A stretch of DNA of 48,428 nt. Source: Puia dinghuensis (GTDB taxonomy: Bacteria > Bacteroidota > Bacteroidia > Chitinophagales > Chitinophagaceae). Positions within the stretch are counted from its first letter, which is position 1; the number at the start of each line of letters is the position of its first letter. Below are positions 1-48,428 of the stretch, piece by piece. A program made the translations under genes and the position numbers. Under the pieces are notes generated by a model. That model did no database searches, had not been told where the DNA came from, and was given only the letters and a program-made list of their open reading frames with translations. The stretch is taken from the NCBI GenBank assembly GCA_026225275.1, contig JAMFSL010000035.1, positions 1-48,428 of the forward strand, given 5' to 3'.

Positions 1-214
1 AGCCTTTGCCGTCAGGGGTCTGCGAGCCCGTGAGCACGCGGTACGTTCGGGCTCTTTTGACATGCCATCCGTCAAAATTCTGTTCATAATGGACTACCAT
101 AAACAGTAGCAGCGTTACCGCCACCCCCAGGGTGAGCCCCAGGATGTTGATGATCGAATAGCCCTTGTTACGCTGCAGGCTGCGCACGGCAATGATCCAG
201 TAGTTCTTTATCAT
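1..214 (-). CDS. MacB/FtsX-like ABC permease, N-terminus (cut by window edge)
   Basis: Reading the minus strand from the ATG at 214 gives about 71 residues starting MIKNYWIIAVRSLQRNK, then a hydrophobic segment (about residues 20-42, IINILGLTLGVAVTLLLFMV) and the start of a periplasmic domain (HYEQNFDGWH). This is the standard N-terminus of the large MacB/FtsX-like permeases that recur at 12.6-24.2 kb here. The gene runs off the left edge, so its length and integrity are unknown. Its upstream region carries the same GTATCGAAAG plus sigma-54-like arrangement as two of the other permeases, which supports this start. Family members couple ATP hydrolysis by a separate ATPase to substrate export or mechanical work across the envelope; the substrate is unknown. 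Confidence 0.85.
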   Translation of the reverse strand, partial: MIKNYWIIAVRSLQRNKGYSIINILGLTLGVAVTLLLFMVVHYEQNFDGWHVKRARTYRVLTGSQTPDGKG

Positions 215-240
215 GTGGTGGGGGAATTCATACGGTGGGG

Positions 241-325
241 GGATCTAAAAGAATGCCAGTGTATAATCCACTCATATCCATCCATTTGCAGGCGTGTGCC
301 TGCTGCCCCTGTTCACTTTCGATAC
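241..325 (-). promoter_or_regulatory. Upstream element and weak sigma-54-like promoter of the permease at 1-214
   Basis: On the minus strand GTATCGAAAG lies at 325-316. After 58 bp comes TGGCA with its GG at 257-256, then 10 nt and GA at 245-244, where a sigma-54 -12 box would have GC. The start codon is at 214. The -12 match is imperfect, but the spacing agrees with the two better copies near 15.0 and 19.3 kb. This is an inference from shared spacing. Confidence 0.4.
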
Positions 326-417
326 AGCTAATGACCGCCAGCGTTCAGTGAGGTCTTCCATCGGCGTCTCGGGGCAACAGTTGAATTTTCCCTGCTTTTG
401 GTCCGTGTTCCCTATTT

Positions 418-1131
418 TTGCCCGTGCAAAAAACATCCACCGTCTATCTCATCCCCTGCTGGCTCGAAGACCAGGTCACCGCCCCCCTGCCCGCTTACCT
501 CCTCGACGCGATCAAGCAATGCCAGGTCTTCTTCGTCGAAAACGAACGCTCTGCCCGGCGGTATTTAAAAGTACTCTGGAAAGAAATGGTGATCGATGAC
601 TATGAATGGCATACCATCCATAAGGCAGAAGAAGAAGTAAAGTCTGCTTTTCGCGCTGCTCTCAAAGCCGGCCGCACTATTGGACTCATCAGCGAAGCCG
701 GCTGCCCTGGTATCGCCGATCCGGGCCAGATCCTAACGGCGGCGGCCCATGAAGCGGGGGCAATTGTTCGCCCCCTTGTTGGGCCTAGTTCCATTCTGTT
801 AGCGCTTATGGCCAGCGGGCTGAATGGGCAGCAATTCCGCTTTGCCGGATATTTGCCGGTCGACGTTACCGGTCGTACCAAAGCTTTGAAAGACCTGGAA
901 GCCGAATCTCAACGACTGCATTGTACGCAGATCTTCATCGAAACTCCCTACCGGAATAATCATGTGCTTGCTACTATTCTTTCTACCTGCGGCCCTACTA
1001 CGCGCCTCTGTGTGGCGGCTAACCTTACCGGTTCTGCTGAGTATATCCGAACCCTGAGTGTGGAGGATTGGAATAAAACCGCGCTGCCGGAGTTGCATAA
1101 AGTGCCTGCAATTTTTTGCCTGCTGGCCTGA
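418..1131 (+). CDS. SAM-dependent methyltransferase, RsmI/tetrapyrrole methylase family
   Basis: The 237-residue product fits the tetrapyrrole (corrin/porphyrin) methylase superfamily. EAGCPGIADPG, about residues 92-103, is the glycine-rich motif typical of RsmI, which 2'-O-methylates C1402 of 16S rRNA. GPSSILLALMASGLNGQQF and a later IFIETPYRNN segment also fit RsmI. It is shorter than E. coli RsmI and lacks the extra C-terminal domain, as is common for the Bacteroidota paralogue, so the exact substrate is uncertain. The frame opens at TTG 418; a GTG at 424 is an equally good start. TATTTTTG at 413-420 resembles a TAnnTTTG -7 box but overlaps the putative start, so if used the transcript would be nearly leaderless or begin further in. 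It is monocistronic, followed by an AT-rich repeat region. Confidence 0.82.
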   Translation: MPVQKTSTVYLIPCWLEDQVTAPLPAYLLDAIKQCQVFFVENERSARRYLKVLWKEMVIDDYEWHTIHKAEEEVKSAFRAALKAGRTIGLISEAGCPGIADPGQILTAAAHEAGAIVRPLVGPSSILLALMASGLNGQQFRFAGYLPVDVTGRTKALKDLEAESQRLHCTQIFIETPYRNNHVLATILSTCGPTTRLCVAANLTGSAEYIRTLSVEDWNKTALPELHKVPAIFCLLA

Positions 1132-1148
1132 ATTGGCGGTTTAATTTT

Positions 1149-1311
1149 CAAATTGTCCTAATTCTGTGCAGGAAATCGATCAAAATTGCCCTAATTCTGA
1201 GACAAGATTTAGGCAAATTGCCCCCTTTTTGTGCAGGAAATTGATACAAATTGAGGTACTTTTGTGTACGAAATTGAAGAAAATTGGGGTACTTTTGTGC
1301 AGCACTTATTC
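1149..1311 (+). repeat. Five degenerate 32-34 bp tandem repeats upstream of the DUF4143 ATPase
   Basis: Five consecutive units start at about 1149, 1181, 1214, 1247 and 1281. Each begins with (c)aaaTTG, followed by a C- or G-rich triplet, a TA-containing T-rich block and GTGCAGGAAATTGA-like sequence. Units 4 and 5 contain TACTTTTG, an exact TAnnTTTG match to the Bacteroidota -7 box; the earlier units carry decayed versions such as TAATTCTG. There are no unrelated spacers, so it is not a CRISPR. The array ends about 20 bp before the ATPase start at 1331. Confidence 0.75.
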
Positions 1312-1330
1312 TAAATAGTTTATAATCAGC

Positions 1331-2713
1331 ATGTTTAATAGGGAAATTTTAAAAAGACTTGCAGCTTGGAATTCCGCATCAGGCCGGAGACCTCTGATCC
1401 TTAGGGGCGCAAGGCAGGTAGGAAAAACGACAGTTGTCAACGCCTTTGGACTTACATTTCCGCAGTATATCTATCTCAACCTGGAAAATGCTGCCGATCA
1501 AACACTCTTCAAAGACAATCCCGATATCGATATTCTTGTCCAAAATATATTTATTACAAAAAATAAATACTTCATCAGGCGTAGCGAAACCTTGATATTC
1601 ATAGATGAGATCCAGCAATTCCCCAAGGCCATCAATATGCTGCGGTACTTCTATGAAAATTATCCCGAAATAGCTGTCATTGCTGCGGGGTCTCTGCTTG
1701 AAACCATCTTCAGCAAAGGACTTAGCTTCCCGGTTGGACGGGTTGATTTCATGGTCATCAGACCGGTAAGCTTTCCTGAATTCCTGGGGGCAATGGGAGA
1801 ACAACTGGTTCTGGAACAATTGATACACATCCCATTAAATGAATTTGCCCATACAAGGCTTTTGGAGCTTTTTCATATGTATGCCCTCATTGGAGGCATG
1901 CCCGAAATAGTCAACCAATACGCAAGGACAAAAGACCTGACCGCATTATCGGCCATCTACGAACGACTGATGGCAGCATATATAGACGACGTAGAAAAGT
2001 ACACCACAGATGATCATCTCATTCAGGTCATCAGACATTGCATAAGAATAAGCTTTCTGCAAGCTGGCAGCCGCATCAAATTCCAGCATTTCGGCCAGTC
2101 AAACTACAACTCGCGAGAAGTTGGGGAAGCCCTGAGAACACTGGAGAAAACCTATCTGTTATCTCTCGTTTATCCTACTACAGATGCAGTATTGCCATTG
2201 ATGCCCGATCTGAAAAGGTCTCCTCGTCTGCAAGTCCTTGACACCGGGATGATGAATTATTTTCTGGGTCTTAGAACAAATATCCTGGGCACAAGCGATC
2301 TCAACAATATTCACCAGGGAATTATCATTGAACACCTGGTCGGGCAGGAGATTTTGGCAAGTCAATTCAATGTTCTTAGTCGCCTGGATTTTTGGGTAAG
2401 AGAAAAAGTCGGCTCTTCGGCCGAGGTCGATTATGTTTATCTGTTCGAAGGTCAATTAATTCCTATTGAAGTAAAGTCAGGTAAAGACGGAACGCTGCGA
2501 TCACTGCATCTTTTCATGGATGAGGCGCCTCACGATATGGCCATACGTTTCTATGCCGGAAAATTGCAGCTGACACAGATCAGTACGCCGGCCGGTAAGC
2601 CCTATCGTCTACTTAGCCTTCCTTACTATCTGGCCTCTCAAACCAAAGAATATATCGCATGGTTAAAAACCAATCCTATTTCCCCGCAATCGACACCACA
2701 CTATCCACGATAA
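1331..2713 (+). CDS. AAA_14 / DUF4143 family ATPase with nuclease-like C-terminus
   Basis: The protein has 460 residues. The N-terminal AAA_14 domain has Walker A GARQVGKTT (about residues 25-34) and Walker B LIFIDEIQ (about 87-94). The C-terminal DUF4143 region contains EVDYV and then IPIEVKSG (about 364-384), an E/D...ExK pattern like that of PD-(D/E)XK nucleases. Members are common, often mobile orphan ATPases of unknown role; DNA- or defence-related functions have been suggested but I cannot assign one. The gene and its leader look AT-richer than the neighbours, which fits recent transfer. Its last 38 bp overlap tail-to-tail with the small membrane-protein gene on the other strand. The ATG at 1331 follows the repeat array closely. 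Confidence 0.9.
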   Translation: MFNREILKRLAAWNSASGRRPLILRGARQVGKTTVVNAFGLTFPQYIYLNLENAADQTLFKDNPDIDILVQNIFITKNKYFIRRSETLIFIDEIQQFPKAINMLRYFYENYPEIAVIAAGSLLETIFSKGLSFPVGRVDFMVIRPVSFPEFLGAMGEQLVLEQLIHIPLNEFAHTRLLELFHMYALIGGMPEIVNQYARTKDLTALSAIYERLMAAYIDDVEKYTTDDHLIQVIRHCIRISFLQAGSRIKFQHFGQSNYNSREVGEALRTLEKTYLLSLVYPTTDAVLPLMPDLKRSPRLQVLDTGMMNYFLGLRTNILGTSDLNNIHQGIIIEHLVGQEILASQFNVLSRLDFWVREKVGSSAEVDYVYLFEGQLIPIEVKSGKDGTLRSLHLFMDEAPHDMAIRFYAGKLQLTQISTPAGKPYRLLSLPYYLASQTKEYIAWLKTNPISPQSTPHYPR

Positions 2714-3047
2714 ACTTACTATACCCTCGCCACGGAAGCGTCCCCAGGTATTCCAGATAATGCAACTGCACCTCCTTGCCACTCGCCAACTCCAGCCTCT
2801 TCGCCACCGCCTCATCACTGATAGAAAAGCTGAATTCGTTCGACTGCATAGAATTCGGTCCCTTCGACTGCAAGCCCATCTGGATCACCTCACCCTCATA
2901 CGTCTTGAAGATATACCCCTTATGCACCACATAATTGAGCGTACCCGCTTTGATCCCGTCGCCAAAAGGCCGGTAATAACGGAAATAAATGAAAAGGAAT
3001 AGTCCGGCTATGATCACCGCAGAGAAAATCAGGAGCACCTTCTTCAT
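2676..3047 (-). CDS. Small membrane-anchored protein of unknown function
   Basis: This 123-residue protein starts MKKVLLIFSAVIIAGLFLF, a single N-terminal membrane segment or uncleaved signal, followed by a soluble domain of about 95 residues with KGYIFKTYEGEVIQMG and YLEYLGTLPWRGYSKF. I recognise the pattern as a conserved Bacteroidota family without assigned function, but not its name. No catalytic motif or lipobox is visible. It is followed upstream on the same strand by the M28 peptidase gene (19 bp gap), so the two may be cotranscribed, peptidase first. Its 3' end overlaps the convergent ATPase gene by 38 bp. Confidence 0.75.
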   Translation of the reverse strand: MKKVLLIFSAVIIAGLFLFIYFRYYRPFGDGIKAGTLNYVVHKGYIFKTYEGEVIQMGLQSKGPNSMQSNEFSFSISDEAVAKRLELASGKEVQLHYLEYLGTLPWRGYSKFIVDSVVSIAGK

Positions 3048-3066
3048 ACAATAGTTGGTTTAACTT

Positions 3067-4599
3067 TTAGTGCCCGGCCCAGTCATACTTGTCCACCAGA
3101 TAAATCAACGCCGCCATATTCACCGCTCCCAACTCCAACTCCCGCTTGTTGACATTTTCCAGCACATCCGTCCGCGCATGATGGTAATCAAAATACCGTT
3201 GCGAATCCGGCCGCAATTCCCCCACGACCGCACCCACCGCCGCGTTCATCGGATTCGTATCCGATCCACCTCCGCCCTTTTCAACCATATAGACGCCATA
3301 GGGCCGTAACAGATCCAGCCAGGGGCGGATCGCCGCCAGACTGTCATCCGATAGTGACAACTGAAAAGAGCGCGGGGTAAATCCGCCGGCATCGCTCTCC
3401 AAAGCTAGCAGGTGTCTCTCACCGTTAGCCTTCGCCGCCTCCGCATACTTCCGCGCGCCACGGCCGCCGTTCTCTTCGTTGGCGAACAATACTACGCGTA
3501 TCGTATGACGAGGCTTGTAGCCAATCGCTTTCAACGCCCTTAACACCTCAATCGACTGCACACAACCCGCTCCGTCATCCATGGCACCCTCAGCAGGATC
3601 CCAGCTGTCGAGATGGCCGCCTACCGTTATGTACTGGTCCGGAAATTCAGACCCTCGAAGCTCGCCGATCACATTATGCGCGATCGTATCGGGCAGCATC
3701 TGGCCGCCCGTGCGGATGTATACGATGAAATCCGAATGTGACCCGGCCGGTGCGGTGGTCTTTTTATTCCCGATTAAAAGTTTCGCCAGCAGGTCCGCGT
3801 CCTGTAACCCTACGGCAACCGCAGGTATCTTCGGAAAAGAATCGTTATACATCAGCGCACCCGTATGCGGCACATTGTCCACCGATTCAGACATCGATCG
3901 CACCAACACCCCTACTGCCCCATACTTCGCGGCCCGGCTCGCTCCGGTACCGCGGTATCGTACCGCGTCCGCATACGCCTGGAACGTCTCGACAAACAAA
4001 GGATTGAAATGATAATTATAGAAAACGATTTTCCCTTTTAGCTCGTCCTTGTGCTGTTCCAATTCGTCGAAGTTATTGATCAGTACCACTGGGGCCGTAA
4101 TACCCTTCGGTCCGGTGCCGACAGAATTGCCGAGCGCGATCACATCCAGGCCCTGGGTGTCGTAGACCACGGAGCGGGTCCGGCTGCCAGCTGAGCCGCC
4201 AAAAAAACTCGCCGAATCCTTCCCGCCCCGGATCCAATGCGGCACCATACACTCCTGCAGCCACACCTTATCCGCCAGTGCATCGCTCAGCGCCGCCTGC
4301 CCCCATTTCTCCGCCTTGTAAAAGCCGGGACTGCCCGATAACCGCGCTCCTACTTTTTTGGTCAGCGTCCGGAGATTCGCCCACGCACTGCCGTCCGTGA
4401 GGATCGTATCCGCCAGCCGCCGGATCAACGCAGAGTCTGCCGAGGGATCGCTCGCACTCATCCCCGCGCCCAGATCGCCCATACCCGCAGCGCCGATCGC
4501 CCTCGCGGGTCCCGCAGAAGCCATCGGGCCTTGCCCAAAACCATTGACACTCACCAATAAAATAAATAGCAGGACCCCGCCGAACAATTTAAGGTACAT
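3067..4599 (-). CDS. M28 family metallopeptidase (carboxypeptidase Q-like), secreted
   Basis: The 510-residue protein has an N-terminal signal peptide (MYLKLFGGVLLFILLVSVNG), a Gly/Ala/Met-rich stretch, a PA-like insert (about 150-290) and a co-catalytic zinc peptidase domain. Predicted zinc ligands and catalytic acids are GGHLDSWD (about 329), the Asp of AMDDGAG (about 340), ANEENGG (about 373), LESDAGG (about 401) and a late YHHARTD (about 472). This ligand order is typical of M28 aminopeptidases/carboxypeptidases, so it probably trims peptides in the periplasm or outside the cell. It is divergent from bshA, with 33 bp between the two starts. A signal-peptide start at 4599 is convincing. 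The peptide specificity cannot be read from sequence. Confidence 0.92.
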   Translation of the reverse strand: MYLKLFGGVLLFILLVSVNGFGQGPMASAGPARAIGAAGMGDLGAGMSASDPSADSALIRRLADTILTDGSAWANLRTLTKKVGARLSGSPGFYKAEKWGQAALSDALADKVWLQECMVPHWIRGGKDSASFFGGSAGSRTRSVVYDTQGLDVIALGNSVGTGPKGITAPVVLINNFDELEQHKDELKGKIVFYNYHFNPLFVETFQAYADAVRYRGTGASRAAKYGAVGVLVRSMSESVDNVPHTGALMYNDSFPKIPAVAVGLQDADLLAKLLIGNKKTTAPAGSHSDFIVYIRTGGQMLPDTIAHNVIGELRGSEFPDQYITVGGHLDSWDPAEGAMDDGAGCVQSIEVLRALKAIGYKPRHTIRVVLFANEENGGRGARKYAEAAKANGERHLLALESDAGGFTPRSFQLSLSDDSLAAIRPWLDLLRPYGVYMVEKGGGGSDTNPMNAAVGAVVGELRPDSQRYFDYHHARTDVLENVNKRELELGAVNMAALIYLVDKYDWAGH

Positions 4600-4632
4600 T
4601 CATGTTAATTTGCGCTAAATATACACATTACT

Positions 4633-5793
4633 ATGCGTATAGGAATCGTTTGTTACCCGACCTTTGGCGGCAGTGGTGTGCTCGCAACAGAACTAGGTAA
4701 AGCGCTGGCTGACAAGGGTCATCAGGTCCACTTCATTACCTACCAGCAACCCGTCCGTCTCAACGAGTTCAATGCAAATATTTTCTATCATGAGGTCAGG
4801 GTCACCACCTACCCCCTTTTCGATTATCCACCGTATGAGACCGCCCTGTCCAGCACCATGGTCGATGTCATCATCAATCATCAGCTGGACCTGCTGCATG
4901 TCCATTATGCCATCCCGCACGCCTCAGCGGCCTATCTGGCCAAAAAGATCGTCGAGAGTACTACAGGCAGGTATGTTCCCGTCATCACGACCCTACACGG
5001 TACCGATATTACCCTCGTAGGCCGCGACAAGACCTTCGCGCCCGTCGTCGCCTTCTCCATCAACCAGAGCGATGCCATCACTGCCGTGTCCGAGAACCTT
5101 CGGGATGAAACCTACCGGACCTTCCCCATTGAGAAGGAAATCCAGGTCATCTACAATTTCGTTGACACCCGCCGTTTTCATAAAAAACCGATCGATGCGT
5201 TCCGCAAGGTCATCGCCCCCAATGGCGAAAAGATCATCATGCATGCCAGCAATTTCCGGAAAGTGAAAAGAGTACAGGATGTCGTCCGCATCTTCGAGAT
5301 CGTGCGGCAGAAAATTCCCGCCAAGCTGCTGTTTGTAGGAGATGGTCCCGAACGCTCCGGAGCGGAGAGCCTTTGCCGTGAGTTGGGACTATGTGACGAC
5401 ATGCGCTTTGTCGGCAAGCAGGAGCAGATGGAGGAGATCCTCGCCATCGCCGACCTGTTTTTGCTGACCTCGGACTACGAAAGCTTCGGCCTCGCTGCGC
5501 TGGAGGCCATGGCCTCAGGGGTGCCCGTCATCTCCACCAACGCCGGCGGTCTTCCCGAGATCGCCATCCAGGGCGAGACCGGTTATCTCAATGATGTCGG
5601 GGATATTGAGGGGATGAGCGAAAATGCCATTCGGATCCTCGAAGATGAGGCTATCCACAAACAATTCAAGGCTAACGCCTATAATCAAGCGAAAAATTTC
5701 GATATTCACCGGATCGTCCCGCAGTATGAGGCGCTGTATAATCGCTTCCTCAAGGCCGAACCGACCGAACCATTACAGCCAATATTAAGGTAA
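4633..5793 (+). CDS. bshA: N-acetyl-alpha-D-glucosaminyl L-malate synthase BshA
   Basis: This 386-residue GT4 glycosyltransferase matches BshA, which joins UDP-GlcNAc and L-malate as the first step of bacillithiol synthesis. It has the BshA-type N-terminus MRIGIVCYPTFGGSGVLATE, the LHGTDITLVG segment (about 118-127), a VGDGPERS phosphate-binding loop and the GT4 signature DYESFGLAALEAMASG (about 281-297). The length is normal. It is transcribed alone; the downstream gene is convergent and a structured repeat follows its stop. The other bacillithiol genes (bshB, bshC) are not in the window. The start ATG at 4633 is preceded by an AT-rich stretch without a Shine-Dalgarno sequence, as usual in Bacteroidota. 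Confidence 0.95.
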   Translation: MRIGIVCYPTFGGSGVLATELGKALADKGHQVHFITYQQPVRLNEFNANIFYHEVRVTTYPLFDYPPYETALSSTMVDVIINHQLDLLHVHYAIPHASAAYLAKKIVESTTGRYVPVITTLHGTDITLVGRDKTFAPVVAFSINQSDAITAVSENLRDETYRTFPIEKEIQVIYNFVDTRRFHKKPIDAFRKVIAPNGEKIIMHASNFRKVKRVQDVVRIFEIVRQKIPAKLLFVGDGPERSGAESLCRELGLCDDMRFVGKQEQMEEILAIADLFLLTSDYESFGLAALEAMASGVPVISTNAGGLPEIAIQGETGYLNDVGDIEGMSENAIRILEDEAIHKQFKANAYNQAKNFDIHRIVPQYEALYNRFLKAEPTEPLQPILR

Positions 5794-5796
5794 CCT

Positions 5797-5839
5797 GCTC
5801 TGCTGCGGACGGCTTTGCCGGCCTAACCGGGGCCTATAG
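5797..5839 (+). repeat. Structured dispersed repeat, copy 1
   Basis: Immediately after the bshA stop is gctctgctgcg, then a stem GACGGC-ttt-GCCGGC (one mismatch), then cTAACCGGGGCctat. Copies 2 (8678-8725) and 3 (24212-24260) share the flanks and the TAAC(C)GGGGC block with different but still paired stem sequences. All three lie at gene 3' ends in the same orientation on this strand. Confidence 0.6.
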
Positions 5840-5883
5840 AACTTCGTCGGAGCTTCATTCTTCGCTCCTTCTCGTTCGTAACC
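5839..5883 (+). repeat. Repeat segment resembling one inside the permease gene at 16.3 kb
   Basis: The 45 bp starting gaacttcgtcggagct and ending ctcgttcgtaacc aligns by eye with 16336-16381 at roughly three quarters identity with one gap. Here it is intergenic, directly following structured repeat copy 1. In the permease gene the counterpart is translated. Confidence 0.45.
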
Positions 5884-5910
5884 TTCGCTTCGCTCGGTTA
5901 TCCTTCGGAC

Positions 5911-5929
5911 GACCGCCGTCCCGGCGGTC
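5911..5929 (-). terminator. Hairpin at the 3' end of the EnvC-like gene
   Basis: GACCGCC-gtccc-GGCGGTC forms a perfect 7 bp stem whose right arm overlaps the stop codon of the EnvC-like gene (5928-5930). A related hairpin with the same loop and changed but paired arms occurs at the 3' end of ispF. No long T run follows, so it may be a repeat hairpin or RNA-stabilising end rather than a classic terminator. Confidence 0.4.
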
Positions 5930-7256
5930 ATTTGCGAAGCCATCTCTCGGGATCATAATTCCGCCGATTCTCATCCGACAGCACAAATTCCAGCTGCCCG
6001 ATCTCCCCGACGCGGCCGATGATCTGGCCCGTAGTGACCTGATCCCCCTTATTGACCGACACAGTCGACAAATTGCTATAGGTAGTAAAATACTTCCCGT
6101 GACGGATCATCACCGCACTGACATCCCCGACACTGAATACGCTCTGCACCTCTCCCTTAAAGACCGCCTTCACCGCCGCGCCGGCTGCCACATCGATCGT
6201 GACGCCGATATTATTATGCTTCACCCCCGGAATATACTCATGCTCGCCGAAGGCCATCGAGATCGTGCCCGTCACCGGCCAGGGCAGATGCGTCTTGTTC
6301 TTTTCGAAATCGCCCGAGAGATGGATGTCCTCCTCGCTGATGAACACGCTCTTCGAAGAGCTCTTTACCGTATTCAGCTTCGCCGGCGTGACGGCGGCGT
6401 CGGCCACTGTTTCATCGGAGGACCGCCCGGCCTTCACAGCGGCAGCCTTGTCGGCAGCAGACTGAGCAGCCTCGGCACGCTGACGTGTAGTGGCCTCCTT
6501 AATGGCGGCATCGCGGGCCCGCTTCACCGCGGCGGAAATGGCGCCCGATAACTTCTGGTCCTGGCGTTGCTTCGTCGCCATCTCTTTTTTCAGCTCTTTT
6601 TCCTGCGACTGCAATTGACTGACCACCGCATCCTTTTCCTGCTTCTCGCTTTCCAGCGCTTCTTTCTCCTTGCTCGCCTTCTTCAGCACGTCGTCCTTCT
6701 CCGCCCGTGACACCCGCAGCCCGTCAATCTTGCTTTGCAGCAGCGCCTGTGTATTGCGGATATTCTCCGCCCGCTCTTCCCGGTAGGCCCGGTAAGACTT
6801 GAGATATTCGATCCGCCGCATCGCGTCGTTGAAAGTGGTAGCCGAAAAAATAAAATTCAGGAAGTCATAGCTGCTGCGGTTCTTATAGGCGAAGACAATG
6901 CTTTCCGAGTACTGGATGCGTAACGTGTCGAGTTCATTGCGTAGCTTCAGGATCTCCCGCCAGGACTCGTTCATGTCCCCCTGGATCATGTCGATCTGGG
7001 TATTGATGTTACGGATGGCGGATTCCCGCAAGTGAAGACGACGTTGCAGCAATGCCAGCTGCCCCAGTGTTTCCCTTTTGTTCCGGTGCGTTGCATCCAG
7101 GGTCTGTTTGACTTGCTCGATCTCCTGCTGGATCGCCGCCCGCTCCTTTTCCAGGTCCGCCCGACTCTGCGGAGGAGGCTGGGTGGGCGCCTGCGCATCG
7201 ACCCGGCCCGTCACCAATAACAATAAAAGGATAGCTGCAGCGAGTTGCTTTACCAT
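5928..7256 (-). CDS. EnvC-like murein hydrolase activator (degenerate M23/LytM domain)
   Basis: The 442-residue protein has a signal peptide (1-22), a long coiled coil rich in Glu/Lys/Gln (about 27-275) and a C-terminal LytM/M23 fold (about 325-440). The catalytic residues appear lost: the zinc motif HxxxD is replaced around HNNIGVTID, the usual YxHL reads YSNL, and the usual HLHFE reads QLEFV. That is the EnvC/NlpD pattern, in which the fold activates an amidase instead of cutting peptidoglycan. It is therefore predicted to act in the periplasm in daughter-cell separation. It follows the DUF4292 lipoprotein gene by 32 bp and dut before it, suggesting one transcript. The product ends at WLRK before the overlapping hairpin. 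Confidence 0.88.
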   Translation of the reverse strand: MVKQLAAAILLLLLVTGRVDAQAPTQPPPQSRADLEKERAAIQQEIEQVKQTLDATHRNKRETLGQLALLQRRLHLRESAIRNINTQIDMIQGDMNESWREILKLRNELDTLRIQYSESIVFAYKNRSSYDFLNFIFSATTFNDAMRRIEYLKSYRAYREERAENIRNTQALLQSKIDGLRVSRAEKDDVLKKASKEKEALESEKQEKDAVVSQLQSQEKELKKEMATKQRQDQKLSGAISAAVKRARDAAIKEATTRQRAEAAQSAADKAAAVKAGRSSDETVADAAVTPAKLNTVKSSSKSVFISEEDIHLSGDFEKNKTHLPWPVTGTISMAFGEHEYIPGVKHNNIGVTIDVAAGAAVKAVFKGEVQSVFSVGDVSAVMIRHGKYFTTYSNLSTVSVNKGDQVTTGQIIGRVGEIGQLEFVLSDENRRNYDPERWLRK

Positions 7257-7288
7257 AATCCGAATTTAACCATTCTACGTGATAACGT

Positions 7289-8173
7289 TTATCTCCGCTT
7301 ATAATTTTTCGGAATCACAAAATGATAGCTTAAAGGATCGTTAAACTTATAATGCTTGTTGATCCCGATCTCGATGTCCACCTTTCCTTTCTCCGCCACC
7401 GAGATCTTGCGGTATGTCGAGAACGGGACCTGGGCAGGCCCCCCATAGTCATAATCTCCGTAGGTGATATCGCAGGTCCGTGCACGCATCGGGTCTACGT
7501 CATCCAGTTTGCTGTGCTGGAGGGTGTAATCCTGGTTCAGAGTCAGGAAATTGGTAAAGATCCGCCCCTCACTGAACAAGGAAACCCCTTTCTGCTCAGT
7601 ACGGTAATAAAGGATATTCGTGGTGTCCAGGAAAATAGGGTTTCCGATAAGGATATCCTGCACCGTCTTGAAGTCCACGGGCAGGTGTACCTGATCCCGC
7701 AAGTAGCTGACACTCCGCAGCCTGACCACCTTCTTCAGCCGGTCCAGGATTTTTACGCTGTCGCGGGTGATCTGTACGTCAAAGGCTTTGACTGTCACCG
7801 GTCCCACCTTTCCATAGATCTCGATGAAGATGACACTGTCCTTTTGGATACTGACGACCGCACTCACCTCGTTGTCCTGTCCGTCGCTGCCTTCATAATG
7901 GACGTGCATCGTGCCTTTGAAAGTTTGAAAATCGATATGATTGTGTGCAATGGCCGCCATCGCAGTATGGATCACCGCTATGGAGTCCGCGTGCAGATCC
8001 CGGACCGGCGCCACTGCCGCCTTTGCCGCATTCCCCGTCGTATCCTGATGGGTCGCCGGAGCAGCGATCACCTTTCGTAAGTTCTTCGTTGAACGACAGC
8101 CAGCCCCGGCAGCAGCCAGTGACCCAATAATGACAATAATAGTGAAAGCCTTATACACACTGATTCTATACAT
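7289..8173 (-). CDS. DUF4292 family lipoprotein
   Basis: The 294-residue product has a hydrophobic N-terminus ending in GAGC (Cys26), a plausible lipobox. The mature part resembles DUF4292, a LolA/LolB-like beta-rich Bacteroidota family, with FKGTMHVHYEG, SVVSIQKDSVIFIEI and a late DYGGPAQVPFSTYRKI segment. The fold suggests handling of a lipid or lipoprotein at the periplasmic face, but the role is not established. It sits 12 bp after dut and 32 bp before the EnvC-like gene on the same strand, an arrangement I associate with many Bacteroidota genomes. Length is normal for the family. Confidence 0.82.
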   Translation of the reverse strand: MYRISVYKAFTIIVIIGSLAAAGAGCRSTKNLRKVIAAPATHQDTTGNAAKAAVAPVRDLHADSIAVIHTAMAAIAHNHIDFQTFKGTMHVHYEGSDGQDNEVSAVVSIQKDSVIFIEIYGKVGPVTVKAFDVQITRDSVKILDRLKKVVRLRSVSYLRDQVHLPVDFKTVQDILIGNPIFLDTTNILYYRTEQKGVSLFSEGRIFTNFLTLNQDYTLQHSKLDDVDPMRARTCDITYGDYDYGGPAQVPFSTYRKISVAEKGKVDIEIGINKHYKFNDPLSYHFVIPKNYKRR

Positions 8174-8185
8174 GAAAGGTGGTTG

Positions 8186-8626
8186 TTATTTTCCTGTATG
8201 CCCAAATCCGCCCGAATTTCTTGCCGTCTCGCCGATCTCCTTTACCTGCTCCCAGCTAACCTGCACCACAGGCCCCACTACCAGCTGCGCGATCCGATCA
8301 CCCGGATGCAGCGTCTGCACCTCCGCCGAGAGATTGATGAGAATGACCTTCAGCTCGCCCCGGTAATCCGAGTCGATCGTGCCAGGAGAATTAAGACAGG
8401 TGATGCCGTGCTTAATTGCCAGGCCGCTGCGAGGGCGTACCTGCGCTTCGTAACCCAAGGGTAGTTCGATGAACAGGCCCGTCGGCACCAGTTGTCTTTC
8501 GAGAGGTTTCAACTCCAGCGGCCCTGGCAGATGCGCCCGGAGGTCCATTCCCGCCGAACCTTCGGTGGCGTATTCCGGCAAATCATTCGGTGACTGATTA
8601 ATGATCTTGACCTTTACTTTTGACAT
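8186..8626 (-). CDS. dut: dUTP diphosphatase
   Basis: The 146-residue trimeric dUTPase hydrolyses dUTP to dUMP and diphosphate, keeping uracil out of DNA and feeding dTMP synthesis. All five motifs are visible: GSAGMDLRA (about 24-32), PRSGLA (about 63-68), the catalytic Asp in [10 protein letters not shown] (about 77-87), RIAQLVV (about 110) and the C-terminal Phe-containing GGFGHTGK. The start is [11 protein letters not shown]. The first gene of the dut-DUF4292-EnvC run, it is separated from ispF upstream by about 93 bp that holds structured repeat copy 2. Confidence 0.97.
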
Positions 8627-8677
8627 GGGGCAAATATATGTTATTATCCAACAGCTCTTCGCTTGGGCCGGCCATTA

Positions 8678-8725
8678 CTCTCCGCTCCGCTATCGACTGC
8701 TGGCGCAGTCTAACGGGGCCTATAT
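8678..8725 (+). repeat. Structured dispersed repeat, copy 2
   Basis: This copy reads ctctccgctccgctat, then a perfect stem GACTGC-tggc-GCAGTC, then TAACGGGGCctatat. Relative to copies 1 and 3 both stem arms have changed together while the TAAC-GGGGC block is kept, which supports selection on structure. It lies between ispF and dut and touches the ispF stop codon (8720-8722). Confidence 0.6.
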
Positions 8726-9223
8726 CAGCGCTTCGCGCGGAACGCCGTCCCGGCGTTCCAGCAGCACCGTCGCATATGCCACGAGCCCTTCGCCCCGGCC
8801 CACAAAACCCATCAGCTCCGTCGTCGTCGCCTTGATGGAAATATCATCCATTGAAATCTCTAAAATAGCCGCCATCGTCTCCCGCATTGCGCCTGCATAC
8901 CTCATTATCTTGGGGGCTTCCAGGGTCACCGTGCTGTCGATGTTGACGACCCGATAGCCTCGCCCCCGCACCAGCCGATAACTCTGTGCCAGCAAGATCT
9001 TACTGTCGATGTCCTTATAGGCGGGATCGGTGTTGGGGAAATGCTGGCCGATATCTCCCAGGGCAAGCGCCCCCAGCAGCGCATCACAGATGGCGTGGAT
9101 CAACACATCCGCATCACTATGCCCGACCGCACCCCGGTCATAAGGTATCTGTACCCCGCCGAGCCAGAACTCGCGTCCCTCCGCCAGCTGATGAAAATCT
9201 ATGCCGAAACCAATTCTGATCAT
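8720..9223 (-). CDS. ispF: 2-C-methyl-D-erythritol 2,4-cyclodiphosphate synthase
   Basis: The 167-residue enzyme closes CDP-ME-2-phosphate to MEcPP in the non-mevalonate isoprenoid pathway. Metal-binding GFGIDFHQL (Asp9, His11) and GHSDADVLIHAICDAL (His around 43) are intact, as is the C-terminal GFVGRGEGLVAYA substrate-binding region. Family members usually end soon after the VLL strand (near 158 residues). Here the last dozen residues, ERRDGVPREALI, are encoded by a repeat hairpin at 8739-8759, so the repeat appears to have been taken into the reading frame. The other MEP-pathway genes are not in the window. Confidence 0.96.
   Translation of the reverse strand: MIRIGFGIDFHQLAEGREFWLGGVQIPYDRGAVGHSDADVLIHAICDALLGALALGDIGQHFPNTDPAYKDIDSKILLAQSYRLVRGRGYRVVNIDSTVTLEAPKIMRYAGAMRETMAAILEISMDDISIKATTTELMGFVGRGEGLVAYATVLLERRDGVPREALI
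8739..8759 (-). repeat. Hairpin inside the 3' end of ispF
   Basis: GGAACGCC-gtccc-GGCGTTCC is a perfect 8 bp stem with the same loop as the hairpin at 5911-5929; the shared centre is CGCCGTCCCGGCG and the outer pairs differ but remain paired. It is translated as part of the IspF C-terminus. Confidence 0.55.
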
Positions 9224-9250
9224 AGCGCTTGCGTGCTTTCGTTAACTCTT

Positions 9251-9284
9251 AAAATAAATCGGTCCCGGGGGTATCCCGGGACCG
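9251..9284 (-). terminator. Terminator of porV
   Basis: CGGTCCCGGG (9260-9269), a 5 nt loop and CCCGGGACCG (9275-9284) form a perfect 10 bp stem. On the minus strand it is followed by an A/T-rich stretch (atttatttta). It lies about 40 bp beyond the porV stop. Confidence 0.7.
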
Positions 9285-9323
9285 CTCAAAGATATTACAA
9301 CACGACCACTTTCGGGGTCACAT

Positions 9324-10484
9324 TTATTGCGTGCTGCTGTTGGTATTATTGCTATTATCACTCTTACTATCCAGGTTAAACACCAACCCAAAGCGTAGTG
9401 TGTTCGACAGCGGATTCCTATTCGTCCCACTGCCCGACGGCACCAGGTAGGAGAAATTTAGTTCCATGACACTGTACCGGAGGCCGATACCCGTCGTGAA
9501 ATACTTCAGGTCGCCCTGTTGTGCGCTCTCATAAAAATAGCCCACCCGGAGGAAGAATTGATCCTGATAAGCATACTCGATCCCCAGATTCCCCATTACC
9601 GTCTGCGCCTGGTTTCCACCGCTGAAACTGCTGAACCAGCTGCTCGTCAGCCCCTTCTGATAATAGGCCGCCAGACCGGCGCTGTCCGCGGGTGTAGCCG
9701 GTACCAGCAGTTTGTGCAGGTCCAATCCAAACATCACTTTGTTATCTTCATTGAAGACTTTCGTATAGCTTGCCCCCAGCCCTAAGTCAGCCGGTATATA
9801 ATCCTTTTCCGTCGCATTGTTCGTGTACCCGATCTTACTCCCGAGGTTGGTCAGCGCCAGCCCGAAGTTCCAGCCGCCGTTCTCCACCGTCACTCCATGC
9901 CAATACAGCGAGATGTCGACCGCGAAAGCCTTGCCCGGCTGATAGGTAGCGCCACTGGAGGCATACCCTGAGGCCAGGTTGGAATATATATAACGGCCAG
10001 TCAGCCCGATCCCTAAATTATCACTCAGCTTACGCGAATAGCCCAGGTCGAAAGCGAGCTCGTTCGGATGGCCGCTGCCCAGTTGGTTGCCGTTATAGTC
10101 CGTGAACTGGATATTACCCAGGCTGAAATAACGCAAAGAAGCCGACAGTGCCTGGTCCGGAGCGAATTTGTAGAATCCCGCTGCGCTCAGCAGGTATACA
10201 TCATTCAGCCCGAGGTCCTTCAGCCAGGGAGTATAAGTTGTAGTGATACCGACGTCTTTTGTGTTGAACGGGGTCTTAGCCAGGTTGTAGTAAGAACTGG
10301 CCGCATCGGGCTGGCTCGATACCCCCAGGTCACCCATGCCCCCGGCACGGGCATCAGGAGATATCCGCAGGAAAGGCACCGCTGTCGTAGTTACGTTCAG
10401 GGTATTTGTTTGACCATTCACACTCCTCAGTCCAGCAAAAAATAAGATTAAGACAGCAGCTAATCCTTGGTAACATCTTTTCAT
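9324..10484 (-). CDS. porV: Type IX secretion outer-membrane protein PorV
   Basis: The 386-residue protein has a signal peptide (cleaved near SVNGQ, about 25) followed by the PorV/PorQ-type opening with FLRISPDARAGGMGDLGV (about 39-57) and a 14-stranded FadL-like barrel pattern rich in alternating aromatic/Gly strands. PorV (LptO) shuttles T9SS cargo from the translocon SprA to the PorU attachment complex. It is transcribed divergently from gldJ, which is usually its near neighbour. porU, commonly between or next to these genes in flavobacteria, is not here. A strong hairpin follows the gene. PorQ or another PorV paralogue is a less likely alternative. Confidence 0.85.
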   Translation of the reverse strand: MKRCYQGLAAVLILFFAGLRSVNGQTNTLNVTTTAVPFLRISPDARAGGMGDLGVSSQPDAASSYYNLAKTPFNTKDVGITTTYTPWLKDLGLNDVYLLSAAGFYKFAPDQALSASLRYFSLGNIQFTDYNGNQLGSGHPNELAFDLGYSRKLSDNLGIGLTGRYIYSNLASGYASSGATYQPGKAFAVDISLYWHGVTVENGGWNFGLALTNLGSKIGYTNNATEKDYIPADLGLGASYTKVFNEDNKVMFGLDLHKLLVPATPADSAGLAAYYQKGLTSSWFSSFSGGNQAQTVMGNLGIEYAYQDQFFLRVGYFYESAQQGDLKYFTTGIGLRYSVMELNFSYLVPSGSGTNRNPLSNTLRFGLVFNLDSKSDNSNNTNSSTQ

Positions 10485-10948
10485 GACTTTGATAAATTTT
10501 CTTTTAAGATGAATTGGTTTCCCGGGTACGCCAGATTTTTTTAAGTAAATTTTAGGTATAGGCTGCTAAATTATTGGGTATTAATTATTTAAGTATTATT
10601 CTTCCTCTAAAACACTATGCCGGCGGCTGCAAGGATCGTACCACACCGCGCCGAATCCACATCCAACGGCCTGAAAGCTATTTTATTGTCTTCCGCGAGT
10701 ACCAAAATTCCTGTTTTTAACCGGTCCTGCCGCCCATTCCAGCCCTTCCAAAAGTCCACATTTGGGAAACCCTGCCCAAGATGGCAAAATTAGGGGATTA
10801 CCAGCTATATTTGCAGTCTAAACCTCCTCGCCCCAGGATATTTACTTTTCAGCCGCTCGTGGGGCAACTGTGGATAACTTGATCTCGTATTTTTATACAA
10901 TATTTGGGTGATAACAACGTTTTTCCTGTTTACACAAAGCGTCAACTT
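10485..10948. other. porV-gldJ divergent intergenic region
   Basis: This is 464 bp without a convincing gene. The porV-proximal part is A/T-rich; the centre is GC-richer with no clear hairpin. On the plus strand TATATTTG at 10806-10813 is an exact TAnnTTTG match but lacks a TTG at the usual upstream spacing. A second candidate closer to gldJ is listed separately. CAAAATTA at 10785-10792 (TAATTTTG on the minus strand) could serve porV. Confidence 0.5.
10879..10906 (+). promoter_or_regulatory. Possible gldJ promoter
   Basis: TTG at 10879-10881 and AATATTTG at 10899-10906 (one mismatch to TAnnTTTG) are separated by 17 bp, within the range for Bacteroidota SigA promoters. The implied leader to the ATG at 10949 is about 35 nt. 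A second box at 10806-10813 is an alternative. Confidence 0.35.
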
Positions 10949-12490
10949 ATGAATTTGAAAAACCTATTAATCCTGGCATCTGCCGTATCCCTGATGGCCT
11001 CTTGCCATAAAAAGCCGGATCAATCCTCCGTCACTGGTTGGAATTATAACGATTCCAAGATGGGAGGATTCCAGGTTTCCAAGGAAAAAGAACAAAGGAC
11101 CGGACCGGGCCTGGTATTTGTCCAGGGCGGCACCTTCACTATGGGCGCGACCCAGGAAGATGTGATGCGGGACTGGAATAACGTTCCCCGCCGTGTGACC
11201 GTCAACTCCTTCTACATCGACGAGACAGAAGTAGCCAATATCCACTACCGGGAATATCTTTACTGGATCGACAACGTGTTTGACGCCGATGAATACAAGG
11301 CTGTCCGCGATGGCGCTTTGCCCGATACCCTCTGCTGGAGAAGCGAGCTGGCCTACAATGAACCGCTGGTAGAATATTACTTCCGCCATCCTTCCTACAA
11401 TTACTACCCCGTAGTAGGGGTGACCTGGAAGCAGGCTTATGACTTCTGTCTGTGGAGATCCGACCGGGTGAATGAAAAGGCCCTGATCGACCGCGGCTAT
11501 ATCAACGCCAATTCCGTCAAGAACCTGCAGGGTCTCGGACAGGAAAACTTTGATACCAAGGCTTACCTGATGGGTGAATACCAGGCTACCCCCGATAAAA
11601 AAGCTCGCACGAAAGCCAACCCCCTCAAGAACCCGAACGGTACTCCCCGTACGACGGTCAAGTTTGAGGATGGCATTCTGCTGCCGAACTACCGCCTCCC
11701 AACAGAGGCAGAGTGGGAATACGCGGCCCTCGGTTATATCAACCAGAATCCCCTGCCCAGCAAGAATGACAAAAGCCATGGGGAAGAACTTACCGCCAAC
11801 AAACAGGTGTATTCCTGGAGCAATAATGTCAATGGCCTGCGCGATACCCGCCACGGCAGCTGGCAAGGTACCTTCATGGCCAACTTCAAACGCGGCGCCG
11901 GTGATAACATGGGCGTAGCAGGAGGGTTGAATGACAATGCAGTCTATACCGCTCCCGTTACTTCGTTCTTCCCGAACGGTTTCGGTCTCTATAACATGTC
12001 AGGCAACGTCAGCGAGTGGGTAGCCGACGTCTACCGCCCGATGTCCGGCCAGGACGTCGATGATGCAGCCCCCTTCCGTGGTAACCACTTCCAGACCATT
12101 GATATGGGTAAGGAAGGCAAGGCTGACCGCGATAGCCTGGGCCGTATCAAGATGCGCTATGTAACCGACTCCGAGTCTCGCTCCCGCCGCAACTACCAGA
12201 AAGGCGACGTGATCAACTACCTCGATGGCGACTCCACTATTTCCGGTATCGCCTACGGTTATGGTATCACTACCCTGATCAGCAACAAGTCCCGCGTGAT
12301 CAAAGGTGGTAGCTGGAATGACCGCGCCTACTGGTTGAGCCCCGGCACCCGCCGCTTCCTCGAAGAAGACCAGGCCAACAGCACAGTCGGTTTCCGTTGC
12401 GCAATGGACCGCGTAGGTAGCCCAGCCGGCAATGGCCGACAGACGGGTATCAACTACAAGACGCGCCGCCAGAACACCCGCAAACAATAG
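10949..12490 (+). CDS. gldJ: Gliding motility / T9SS lipoprotein GldJ
   Basis: From the ATG at 10949 the product is 513 residues with a lipoprotein signal MNLKNLLILASAVSLMASC (Cys19). A longer frame opens at TTG 10904 but would bury the signal peptide, so 10949 is preferred. The body is a formylglycine-generating-enzyme-like (SUMF1) domain: FVQGGTFTMG near the start, YRLPTEAEWEYAA in the middle, GLYNMSGNVSEWVADVY and RVIKGGSWNDRAYW, ending VGFRCAM. GldJ is a SUMF1-like lipoprotein needed for gliding and for stability of GldK/type IX secretion in Flavobacterium. The divergent porV supports the call. GldK is a close paralogue and the main alternative. A bidirectional terminator follows. Confidence 0.83.
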   Translation: MNLKNLLILASAVSLMASCHKKPDQSSVTGWNYNDSKMGGFQVSKEKEQRTGPGLVFVQGGTFTMGATQEDVMRDWNNVPRRVTVNSFYIDETEVANIHYREYLYWIDNVFDADEYKAVRDGALPDTLCWRSELAYNEPLVEYYFRHPSYNYYPVVGVTWKQAYDFCLWRSDRVNEKALIDRGYINANSVKNLQGLGQENFDTKAYLMGEYQATPDKKARTKANPLKNPNGTPRTTVKFEDGILLPNYRLPTEAEWEYAALGYINQNPLPSKNDKSHGEELTANKQVYSWSNNVNGLRDTRHGSWQGTFMANFKRGAGDNMGVAGGLNDNAVYTAPVTSFFPNGFGLYNMSGNVSEWVADVYRPMSGQDVDDAAPFRGNHFQTIDMGKEGKADRDSLGRIKMRYVTDSESRSRRNYQKGDVINYLDGDSTISGIAYGYGITTLISNKSRVIKGGSWNDRAYWLSPGTRRFLEEDQANSTVGFRCAMDRVGSPAGNGRQTGINYKTRRQNTRKQ

Positions 12491-12540
12491 TATTACGTCA
12501 TTCACGATAACAGCCTAGGCACGATAGCAGCCAAACATAT

Positions 12541-12584
12541 AAAAAAGCCCCGTGAGTCTAATGAAATCGCGGGGCTTTTCGTTT
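12541..12584. terminator. Bidirectional terminator between gldJ and the frameshifted permease
   Basis: AAAAGCCCCG (12543-12552) pairs perfectly with CGGGGCTTTT (12570-12579). The hairpin has A runs on the left and T runs on the right, so it can end transcription from both convergent genes (gldJ stop 12490, permease stop 12607). Confidence 0.88.
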
Positions 12585-12606
12585 CTAAACCTTTTTATGG
12601 CCGCTG

Positions 12607-15002
12607 CTAGTCAGCCTTCAAGCTTCTAATGGGGCTCACCATTGCCGCCTTCACCGCCTGTACACTCACCGTCAGCAACGTGATCCCGATCGCCCCCGCG
12701 GCCGTCGCCGCAAAGATCCACCACGCCATCCCGCTGCGGTACTCATACCCCAACAACCACTGGTGCATCCCATACCACGACAGCGGCATCGCAATCGCCA
12801 ACGCCACTCCCACCAACACCACAAAATCCTTCGACAACATCCCCCAAAGACCCAATACTCCCGCACCCAGCACCTTCCGCACCCCGATCTCCTTCGTCCG
12901 CTGCTCGGCCATATAAGCCGCCATGCCGAATAAGCCCAGACAGCTGATAAAGATCGCCAGCACCGCAAAGATCGCTGCCAGCCGCCCCGCCCGCTGTTCA
13001 TCTCCAAACTTCCGGGCATACGTCGTATCGACAAACTGATAGTCGAAAGGTTGCGAAGGATCGTATTTCGCAAACACAAATTTAATCGTCGCCAGCAACG
13101 GCCCCGCAGGCCGACTCCGGTTCAGCCGCAACATCTCAAACGCATCGTGATCACGCACCTGACAGAACAGCGAAGGTCGCACCTCTGCGTAGGGTGACTC
13201 CATCAACATATTTTTAATGACCCCGATGATCCGGAACGGCTGCCCCTCCCATTTCAAGATCTTCCCCACCGGGTCCTTCATCCCCATATACCTGACTGCC
13301 GCCTCATTGATCACAAAGGCCGCAGTATCCGTAGCAAAATCCTTCCTGAAATCCCGCCCCGCCACGAATTGCCAGCCCACCGTATGACCATAGCCGGGAG
13401 AAACTCCCGTATTCGCAAATTCCACCGCCAGATTCGGGTCCTTCCCCTCCCAGTCGAATCCCCCATTCGTGCCCCAGACATCCGTCGCCGGTCCGCCTGC
13501 CTCCGCCATATCCTCGATCACCCCGGCATGCAGTAACTCCGTCCGTACGGCATCAAAATGCTCGTGGATCTCCTTATTGTACATATAAATACTAACCAGC
13601 CCGTTCTGATCATAGCCGATCGGCCGGTCCATCGCATAGCGCACCTGCCTGAAGACCACTACCGTGCCGATAATGAGGCTTACGCTGACGGCGAACTGCA
13701 ATACCACCAATGCCTGCCGAGGCAACGCAGCCATCCGCCCCGCCCGATAAGAGCCTTTCAAGACCTTCACCGGCCGGAACGAAGACAGATACAAGGCTGG
13801 ATAACTACCGGCAATCAAACCCGTCAACGCACAGAACGCCAGCCCCATGAGCCAAAAGGCAGGACTTCCCCACGGTACGCTCATCTCCTTCCCTGCCACC
13901 CCGTTAAACGCAGGCAACCAGGCACTGACCACCAGCAGCGCCAGCGCATATGCCATCGTCGCCATCAACAGTGACTCCACAAAGAACTGCCGGATCAACT
14001 GTCCGCGTAACGACCCGATTGCCTTCCTAATCCCCACTTCCTTCGCCCTCCGCTCGCTCCGCGCCGTCGAAAGATTCATAAAATTGATACACGCCAGCAG
14101 CAGCACAAACACCCCGATGACCCCGAAGAGCCAGACATACTGGATCCGGCCACCCGTATTGACGCCGTTTTTGAATTCGCTGTACAGATACCAGCGGCTC
14201 ATCGGATGCAAAAATAATTCGGGATGATACTGCCGCGACGACGGCTGACAATTGTTGAATTTCGCCAGCCGGATATGCGCCGAGACGCCGGCCATTGTCG
14301 TGTTCGGGGCAATCTCCGTATACACCGTCCAGGAATTGTTGCCCCAGGGATCGGGCATCGACGCAATACCCGGCTCGCTGGCCAGATAGGCCGGCCAGGA
14401 ACCGATCCAGCCCACGTCGCCAAAGCTGCTGTTGGCCGGAAGATCCTCATATACCCCCGTCACTTTCAGATTCGTTTTACTATCTACCTGTACCACCGCG
14501 CCCATCGGGTCCCGATCGCCAAAGAGGGTGACGGCCGAGCTCCGCGAAAGCAGGACCGTATAACCTTCCCTTATCCCTTCCCGTGAGCCCCGCAGCATCG
14601 TCAGCGACAACAGGTAGGGTGCGTCCCCTTCCATATACTCTCCCCTCAGTGTCGTCACCTTTGCATCCGCCGTCGCACCCACCTTCACCAGGTGATTAGC
14701 CCGCCAATTGGCCATCACGACATACCGGAAATTGCTGGCATAGTGCGTGCGCAATTCCGCCGCCAGCGGTGCGGGCTCCCCCACGCCACGCCCCTGTCGC
14801 CGCCCATGACGCTGGCCTGCATCACCTGACCGATGCGGTCATAGCGGGGAATACTTTTGTTATAATTCAGCTCGTCGGCGACCCAGATGCCGATCGACAA
14901 GGCAACGGCCATCCCGATCGTCAGCCCGGCGATATTGATGGCGGCATGCGCTTTGTGCCTGCGCAGGTTGCGCAGCGCAGTCTTTATATAGTTTTGGAAC
15001 AT
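12607..15002 (-). pseudogene. MacB/FtsX-like ABC permease with a frameshift
   Basis: Two frames make one permease. The N-terminal part starts at ATG 15002 (MFQNYIKTALRNLRRHK) and reads through a first membrane helix to ASVMGGDRGVAWG. The rest continues in another frame as GEPAPLAAELRTHY and runs normally to LKAD at 12607. The switch falls at a run of five C (five G in the message) at 14778-14782; one additional G restores the frame exactly. The downstream part has both FtsX domains (RRAKEVGIRKAIGS and QRTKEIGVRKVLGAG motifs) and two periplasmic core domains. It may be a sequencing error, a recent mutation or a phase-variable tract. The gene has the GTATCGAAAG and sigma-54-like elements upstream. 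No ATPase is nearby. Confidence 0.85.
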
Positions 15003-15015
15003 AGTGTCAAATGGT

Positions 15016-15100
15016 GCCAAGCGCATGCCGGAAATATAGAGATTTGGAAATCAATTTTTTAGATGACGGGCGACTGTGATGTTTTGACCGCTTTCGATAC
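15016..15100 (-). promoter_or_regulatory. GTATCGAAAG element and sigma-54-like promoter of the 12607-15002 permease
   Basis: On the minus strand GTATCGAAAG (15100-15091) is followed after 61 bp by CGGCATGCGCTTGGCA: GG at 15029-15028, 10 nt, GC at 15017-15016, matching the sigma-54 -24/-12 layout. The element is flanked by CCGCT and AGCGG arms, an inverted repeat like an activator site. The predicted transcript start would be only a few bases before the ATG at 15002, so the message may be almost leaderless. Confidence 0.55.
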
Positions 15101-15147
15101 AGCGGCATGACCGCGACCGGACAGAACCGATCCTATTCGCTACAAGA

Positions 15148-15163
15148 GACCGCGCGAGCGGTC
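15148..15163 (-). terminator. Hairpin after the 15192-17684 permease
   Basis: GACCGC-gcga-GCGGTC is a perfect 6 bp stem about 30 bp beyond the permease stop. On the minus strand the following bases (tcttgtagc) are only mildly T-rich, so termination strength is uncertain. Confidence 0.4.
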
Positions 15164-15191
15164 GATCTTAGAAGCGCCAGCATGCGCGCAG

Positions 15192-17684
15192 CTAGTCTGT
15201 CCTTAGGCTGCCTATAGGGTTGGCCGTCGCCGCCCGTATCGCCTGCCAGCTGATCGTCAGCAGCGCAATCGCCAGCACCAGTATCCCCGCCGCCATAAAC
15301 ACCCCCACCCCTATATCGATCCGGTACACATAATTCCGCAGCCACACATGCATCCCCCACCAGGCCACCGGCGCCGCAATGACAATAGCGATCAACACCA
15401 GCTTCACAAACTCACCCGACATCAGCCCCGCCAGCTGCATCACCGTCGCCCCCAACACCTTCCGGATCCCGATCTCCTTCCGCCGCTGCTCCGCCATGAA
15501 GGCAGACAATGCCAGCAGCCCCAGACAGGCGATGATCACCGCCAGTGTCGCGAGACTCGTAAAAATATGGCCCGTCCGCTGTACATCGGCATACATCCGG
15601 GCAAAGCTTTCATCCATAAAGGTGTAGCGCATTTCTTGGTGTGGTAGAAAGCTCTTCCATACCCCATCGACCTGTTTGATCAATCCCGCAGGATCACGCG
15701 TATCGATCTTGACCGCAACGACAGTGGCCCAGTTACCCCGATGTAACACCAGCGGCCCGACCGCAGTCGTCAACGATTCGAAATTGAAGTCCCGCACTAC
15801 CCCTACGACATGCATCGCAACAGGCCCCCCGTTGCTGATCTGCAGCCCGATCGGATCGGCCGTCCCCAACTGCTGCGCCATCGTCTCGTTGATGACGATC
15901 CCCGTGGAATCAGAGGCCATCTCGTCCGAAAAATTCCTGCCCTTCACTATTGTCATCCCCATCGCGGGGATATAATCCTGGTCCACCCACCAGCTTTGAG
16001 CAGCGATCCGCGGGTCCACCTTTTGCCGGCCCCATTTCCACATGCTATTCATATTCCGTTTGCCGCCGGTGACCGGCAAGAAGTCACTGACGGATACCGT
16101 GGTCACCCCCGGTAATTTCAGCAGTTCCGTTTTAAAGTCCGGCAGCTTCTTGTCCAACACCCCCGTCCCCTGCACCAGTAGCACCTGCGACTTATCATAA
16201 CCCATTTTCCGGTCCATGATAAATTTCATCTGCCGGTATACCACAAAGGTGGCGATGATTAAGATCGCCGAGGTCGTGAACTGGAAGACAACCAGTACGC
16301 TGCGTAAGCTCACTTTACTCCGGACGGTCCCCCCAGACCTTCGTCCGAGCTGCTTCGTCACGCTCGTCCTCGTTCGCAACCATCGGAGGCCTTGGTTGCC
16401 TTTTAGCACCTCCACCGGCCGGAAAGCCGACAAATACACCGCCGGATAGATCCCCGCCAGCAGCCCGATGACTATCGCAGCGCCCGCCACCACCGGCAGC
16501 AGCCACCATTCAGTCCAGGGCATGCGCAATGAAGTCGCCGTCAGCTGGTTGAACAAAGGCATCATCAACCACGCCAACACCAGCCCCAGTAAGAAAGCGA
16601 CGCCGCTCATCACCAGCGACTCCAGCAAAAACTGTCTGATCAGGCCGCCGCGACGCGATCCAACGACCTTCCGCAGACCTACCTCCTTCGCCCGCCCTGC
16701 ACTCCGCGCCGTCGAGAGGTTGACGAAATTGATACAGGCCAGCAGCAGGATAAAACAGCCTACCGCCGCAAACAACCATACAAAGCGTATATCGCCATGG
16801 GTCAGGCTATCTGCAATATTATAGGAGAACAGGTGAATGTCTCGGACAGGTTGCAGGATAAAACTGCAGGAATTGATAATGTGTTGCGGATCCTTCGTCC
16901 CCATCGACACCAATCCGGGCAGGATATACTGACCGAACATCACCTTCATCTTCTTCTGGAGGGACTCTATATCCGCTCCCCGTCGCAGCAGAACATAACT
17001 ATCATAGTTATCCGCCAGCCACTGCTGCTGCTCACCTGGCCACAGCTCATGGCCAGCCAGGGATAAAAGAAAGTCGTATTGGAGATGCGAATTCGTCGGC
17101 ATATCCTGCATCACTCCCCCAACCGTCCAGGGATGGTCCTTGTCATCGTTGAGGTATAGCAGCTTACCGACCGGGTCTTGTCCCGGGAAAAACTTATCTG
17201 CCTTACGCCGGCTGATGAGGATACTGTGCGGCGCTGTCAGCGCATGGGCCCGGTCGCCATATACCATGGGGAATTGAAACATATCGACCATCGACTGGTC
17301 CGCGTAGCTGAAGCCCTCTTCGAAGATGTTCTCCTCCGCTCCCGCTGCCCGGACTTCATTACTGCCTGCACCCTCGAACAATGGGTACGGCATCGTTCGG
17401 CCCGCCAACTCTACCTCCGGGAACTCCTTCTTAAAGGCGACTGCAAAGGGAGCAGGCATCGCCGGCCCTCTGCTTTCTTTCCCGTCGGGGTTATAGACCT
17501 GGATGACTCGAAACAATCGGTCCGTCTCTGCCCAGCCGCGGTCATAGCTGGTTTCGTTCCGGATATATAATGCAATGAGCAGGCAGGTGGCGATGCCCAG
17601 CGCGAATCCGCCGATCTTGATGGCGGAGTAGAATTTGTGCTTGCGCATCTGCCGCAGGGCAATCATCAGATAATTCCGGAACAT
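15192..17684 (-). CDS. MacB/FtsX-like ABC permease with an in-frame repeat insertion
   Basis: From ATG 17684 (MFRNYLMIALRQMRKHK) the product is 830 residues; the frame extends 26 codons further upstream but the conserved family N-terminus sets this start. The order is helix 1 (about 20-40), periplasmic core domain, FtsX domain with GRAKEVGLRKVVGSRRG, central helix, second core domain, and a final FtsX domain with QRRKEIGIRKVLGATV. Between VLKG and LVVFQF it carries about 34 residues where its paralogues in this window have 13-14; the extra Arg/Thr-rich part (LRTRTSVTKQLGRRSGG) matches an intergenic repeat seen at 5839-5883. The closest sister in the window is the 19359-21791 permease. The ATPase partner is not nearby and the substrate is unknown. 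Confidence 0.9.
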   Translation of the reverse strand: MFRNYLMIALRQMRKHKFYSAIKIGGFALGIATCLLIALYIRNETSYDRGWAETDRLFRVIQVYNPDGKESRGPAMPAPFAVAFKKEFPEVELAGRTMPYPLFEGAGSNEVRAAGAEENIFEEGFSYADQSMVDMFQFPMVYGDRAHALTAPHSILISRRKADKFFPGQDPVGKLLYLNDDKDHPWTVGGVMQDMPTNSHLQYDFLLSLAGHELWPGEQQQWLADNYDSYVLLRRGADIESLQKKMKVMFGQYILPGLVSMGTKDPQHIINSCSFILQPVRDIHLFSYNIADSLTHGDIRFVWLFAAVGCFILLLACINFVNLSTARSAGRAKEVGLRKVVGSRRGGLIRQFLLESLVMSGVAFLLGLVLAWLMMPLFNQLTATSLRMPWTEWWLLPVVAGAAIVIGLLAGIYPAVYLSAFRPVEVLKGNQGLRWLRTRTSVTKQLGRRSGGTVRSKVSLRSVLVVFQFTTSAILIIATFVVYRQMKFIMDRKMGYDKSQVLLVQGTGVLDKKLPDFKTELLKLPGVTTVSVSDFLPVTGGKRNMNSMWKWGRQKVDPRIAAQSWWVDQDYIPAMGMTIVKGRNFSDEMASDSTGIVINETMAQQLGTADPIGLQISNGGPVAMHVVGVVRDFNFESLTTAVGPLVLHRGNWATVVAVKIDTRDPAGLIKQVDGVWKSFLPHQEMRYTFMDESFARMYADVQRTGHIFTSLATLAVIIACLGLLALSAFMAEQRRKEIGIRKVLGATVMQLAGLMSGEFVKLVLIAIVIAAPVAWWGMHVWLRNYVYRIDIGVGVFMAAGILVLAIALLTISWQAIRAATANPIGSLRTD
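16336..16381 (-). repeat. Repeat segment inside the permease coding sequence
   Basis: This 46 bp piece aligns with the intergenic segment at 5839-5883 at about 76% by eye. It is part of an insertion of roughly 60 bp, a multiple of three, relative to the other permeases in the window, and it falls in the loop between the first FtsX domain and the central membrane helix. Confidence 0.45.
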
Positions 17685-17720
17685 AGCATTGAAGTTGGTG
17701 TACTCAAAGGACGCCTTCCC

Positions 17721-17754
17721 TTTGGAAATGTTGCACGGTAAATACATATCTTTG
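17721..17754 (+). promoter_or_regulatory. Likely murF promoter
   Basis: TTTG at 17721-17724 and TATCTTTG at 17747-17754, an exact TAnnTTTG box, are separated by 22 bp. The predicted start would be near 17760, about 12 nt before the murF ATG at 17772. The region also holds the start of the divergent permease. Confidence 0.5.
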
Positions 17755-17771
17755 GCTATCAACGGCTACCC

Positions 17772-19166
17772 ATGACCATCGAACAATTATACGACATCTA
17801 TCTCCGTCACCCTTCCATCCGGACGGACACCCGCCAGTTGAAGCACGGCGATCTTTTCTTTGCGCTCAAAGGTCCTAATTTCAACGGCAACCAGTTCGCC
17901 GTCCATGCCCTCGAACAGGGCGCCGCCTATGCCATTATCGACGAGTCGCCCGCTGATATCAATGCCGTGCCCCCGTATATATTAGACCGCCTCCTCCCGG
18001 TTCCCGATGTTCTCACGGCTTTGCAGGATCTCGCCCTCCATCATCGGCGGCAGTTTTCGGTTCCTTTTATTGCGATAACCGGAAGTAATGGGAAGACGAC
18101 GACGAAAGAGTTGGTGTCTGGGGTGTTGTCAACAACTTTTACCACTTATACTACGCAGGGCAATTTGAATAATCACATAGGGATTCCGCTGACACTCCTG
18201 TCGGTGGGAAAGGATGCGCAGATGGCGGTGATCGAGATGGGGGCGAATCACCAAAAAGAGATCGAGGGCTATTGCCGGTATGTGCTGCCGACGCATGGGA
18301 TCATTACGAATGTGGGAAAGGCCCATCTAGAAGGGTTCGGCGGGCCCGAGGGCGTGAAGAAAGGGAAGGGGGAGTTGTACGATTTTCTGCGGAGTGAGCA
18401 TGTGCCCGCGATCAACGGCGGCGCCGGTGGGATCGTGCCCGCGATAGGCGGTGGAACGGCATTCGTTTTACGGGATTCGGCAGATCTTTGGGCGATGAGC
18501 AAGGGGATAGCACAGGTGGTAAGCTATGGGACCGAGAATGCGGAATATGAAGGCCGGCTCGCCAGGACCGGGAGTGATACGCTGTTATCTGTTGAAATGA
18601 TAGTCGGGGCGACTACTGGTGTTATCCGTACGCAGCTGGTCGGCGATTATAACCTCCCGAATGTTCTGGTCGCTGTCGCGGTGGGAAAGCATTTCGGTGT
18701 GAAGGATGAATTGATCCGAGAGGCTATTGAACAATATACACCATCCAACTCCCGCTCGCAGCTGATCGAACGTGATGGCCTGCATATTATCCTTGACGCC
18801 TATAACGCCAACCCCTCCAGCATGCGCGCCGCCATCGAAAATTTCGCGCGTTTGCCGATCGCCGGCGATCCAAATCCCGGCACACCCTCCGATCCCGCCA
18901 ACCACAAAGTACTGATCCTTGGCGCCATGGCCGAGCTCGGCCCCGAAAGCCTCGCCGAACACCAGGGCATTATCGACCTCATCGTCCAATACCAATGGCA
19001 GCAGGTTGTTCTTGTCGGCGGCGACTTCCGCCACCTCAGCCATCCCTACCTCAGCTTCGCCAACAGCAAAGAGGCCGGCCGCTGGCTCGCCGGTGTCGGA
19101 CTCAAAGATAGCTACCTGCTGATCAAAGGCTCCCGCAGCATGAAAATGGAGGAGGTGCTGGGCTGA
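17772..19166 (+). CDS. murF: UDP-N-acetylmuramoyl-tripeptide--D-alanyl-D-alanine ligase
   Basis: This 464-residue cytoplasmic ligase adds D-Ala-D-Ala to UDP-MurNAc-tripeptide using ATP, the last soluble step of peptidoglycan precursor synthesis. The N-terminal domain binds the UDP-sugar with SIRTDTRQLKHGDLFFAL. The P-loop is ITGSNGKTTTKE (about 105-116), followed by QGNLNNHIGIPLTLL, the VIEMGANHQKEI metal/ATP region and LDAYNANPSSMRAA in the C-terminal domain. The length is normal. It is the only gene in this stretch that is not a permease, lying between two permease pairs transcribed away on both sides, and shows no other mur gene near it. The start at 17772 is supported by the promoter spacing. 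Confidence 0.96.
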   Translation: MTIEQLYDIYLRHPSIRTDTRQLKHGDLFFALKGPNFNGNQFAVHALEQGAAYAIIDESPADINAVPPYILDRLLPVPDVLTALQDLALHHRRQFSVPFIAITGSNGKTTTKELVSGVLSTTFTTYTTQGNLNNHIGIPLTLLSVGKDAQMAVIEMGANHQKEIEGYCRYVLPTHGIITNVGKAHLEGFGGPEGVKKGKGELYDFLRSEHVPAINGGAGGIVPAIGGGTAFVLRDSADLWAMSKGIAQVVSYGTENAEYEGRLARTGSDTLLSVEMIVGATTGVIRTQLVGDYNLPNVLVAVAVGKHFGVKDELIREAIEQYTPSNSRSQLIERDGLHIILDAYNANPSSMRAAIENFARLPIAGDPNPGTPSDPANHKVLILGAMAELGPESLAEHQGIIDLIVQYQWQQVVLVGGDFRHLSHPYLSFANSKEAGRWLAGVGLKDSYLLIKGSRSMKMEEVLG

Positions 19167-19249
19167 CCCCCGCTCCGGGGCCGGCGATTCCGGGCCGGGA
19201 ATAGTTTTAGCCGGACGAGTCACGGGCTTTGCGAACACGTACACCTGCC
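19167..19249. other. GC-rich stretch after murF
   Basis: Just after the murF stop are short complementary runs (CCCCG-ctc-CGGGG near 19168-19180, then ggccggcgattccgggccggg) that could fold as a weak terminator. It does not carry the TAAC-GGGGC block of the structured repeats. No gene is seen before the permease regulatory elements starting at 19250. Confidence 0.35.
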
Positions 19250-19333
19250 GTATCGAAAGCGGACACCGCCGCCCATCGCGATTGCGTAAATAATTAATTG
19301 CCAATGCCATATAAAACCGGCACCCGATTGGCA
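19250..19333 (+). promoter_or_regulatory. GTATCGAAAG element and sigma-54-like promoter of the 19359 permease
   Basis: GTATCGAAAG at 19250-19259 is followed by GCGGACACC and, 59 bp on, by CGGCACCCGATTGGCA: GG at 19319-19320, exactly 10 nt, GC at 19331-19332. Sigma-54 promoters have TGGCAC-N5-TTGCA, so GGCAC and the GG/GC spacing match well. The ATG is at 19359, leaving a leader of about 15 nt. The upstream element would be an enhancer-binding activator site. Confidence 0.6.
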
Positions 19334-19358
19334 ATACCCGCATCATACACTTTCACCG

Positions 19359-21791
19359 ATGCACAACAACAATCTCACCATCGCCCTCCGGCAATTGCGT
19401 AAGCAAAAAATGTATGCCGTCATCAAGATCGGCGGCTTAGCCCTCGGCATCACCGCCTGCCTGCTGATCTCCCTGTACATCAGGGATGAATTGCACTACG
19501 ACAGGGCTTACCCCGATGTCGCCCGCATTTTTCGGCTGACCGATAGATTTGACGATAATGGCAAAACAGGGAGCAATTCGGACTGGCAGGCTCCCGTAGC
19601 TAAAGCCTTAATGGCGGATTTTCCCGAAGTAGAGAAGGCCGGCCGCCTAATGCCCCATGAAACATTCGATGGGGGAAGCAATGAGGTAAGGTCTGTCGAT
19701 AAAACACAAAACAACTTTGAAACCAGGTTCGCTTACGCCGACCAGGAACTACTGGACATCCTCAAAATACCCCTGATCTACGGCGACCGGGCACATGCGC
19801 TGACCGAGCCCAACACGATGCTGATTTCCAAAAGGAAGGCCGACAAATATTTCCCTCGCCAGAATCCCGTCGGTCAAACGTTAGTGCTGAACAACGACAG
19901 GAACCAGACTTATACCATCACCGGCGTCATGCAGGATTTTCCCTCTACCTCGCATATTCAATACGATTTTTGGCTTACCCTCTCCGGTCACGAACTCTTT
20001 CCCGGCGAGGCGAACTCCTGGAACGCTACTAACTATTCAACCTACCTGCTGTTAAAGCCGGGCACGGATGTCGCACAGCTGCAGGTCAAGTTGAAACTCC
20101 TGCTGACAAAATACATTATACCCACCTTGCGGCAGAATGGAGATATCATAGCGGATAAAGTGGAACAAACGACCACCTTCTACCTGCAGCCCATCAGTAA
20201 GATCCATCTCGATACTACGATTGATGATGAAGTGAGCCATGGAGATATACGCTTCATCTGGTTGTTCGCCGCCGTAGCGGGTTTCATCCTCCTCATCGCC
20301 TGCATAAATTTCATCAATCTTTCCACGGCGAAATCGGCGAACCGGGCCAGGGAAGTGGGACTGCGGAAAGTGATCGGATCGCTGCGCAGCGGGCTGATCA
20401 AACAATTCCTGACGGAGTCGCTGCTATTCAGCTTTCTTTCCTTTGGTTTAGCCCTGGTGCTGGCGGTATTGTTATTGCCTTACTTCAACCGGCTGGCGGA
20501 TAAATCGCTGACCATTCCGTTCACCGCCTGGTGGCTCGCACCCCTTCTCCTCGGCGCGGCCATCGTCACCGGCGTCCTGGCGGGTCTTTATCCTTCCCTG
20601 TATCTTTCCTCCTTCAAACCGATAGACGTGCTGAAGGGACAGGTCAGCAGAGGCGCGAAAAGTTCCCTGCTGCGGAATGGCCTCGTCGTCTTCCAATTCA
20701 CGACATCTGTCATCCTCATCATCAGCACGGTCGTCGTGTACAACCAGATGCACTTCATCCTCCATCAAAAGATGGGATTCAACAAAGACCAGGTCGTTTT
20801 GCTGCAAGGGACCAACACGCTGGCAGGTCAGGTAAAAGATTTCAAACATGAGCTGGCCAACCTTCCCCAGGTCAGCAGCGTCTCCATCGGTGATTACCTG
20901 CCCATAGCCAACACCAAACGCGACTGGGAACAATTCTGGCATGAAGGAAAAACGAAGGTAGAAGCAGGTTTCTACGCACAGACATGGATGGTAGACGAAG
21001 ACTATGTCCGCACAATGGGGATGCGGCTTGTCGCCGGAAGGAATTTTTCCCCGGCTATCGCCTCCGACTCACAGGCCGTCATTATCAACCAGGCGATGGC
21101 GCAACAGCTTCATCTGACGGACGCACCGGGTAAAAGGATAACCGTCGACTGGGGGGCTACCTACACGATCATCGGTGTCGTGCAGGACTTCAATTTCGAA
21201 ACTATGCGTACCGGCATCAGGCCGTTGTGTCTGCATTTGGGTAACAGCCCGTCGATCATCTCCGTCAAGGTCAATACCGCGGATATGAAGCAAAGCCTGG
21301 CCGCTATCACCGCCGTGTGGCATCGCTTCGCCCCCAATCAGCCGATACGATATACCTTCCTCGATGAGAGCTTCAGGAATATGTATGCCGACGTGCAAAG
21401 GATGGGAGACATTTTCAGCAGCTTTGCCAGCCTGGCGATCGTGATTGCCTGTCTCGGGCTGTTCGCCTTATCTGCATTCATGGCCGAGCAGCGCAATAAA
21501 GAGATCGGTATCCGGAAAGTACTGGGCGCCAGTGTCAGCGGGATTACCTTTTTGATGTCAAGAGAGTTTATCTTTTTGGTTGCCCTGGCTATCCTTATCG
21601 CCTCGCCGGTGGCGTGGTGGGCCATGAATACCTGGCTGCAGGATTTCGCCTCTGCTTACCGGACCACGATCAGCTGGTGGGTAATCGCACTGGCAGGTGC
21701 CGGTGCGATCGCTATAGCACTGCTGACAGTCAGCATCCAAGCAGTGAAGGCCGCGCTGGCGAATCCGGTGCAGAGCCTTCGCTCTGAATGA
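19359..21791 (+). CDS. MacB/FtsX-like ABC permease
   Basis: The 810-residue product opens MHNNNLTIALRQLRKQKMYA and shows the complete family layout: helix 1 (about 20-42), periplasmic core domain (about 50-280), first FtsX domain with NRAREVGLRKVIGSLRSG (about 320-340), a central helix after VLKGQVSRGAKSSLL, second core domain with VDEDYVRTMGMRLVAGRNF, and the terminal FtsX domain with QRNKEIGIRKVLGASV. It is closest by eye to the 15192-17684 permease on the other side of murF (both have CLLIALYIRxE/LYIRDELHYDRA and TMGM motifs), suggesting a local duplication. It is probably the first gene of a two-permease transcript with 21837-24209 (45 bp gap), controlled by the sigma-54-like promoter in front. 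Confidence 0.93.
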   Translation: MHNNNLTIALRQLRKQKMYAVIKIGGLALGITACLLISLYIRDELHYDRAYPDVARIFRLTDRFDDNGKTGSNSDWQAPVAKALMADFPEVEKAGRLMPHETFDGGSNEVRSVDKTQNNFETRFAYADQELLDILKIPLIYGDRAHALTEPNTMLISKRKADKYFPRQNPVGQTLVLNNDRNQTYTITGVMQDFPSTSHIQYDFWLTLSGHELFPGEANSWNATNYSTYLLLKPGTDVAQLQVKLKLLLTKYIIPTLRQNGDIIADKVEQTTTFYLQPISKIHLDTTIDDEVSHGDIRFIWLFAAVAGFILLIACINFINLSTAKSANRAREVGLRKVIGSLRSGLIKQFLTESLLFSFLSFGLALVLAVLLLPYFNRLADKSLTIPFTAWWLAPLLLGAAIVTGVLAGLYPSLYLSSFKPIDVLKGQVSRGAKSSLLRNGLVVFQFTTSVILIISTVVVYNQMHFILHQKMGFNKDQVVLLQGTNTLAGQVKDFKHELANLPQVSSVSIGDYLPIANTKRDWEQFWHEGKTKVEAGFYAQTWMVDEDYVRTMGMRLVAGRNFSPAIASDSQAVIINQAMAQQLHLTDAPGKRITVDWGATYTIIGVVQDFNFETMRTGIRPLCLHLGNSPSIISVKVNTADMKQSLAAITAVWHRFAPNQPIRYTFLDESFRNMYADVQRMGDIFSSFASLAIVIACLGLFALSAFMAEQRNKEIGIRKVLGASVSGITFLMSREFIFLVALAILIASPVAWWAMNTWLQDFASAYRTTISWWVIALAGAGAIAIALLTVSIQAVKAALANPVQSLRSE

Positions 21792-21836
21792 GCTTCGGCT
21801 CCCGAAGAGAGTTTGAGATCTAATTAAAATCACCCC

Positions 21837-24209
21837 ATGCTCAAAAACTATCTCACCGTCGCCTGGCGGGCCTTCCGCAACAACAAGGCCTTTTCCCTGA
21901 TCAATATCTTTGGTCTCGCCCTTGGCATGGCCTGCAGCCTGCTGATCTTCCTGTGGATCCGGGACGAACGGAGCATGGACAACTTTCACGCCAACGGATC
22001 CCGGCTCTACATGCTCTACGAACAGGAACACATCGACGGCAAAATGATGGCCGGCTACTGGACGCCAGGTCTCCTCGGACGCGAACTGAAAAGACGGATG
22101 CCCGAAGTGGAATACGCTACAACCATCAGCGGGCATGACGGCGTCACCTTCCAGGCAGGCGATAAGATCATCAAACAGGACGGGATTGCCGCCGACTCCG
22201 ACTATTTCAACATGTTCAGCTACCCCTTGTTACAGGGTACGGCGACCACGGCGCTGGATAACCCTTCGGCTATCGCCATCTCCGACAAAATGGCCCGGAG
22301 CTTTTTCGGCAGCGCCCGGTCGGCGATCGGGAAGTCTATTCTCTGCCAAAACCACCGGCAGTTTACGGTCTCCGCCGTTTTTGCCGACCCGCCCGCCAAC
22401 AGCTCGTGGAAATTCGACTTCGTCATCAACTGGATTGCAGAACTCGAAGACAACAACTGGATGACCAACTGGGAAAATAATAGCCCCAGCACCGCCATCA
22501 TGTTGCGCGCCAACGCCGATCCGGTGCTGACCGCGGCAAAATTGAAAAAAATACTCTTCGACTACAACAAGAATTTCGGCAAAACATTCTGGACCGATCT
22601 CGGCATGCAGCCATTAGGCGATGTCTACCTGCATGGCAACTTCACCGACGGCCAGTTGACCGGCGGCCGCATCGAATACGTTCGGTTGTTCAGCATCGTC
22701 GCTATATTCATCCTGTTCATCGCTTGTATCAACTTCATGAATCTGACGACTGCCCGGTCGGCCCGCAGAGCGAAAGAGATCGGCATCCGCAAAGTCGCCG
22801 GCGCCATCCGGGGTTCACTCGTCGGTCAATTCCTCAGTGAGGCAGTACTCCTGACCGCCCTCTCCGCCATTCTCGCGGTCATGCTGGCCAATGCCGTGCT
22901 GCCCGTCTTTAATACCCTGACCCAAAAACAGATCGTCATTCCCTATACCAACGCTCATTTCTGGTTGGAACTCGCCGCACTGACACTGGTGACGGGCTTG
23001 CTGGCAGGTAGTTATCCCGCCGTTTTTCTTTCCGCTTTGCAGCCCATCCGGGTGTTAAAAGGAGCTTTGACATTCAGCAACAGCTCTGTCCTCTTCAGAA
23101 AAGGGCTGGTGGTCTTCCAGTTCGTCCTCTCCATCGTCCTTATCATCGGCACCATCGTCGTGGCCAGACAGATCAACTATGCCCAGCACGCCAACCTGGG
23201 CTTCAACAAGGAGAACCTCGCCTATATCCCGTTGGAAGGCGATCTCGGCAATAAGTATGCGGTATTCAAACAACAGGCTGCCCGGATGCCGGGGGTAGGC
23301 GCGGTGTCCTGTATGGCGGATGCGCCAACGAATATCGGGCGCACGATCACTGCCACGGTCTCCTGGACCGGCAAAGACCCCAATGCCAAACCCTTGTTCG
23401 CCATCACAGAAGCCGGTTATGATTTCGTCAAAACCATGAACCTGCAACTCGCGGCAGGCCGTGACTTTTCCCGCAACTTCCCGTCGGACACGACAGATTA
23501 TCTCGTCAATGAAGAGGCCCTGAAGACCCTGAAATATAAAGACCCCATTGGCCAGCCACTCGAGCTATGGGGCCAAAAAGGACATATCATTGGTGTGCTC
23601 AGAGATTTTCATCTGAAATCTTTGCATGAACGGATCACTCCCCTGATCGTTAGGTTCAATGAGGCCCACAATGACGGTGTCATCCTGGTACGGATACAGG
23701 GGCAGCATACGAAAGAAGTGCTGACGGATCTCGAAGGCATCTGCTCCAGCCTGAATCCGAAGTTTCCGTTCACGTGTTTGTTTGCTGACGAAGAATATAA
23801 AAAACTATACAACAGCGAAGTGATCGTCAGCCATCTGTCCGATTATCTTGCAGGACTGGCCATCTTTATTTCCTGCATGGGACTGCTGGGACTGGCCATG
23901 TTCACCGCCGAACAACGCACCCGCGAGATCGGGATCCGGAAAGTATTGGGTGCAGGCATTTTCTCTCTGCTCACTCTCCTGTCCGGCGAATTCCTGGTAC
24001 TCGTCGTCATTGCGCTGCTGATCGCCTCGCCGCTGGCATGGTGGGCCATGCATGTTTGGCTGCAAGACTATGCGTATAAGATCACTATCGAGTGGTGGTT
24101 CTTTGGTCTGGCCGGCGCCATGGCTATCGTTATAGCGCTGCTGACGGTCAGTTTACAGGCAGTAAAGGCCGCGCTGGCGAATCCGGTGAGGAGTTTAAGG
24201 GCAGAGTAG
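21837..24209 (+). CDS. MacB/FtsX-like ABC permease
   Basis: The 790-residue protein begins MLKNYLTVAWRAFRNNKAFS and keeps both periplasmic core domains and both FtsX domains (RRAKEIGIRKVAGAIRGS about 305-322; QRTREIGIRKVLGAGI near 700). Its first core domain differs from the preceding permease (ERSMDNFHANGSRLYMLYEQ), and by eye it belongs to a different subgroup, so the pair is not a simple recent duplication. It lies 45 bp behind the 19359 permease, with no promoter-like box in the gap, so cotranscription is likely. No ATP-binding subunit is encoded next to it. Structured repeat copy 3 starts two bases after its stop codon. Confidence 0.93.
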   Translation: MLKNYLTVAWRAFRNNKAFSLINIFGLALGMACSLLIFLWIRDERSMDNFHANGSRLYMLYEQEHIDGKMMAGYWTPGLLGRELKRRMPEVEYATTISGHDGVTFQAGDKIIKQDGIAADSDYFNMFSYPLLQGTATTALDNPSAIAISDKMARSFFGSARSAIGKSILCQNHRQFTVSAVFADPPANSSWKFDFVINWIAELEDNNWMTNWENNSPSTAIMLRANADPVLTAAKLKKILFDYNKNFGKTFWTDLGMQPLGDVYLHGNFTDGQLTGGRIEYVRLFSIVAIFILFIACINFMNLTTARSARRAKEIGIRKVAGAIRGSLVGQFLSEAVLLTALSAILAVMLANAVLPVFNTLTQKQIVIPYTNAHFWLELAALTLVTGLLAGSYPAVFLSALQPIRVLKGALTFSNSSVLFRKGLVVFQFVLSIVLIIGTIVVARQINYAQHANLGFNKENLAYIPLEGDLGNKYAVFKQQAARMPGVGAVSCMADAPTNIGRTITATVSWTGKDPNAKPLFAITEAGYDFVKTMNLQLAAGRDFSRNFPSDTTDYLVNEEALKTLKYKDPIGQPLELWGQKGHIIGVLRDFHLKSLHERITPLIVRFNEAHNDGVILVRIQGQHTKEVLTDLEGICSSLNPKFPFTCLFADEEYKKLYNSEVIVSHLSDYLAGLAIFISCMGLLGLAMFTAEQRTREIGIRKVLGAGIFSLLTLLSGEFLVLVVIALLIASPLAWWAMHVWLQDYAYKITIEWWFFGLAGAMAIVIALLTVSLQAVKAALANPVRSLRAE

Positions 24210-24211
24210 AT

Positions 24212-24260
24212 GCGGTTCGCTCCGCTGCGCCGGCTTACGCCGGCTAACCGGGGCTCATGT
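24212..24260 (+). repeat. Structured dispersed repeat, copy 3
   Basis: The copy reads gcggttcgctccgctgc, then a perfect stem GCCGGC-ttac-GCCGGC, then TAACCGGGGCtcatgt. It sits between the convergent ends of the permease (stop 24209) and the histidine kinase (stop 24316). Confidence 0.6.
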
Positions 24261-24277
24261 CTGCTCCGCGCTAGCGC

Positions 24278-24319
24278 TCCGGGGCTGTCCCTCCGGGGCT
24301 GTCCGTCCGGGGCTGTCAC
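24278..24319 (+). repeat. Three 14 bp tandem repeats
   Basis: The unit tccggggctgtccc occurs at 24278-24291, 24292-24305 and 24306-24319 with one or two changes each. The last unit contains the histidine kinase stop codon (24316-24318, minus strand), so the array has grown right up to the coding end. Confidence 0.85.
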
Positions 24320-25749
24320 ATAGGCAAACTTACGCTCAACGTACACCCCTCGCCGGGGGCCGACTGAATATCGACCCGCCCGTTGAACAGTTCGGCCCGG
24401 CTGATGATATTGGTGATCCCGACGCCTTTGCGGTGCCGCCCGACGTCAAAGCCCACCCCATTGTCCGCCACCGTCAACACAATCGACTCTCTCTCCCCCG
24501 ACAACCGGATCAGCACCCGCGTCGCCCGCGCATGCTTGACGATATTGTTCAGCTGTTCCTGCACGATCCTGAACAACGTCAGCTTTCTCCGGTCTTCGAT
24601 CTGATCCTCTTCGATATTCTCCAGGTCCAGTTCGATCAGCATATCATCCTTCGCCATCTTCATATCGTCGATGATATCCTCGATGGATTCGATCAAACCG
24701 ATCTCCCGCAGCCCCGGCGTGATCAGCGATTTGGAGATCTTGCGGATCTCGTTGATCGCATTACTGATCAGCTCTGTACTCCGCTCCAGCAACTCCTGCC
24801 GCATCTCTTCATCCGTCATGGCGGTATTGATATAGAGATTGCTCGCGCCCAGGATCTGGTTGACATTGTCATGCAGTTCCTTGCCGATCTCCGTCCTCTC
24901 CTTTTCCTGTGCCACGATCACGGCCTCGGTGATCTGCTTCTGCCGCGACAGCCGTTGTTCATTCAACTCCTCTTCGAGCTGAATACGCTCAGTCACATCA
25001 TTCGCCAGCGCGAGAATAGCAGGCCGGTTCCTGTAGTTGATATTGTGCCAGGCCAGATCCACGAAAATGATCTCGCCGGTCTTCTTCCGATGTTGCATAA
25101 TGCCTTTCTTGATACCGTCCCGGACTCCCTGGATAGATGCCACTTCCTCCCTCAGCTGCTCCTTATCGCCAAACAGCCGGATATCCGCCACCGTCTTGCC
25201 AAGGAACTCTTCCTGCGTATACCCGTAATGCTGCACGGCAGCACTATTGGTCTCCAAAAACTGGTAGGTGTCCGCATCGAATACCCACATCGGCATCGGG
25301 TTGTTGTTAAATAGCTCACGATAACGCTCTTCACTTTCCCGCAGGAATTGAAGGTTGCGAACGCGTTCCAGGCTATATCTCACCGCTCTGGCCAGCAGCT
25401 TCTCATCAAATTCTCCCTTGATCAGGTAGTCCTGCGCACCCATGACCAAAGCCTGGGGTGCGATCTTAGTGTCAGTCAAACCCGTCAGCAAAATGATCGG
25501 CACCCGCTGCGCATACGCCTGTAGCCCGATATAGGACTCCAGCCCAAAACTGTCGGGTAGGGACAGATCCAGGAAGACCAGGTCGACCCGCTCATCATTC
25601 AGGATCTGCTTTGCTTCAGCCAGGTGTCCCGCCGGATAGATCTGCGCAATCTCCAGATCGGATGACCGAAGGAACTCCTGTAACAGGAAAAGGTCGCCGG
25701 GATTATCCTCGACAACCAGGATGTGTAAAGAAGGGTGGTCACCGGACAT
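24316..25749 (-). CDS. Hybrid receiver-PAS-histidine kinase (HisKA_3 type)
   Basis: The 477-residue soluble protein has an N-terminal receiver domain (1-125) with the acidic pair VVEDN and phospho-acceptor Asp in LVFLDLSLPD (about 60), a PAS domain (about 140-260, ELFNNNPMPMWVFDADTYQF), a HisKA_3 dimerisation helix with ERTEIGKELHDNVNQ (His about 290) and a GHKL ATPase domain (QLNNIVKHARA, DNGVGFD, GVGITNI). No membrane segment is present, so its input is probably phosphotransfer to the receiver plus a cytoplasmic cue through PAS. It begins right at the end of the single-domain response regulator gene, so the three genes 27998-24316 form one operon. No DNA-binding output is encoded in the operon. 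Confidence 0.93.
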   Translation of the reverse strand: MSGDHPSLHILVVEDNPGDLFLLQEFLRSSDLEIAQIYPAGHLAEAKQILNDERVDLVFLDLSLPDSFGLESYIGLQAYAQRVPIILLTGLTDTKIAPQALVMGAQDYLIKGEFDEKLLARAVRYSLERVRNLQFLRESEERYRELFNNNPMPMWVFDADTYQFLETNSAAVQHYGYTQEEFLGKTVADIRLFGDKEQLREEVASIQGVRDGIKKGIMQHRKKTGEIIFVDLAWHNINYRNRPAILALANDVTERIQLEEELNEQRLSRQKQITEAVIVAQEKERTEIGKELHDNVNQILGASNLYINTAMTDEEMRQELLERSTELISNAINEIRKISKSLITPGLREIGLIESIEDIIDDMKMAKDDMLIELDLENIEEDQIEDRRKLTLFRIVQEQLNNIVKHARATRVLIRLSGERESIVLTVADNGVGFDVGRHRKGVGITNIISRAELFNGRVDIQSAPGEGCTLSVSLPM

Positions 25750-26181
25750 TTACGCGTGCGTTTTAGGTAATTTGACAATGCTGATCCAAAAGTCTTCAAT
25801 GGTCCGCACAACATCCATAAAGCGATCGAGATCCACAGGTTTGGTAATGTAACAATTAGCGTAATTATCGTAAGAAGCAAGGATATCCTTTTCCGAGGAA
25901 GACGTCGTCAGCATGATCACCGGTATCCGCCGCAGATCAGGATTGCTTTTGATAATGCTGAGCACCTCCGTACCGTTCATCTTCGGCAGGTTGATGTCCA
26001 GCAGGATGAGATCGGGCATGGCGATGTTCGTCCGCGCCGCTTTTTTCAGCATATCGATAGCCTGTATACCATCGTAGGCAATGGAAACCTTGTTGATGAT
26101 GCGCGCCTCTTCCAGTGCTTCCCGGGTCAACAGGATGTCTCCTTCGTTGTCATCGACTAATAAGATGTGAATCTGATACAT
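25750..26181 (-). CDS. Single-domain response regulator (Rcp1-like)
   Basis: This 143-residue protein is a lone receiver domain of the Rcp1/CheY-like type: acidic LLVDDNEGD (about 7-15), the phospho-acceptor Asp in DLILLDINLPKMNG (about 60), the Thr of IMLTTSS and the Lys of YITKPVD. The expanded helix near the start (LTREALEEARIINKVSI) is the usual form for partners of phytochrome-like kinases. It lies between two histidine kinase genes, abutting the downstream one with no gap, so it may carry phosphate from the membrane kinase to a further partner. It has no output domain. Confidence 0.94.
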   Translation of the reverse strand: MYQIHILLVDDNEGDILLTREALEEARIINKVSIAYDGIQAIDMLKKAARTNIAMPDLILLDINLPKMNGTEVLSIIKSNPDLRRIPVIMLTTSSSEKDILASYDNYANCYITKPVDLDRFMDVVRTIEDFWISIVKLPKTHA

Positions 26182-26192
26182 GGGCTAAAGGA

Positions 26193-27998
26193 TTAAGATT
26201 TTTTATTAATAGTGAAAAAAAAGGTACTTCCGCTACGCTGATCCGACTCCACCCAGATCTTCCCCCCATGCCGTTCGACGATCTTCTTACAGACCGCCAG
26301 CCCGATACCCGTCCCCGAATAGTCGTTCCGGTTATGGAGTCGCTGGAAAATAATGAAGATCTTGTCGAAGAACAATGGATCAATACCTATTCCATTATCT
26401 TGTACCGAAAACAGCCAGTGACCATCTTCCCCCTCTGCCCGGATGCGGATCACCGGGGACCTGTCACTATGATATTTCAGCGCATTGCTGACCAGGTTCT
26501 GCAGCAGTTGTGCCAGTTGTATTTTGTCTCCCCAGACCTTCGGCAGCTCCCCGATCTCTATCCGCGCCCGCGCCGTGACAATCTTTTCCCGGAAGATCTC
26601 TCCCACTTCCGACATGACCTCGGCCGTATCCACCCAGCCAAAACCTTCCCTGGCCGTGCCTACCCGTGAATATTCCAGCAGATCCATGATCAGGGCCTTC
26701 ATCCTTTCCGCCCCATCCACTGCATAATGGATATACTGATCGGCCTTGGCGTCCATCTGCCCGCTGTATTTTTTTTGCAATAGCTGGAGAAAGCTGCTCA
26801 CCATCCGCAAGGGCTCCTGCAAATCATGTGAAGCAATATAGGCAAAGCGTTCCAGCTCGGCATTGGAAGCCGCCAGTTCATCCGCCCGCCGTCCCAGGTC
26901 ATTATTCAATCGCCGCATTTCTCTTTCATAGCGGTTCTGTTCGGTGATGTCGTTGGCTACCACCATCCGGGCCTTGCGTCCGTCAAAATCGATGGGGTGG
27001 GCGATGATGTCCACGTCGATCGTCTCTCCACCCTGCTTGGTATGCCGCCACTGACCCTCCATATAAATACCCGGATGGCGACGCACTTCTTCCACATCCG
27101 CGACCAACCGGGGCTTGTCTTCCTCAGGGCGGATGTCCATGATCGTCATTTGCTGAAATTGTTCCTGGCTATAACCATAAAGACGTATGGCAGCCTCGTT
27201 GACCTCCAGAAATTGCAAGGTCATCTCGTCATAGATCCACTTGGGCAGCGGACTTTTGTAGAAAAGTGTCTTGTATTTGTCTTCAGAAGCCTGAAGGCTG
27301 GCTGTCTTTAACTGAACTTCCCTTTCCAATTCCTGGTTGAATCGATCCAGCTGCTCCCGCGCTATCTTTTCCCGGTGCAGATCGAGCTGGGCCCACCGGA
27401 AGATCACCAGCGCCAAAATGACGACGGCTGCAATAAGGGACCATAATACACATTGTAATTGGAATGCTTTGTGCTGGTTGGCCTGACGCCGTAAGTCCAG
27501 CAGCTGGCGTTCTTCCGACTGCATCCGGCCAATGATCGCCTGGATCTGGTTGAAATAGCCCGTGGTCGCTTCGACGGCCATCAGCGAGGACATCCCCGTT
27601 ATATTGCCCGATCTCCGCAACCGCACTGCCTCCGCCAGCACCGCCCGGTCCTTTTCGGCATACCGGGACAAAGTGTCGATGTGCAGCTGCTGGCCGGGAT
27701 TGTCGGCTGTCAACGTTTTCAAGGCCGCAATGCTGGAAGGGACCCGCCAGGTATCGCTGCCTTGCCCGACCACAGCGCTGTCGCCGGTCAAAAGGAAGTT
27801 TTTTACGTTGAGTTGGTATTGCATCACCTCGCTTAATACCTCATCAGTATTAAATAATACCTGATTCGTATGTCTGATGGTGAGGCCGGTGTCCTGGATG
27901 CGCCGGTATTGCCAGATAGACAGCACGACGATGGCCAGCACGCCGGCAGTGGCGGTGATCATGCCATTGATCAGTCGTTTGTCCCTGGCTGTCCGCAT
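26193..27998 (-). CDS. CHASE3-PAS sensor histidine kinase, membrane bound
   Basis: The 601-residue kinase has an N-terminal helix (about 12-31), an extracytoplasmic CHASE3 domain (about 35-180, with LLTGDSAVVGQGSDTW), a second helix (about 183-205), a coiled linker, a PAS domain (about 240-365), then a phytochrome-type HisKA with ERFAYIASHDLQEPLRMV (His about 389) and an HATPase domain (LVSNALKYHSD, DNGIGID, GTGIGLAVCKKIVERHGG). It is the first gene of the three-gene signalling operon and probably phosphorylates the Rcp1-like regulator 11 bp downstream. Two TGGGTCA direct repeats lie 18-42 bp before its start. The ligand of CHASE3 is unknown. Confidence 0.94.
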   Translation of the reverse strand: MRTARDKRLINGMITATAGVLAIVVLSIWQYRRIQDTGLTIRHTNQVLFNTDEVLSEVMQYQLNVKNFLLTGDSAVVGQGSDTWRVPSSIAALKTLTADNPGQQLHIDTLSRYAEKDRAVLAEAVRLRRSGNITGMSSLMAVEATTGYFNQIQAIIGRMQSEERQLLDLRRQANQHKAFQLQCVLWSLIAAVVILALVIFRWAQLDLHREKIAREQLDRFNQELEREVQLKTASLQASEDKYKTLFYKSPLPKWIYDEMTLQFLEVNEAAIRLYGYSQEQFQQMTIMDIRPEEDKPRLVADVEEVRRHPGIYMEGQWRHTKQGGETIDVDIIAHPIDFDGRKARMVVANDITEQNRYEREMRRLNNDLGRRADELAASNAELERFAYIASHDLQEPLRMVSSFLQLLQKKYSGQMDAKADQYIHYAVDGAERMKALIMDLLEYSRVGTAREGFGWVDTAEVMSEVGEIFREKIVTARARIEIGELPKVWGDKIQLAQLLQNLVSNALKYHSDRSPVIRIRAEGEDGHWLFSVQDNGIGIDPLFFDKIFIIFQRLHNRNDYSGTGIGLAVCKKIVERHGGKIWVESDQRSGSTFFFTINKKS

Positions 27999-28087
27999 GT
28001 TGAAGTATCTTTCTGTGGGTCAGTGGCCGACCCTGGGTCACAGCCATTGGTAATGATGATGATATGGTAAGATACTAAAAAAAACCT

Positions 28088-29242
28088 TTACAGTTCCATT
28101 ACCCGTTCCAGGCTGTCGACGATGTGGGAGAAGGAAAAGAACTGGATCAGCGCAGTCGCGTTCCGGCCCATTTCCGCCAGCCCTTCCCGATCGGTACAGG
28201 CTTTACGCAAAAATCGCACGCATTTATCGAGGTCTCCCTGCCTGAAAACAATGCCTGTTTTGTCCTCCAGCACCAGATCGGTCGCACAACCCACTTTGTC
28301 ACTGGCTATCACCGCCTTCCCGCAGGCCATGGCCTCGTTGATCGCCATCCCCCAGGTCTCGCTGAGGCTGGGCATAATAAAAATATCGCCCATCCGGTAG
28401 ATAGCCGGCATAATACGCTGGTTCTGAAAATGCATAAAATGGATATTACCCTTACCCGTCGCCCGCCGCCGCAGGCCTCTCTTCAATTGTCCGTCACCTA
28501 CTATGATAAAACTGATCGGCAGACCCTCACAGGCTTCGGCCAGGTCAAGGACAAAGTCTGGGTTTTTTACCTGTGTCAGCTTCCCGGCAAACAACACTGT
28601 GAGATGGTCGGCGGGAATGCCCAGCGCATCCCTTTGCTGCCGCGCCTGCTGCTCATACAATGTCACCGGCTCCGCAAACCGCTCAATATCTACTGCCTGG
28701 GGGGAAAACAACAGTTGCGTAGACAACAACCCATATCTCAGGTAATACTCTTTATTGTTCGAACCCACATACAAGGCATAATCCACGTGCTTGTAGACCC
28801 ATGTGAGGAAACGGCGGCGGAGGAATTTTCTCCAGAACCACCGCTCATGCAGCAGAACGGAATCCCCCCGGAAATAAACCGGCACCTTCCCGTGAAAATG
28901 ACGTATCGCCTTCAAATGACTGTGATAATTCCAGCCAATCACCAATACCCCATCCGGCGCCCAGGATTCGATGCGGTCGATCAGATCGGGATTGACAATG
29001 CCCATAAAACGATGTACCCCCGGCCAGCGGGCGGTATTATCCATGAATTCATATTCATATCCCTCCAATAAAGGGATATCCCATTGGATGTTACGCCCAA
29101 AGCCGGCATCGTAAACGTTGCCACTACCTGACTGTTCCCAGGTATAAAATACCTTGACCATAATCTGCTTTTCAGCCAGACGGATCATCCATGGGACATG
29201 ATATTGTATAGGGTGGGTCGTAACAACGGCCAGTTTTTTCAT
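28088..29242 (-). CDS. Group 4 glycosyltransferase
   Basis: The 384-residue enzyme has a GT-B fold of the GT4 family: an N-terminal acceptor domain (KKLAVVTTHPIQYHVPWMIR, which is typical of polysaccharide-type GT4 enzymes) and a C-terminal nucleotide-sugar domain with VLFAGKLTQVKNPDFV (about 217-232), IIVGDGQLKRGL and the E-x7-E motif in PSLSETWGMAINEAMACGKA (about 305-325). It probably adds a sugar to a cell-surface glycan at the cytoplasmic face. It follows the deacetylase gene 80 bp upstream on the same strand, and the pairing suggests a small glycan-modification unit. Donor and acceptor cannot be told. Confidence 0.9.
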   Translation of the reverse strand: MKKLAVVTTHPIQYHVPWMIRLAEKQIMVKVFYTWEQSGSGNVYDAGFGRNIQWDIPLLEGYEYEFMDNTARWPGVHRFMGIVNPDLIDRIESWAPDGVLVIGWNYHSHLKAIRHFHGKVPVYFRGDSVLLHERWFWRKFLRRRFLTWVYKHVDYALYVGSNNKEYYLRYGLLSTQLLFSPQAVDIERFAEPVTLYEQQARQQRDALGIPADHLTVLFAGKLTQVKNPDFVLDLAEACEGLPISFIIVGDGQLKRGLRRRATGKGNIHFMHFQNQRIMPAIYRMGDIFIMPSLSETWGMAINEAMACGKAVIASDKVGCATDLVLEDKTGIVFRQGDLDKCVRFLRKACTDREGLAEMGRNATALIQFFSFSHIVDSLERVMEL

Positions 29243-29322
29243 TCTTTCAGGTCAGTTTTCATGCTACTAATCAACCGGTCATCCGTCCACTTCATCAGAC
29301 AGATTCACGATCTCCTTATTTT

Positions 29323-30117
29323 TCAGATCAGAGTGTCTACAGTAAGGTCAGCTACAGAACCCAGGACAGGCAATAGTTGCTGCGCCAGGTCCTCACCATT
29401 CAGGTCTACCAGGTTCGCACGATCGTCGAACAAGGGGTGCACCATCACTTCGTAAGATCGTCCGGGCGACAGGATAATATGGCCGTGCCCGTCAACCTTC
29501 GCGTGACAACTGATGTCCGCGATATCCCCGAAGTAGTCGGTATTGGCGAAGCCCGAACGCCGGCCGAGATACCAACTATTATATACGCGTTTGTAAATAC
29601 GCCGGATGTAATGGCCTACCGGCCCCATGTTTCGGGTCAGCCGGACCCTGCGGATGCCATATTCGCGCGCCAGCCGGCAGACTAGCGGAGCGATCGCCCA
29701 TTCCGTATGTACATGATGGTGAGAATCCAAATGCGTCGGCCGGATGCCTCCCGACAGTACCTTTTCCACTTGCGCCTTCAATTCCCCATACAACCCGTCT
29801 TTCTCTTTCCGCCGAAGTCGGATCAATGCCCGCTGCCTGTCATACACCAACCGGCCTCTGTCATCGCAAAAAGCCGGCAACCCACGCAGCAGTGATGTTA
29901 TAGGATAGCCTTCCGTCAGGTTAAGATGTATCCCCACTCTTCCCTGCAGCACAGCATGGCGGCGAACCATATTGATCGCGTCATCAAAGCCGGCCATATT
30001 GGCCATCAATGAAGTACTGTTGATCAAATTCCGCTCGAAGCTTCGAAGAATAGCCTGGTTCACGGTCAGACTATAACCGAAATCATCTGCGTTGATAATT
30101 AACACGGATAAAGTCAT
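29323..30117 (-). CDS. ChbG/YdjC/HpnK family carbohydrate deacetylase
   Basis: From ATG 30117 the product is 264 residues (MTLSVLIINADDFGYS); the frame opens 5 codons earlier at a TTG, which I consider less likely. The metal-binding motifs of the YdjC/ChbG family are present: NADDFG near the start, GIHLNLTEG (about 66-74) and the THLDSHHHVH cluster (about 118-128). Such enzymes remove N-acetyl groups from chito-oligosaccharides or from lipid-linked or hopanoid sugars (HpnK). Next to a GT4 gene, a role in modifying a surface or lipid-linked sugar is plausible. It is preceded by an unexplained leader of about 240 bp. Confidence 0.9.
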   Translation of the reverse strand: MTLSVLIINADDFGYSLTVNQAILRSFERNLINSTSLMANMAGFDDAINMVRRHAVLQGRVGIHLNLTEGYPITSLLRGLPAFCDDRGRLVYDRQRALIRLRRKEKDGLYGELKAQVEKVLSGGIRPTHLDSHHHVHTEWAIAPLVCRLAREYGIRRVRLTRNMGPVGHYIRRIYKRVYNSWYLGRRSGFANTDYFGDIADISCHAKVDGHGHIILSPGRSYEVMVHPLFDDRANLVDLNGEDLAQQLLPVLGSVADLTVDTLI

Positions 30118-30360
30118 AAGTGATGTCTTCAACTTCTAAGGTTAGCGGGTTTTATCTCTCGGCCGTAGAAAACGTCCTAAAATAGGAAATATTATTGAAA
30201 TCTATACATTAAAATAGGTGAATCCCCTTATACATCCGGGGACGTTACTCATCCTTTCCCATGCGTCATTGGTCCGGCAAAAACATTGCCACAAAGCCTG
30301 ACACGCGAAGCCTTCATGGTAAACGGACAAGGATAGGCCCGTAGCGCCATCGAAATTAAA
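30118..30360. other. Unassigned leader region before the deacetylase
   Basis: I see no convincing gene. On the minus strand are two TAAAATAGG/CCTATTTTA copies (30178-30186 and 30210-30218), a palindrome CCTAAAATAGG (30176-30186), a CCCC/GGGG inverted pair near 30225-30242 and a 22-codon frame starting MKASRVRLC. A 67-codon frame (30202-30405) starts inside the neighbouring terminator and is not credible. It may be a long 5' leader or a small RNA. Confidence 0.3.
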
Positions 30361-30394
30361 AAAGGACCCCGGGGTCTGATCCCGCAGGTCCTTT
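30355..30394 (-). terminator. Terminator of the SusC/D-protease operon
   Basis: AAAGGACC (30361-30368) pairs with GGTCCTTT (30387-30394), with an additional CCCCGGGG inside. On the minus strand the stem is followed by a run of T (tttttta). It stands about 30 bp beyond the zinc protease stop and closes the operon. Confidence 0.85.
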
Positions 30395-30424
30395 AAGTTC
30401 AACACGATAAATTGTTTATATATC

Positions 30425-32959
30425 TTAAAATTCGAATTCGTTGTCCGGCATCCCGATGGGCGCGCCCGGCGGCATCTCTAACGCCGGTTCTACCACGAAC
30501 TTGTCGGGGTCTTTCGAAAAGGCGTCTATCTGCATCAGCGCAAAATCCAGCGCACCCATCCATTTTCCTTTGGCATCACCTAACTGCGACTGCAGCCAGT
30601 ACTTGAGATTGTTGACGGTATACAAGGCCTCGCTTCTCACATTGACGGCATTCTTCGGGTCGGCCGCCAGCGATAACAAATGCTTCAGTACCAGGTTATC
30701 GACCAGCAGTTGCAACTCTCCTTTATAGCCTGGCTGCAATGACGCTCGCCAGGTCTTGCCGATCAGGCTGTCCAGCACCGCCAGCAACCCCGGCTGACGA
30801 TCGTCACGAGCCTGGAACTCGATGAGCCGGGCCGCCCTTTCGGCATCCAGCAGGTAGAACAGGGTGTTATCCGCCGCAGCCTCTGCTGCACCGATCGGAT
30901 CGAAAGTCGGCCCCGTATGACCCTTGAAGACTTCTATCGTAGAAGGATAACCCGTCGGGCGAGGCGGGATCTTTTGGATCAATGCCTCCGGCAACGCCAG
31001 GGCGTCGGGGGTGATGGTATTGACCAACGCACCAAAAGCACGCCATTGCTCGGCAGGGTCCACCATCTTCGTCGGTTCCTCACCGTCGTTCTTCACGGCA
31101 TGGGTGAAATACAGCCCGCCGACTGATTTGGCCGCAGCCTCTACCTGGTATCGCTGCAGCAGATAAATAGGCACCAGCACTTCCGCCAGTGTCGCCATCG
31201 GCGCATCCTTTTGGATCGCCTTTTCAGAGAAACGGTCGAGGAGATGACGACGGATCAGCATCAGCTTGTTCAGCTGGTCGATAGGATTCACGCCGTCATC
31301 CCACTGGTTGGACAGGGGATGGGTCATGCCGCCTACGTCAGGAATATATTTATACCCTTCCTTCAATGTTTCCTTCATGATCTTGTCAAGCTCTGCCTCC
31401 TCATTCGCGCCCCTGGGGAAATCGGAATAACCCCACATGATGGCCCGCTTGTCCCAGCCGCCGATGCCCCGCGCATACACTTCGCTCAGGTCGATTGTAC
31501 CGTCATCCTTGAGGTTGAACCGCGGAAAAGGATAGTCCATGACGGAAGCCCGGTCCTTGACACTGGCCATAAAGTTATGCGTCAACCCCAGCGTGTGACC
31601 GATCTCGTGAGCCGACAATTGCCGGATGCGGGCCAGCGCCACCTGCTCCATCCTTGGATCCACTGGTTTCCCATCTTCATAGGGTTGGAGCAGGCCTTCT
31701 GCGATCAGGTAGTCTTCCCGATGCCGGTCCGATCCCAGCGTCACTACCCCTTTGATGATCTCTCCCGTCCGGGGATCGATATAGCTGGCGCCATAAGAGA
31801 AGGCCCGTTGCGGGCTGCCGGTGCGGGTCAGCCAGTTGACCATATTATAACGGATATCCATGGGGTCGGCATCGGCAGGCAGCTCCTTCACCTGAAAGGC
31901 ATTCTTGAATCCCGCCGCCTCGAAGGCCTGGTTCCACCAGGAGCCGCCCTCAATCAGGGCCTTGAGGATGATCGGCGGCGCACCCCGGTCGATATAATAA
32001 ACGATCGGCTGCACCGGCTCGCTGACCGCCGCACCCGGATCTTTCTTGATTAGCCGGTGCCGTTCGATAAAACGCTTGACCAGCGGCTCGCTCATCGGAG
32101 CCGAAAAATCATAATAGCTGAAATCGTTGAATCCCGAACGGGGATCGAATTTCCGGGGCGTATAGCCGCTATCCGGCAGTTCCACAAAAGCCTGATGCTC
32201 CCGCACAGTCACCGAAGTGGGATCGGGCGCTACCCCGCCGCCCCGGCGAAAACCACCGCCACCGCCGCCGGCACCGGCAAACGTGATCATCGCCTCGAAT
32301 TCAGAATTCTTCGGGAAATTCTTCGTGAAGTCCATGAAGACGGCCGATCGGGTGTCATCCAGATGATAGCCGCCGCCAGCCTGGCCCCCCGTACGGTTGG
32401 CCGCCGCGGCGGCAATGGCGCTGCCGGGATTACCTCTTCCCGATCCGATGTTCTCTCCGATGTGCAGGGCATCCCGCACCAGGAAGGGGGTGAGGTCGAT
32501 CAATGATTTGTCGCCTTCCACCGCTACAGGGGAGAATCCGAATAAAACCGATTGCGAGAAGCCATCGGCCACGTCTCTTTTTTCGTCGGGACCGCCATTC
32601 ACCGACCGATGCTCATAGTCGGGTTGTAACAGGAACACCTTCGGTCCTGCCTTTATCCACTTCGCAACGACACCGGAAGCCTGTCCGCGCTCCGCCCCCC
32701 CGTTACCTATGCCTTCCGGCAGACTGCTGAAATACAGGAATTCCTGGTTCCACCGGTCAATCTCCAAATAGATCTTACCGGTTTTTTCGTCGTAATAGAA
32801 GTTGTAGAACCCTTCGAACTTCTTCAGATTTTGGGTGATCGCGGCGATTGTTGTCGCAGGTTTTGTTTCCGCGCGGCCACCGGCTTCGGCGGAGCGTTGT
32901 GCGTAGATAGTCGTGGGTAAGGCTAGCGCCCAAATAAAAAAAGTACGCCTGATATTCAT
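30425..32959 (-). CDS. Secreted zinc-dependent metalloprotease (DUF5117/DUF5118 type)
   Basis: From ATG 32959 (MNIRRTFFIWALALPTTIYAQ, a signal peptide) the product is 844 residues; the frame also opens 14 codons upstream but would then overlap the preceding gene. An N-terminal DUF5117-like region (about 90-310) precedes a metzincin-like domain with AHEIGHTLGLTHNF (about 446-459), giving three His zinc ligands and the catalytic Glu. A glycine-run FAGAGGGGGGFRRGGG (about 235-250) is a low-complexity loop. It is probably periplasmic or secreted. It begins 16 bp behind the S41 gene and is the last gene of the operon, so it likely degrades imported or surface protein together with the S41 enzyme and amidase. 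Confidence 0.92.
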   Translation of the reverse strand: MNIRRTFFIWALALPTTIYAQRSAEAGGRAETKPATTIAAITQNLKKFEGFYNFYYDEKTGKIYLEIDRWNQEFLYFSSLPEGIGNGGAERGQASGVVAKWIKAGPKVFLLQPDYEHRSVNGGPDEKRDVADGFSQSVLFGFSPVAVEGDKSLIDLTPFLVRDALHIGENIGSGRGNPGSAIAAAAANRTGGQAGGGYHLDDTRSAVFMDFTKNFPKNSEFEAMITFAGAGGGGGGFRRGGGVAPDPTSVTVREHQAFVELPDSGYTPRKFDPRSGFNDFSYYDFSAPMSEPLVKRFIERHRLIKKDPGAAVSEPVQPIVYYIDRGAPPIILKALIEGGSWWNQAFEAAGFKNAFQVKELPADADPMDIRYNMVNWLTRTGSPQRAFSYGASYIDPRTGEIIKGVVTLGSDRHREDYLIAEGLLQPYEDGKPVDPRMEQVALARIRQLSAHEIGHTLGLTHNFMASVKDRASVMDYPFPRFNLKDDGTIDLSEVYARGIGGWDKRAIMWGYSDFPRGANEEAELDKIMKETLKEGYKYIPDVGGMTHPLSNQWDDGVNPIDQLNKLMLIRRHLLDRFSEKAIQKDAPMATLAEVLVPIYLLQRYQVEAAAKSVGGLYFTHAVKNDGEEPTKMVDPAEQWRAFGALVNTITPDALALPEALIQKIPPRPTGYPSTIEVFKGHTGPTFDPIGAAEAAADNTLFYLLDAERAARLIEFQARDDRQPGLLAVLDSLIGKTWRASLQPGYKGELQLLVDNLVLKHLLSLAADPKNAVNVRSEALYTVNNLKYWLQSQLGDAKGKWMGALDFALMQIDAFSKDPDKFVVEPALEMPPGAPIGMPDNEFEF

Positions 32960-32975
32960 ATGCAGTAGAATTGAT

Positions 32976-35900
32976 TTATGGTTTCGTGCCTTTCGCCGCA
33001 TCGATTTCCTTCAGCAGCTCTTTCACCGCCGCCTCCGTCTGCGCATCCTGCCCCGCCGGCTGTCCTATCGGATCGCTGACGGCGATATCCACCGCTCTCG
33101 GATGCAGCTCCATCGGCTTGCCCTCATGATCCATGATCTTGCTGCCGGGCATCCGCACCGTCGATCCGTCGATCAGATTGACGCTACCCGTAAAGATAAT
33201 CCATCCGCCCGTTGGTTCGCCCACCACTTTGCCCAGTCCCATGGCCCGATAGCCCTCCGTAAAATCCTCGGCATCGGACAGCGAATGCTGGTTCGTCAGC
33301 AGGATCGTCGGCAACTCGAGTGAACGCTGCCCCAGCAACGCCCGCGCCGGCGCACCCGGTAACCCTCTGTTGATCATGGTCAGATAAGGTTTGCGTGCCA
33401 ATACGTCCAAAGCGTATGGATTAACAAACCCCCCATTATTATTCCTCACATCCACGACCACCCCCTCTTTATTCTGGTTCTCCGCATCGAGATCGAGATA
33501 CAGTTGATCGAGCGACTCCTGGCTCATATCATTCATGTGAACATATCCTAACCGGCCATGGCTGATCCGGTTGACATATTCGCGCTGCTCCTTCACCCAC
33601 TGCTTGTACAGCGACGCCTTCTCTGCTGCGAGGTTCACCGGCTTGACAGCCACGGTACTGCCGGTGGAGGAGGTCAGGGTTACTTTTTTGCCGACCTTAT
33701 CGGCCAGAATATCATCCAGGTTATCCCCGGCCGTCAGCGGCTTCCCATCGATCGCCGTCAGGTAATCCCCGACATGCACCTTTCCGGTCAGCTCCGCCGG
33801 CCCCCCATCGATGACCTCCGTGATCTTGAATTTCCCCTGATCCTCGTAAGTCACCCGGTCAAAAATCAATCCCAGCCTGCCCGTAGGGACAGGCGTATAG
33901 GCACCCGGCCCACCAATACCCGAATGCGAAGAATTCAATTCGCCAACCAGCAGGCTCAGTACCCGACGCAGTTCGTCCGTACTCGCAACACCCGCCACAA
34001 CTGGCAAATATTCTTTATAGACCGCATTCCAGTCGACGCCATTCATATCGGGATCGGCATAACCACGCTTCTGTGCGGTCCAGGCCTGACGGAATACCTC
34101 TATCTTTTCCTTGTCAAAATCCGTCTCCATCTCTGCCCTCGCGTTGATGGTTCGGACGGTTTTAGTGTCGAGCGAAACCGCTTCTACTCCACTCTGGCCG
34201 ATATAATAAACTTCTTTTCCGTCTGGCGAGAACTGCGCTTCCGACTTCATCCCCGGTGTCGTCGTCAACGGCCTCAAGGGAGATCCACCGCCGCCCGGTC
34301 TTCCGCCACCGGCTGCGGCTCCACGACCGCCCTCATTGGCGGAATACACATACAGATTTCCCTGACCGCCAATGTTGGCACTGACCACCACGACGCCATC
34401 CCGGCTGATGATCACGTCATTGACATCGGCCGACCCCAGGGCCAGCAGACTCAATCGTTCGCTCAAATCCTTGAAGTCGATTTCGGTATGGGGGATGCCG
34501 CCCGCCCCTCTTCGTCCACCCATCCGGCCACGACCGCCACCCGGTGCAGTCGTATCTGTCGCAGGTCCCGGTGTACCCGGCGTCGCGTGTGCTCCCGAAT
34601 CAGTCCCCGGCGGGGCCTGCTCGGTGAACAATTTTTGAAAACGATCTTCGCCGAACTCCGGCCGCTTCGCTACCAAATCCACCCGAGCGATATTCCTGAC
34701 CTCCGTCCGCTGACCCGTGGTAAACATCAAATACTTCCCATCTTCGCCCCACTCGATATTGCCGCCATTCGCATTCGCCAGGAAGCTCACCGGTTTTGCA
34801 TCCCCACCTGCGGCCGGAACGACGTAGACATTCCGAAAACCTTTCTGCCCCGTTGCCCCAAACGCTATCCATTTACCATCAGGTGAAAATTTAATCGTCG
34901 TCCCGCCGTTGGGTGATCGGCCCATATACGCCGTAGCGAGTAAGGTCTCCTTCCCTGTCGCCCTGTCCAATGACAACAGTTCTTTGTTGTCGCGCACAAA
35001 CACCAGCGTTTTACTATCGGGTGAATAGACCGGCGTCCAGTCGTCCTTGGCATTGGTCGTTAACTTTGTCTCCTTATTGGTCATAAAGTTGTACTCGTAA
35101 ATATGCGACACGTCTTCGCGGTCCGACACATAAACCAGGTTGTTGCTGTTCGGCGCCCAGTTGAGTTGTGACTCATTTGCCCCCGTATACGTGGCGCGAA
35201 AAGCGTCCCCGCCTGTAGCGGCCGACACGAATACTTCCCCATGCTCGACAAAGGCCATCTTCTTTCCGTCGGGCGATAGCTTCATATCCCGCATCGTCTC
35301 ACCGCCGCCGCGGCGCCCGCCTTCTCCCGCTGCCGGTGGAAGTCCCGGTGAGGGTACGCCCATCCGTCGGATGGTGACCTCCGACGCTTTGCCGGAGGCG
35401 ACATCGTATTTCCAGATGGCAAAATTCCGTTCGAAGACGATGGTGTTGCCACCCGCCGAGATCGTCGGCCAGAGGACCCGTCCTTTTGAAAAATTTGTCA
35501 GCTGCTTCGCCTTTCCATGCAATGGCATCGACCAGAGATTTTCCGTACCGGTTCTGTCCGAGACGAAGAACAGGGTGGTTGCATCCTTGCTCCACATTGG
35601 CCAAAGGTCTTTGGCGCCGCCCTCAGTTACGCGTTCGAAAGTGCCGGGTGCGGAAGCCGCGGGAGTTGAGGAGGCAGACGGCCACCACAACCAGATCTCC
35701 GACTCGTCGAGATGACTATGCCCATTACGCCACCACTGGCCGCTAGCCACACCCCGCGCATCAAAAGCCACCGTCTTTCCATCAGGCGACGGCGCCGCCC
35801 AGAATTCCGTCATATACCGGCTGTCGCTGACAGGCATCGGTGTCCCGCCTTCCATCTTCACCCGGTAGACGTCCCGCATAGCATTGATGTCATGACTGGC

Positions 35901-36281
35901 CGTGGAGAAATAGACATACTTCCCATCAGCCGACCAGCCGCTGACGTCTTCATTGCCGTCGTCATAGGTGAGTCGCCGAAGTACGCTTGTCTCCAAATTT
36001 AGCAGGTATACATCCCCATTACCCGTCCGGTTGGAATTAAAGGCCAGGCACTTTCCATCGGGAGAATATAGTGGTCTCGACTCAAACGCCGGGTGTGCGA
36101 TCAGCAGCCGCGCGTCTCCGCCGGCCACGGGCACCGTCCAGATATCGCCCCCCGAAGAGAAAGCGATCGTCGACCCATCCGGCGAAATGCCGGGATCTGC
36201 ATAATAATATTGTACGTGCTGCCCGCGACCCCAAAGAGCTATTCCCAGCAGGCAAGCGATCATCCATTGTTTGCGATACAT
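32976..36281 (-). CDS. Tricorn-like S41 family peptidase with beta-propellers and PDZ
   Basis: The 1101-residue protein has a signal peptide (1-20), PD40/WD-like propeller repeats (about 25-310 and 330-690, such as YYADPGISPDGSTIAFSS and KLSPDGKKMAFVEHG), a tricorn C1-like region (about 690-780), a PDZ domain (about 800-885, VHVGDYLTAIDGKPLT) and a C-terminal S41 core. The likely nucleophile is the Ser in HSLSDAEDF (about 1002), followed by VVGEPTGGWI. Tricorn enzymes cut oligopeptides into small peptides. There is a Gly/Arg/Pro-rich insert around residues 560-600. It is 23 bp behind the amidase gene and 16 bp ahead of the zinc protease gene, so they are probably cotranscribed. Confidence 0.93.
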   Translation of the reverse strand: MYRKQWMIACLLGIALWGRGQHVQYYYADPGISPDGSTIAFSSGGDIWTVPVAGGDARLLIAHPAFESRPLYSPDGKCLAFNSNRTGNGDVYLLNLETSVLRRLTYDDGNEDVSGWSADGKYVYFSTASHDINAMRDVYRVKMEGGTPMPVSDSRYMTEFWAAPSPDGKTVAFDARGVASGQWWRNGHSHLDESEIWLWWPSASSTPAASAPGTFERVTEGGAKDLWPMWSKDATTLFFVSDRTGTENLWSMPLHGKAKQLTNFSKGRVLWPTISAGGNTIVFERNFAIWKYDVASGKASEVTIRRMGVPSPGLPPAAGEGGRRGGGETMRDMKLSPDGKKMAFVEHGEVFVSAATGGDAFRATYTGANESQLNWAPNSNNLVYVSDREDVSHIYEYNFMTNKETKLTTNAKDDWTPVYSPDSKTLVFVRDNKELLSLDRATGKETLLATAYMGRSPNGGTTIKFSPDGKWIAFGATGQKGFRNVYVVPAAGGDAKPVSFLANANGGNIEWGEDGKYLMFTTGQRTEVRNIARVDLVAKRPEFGEDRFQKLFTEQAPPGTDSGAHATPGTPGPATDTTAPGGGRGRMGGRRGAGGIPHTEIDFKDLSERLSLLALGSADVNDVIISRDGVVVVSANIGGQGNLYVYSANEGGRGAAAGGGRPGGGGSPLRPLTTTPGMKSEAQFSPDGKEVYYIGQSGVEAVSLDTKTVRTINARAEMETDFDKEKIEVFRQAWTAQKRGYADPDMNGVDWNAVYKEYLPVVAGVASTDELRRVLSLLVGELNSSHSGIGGPGAYTPVPTGRLGLIFDRVTYEDQGKFKITEVIDGGPAELTGKVHVGDYLTAIDGKPLTAGDNLDDILADKVGKKVTLTSSTGSTVAVKPVNLAAEKASLYKQWVKEQREYVNRISHGRLGYVHMNDMSQESLDQLYLDLDAENQNKEGVVVDVRNNNGGFVNPYALDVLARKPYLTMINRGLPGAPARALLGQRSLELPTILLTNQHSLSDAEDFTEGYRAMGLGKVVGEPTGGWIIFTGSVNLIDGSTVRMPGSKIMDHEGKPMELHPRAVDIAVSDPIGQPAGQDAQTEAAVKELLKEIDAAKGTKP

Positions 36282-36304
36282 AATCTGTTTTGTTTAAATG
36301 TTGT

Positions 36305-37903
36305 CTATTCGGTGAGTTCGATGAATTTGGGAGGCGGCTTCCGGTGATGCGTCGCCTGTTCATACGCGAACGTATACCGCACCAGTGTCGGTTCATCAAA
36401 GCTCCTGCCCAGGAACTGCAGTCCTGCCGGCAGATCGTCATACGTAAACCCCATCGGGATCGTGAAAGCCGGCAAACCGGTTGCGGGAGCGATGATCTGG
36501 CTATTATCTCCTTTATACCCTTTGAAATCCCCGATCTTTGCCGGCGGATTGTTCCAGGTCGGATAGATGATCGCCCCGACGTGATACCGGTCCATCGCGG
36601 CTGTCACTGCTGCGCGGTATGCTATCCGGCGTGGGTCGGAATATGCATCATCACACTGGTGGTCGACCGTATCCGTCGTCACCCCCTTCGTCAACTGGGT
36701 TTGAAGATTCCGTTCAATATACTTAGCGTATTTCCCGGAAGCTACAACCTCCTGCAAATTTTTCATTGGCGAGGCATTTCCCAGGGCGGCCAGCCATTGG
36801 TTGACATCCTGCTGAAAAGTAGCGCACCATTGGTTGGCGCTGACCGAGTCGAAATTGTCGATGATGACCGAGTCGACGATGATCGCGCCGGCCGCCCGCA
36901 GATCGGCAATAGCAAGTTCGAACAGGGCGTGTACCTGTGGGTCAGGAGTACGTTCGCTCAGTGTTCGCAGCACCCCGATCCTCGCGCCCTTCAGCCCCTT
37001 CGCATCCAGACAATCCGTATAACTATGCGGGATCTTCCCCGCACTGTATTTTGTGATGGGATCTGCGGGATCATAGCCGGCCAGCACGTCCAGCATCCGT
37101 GCAGCGTCTTCCACGGTGCGGCACATCGGGCCGCCCATATCGTTGCGCAAATACAATGGCGCGATCCCCGCCCTGCTGATGAGACCGATCGTGGATCGAA
37201 ACCCCACAAGCGCATTGTGTGACGAAGGTCCCCTTATCGAATTACCCGTATCCGTTCCCACGCCCACCAGGCCCAGGTTCGCCGCCACCGCTGCCGCGGT
37301 CCCGCCGCTCGAACCCGCTGTGGTATGATCGAGGTTATAAGGATTATGTGTCTCACCGGCAATCGAGCTGATCGTCACCATAGGACTAAAAGCCCATTCC
37401 GCCATATTCGATTTCGCCAGCACAATAGCCCCCGCGTCTTTCAGCTTCCGGACCATCGTGGCATCGACCGCCGGGATGCAACCCTTCATGGCCAGTGACC
37501 CCGCCGTCGTCTGCAGCCCCGCTGTATTATAATTGTCCTTGACGATCACCGGCACGCAATGTAGTGGACGCAGTTTGTGCGTCCGGGCGTATTCCGCATC
37601 CAGCGCCCGCGCCGTTTTCAGCGCATCCGGGTTGGTGAGGATGATGGCGTTGAGGCCCGTCGAGGAATCGTATTCGGCGATGCGCTGCAGGTATTCCTTT
37701 ACCAGCAGTTCGCAGGTGCAGGTTTTGTTTTTCAGCGCGCGGTGCACGCCGGCAATCGTAGCCTCGACGACAGGAAAGTGCGCCGGGGCTTTTGTTGGCA
37801 CAGCCGCTCCTTCAGGCGGCCTGGGCGCCTCCACATGCGGTCCTTGCGCCCCGGCAGCCAGCCAGCCACAGCAACAAAGAAAAACCAATAATCTCTTGAC
37901 CAT
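36305..37903 (-). CDS. Secreted amidase (amidase signature family)
   Basis: From ATG 37903 ([20 protein letters not shown], signal peptide) the product is 532 residues; starts 9 or 3 codons earlier are possible. The Ser-cisSer-Lys triad is visible: Lys in VIVKDN (about 120), the cis-Ser in [10 protein letters not shown] (about 198) and the nucleophile in [12 protein letters not shown] (about 221), where the second usual Gly is Asn. Family members hydrolyse amides such as Gln/Asn side chains, aryl amides or peptide amides. With a signal peptide it acts in the periplasm or outside. It follows susD by 34 bp. Confidence 0.93.
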
Positions 37904-37937
37904 ATACAGCATTAATTTTGGCGTCCACAAGGATACC

Positions 37938-39371
37938 TTAATATCCGGGATTCTGGACCATATTTGGATTAGCGGTTATTTCATTCTGTGGAATGGGGAA
38001 AAGCCGCCGGATATCCGTCGTTGACACCGTGGGATACGAGGGGTAACTGCCGGCTTCCTGCGGGCGGTTGACAACCGCATTGATCCGCATCAGGTCAAAC
38101 CAGCGCAATCCCTCGAAGGCGCTTTCCTTCCGCCGCTCGTTGATGATATCGCTGACCAGTTGTGCACCGGTGTCGGTATACCCGCCAAAGGACGGATCAC
38201 GCAGCTGAGCCAGCAGATTGACATATTTCTGCGCGTCCACATTGTCGCCCGTCTGCGCATAGCCCTCGGCAAGAGTCAGTATCACCTCGGCATACCGGAT
38301 GATCTTTACCTCGTCGCGGTCACTGTTGGCGATATTGGGATATTTATTCACCTGGTGCACACTATAGCCGCCGCGCGTCGCCGGAATCATCAACGCCTTG
38401 CGGAAGTCCGTCGCGCTGTAGTCGTTATACAGGCTGTCCGTCGCCAACATATCCCCATAACCGCCCGGATCGTAGATCGCGTCCAGACCGTTAAACCCGT
38501 TATTGCTCGAGGCATTCATGTTCAGCTCGAAAATAGTCTCCAGCTTATTGGCTACCGCGTCGGGGCTCGCCCAGTAGCTGGCGAAGGCGCTGGAAGATGT
38601 GGCCAGGAGATAGCCGCCGTTTTGCACGACGATCAGTGCCGCATCCCGCGCGTCGGCATAATCTCCTTCGTACAGGTAGGCCCTTGCCTCGATTGCCTTT
38701 GCGGCCCATTTGCAGAGATAGTCGGAGTTGATCGCATGCAGCGTCGTGCTGCTGACCGGCATGATCAGATACGCGGAATCCAGATCGCTGATGATTTGCT
38801 TATAGATCTGCGCCACCGTGCTGCGCGCCGGTTTGGTGAAGGCGCCCGTGACAGCCGTCGATACCGTCACCAGCGGTACACCCAGTGCAGCCGGGTTAAC
38901 CGTGTAAGGTGTCCCGTAATAGTTGACCAGCTCGAGATACATCAGCCCCCGGGCGATATAGGCCTCGCCGATCAGTTCGTTGGAATTGCTGTCTGCTGCT
39001 ACGCCGCTGCTGATGATGCGGTTGGCCTGCAGGATCGACGCATAGCCGTAATCCCACATGTCGCTGGCCTCGCCGGTCGTCGCAATAAAAGAGTAATTGC
39101 TCTCCACCAGGTAGCGGCCCGAATTCGTCGAGCTCACATAGATATTATCCGCTAGCAGATCGCCCAAAACGGGGCAGTCGCGGCCAAAATATTCATACAC
39201 TTTCATGTCGACATACATCCCGTTGATCGCATCGGCCAGGTCATTGTCAGTTTTGATGGATTGTGACACGGGCACTCCGTTGGGCGGGATCTGGTCGAGG
39301 AAGCTCTTCTTGCAGGAAGTGGTCAGCAGCAGGGCCGCCAGGGCAAAATATAGATAGTTTTTCGTTTGCAT
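37938..39371 (-). CDS. SusD/RagB family nutrient-binding lipoprotein
   Basis: From ATG 39371 ([20 protein letters not shown], Cys20) the product is 477 residues; the earlier in-frame Met at 39398 would precede the signal peptide and overlap susC. It has the SusD N-terminal motif ([14 protein letters not shown]), TPR-like helices ([37 protein letters not shown]) and a C-terminal SusD region ending [23 protein letters not shown], which is highly typical. It forms the lid of the SusC transporter and catches substrate at the surface. It starts 13 bp after susC. Confidence 0.96.
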
Positions 39372-39384
39372 AATGTTCAAGTTT

Positions 39385-42300
39385 TTAGAATCCGACATTT
39401 AATCCCAGCGTATAGGTCCTTACCTGTGGCAGATCGATATTGTACTCACCATTGATACTGGCTTCGGGATCGAAGGGCAGGCGGTGGTCATAGGTCTTCG
39501 TCATCAGGTTCGTCGCGCGGCCATAGACATACAATTTGGTGATGCCCCACCGTTTCAACTCGTTGATGCCTTTCAGGTCATACCCCAGGGTAATATTCTT
39601 CAGCCGGATAAAGTCGCCATTGTAAAAATGATAGGAAGAAAAGGCGCCGTCATTGTAGCCGTTGGCAGGGATGCCGCCGGCGACGTATTTCGGCACGACC
39701 GTTTTTTGTCCTGGTGTGGTCCAGCGGTGCAGGTAGACATACTGGTAATGGTTGTACAGGTATTGAGAACCCGCATTCATATAGACACCGTAGTTGTCAT
39801 AGACCGTATTGCCGTAGTTATAGTACATGTCGACCGTCAGGCTGAGGTCCTTCCAGGTAAAGGTATTGCCCCATCCACCGTAGACGGAGGGGTCTGCATG
39901 CTTATACGTAGCGTATTGCGCCGCCGTATAGCTCGTCGTCGTCGATTTCTTAGTCCCGTCAGTATAGAAGAGAGCGTTTCCGGTTGCCGGATCCACCCCC
40001 GCATACAGCTTGACGTAATAGGTATAGTAGTCATACCCCGGCGCCAGCCAGTATACCCCGTTCGCACCGGCCGTATTGGCCAGCTTCGTCATGGTATTTT
40101 TGTTGTGCGAGATATTGAAGTTCGTTCGCCAGGTGAAATCCCTGGTCTTAACGGGGATACCGATGATAGAGCCTTCTTCGCCCTTGTTGACCATCGACCC
40201 GATATTGCCAAGAGAGGTCGTGAATCCTGACGTACCGGATACCATCACCGACGAGATCAGCCGGCTTACATCGGTATGGTAATAGTCGAAGCTAACCGTC
40301 AGCCTGTCCTTGAAAAATCCGATGTCCGTACCCACATCCAGTTTCTTCGACGCCTCCCAACCCAGGCTGGTATTGCCGAGCGTGCTATAGTTTTGTCCGG
40401 GGCTCAGGTTATAGCTGGCTCCATAGGCGGCCAGGGGACGCCACGCGTAGTTGAAGTTGGTTGTCGTCACATTGCCGCCACCCGTGCCGCCGCTGCCGGC
40501 GTTGCCCGTGAGGCCGTAAGAACCCCGCACTTTGAAGGCGCTAGCCACACGCTGATCCTTGAAGAAGTTTTCATTGTCCACATTCCAGGCGCCACCGATT
40601 GCCCAGAAATCGCCGAATTCCTGGTTGCTGCCAAAACGGGAAGACCCGTCCCGGCGGAACGAGCCGCTGAGACTGTAGCGGTTCTGGAAATCGGCGCTGA
40701 TCCGGGAATAATACGAGATGAAGGTATAATCGGAAGAGCTCTGGCTGGCCGTTGTGGGTGAAGAGGCATTAATGGAAGCGGTCAGATCCGGCTGCGTAAC
40801 AGGATAGCCGGTGGCAACTGCCGTGGTGTAGTATTCGGCGGATTTTTGCGTCTCATAGCCGGCTGTCAAATCCACATAGAAGTTGTCGACTTTAGGGACG
40901 TCCCAGCGATATTCCAGCTGATTCCTCGCCAGCCAGTTGAAGTATCGAGTATAGTCCGACGTGCCGCGACCGCCGTAGGAACGACCATCGCCCAGCGTAC
41001 CGTTCTCGAAAGCATTCTCCTCGATCACATTGTAGTCGACGCTGAAAAAAGACGTAAAGTCCAGTTTGTCCCAGATATTCCATTTGAAATTTTCGTTTGA
41101 CAGGATATGTGTTTGCGACAGGTCTTTTTTATCATGGTGTTCCGCCCAGATCGGGTTGTAGAAACCGGTGAATCCCGAGTTGCCGGTGGCGCTGGAATTG
41201 ATCGTGCCGTCGGCGTTGTAGGCCAGCTGGAAAGGGCGAAGCCAGAGCGCATCCGCGTAGGGATTGGCATAATAGCTGCTGTTGCTGGGACCGTTCTCGA
41301 ACACATTGCTGACCATCGCCTGCGTTCCAAGGGTAACGCGTTTGGTCAGCCGGTGGTTGACGTTGATCGTGAAGTTGAGGCGTTGCAGATCCGATTCGAT
41401 CACCGTTGCCTGCTGTTTGAAATAACCGGCCGATGAAAAGACCGAGGTATTCTCACCGCCGCCACTGACCGACAAATTGTATTGCTGCTGGACGCCCGTG
41501 CGGGTCACCAGGTCATACCAGTTATTACTGCGGCCGTTCAACCCGAAATTCGTGACGGCAGTTGCGACCGAGGCAGGCGTCTGGCCGGCTTCGTTCGTCA
41601 GTGCCTCCGTGAACATGGTGGCGTATTGGGCCGGGGTTTCCGGCTTACCGGCTGCGGGCAGCGGCATCAGGTTGGTATTGCCCTGCTCAGTGTCAAATCG
41701 GAACTGAGCCTTCCCCGAGCGTCCTTTCTTCGTCGTGATGACGATCACGCCGTTGGAGCCACGGGAACCGTAGATTGCCGTGGCCGCCGCATCCTTCAAC
41801 ACCGTTATGCTCTCGATATCGTCGGCGTTCATGCCGGCAAGCGCATCGCTGGTCGTAATATAGCGTGACAGCTGTCCCGAGTTGATGATCATTCCATCCA
41901 CTACATACAGCGGGTTGGCGTCCAGTGAAACGGAATTGATGCCCCGGATACGGATCTGAGTGTTGGCGCCGGGCTGGCCACTGTTGATCGTCGAATTCAC
42001 GCCGGGCAGTTCGCCCTGCAGGGCTGCCTGCGGGGTGGTAAAGGGTTTGTTTTCGTTCTGCGCCCCGCTGACGACGGAGGCTGCGCCCGTATAGGATTTT
42101 TTCGCCTGGGTGGCATAGCCGTCAGTGACGACGACTTCATCCATCTGCTTGCTGGCAATGGACAGCTTCACCGTATAGTTCTTGTTATCTGTCAGTGGTA
42201 TTTCCTGCGGGGCGAAGCCGACATAGCTGATGACCAGGGTCTTGGCGCCGGAGGGGACCGTCAGGGTAAAATTACCTTCCGCGTCCGTCAGGGTTTCCAG

Positions 42301-42810
42301 CTTGGAATTGAGGACCCGCACCGAAGCGCCGGGCAGCGGGGATCCGTCTTCGGCATTGGTGACCCTGCCGCTGATCTTAACGGGCGGCCCTGAAGGCGCC
42401 GGTAGTAGCGGCGGGGCGTCTTTTTTCTTGACCAGAATCGTTTGATTGATGATCTTGTAGGTCAGGGGGAGGTCTTTCAGCGCCTCTTTCATGGCATCTT
42501 CGATCGAGACCTTTTTCAGGTCCACAGTAATGCCGGCGATCCCTTTAAGGTCGTGACTGTCATAGAGAAAGACGAAATCCGTCTGGTGCTCGATCGACCG
42601 GAATACCATCTCCAGCCGGACATTCTTTTCGTGCAGCGTGATCTGGCTGTAGCCGCCCGCAAAGGCATGAACCAGCACGAAAGTCATCAGCAGTGTAATT
42701 AGTTGGAGCCGCATAGCGATTCTTCTTTTGATGACCGGGTCCAGCGGGATAAGATTGGACAATAAGTACCTGGCCCTGGTCAGGGTTTTGCGGAAAGAAC
42801 TTAAATACAT
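39385..42810 (-). CDS. SusC/RagA TonB-dependent transporter with STN domain
   Basis: The 1141-residue outer-membrane protein starts with a long n-region and signal (MRLQLITLLMTFVLVHAFAGG, about 33-53). It then has an STN signalling domain (about 55-125, ITVDLKKVSIEDAMKEALKD), a carboxypeptidase-like beta-sandwich (about 148-225, SGRVTNAEDGSPLPGASVRV), the TonB box region DEVVVTDGY, a plug domain (VVSGAQNENKPFTTPQAALQGELPG onwards) and a beta-barrel to the C-terminal GLNVGF. The STN domain couples import to the FecR anti-sigma encoded 109 bp upstream. It is followed by susD after 13 bp. The substrate is unknown; the downstream hydrolases point to peptides or amides. Confidence 0.96.
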   Translation of the reverse strand: MYLSSFRKTLTRARYLLSNLIPLDPVIKRRIAMRLQLITLLMTFVLVHAFAGGYSQITLHEKNVRLEMVFRSIEHQTDFVFLYDSHDLKGIAGITVDLKKVSIEDAMKEALKDLPLTYKIINQTILVKKKDAPPLLPAPSGPPVKISGRVTNAEDGSPLPGASVRVLNSKLETLTDAEGNFTLTVPSGAKTLVISYVGFAPQEIPLTDNKNYTVKLSIASKQMDEVVVTDGYATQAKKSYTGAASVVSGAQNENKPFTTPQAALQGELPGVNSTINSGQPGANTQIRIRGINSVSLDANPLYVVDGMIINSGQLSRYITTSDALAGMNADDIESITVLKDAAATAIYGSRGSNGVIVITTKKGRSGKAQFRFDTEQGNTNLMPLPAAGKPETPAQYATMFTEALTNEAGQTPASVATAVTNFGLNGRSNNWYDLVTRTGVQQQYNLSVSGGGENTSVFSSAGYFKQQATVIESDLQRLNFTINVNHRLTKRVTLGTQAMVSNVFENGPSNSSYYANPYADALWLRPFQLAYNADGTINSSATGNSGFTGFYNPIWAEHHDKKDLSQTHILSNENFKWNIWDKLDFTSFFSVDYNVIEENAFENGTLGDGRSYGGRGTSDYTRYFNWLARNQLEYRWDVPKVDNFYVDLTAGYETQKSAEYYTTAVATGYPVTQPDLTASINASSPTTASQSSSDYTFISYYSRISADFQNRYSLSGSFRRDGSSRFGSNQEFGDFWAIGGAWNVDNENFFKDQRVASAFKVRGSYGLTGNAGSGGTGGGNVTTTNFNYAWRPLAAYGASYNLSPGQNYSTLGNTSLGWEASKKLDVGTDIGFFKDRLTVSFDYYHTDVSRLISSVMVSGTSGFTTSLGNIGSMVNKGEEGSIIGIPVKTRDFTWRTNFNISHNKNTMTKLANTAGANGVYWLAPGYDYYTYYVKLYAGVDPATGNALFYTDGTKKSTTTSYTAAQYATYKHADPSVYGGWGNTFTWKDLSLTVDMYYNYGNTVYDNYGVYMNAGSQYLYNHYQYVYLHRWTTPGQKTVVPKYVAGGIPANGYNDGAFSSYHFYNGDFIRLKNITLGYDLKGINELKRWGITKLYVYGRATNLMTKTYDHRLPFDPEASINGEYNIDLPQVRTYTLGLNVGF

Positions 42811-42919
42811 AATTTTAGTTTTGGTTAGACATTAATACTCAATTTCCAAGTTGTTTGATTGGTGTTAACCTACTCGCCGGGCAAGTGCTGCAAACACTTC
42901 CCGGTTTTCTTTTTTGCTT

Positions 42920-44251
42920 TTAGTTGTTTGTTTTCGCGGCCCCTCCCTCGGCCATGACGATGATTTTTCTTCCTTCGATCCGAAAGTGAATATTGAAATA
43001 GCTTAGCATATCCAGGAACTGGGCCGCACTGGCGCTACGCCGCATCTTGCCCGACAGCTGCCGCTCCGGCACTGCCCCCTCATAGACGACCTCTACGTCG
43101 TACCAGCGCGCTACCTGCCGCATGATCGTCCGGATGTCGGCGTCACTGAGCTGGAAATAACCATTCTTCCATGCGATAGCCTGTTCGAGATCGGCGTGGT
43201 CGGCCACCCGCAGGCCCCCGCTGCTCCTGTCCCAAACAGCCTGCTGCCCTACCTCTACTTTTGTCACTCCACTCCCCGCCTGCACCCGTACCTTTCCCTC
43301 CAGCAACGTCGTTTTGATATTCTCCTCATCCGCATAGCAATTCACATTAAAGCTCGTCCCCAACACATCGATGACCTGCTCTCCCGTCACGACCTGAAAG
43401 ACATGGTCCTTATCCTTTGCTACTTCGAAATAGCCTTCACCCGTCAGTGTCACCGTCCGTTTGTCGCCGCGAAAAACGGTAGGATAACGTAGTGTGCTGG
43501 CGGAATTGAGCCATACCGCCGTTCCATCCGACAGGACCAGTTGGTACTGGCCGCCGCGCGGTACGCTGATCGTATTGTAGGTTGGCGCTTCGTCCGGTGC
43601 TGGGCCGGGTGATTGCCCGCCGTCGTATACTGGCTGCCCGCCAGATTGATTTCCGGCCTGCCCGGAAGACTCCCCACCGCCATACACCAGTTGTCCGCCT
43701 TGTTGTTGGATGCTGACGCCGCTGCGGTCCCTGATCGTCGTGTTTTTTTCCTTTTGCAGCGGGACGAGCGTACCATCCGAAAGCGTCAGGGTGGCTTTGG
43801 CAGTACCGGGCGGGAATGCGTTGTTGATCGAATGGTTGGCGGCGAGGTTGCCAGTTGGCCGTTCATGCAGGTGATAGTACAGCCATCCGACGCCGCCGAG
43901 AAGAAAGATCAATATGGCTGCGGCTACGGCCGGAAAGGCCAGGGCCCGCCGATGGCGAGGCATAGACACGACCCGGAAGGTGCTGGGGGGGGATCCTGCG
44001 CCCGCGCGGAGCCCCTCCTGCAGGCCCGTTCGATCGGCGATGGCCTGAAAGATTCTTTCTTCAACCCGGTGGAGCGACTCTGCGTCGGGGGATTTTTCCA
44101 TATCTCCCGGATTCTCCCCCGGACTCTCGTACCGCCCTCCCGGATTCTCGTACCATCCGTCGAATTCTTTTTTTTCTTCGGGCGTGATCGTGCCCTCTTT
44201 CCATTTTTTGGCAAGTTCGTTGATACGCCGACTCGTAATTTTGCTGGACAT
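42920..44251 (-). CDS. FecR family anti-sigma factor
   Basis: From ATG 44251 (MSSKITSRRINELAKKWKEG) the product is 443 residues, longer than most FecR proteins because of two low-complexity inserts. The order is an N-terminal cytoplasmic sigma-binding part, a YENPGG/YESPGE repeat (about 30-50), one membrane helix (about 118-137, FPAVAAAILIFLLGGVGWLY), a Gly/Ser/Gln-rich duplicated segment, the FecR domain (SVPRGGQYQLVLSDGTAVWLN to KVEVGQQAVW) and a DUF4974 end (RQVARWYDVEVVY onwards). It should hold the ECF sigma factor encoded upstream until the STN domain of SusC signals. A start 13 codons earlier is possible but less family-like. Confidence 0.93.
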   Translation of the reverse strand: MSSKITSRRINELAKKWKEGTITPEEKKEFDGWYENPGGRYESPGENPGDMEKSPDAESLHRVEERIFQAIADRTGLQEGLRAGAGSPPSTFRVVSMPRHRRALAFPAVAAAILIFLLGGVGWLYYHLHERPTGNLAANHSINNAFPPGTAKATLTLSDGTLVPLQKEKNTTIRDRSGVSIQQQGGQLVYGGGESSGQAGNQSGGQPVYDGGQSPGPAPDEAPTYNTISVPRGGQYQLVLSDGTAVWLNSASTLRYPTVFRGDKRTVTLTGEGYFEVAKDKDHVFQVVTGEQVIDVLGTSFNVNCYADEENIKTTLLEGKVRVQAGSGVTKVEVGQQAVWDRSSGGLRVADHADLEQAIAWKNGYFQLSDADIRTIMRQVARWYDVEVVYEGAVPERQLSGKMRRSASAAQFLDMLSYFNIHFRIEGRKIIVMAEGGAAKTNN

Positions 44252-44315
44252 TAATGGGCGTTTAGGAGATAGCCAGTCGAGATAGCCCAAACCCTTAGTG
44301 GAGATGAAAAAAAAT

Positions 44316-44903
44316 TTACCAGAAGAGCCATAGCAGCGACCCCAGGAGGCTCCCCAGCACTACCCGTATCGTCTTCCGGGCCTTCGTCAGCTGCGCTTCT
44401 ACCGTTTTGACGGAAACGCCCAGATGATGGGCGATCTGTTGCAGCGTATAGCCGTCTTCGTGTTTCAATTGAAAGATCAGTCGTCTTTTTTGGGGCAGCG
44501 CGTTGACAGTGACCCGCAGTTGTTGTTGGAGCCGGTGATAATCTAATTGTTGTTGGAGAGATTCGCCGGACGCGGGAGTGATCGCAGCCAGTTCCTTTTT
44601 ATAGGTCTCCACCCGGACGCGCTTCGCCAACCGGTTGATGACCTCAAATTTTACCGCGACAGAAAAATAATGCTCGAAGCTTTTTTCCAGTAAGAAGGTA
44701 GTCCGCCTGCGCCAGAGTTTACAAAAGATGTCCTGCACCAACTCCTCCGCCTCCTCGGCCTCGCCGAGACGATATCGGGCCTTATCGTACAAACGCTTCC
44801 AATAACGCTGATATAGCGTTCGGAAGGCCCATTCATCGTCTTTTTGAAGCAATAGAGATAGCTCCGCATCCGACAGGACGTTATATGTCGAGTTGTTCTT
44901 CAA
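44316..44903 (-). CDS. ECF RNA polymerase sigma factor (FecI-like)
   Basis: The 195-residue protein has sigma region 2 (LYQRYWKRLYDKARYRLG, then EELVQDIFCKLWRRR, about 25-72) and region 4 (LPQKRRLIFQLKHEDGYT and IAHHLGVSVKTVEAQL, about 133-172), the pattern of Bacteroidota SusC-linked ECF factors. The frame opens at TTG 44903; no in-frame ATG lies near before region 2, so TTG is the best start. The last 14 residues (VVLGSLLGSLLWLF) are strongly hydrophobic, which could tether the factor at the membrane near FecR. It is the first gene of the fecI-fecR-susC-susD locus, with a 64 bp gap to fecR. An inverted repeat lies upstream. Confidence 0.93.
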   Translation of the reverse strand: MKNNSTYNVLSDAELSLLLQKDDEWAFRTLYQRYWKRLYDKARYRLGEAEEAEELVQDIFCKLWRRRTTFLLEKSFEHYFSVAVKFEVINRLAKRVRVETYKKELAAITPASGESLQQQLDYHRLQQQLRVTVNALPQKRRLIFQLKHEDGYTLQQIAHHLGVSVKTVEAQLTKARKTIRVVLGSLLGSLLWLFW

Positions 44904-44915
44904 TGCAGTTAGTTT

Positions 44916-44944
44916 TGCATATATGACATAAAATTACATATGCA
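44916..44944. promoter_or_regulatory. 7 bp inverted repeat upstream of the sigma factor
   Basis: TGCATAT (44916-44922) and ATATGCA (44938-44944) are perfect inverted arms 15 nt apart, 13 bp before the TTG start. This may be an operator or a promoter-overlapping site. The rest of the 258 bp gap (44904-45161) is A/T-rich and holds no gene that I can see. Confidence 0.35.
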
Positions 44945-45161
44945 GTTTATCAGCAGCCTTTCCTTAACCTGAATCGTGTTTGGTCTATAAATTTATAAAA
45001 AAATACAGAATACAAAAATATTTATCGGTCCATGGGCTCACTAATAAATATCTTATAAACATTAATATGTATGAAAATGCGGAAAAGACTCAGCTGATTT
45101 TTTTAGGAGCGCCGGGGACCGTAAGTCCAGCCTGATCTGGATAAAGCGATATCTTTATTGC

Positions 45162-45995
45162 ATGTCCACCCAATACACTTTCGTCAACGACGAATTCGTC
45201 CCGGCCGATCAGGCCTCGCTGCTGGCCTCCGACCTCTCTATCCAACGGGGCTATGGCATCTTCGACTTTTTTAAGACGCTCGGGGGTAGGGCGATCTTCC
45301 TGGATGATCACCTCGATCGCTTCTTTCATTCTGCCAATCATCTCCGGCTGGAGGTCGGCAGGACGCGCGAAGAGCTGACGGCCATTATTGCCGGGTTGCA
45401 GCAGCGCAATGCCATTTCCGACTCCGGCATCCGCATGACCCTCACAGGAGGCTACTCCGCGGATGGCTATAGCCTGGCCAAGTCCAATCTCGTCATTACT
45501 CAGCGGGCGCTCGATGGTCCCATTACCATGGAATGCCACGAGTCCATCCGGCTCGTCACCTATCCACACTCCCGCCAGATGCCCGAGGCGAAGACCATCG
45601 ATTACCTCATGGGTATCTGGCTGCAGCCCTATATCCGCCAGCACGGCGCCAATGACGTCTTGTATCACCAGGGTGGCGTCATCTCGGAGTCCCCGCGCTC
45701 GAATTTCTTCCTTGTCACGGCAGACGACATCCTCGTCACGCCCGCCCAAAATATCCTCAAAGGGATCACCCGCATGAAGATCCTGGAGGTCGCGCCTGCC
45801 TTCGTCCGGGTGGAAGAGCGTGATGTTGCCATCGAAGAACTACGCAGTGCCAAAGAGGCATTCATCACCAGTACCACCAAGCATATTCTGCCGATATCTC
45901 AAATTGACGGTCATCCGATTGGGCAGACGGTGCCGGGTCCTGTTTCCCAATGGCTCAATGAGCAGTTGTTTCAGCTTGTCACTCTAAATAAATAA
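45162..45995 (+). CDS. Class IV aminotransferase (branched-chain / D-amino acid / aminodeoxychorismate lyase type)
   Basis: The 277-residue PLP enzyme has a class IV fold: SLLASDLSIQRGYGIFDFFK near the start (about 19-38), DHLDRFFHSA, the Schiff-base Lys in EAKTIDYLMG (about 144) and VISESPRSNFFLV (about 170-182), which holds the conserved Glu and Ser/Asn for the cofactor ring and phosphate. It may transfer an amino group to a 2-oxo acid such as a branched-chain one, or act as aminodeoxychorismate lyase; sequence alone does not separate these. It stands alone; a TATCTTTA box just before the ATG at 45162 is a weak promoter candidate. The C-terminus is normal. Confidence 0.87.
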   Translation: MSTQYTFVNDEFVPADQASLLASDLSIQRGYGIFDFFKTLGGRAIFLDDHLDRFFHSANHLRLEVGRTREELTAIIAGLQQRNAISDSGIRMTLTGGYSADGYSLAKSNLVITQRALDGPITMECHESIRLVTYPHSRQMPEAKTIDYLMGIWLQPYIRQHGANDVLYHQGGVISESPRSNFFLVTADDILVTPAQNILKGITRMKILEVAPAFVRVEERDVAIEELRSAKEAFITSTTKHILPISQIDGHPIGQTVPGPVSQWLNEQLFQLVTLNK

Positions 45996-46063
45996 AAAAG
46001 GCCGTCGCCGGGTGACCGGTCCGGGACATTGAGCTTAATGAAAATTAGTAACTTTATCAGACC

Positions 46064-46975
46064 ATGCGGACGTTACCCTCTTGCCATATCCTCCTGCTAT
46101 GCCCACTGCTGCTGGTGACCTTGCTTGCCCATACCCAGCAACGTCCTCATACCCAGCAAGAGCACCAGGATACACTTCGGCTGCGGCATGATACACTATT
46201 ACTTCATTTTGCCGTGGATAAATATGATATTCAGCCGGCAGATGCTGTAAGGCCGGCCGGATTCTTCCATGACTCATTATTCAACGCAGGAAAGCTCGAT
46301 TCGGTGGTGATCATCGGGTACACCGATAAGACCGGCACCGTGGCTCACAATCAACACCTCTCCGCACAACGCGCCGATGCCGCAGGGGATTGGTTGCAGA
46401 CGCAACTGGGCGAGCTTTATAAGGCGGCGGGCCATCCCACATCTATGACGGAGGGTCTTCGCATCCGAGAAAACCTTTGGCGGCTCATCCCCGGCGGCAT
46501 CGCCCCAACCCCCGAACGCAGTGACAGCGACAACAGACGCGCCGAGATCATTATTTGCTATCACCTCGCACCACCACCACCCGCCGATACCGCCATCGCC
46601 CTTCACCGGGATTCGACCCAGCCAACCGTCGTCATCCCTGTCCCCATCAATTTTATCGTCGACACCCCTATTCCCACAGACGCCACCAGGCTGACCCTGC
46701 CCGATTACATCGCGACGCTGCGGAAATACGCTAACCATCGTATGGAGATCGACGGTTTTTGTAATTCGCTGACACCGCTCAACGGCCCCGATGACCCCCT
46801 GTTTATTCTCTCGGTTAAAAGAGCTAAATTTATTTACGATTGTATGGTCGATGCAGGGTTCGATCCCGCACGGCTGACCTACAAAGGGATGGGTAATGCA
46901 TCCCCCGTCAACCCCGACCCGGTTAACCTGCGACAGATGGATGCCAACATGCGAGTAGAAATAAAAATTTATTAA
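46064..46975 (+). CDS. Secreted protein with two OmpA-like domains
   Basis: The 303-residue protein has a signal peptide (about 1-24, LLLCPLLLVTLLAHTQ), a His/Gln-rich linker, and two tandem OmpA-C-like domains. Domain 1 (about 40-165) has LLLHFAVDKYDIQP, VVIIGYTDKTG and LSAQRADAAGDWL; domain 2 (about 195-303) has RMEIDGFCN, LSVKRAKFIYDCMVDAGFD and TYKGMGNASPV. OmpA-like domains bind peptidoglycan; two in a row without a barrel is unusual and suggests a peptidoglycan clamp or sensor. It is 1 bp apart from the next gene, so they are probably cotranscribed. Confidence 0.85.
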   Translation: MRTLPSCHILLLCPLLLVTLLAHTQQRPHTQQEHQDTLRLRHDTLLLHFAVDKYDIQPADAVRPAGFFHDSLFNAGKLDSVVIIGYTDKTGTVAHNQHLSAQRADAAGDWLQTQLGELYKAAGHPTSMTEGLRIRENLWRLIPGGIAPTPERSDSDNRRAEIIICYHLAPPPPADTAIALHRDSTQPTVVIPVPINFIVDTPIPTDATRLTLPDYIATLRKYANHRMEIDGFCNSLTPLNGPDDPLFILSVKRAKFIYDCMVDAGFDPARLTYKGMGNASPVNPDPVNLRQMDANMRVEIKIY

Positions 46976-46976
46976 T

Positions 46977-48089
46977 ATGTTAACCGCAGTTAAATCCACC
47001 CACGCCGAACTCATCAGCGACAGGATCCACTTCGATCCCTTTGCCGCCGCCAAAGCTGCCGGCACACGCCTCCCTGCCATCCAGATCCCCGCTTCCTTTT
47101 GGGCCGGGTTGCAGCCTCTTGTCCAAAAAATAACTTACAAAGCCAATAGTCCTTTGCCCACTGCGGATGTCCTCATCATTACCTGGACGACTGCAGAAGC
47201 CCAGACCCTTTCGGCTGTCTTCACTTCCAATCATGACTACCAGGCTACCTGGTATGCCTATACGTATGGTGCGCAGACTTTACTCAAAGAAATTCCCGCC
47301 AGCATCCTCGACGAAAAGGCCAATGCGGACAGTCTCGGGAAAGGCATTATCGGCTACTTCAATATCGTCACGGTCGATGGAAAGACTGTGGTTCTCTTCA
47401 AACCGGAGCTGCATCCTTCGGAAGATGGAAATAAATTACCGGTCATCGGTCTCATCAACCAGATAGCCGGTGAAGTGAACCCCTCACTCCTCCTCACCAC
47501 CGGAACGGCCGGCGCCATCGGATCATACCTCGAGGCGGCCGATGTCGTGATCACCAATCAAGCGAGATTCTATCTCACCAGTCCTGCGAGCTATGCCGCC
47601 TATCCCGGGATTACCAATAGCGTGCAACTGACGGCTCCTCCCGTCAGCTTTTCAACGGCATATATCACCAAATGCAATCAGCAGATCACTTCGCTGATCG
47701 AACCGGACCTTACCGCCATAGCAAAAGCAAAGAACTACCCCAGTCTGACCCGGATCCCGGCCATTTTTTACAATGATGTCCCTGGTACGAAACTCTACGA
47801 TGTCGTCTCATCCAACAGCTTTTCGCTCGATGACAAGAATGACACCGACGGATTGCAGAAGCTTGGTTCTGTCAATGACATGGATGACGCTTTTATCCTC
47901 TATGGATTGACGGAAAATGCGGGTACGGCGAAGCTGCCCTGGCTGTCGGTGCGTAATATCTCCGAGCCCCAGGCTCCCGATCTGTCGAAGGCCACCCTGT
48001 CCGAATGGGAAGAAATTTACGATGCATATGGCATGTATACTACTTATAACAGCGCCCTGGCTTGCTGGGCGGTAATTTGTGGACTATGA
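46977..48089 (+). CDS. Nucleoside-phosphorylase-fold protein, atypical
   Basis: The 370-residue protein lacks a signal peptide. Its centre (about 140-310) resembles the PNP/MTA-SAH-nucleosidase fold: a LPVIGLINQIAGEVNPSLL strand, LLTTGTAGAIGSYLEAADVVI (GTAG phosphate or ribose loop), and late DMDDAFILYGL and WLSVRNISEPQ segments in place of the usual MExxA and RxISD. The acids are swapped (Glu to Asp and Asp to Glu), and the N-terminal part (1-135) is unlike the standard enzyme. It may be a divergent nucleosidase or a non-catalytic relative. It starts right after the tandem-OmpA gene and overlaps the next gene by four bases. Confidence 0.7.
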   Translation: MLTAVKSTHAELISDRIHFDPFAAAKAAGTRLPAIQIPASFWAGLQPLVQKITYKANSPLPTADVLIITWTTAEAQTLSAVFTSNHDYQATWYAYTYGAQTLLKEIPASILDEKANADSLGKGIIGYFNIVTVDGKTVVLFKPELHPSEDGNKLPVIGLINQIAGEVNPSLLLTTGTAGAIGSYLEAADVVITNQARFYLTSPASYAAYPGITNSVQLTAPPVSFSTAYITKCNQQITSLIEPDLTAIAKAKNYPSLTRIPAIFYNDVPGTKLYDVVSSNSFSLDDKNDTDGLQKLGSVNDMDDAFILYGLTENAGTAKLPWLSVRNISEPQAPDLSKATLSEWEEIYDAYGMYTTYNSALACWAVICGL

Positions 48090-48428
48090 TGACAGTCAAC
48101 CAGATCATGACCGAGCTGAAATCCATGGGCAGCGATAGCATTAAGACGCTCCTGATGAAACATGGGATCAAAGAGCCCCTCTTCGGCGTGAAAGTCGAAC
48201 ACCTGAAGACTATCGAGAAGAAAGTCAAAAAAGACTATCAGCTCGCGAAAGACCTTTACGCCACCGGCAACGCCGACTCCATGTATCTCGCCGGGCTGAT
48301 CGCTGATGATGCTCACATGACGGCAGCCGATCTGCAAACCTGGGTCAGTCAGGCCCTCTCGCAAAACATCAGTGAATATACCGTTCCCTGGGTCACAGCC
48401 GGCAGTCCGCATGGCTATGAGCTTGCCC
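48086..48428 (+). CDS. DNA alkylation repair protein, AlkD-like (cut by window edge)
   Basis: The first 114 residues are visible, from ATG 48086 (MMTVNQIMTELKSMGSDSIK); ATG 48089 is an alternative. The HEAT-like helices LFGVKVEHLKTIEKKVKKDY and LYATGNADSMYLAGLIADD match AlkD-type DNA glycosylase/DNA-binding proteins (DUF-type DNA alkylation repair family). These remove or bind alkylated bases. The catalytic residues lie beyond the window. Its start overlaps the preceding stop as ATGA, implying translational coupling with the nucleosidase-fold gene. Confidence 0.85.
   Translation, partial: MMTVNQIMTELKSMGSDSIKTLLMKHGIKEPLFGVKVEHLKTIEKKVKKDYQLAKDLYATGNADSMYLAGLIADDAHMTAADLQTWVSQALSQNISEYTVPWVTAGSPHGYELA

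Follow-up and report, generated by a model that had tools for sequence, protein, structure and literature searches.

A candidate sigma-54 regulon of scattered orphan MacB/FtsX permeases and its likely activator in Puia dinghuensis

The stretch of DNA analysed here, called the window, is 48,428 nucleotides long and corresponds to contig C6 of the 6.59-Mb genome of Puia dinghuensis (G000), which is assembled in 365 contigs and is 99.9% complete. Three MacB/FtsX permease genes of the window are preceded by copies of the 10-mer GTATCGAAAG at 19250–19259 (+), 15091–15100 (−), and 316–325 (−). All three copies read toward the start codon of a permease (ATG at 19359 (+), 15002 (−), and 214 (−)), from which they are separated by 99, 88, and 101 bp, and each is followed by a GG-N10-G element. 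A sequence-only reading of the window had placed the motifs and elements at these positions and had interpreted them as an enhancer-type site and an RpoN promoter controlling a permease regulon. The 10-mer is the core of a 17-bp site, TGTATCGAAANCGGACA, and the near-constant spacing claimed in that reading is retained when it is re-measured from the end of the 17-bp site (52, 54, and 51 bp). A third element, the IHF-like YAANNNNTTGATW, is positioned about 31 bp upstream of the −24 box. The features of the window are listed in Table 1.

Table 1 Permease genes of the window and the putative regulatory elements upstream of them (UAS, upstream activating site; EM, expectation-maximisation).
Feature	Position	Strand	Description
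Putative UAS CGTATCGAAAGCGGACA	19249..19265	+	One mismatch from TGTATCGAAANCGGACA; 27.6 bits, EM model
IHF-like element TAAATAATTAATT	19287..19299	+	8/9 versus YAANNNNTTGATW; 31 bp upstream of −24 box
Sigma-54 −24/−12 element CGGCACCCGATTGGC	19318..19332	+	11.1 bits; 52 bp past UAS
Orphan permease, 810 aa	19359..21791	+	Pfam MacB_PCD and FtsX, two matched stretches each
Second permease	21837..24209	+	45 bp downstream of first; no UAS of its own
Putative UAS TGTATCGAAAGCGGTCA	15085..15101	−	22.2 bits
IHF-like element TAAAAAATTGATT	15049..15061	−	9/9; 31 bp upstream of −24 box
Sigma-54 element CGGCATGCGCTTGGC	15016..15030	−	12.7 bits; 54 bp past UAS
Split permease gene	12607..15002	−	Two frames
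Putative UAS TGTATCGAAAGTGAACA	310..326	−	21.1 bits
Sigma-54 element TGGCATTCTTTTAGA	244..258	−	18.4 bits; 51 bp past UAS
Third permease, N-terminal part (MIKNYWIIAVRSLQRNKG...)	1..214	−	Cut by contig end
Permease without UAS	15192..17666	−	Upstream ECF-like GCAACATT...CGTC; contrast, outside regulon

The second permease on the forward strand is probably in one operon with the first. The gene starting at ATG 15002 is split: its N-terminal frame ends near 14717, and the remainder is open from approximately 14838 to 12609, and the break near 14717–14838 reflects either an error in sequencing or a lesion of recent origin. At the promoter of the third permease, the IHF-like element is a weak match, scoring 7/9 at −29.

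The exact 10-mer is not a signature of permease promoters. It occurs 28 times in the genome, compared with 13 matches of the reversed pattern, and 23 of the 28 copies are not before permeases; 21 of these 23 are inside open frames of at least 200 codons. The five copies that precede permeases have TGTATCGAAAGYGRACA in common, or nearly. With one mismatch allowed, the window contains four matches to the 10-mer versus 2.6 expected. By contrast, the 17-bp site with at most one mismatch is found at 20 places in the genome, whereas its reversed pattern is absent. At up to two mismatches there are 39 places, which hand reading assigned to permease upstreams (28), promoters of the candidate regulator's own cluster (three), upstreams of two paralogous small secreted proteins (two), and positions without a matching promoter (six). 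The expectation of the sequence-only reading that a genome scan would find the motif concentrated before FtsX/MacB genes thus holds for the 17-bp site but not for the 10-mer alone.

A search with up to three mismatches gives 101 matches versus 57 for the control. Nearly all the scored matches outside permease upstreams lacked an 8-bit promoter at a fitting distance and were rejected as additional members. Those kept are C15:6831 and C176:1762, which belong to one small secreted family and have the promoter at 74/75 bp, and C163:32117, which precedes a small membrane protein with the promoter at 54 bp. The match at C164:5818 was not kept; it has a strong element, but 68 bp away and out of phase. 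For the good sites at C208:9414, C257:167688, and C298:5073, no promoter was found on scoring. Two similar small secreted proteins of 150 and 171 aa are encoded at L216 454–903 (−) and L161 1832–2344 (+), and their genes have the site together with a sigma-54 element 74/75 bp away. A search of Pfam and NCBIfam gave no family name for the small secreted family.

The upstream regions of permeases were modelled on a genome-wide set. A search with PF12704 (MacB_PCD) gave 147 domain matches, from which upstream DNA was fetched and 84 start codons were placed. The 84 upstreams are the fetched PF12704 loci with a placeable start; C100:65 is outside the set. Loci L029, L030, L040, L108, L118, L120, L121, L123–L125, L127, L129, and L130 were left out because they have no clear start, encode permeases of other types, or are truncated. 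Locus L126 (C277) is also outside the counts, yet has a site and a promoter on later reading, and L075 and L131 cover genes that are in the counts under other loci. Expectation-maximisation on the 84 upstreams recovered the site as TGTATCGAAAcCGgACA, with 20.7 bits over 25 columns (8.9–9.8 bits in five shuffles), and the promoter as TGGCAtttTtTTgGc, with 12.9 bits (7.5–9.9 bits in five shuffles). The site reaches 9 bits upstream of 47 of the 84 permeases (mean 0.8 and maximum 3 in 100 shuffles) and 14 bits upstream of 41 (maximum 1 in 100 shuffles); it is absent from the other 37. A TGGCAY...TTGGC (−24/−12) promoter of at least 8 bits is located within 30–109 bp of the site in 41 of the 47 site-bearing upstreams, and the remaining six have none by the model. 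The model missed the promoter of L006, TGGCACTAAACCAGC, 75 bp past the site.

The distance between site and promoter is restricted to a narrow range. Among the 41 promoters, it is 50 bp in one, 51 in five, 52 in eight, 53 in 19, 54 in four, 55 in one, 74 in two, and 84 bp in one. Therefore, 36 of the 41 promoters are at 51–54 bp, compared with a mean of 0.08 and a maximum of 2 in 300 shuffles of the downstream DNA. Because the model was trained on the very upstreams that it scores, the bit scores carry some circularity, which is partly answered by a promoter-blind test and by relatives. In the promoter-blind test, 61 sites were selected by the 17-mer alone, with at most one mismatch, in the window's genome and five relatives. 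Within 25–109 bp downstream of these sites, 32 of 63 GG[CT]A[CT] boxes are at 51–54 bp, versus one of 20 in the mirror stretch upstream. Departing spacings tend toward helical turns (42, 64, and 74 bp). Of the boxes outside 50–56 bp, 18 of 29 downstream are in helical phase (33% expected, P = 0.0012), compared with five of 17 upstream; a box counts as in phase if its distance differs from 52.5 bp by a multiple of 10.5 bp, give or take 1.6 bp, a rule that was fixed after the spacings of 42, 53, and 74 had been noticed.

The conservation in relatives that the sequence-only reading had proposed as a check is observed, since order and spacing recur in the five other genomes, where hand reading places 32 of 41 sites before permeases. 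Automatic labelling of permeases missed L343 and wrongly took L371, and a hand count again gave 32 of 41. Two of the other sites precede the second ATPase gene of the regulator's cluster (L362 and L372), two stand before genes for secreted proteins with many TSGGN repeats (L371 and L380), and the remaining five have another gene downstream, or none.

Seven genes have a −24 box starting 26–28 nt before the ATG (ATG 15002, L006, L023, L031, L032, L092, and L104), and the next distance among promoters of at least 8 bits is 39 nt. At 26–28 nt, the predicted start is at or within about 2 nt of the ATG, so these transcripts would be leaderless; for the gene at 15002, transcription is predicted from the position of the element to start approximately 2 nt before the ATG. 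Some of the permeases lacking the site carry a different pattern. The ECF-like GCAACATT...CGTC, with variants allowed, begins 34–70 bp before the start of seven of the 37 site-less permeases and none of the 47 site-bearing ones (shuffled mean 0.2, maximum 2; the pattern was picked after looking). Its carriers are the 15192–17666 gene of the window and L046, L058, L077, L084, L096, and L110. The ECF-like promoter apparently defines a second regulon for the same permease family.

The IHF-like element was recognised in an alignment of the 41 promoters on their TGG, which displays TAAataaTTGATTt.cAA upstream of the −24 box. Column information reaches 1.26 bits between −31 and −19, compared with a null maximum of 0.43. 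The element resembles the IHF consensus WATCAANNNNTTR, a comparison that was chosen only after TTGATT had been noticed in the promoters. A score of at least 8/9 is reached in 24 of the 41 promoters (shuffled maximum 6 in 300), and 21 of these 24 elements are at −30 or −31 relative to the TGG. Its distance from the promoter is unchanged in L083 and L051, where the site lies two or three turns farther out. The element is weaker in other genomes: among the relatives' sites, 12 of 41 have a score of at least 8 at −30 or −31, as do 17 of 44 named promoters. The genome contains four HU/IHF-type genes. It is also possible that the third element is a UP-like contact for RNA polymerase.

The genome encodes nine strong sigma-54 enhancer-binding proteins, one of which, encoded on contig C176, is the likely activator. 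Its gene adjoins that of a histidine kinase and is divergent from genes for an adaptor, an ATPase (ATPase1), three permeases, a second ATPase, and a TolC-type protein. Each of the two promoters of the C176 cluster has two sites 22 bp apart, with the −24 box 52/74 and 51/73 bp away. The regulator contains receiver (PF00072, 2.5e-20), AAA+ (PF00158, 9.5e-65), and Fis-type helix-turn-helix (PF02954, 6.3e-15) domains. Its loop reads GAFTDA where GAFTGA is usual, a change that appears among the variants listed in PMC4641369 as ones that would keep activity. Two PF04552 matches, in frames of 504 and 478 aa at G000:C249:20316 and C26:35095, identify RpoN, so this one genome has two RpoN genes. The kinase has two hydrophobic stretches within residues 8–51 in a hydropathy scan, a membrane anatomy which suggests that it may sense within the membrane.

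The sequence-only reading had also anticipated an enhancer-binding-protein gene with a matching distribution, and the C176 type provides one. Among 147 genomes of the family, 70 have a regulator orthologue of at least 62% identity and 53 have the site. The site is present in 51 of the 70 genomes with the regulator and in two of the 77 without it (table 51/19/2/75, P = 6.5e-21); the P value is overstated, because the genomes are not independent. The two exceptions (G006 and G106) have a regulator homologue of 51–52% identity. When the reversed pattern is tabulated as a control, no association is seen (10/60/10/67, P = 1). The co-occurrence partly reflects conservation in cis of a single locus, since site-bearing genomes other than six with five to 20 sites have one to three, in some genomes beside the regulator. 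Upstream of the regulator gene itself, the site is found in 26 of 30 family genomes, counting that of the window, and 15 have a second copy at a distance of 22 bp; alignment A1 took in 24 of the 30 regulator loci. Among the 79 of 80 named loci with sufficient upstream DNA, a site of at least 16 bits precedes the regulator in 47 and is missing in 32, compared with none in 78 coding controls. The site-bearing named loci include Mucilaginibacter, Pedobacter, Pontibacter, Flavihumibacter, Aequorivita, and Algibacter. No site of 12 bits was found in any of the named loci of Sphingobacterium and Parabacteroides, nor in several of Rufibacter and Pontibacter. The kinase gene accompanies the regulator in 79 of the 80 named loci, and a divergent ATPase1 gene in 59, short contigs included. 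These distributions bear on the alternative that the promoters are of the sigma-54 type while the 17-mer is bound by another of the nine enhancer-binding proteins, or by several related ones. The number of such proteins speaks for this alternative, as do the 19 of 70 regulator-bearing genomes without a site at one mismatch. However, the site lies upstream of the C176-type gene itself, and its distribution tracks that gene in a co-occurrence test run on the C176 type alone among the nine; another activator is therefore given only a small share of the probability.

The closest regulator among the named records, from the Chitinophagaceae MAG palsa_949 (L337), is 98% identical over residues 182–451. 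In the closest relatives, a LytS/LytR-type pair is encoded beside the regulator and kinase genes (L163 1783–3712, L262, and L337), with weaker matches in L278 and a few other named loci. In Sphingobacterium (L323, L328, L331–L333, L336, and L340) the cluster is present without the site, and the TolC gene is between the adaptor and regulator genes; the circuit seems to have been rewired in this genus.

It is very improbable that the shared upstream pattern is a relic of permease gene duplication devoid of present regulation. The permeases form one paralogous family, and descent explains part of the similarity. However, pairwise comparison of the 19 promoters with 53-bp spacing gives a mean identity of 0.72 for the site but the background level of 0.27 for the spacer that follows; the IHF-like element is at 0.56, the gap from there to the promoter at 0.40, and the promoter itself at 0.65. 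The first 85 residues of the site-bearing permeases are on average 35% and at most 62% identical (40 sequences). The same site and spacing are found before unrelated genes, namely those for the adaptor, the ATPase–TolC unit, and small secreted proteins, and the preference of departing spacings for whole helical turns also argues against a relic. Least likely of all is a reading without RpoN, in which the 17-mer serves as a different kind of operator or activator site and some other sigma factor uses the TGGCA element: the primary sigma factor of Bacteroidota has its own unusual promoter, but the GG is present in 41 of 41 elements and the G at +13 in 40 of 41 (in part because the same model selected them), the sixth position of TGGCAY is C or T in 41 of 41, RpoN is encoded, the helical spacing is strict with an IHF-like element between site and promoter, and we know of no other kind of promoter that matches these features in combination.

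The interpretation of the sequence-only reading, an enhancer-type site with an RpoN promoter before a group of permeases, is supported by the sequence tests that were run. Beyond it, the analysis adds the size of the regulon, the full 17-bp site, the IHF-like element, the helical phasing, and the likely activator. The promoters in the window very probably belong to a sigma-54 and enhancer-binding-protein regulon that seems to have been expanded in this lineage onto orphan duplicated permeases. Through a common control region of three parts, one sensor–activator pair appears to switch on a transporter cluster together with about fifty scattered permeases that lack a neighbouring ATPase. In the proposed mechanism, the phosphorylated C176 regulator would bind the 17-bp site approximately 80–96 bp before the predicted transcript start, and the spacing of 51–54 bp would fix the helix face on which it is bound. 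A protein of the HU/IHF type would bend the DNA at the YAANNNNTTGATW element, and the ATPase of the regulator would open RpoN–RNA polymerase held at the −24/−12 element. The predicted targets are the regulator's own adaptor–ATPase–permease cluster and the ATPase–TolC unit, both with paired sites, approximately 47 of the 84 examined orphan duplicated MacB/FtsX permeases across the genome, and a few small proteins of the secreted or membrane type.

Sigma-54 promoters of the NtrC, NifA, and Pu type combine an upstream activator site with an IHF bend. The promoters described here share with them the −24/−12 GG-N10-GC element, an activator site some 80–100 bp upstream, an IHF-like element between the two, and an NtrC-family activator with a kinase, but differ in that about forty promoters of a single gene family have the very regular spacing of 51–54 bp, with departures favouring whole turns. 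The bare link between sigma-54 and these permeases is already in print: a 2025 survey reports that, in Bacteroidia as well as other classes, sigma-54 promoters are enriched before COG0577 or FtsX-like permeases, which it describes as first evidence (PMC12316311). The terms 'UAS' and 'upstream activating' are absent from the main text of that survey, which, as far as the text available goes, gives no activator, activator site, IHF-like element, spacing, or list of orphan paralogues. In a literature search by titles and abstracts that covered few subscription papers, no paper on the C176 regulator, its site, or the architecture was found.

The permeases and their cluster resemble three known systems in part. 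The acidobacterial orphan permeases ADOP (TIGR03434), which are linked to PadR regulators, are also duplicated FtsX/MacB_PCD permeases of approximately 800 aa with many paralogues lacking a neighbouring ATPase. However, the two permeases that were scanned score 344 bits (the 19359..21791 gene) and 270 bits, under the TIGR03434 cut-off of 622, and control here is of the sigma-54 type. The C176 cluster has an adaptor, an ATPase, a permease, and a TolC-type protein, as do MacAB–TolC and the darobactin exporter DarBCD. It differs from them in having several permeases and in encoding ATPase and permease as separate genes; it is below the curated cut-offs for DarD (299/375), DarC (149/450), and DarB (137/700), and the MacB equivalog cut-offs are not reached. 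Bce-type modules, which function in peptide sensing and detoxification, encode FtsX-type permeases with a histidine kinase. The membrane anatomy of the C176 kinase invites this comparison: like the kinases of such modules, it has a pair of membrane helices with almost no periplasmic loop and is encoded with FtsX-type permeases. Unlike Bce modules, the regulator is NtrC-type rather than OmpR-type, and there are dozens of permeases. By analogy with Bce modules, the orphan permeases may feed back on the kinase.

The number of sites per genome indicates how the regulon may have grown. With at most one mismatch, there are 20 sites in G000, 13 in G065, 11 in G035, 10 in G085, six in G060, and five in G018, whereas the other 141 genomes have 0–3. 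An old circuit on the cluster itself has probably spread later to scattered permeases, many of which would have been recruited as an expansion in some lineages.

The orphan duplicated permeases may share one or two ATPases. Seven ATPases at least 40% identical to ATPase1, itself counted, are encoded in the genome: the C176 cluster, C257, and C181 have two each, and C48 has one. Those on C181 adjoin permeases of other types, which were excluded from the 84. Among the 84 permeases, only those of C176 have such an ATPase within 5 kb; a few permeases, including some on C357 and C117, have less similar ATPases (approximately 30% identity) within about 5 kb. In the named loci, ATPase1 is 60–97% identical (median 85, 59 loci), compared with 25–64% for the permeases (median 36, 157 matches), 42–71% for the adaptor (median 54), and 42–97% for the kinase (median 58). 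High conservation of ATPase1 is expected if many partners must fit it, yet small ATPases are often conserved. Tentatively, the sequence data may be read as a modular exporter, commanded by one sensor–activator pair, in which dozens of orphan permeases with divergent periplasmic domains would use the one or two highly conserved ATPases of the cluster and take turns with them, the adaptor, and TolC.

To our knowledge, orphan FtsX/MacB permeases have no assigned role or control, and the genome contains more than 80 copies of them. With a candidate regulator, a site that can be read from sequence, and a constant promoter layout, these permeases become a regulon open to testing, in which the loss of one regulator should alter some fifty genes at once. 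The 17-bp site provides a way to list members of the regulon in related genomes, and some forty natural variants of one sigma-54 promoter are useful for studies of spacing and DNA bending. If the exporter is modular, one envelope signal would deploy a whole repertoire of transport specificities.
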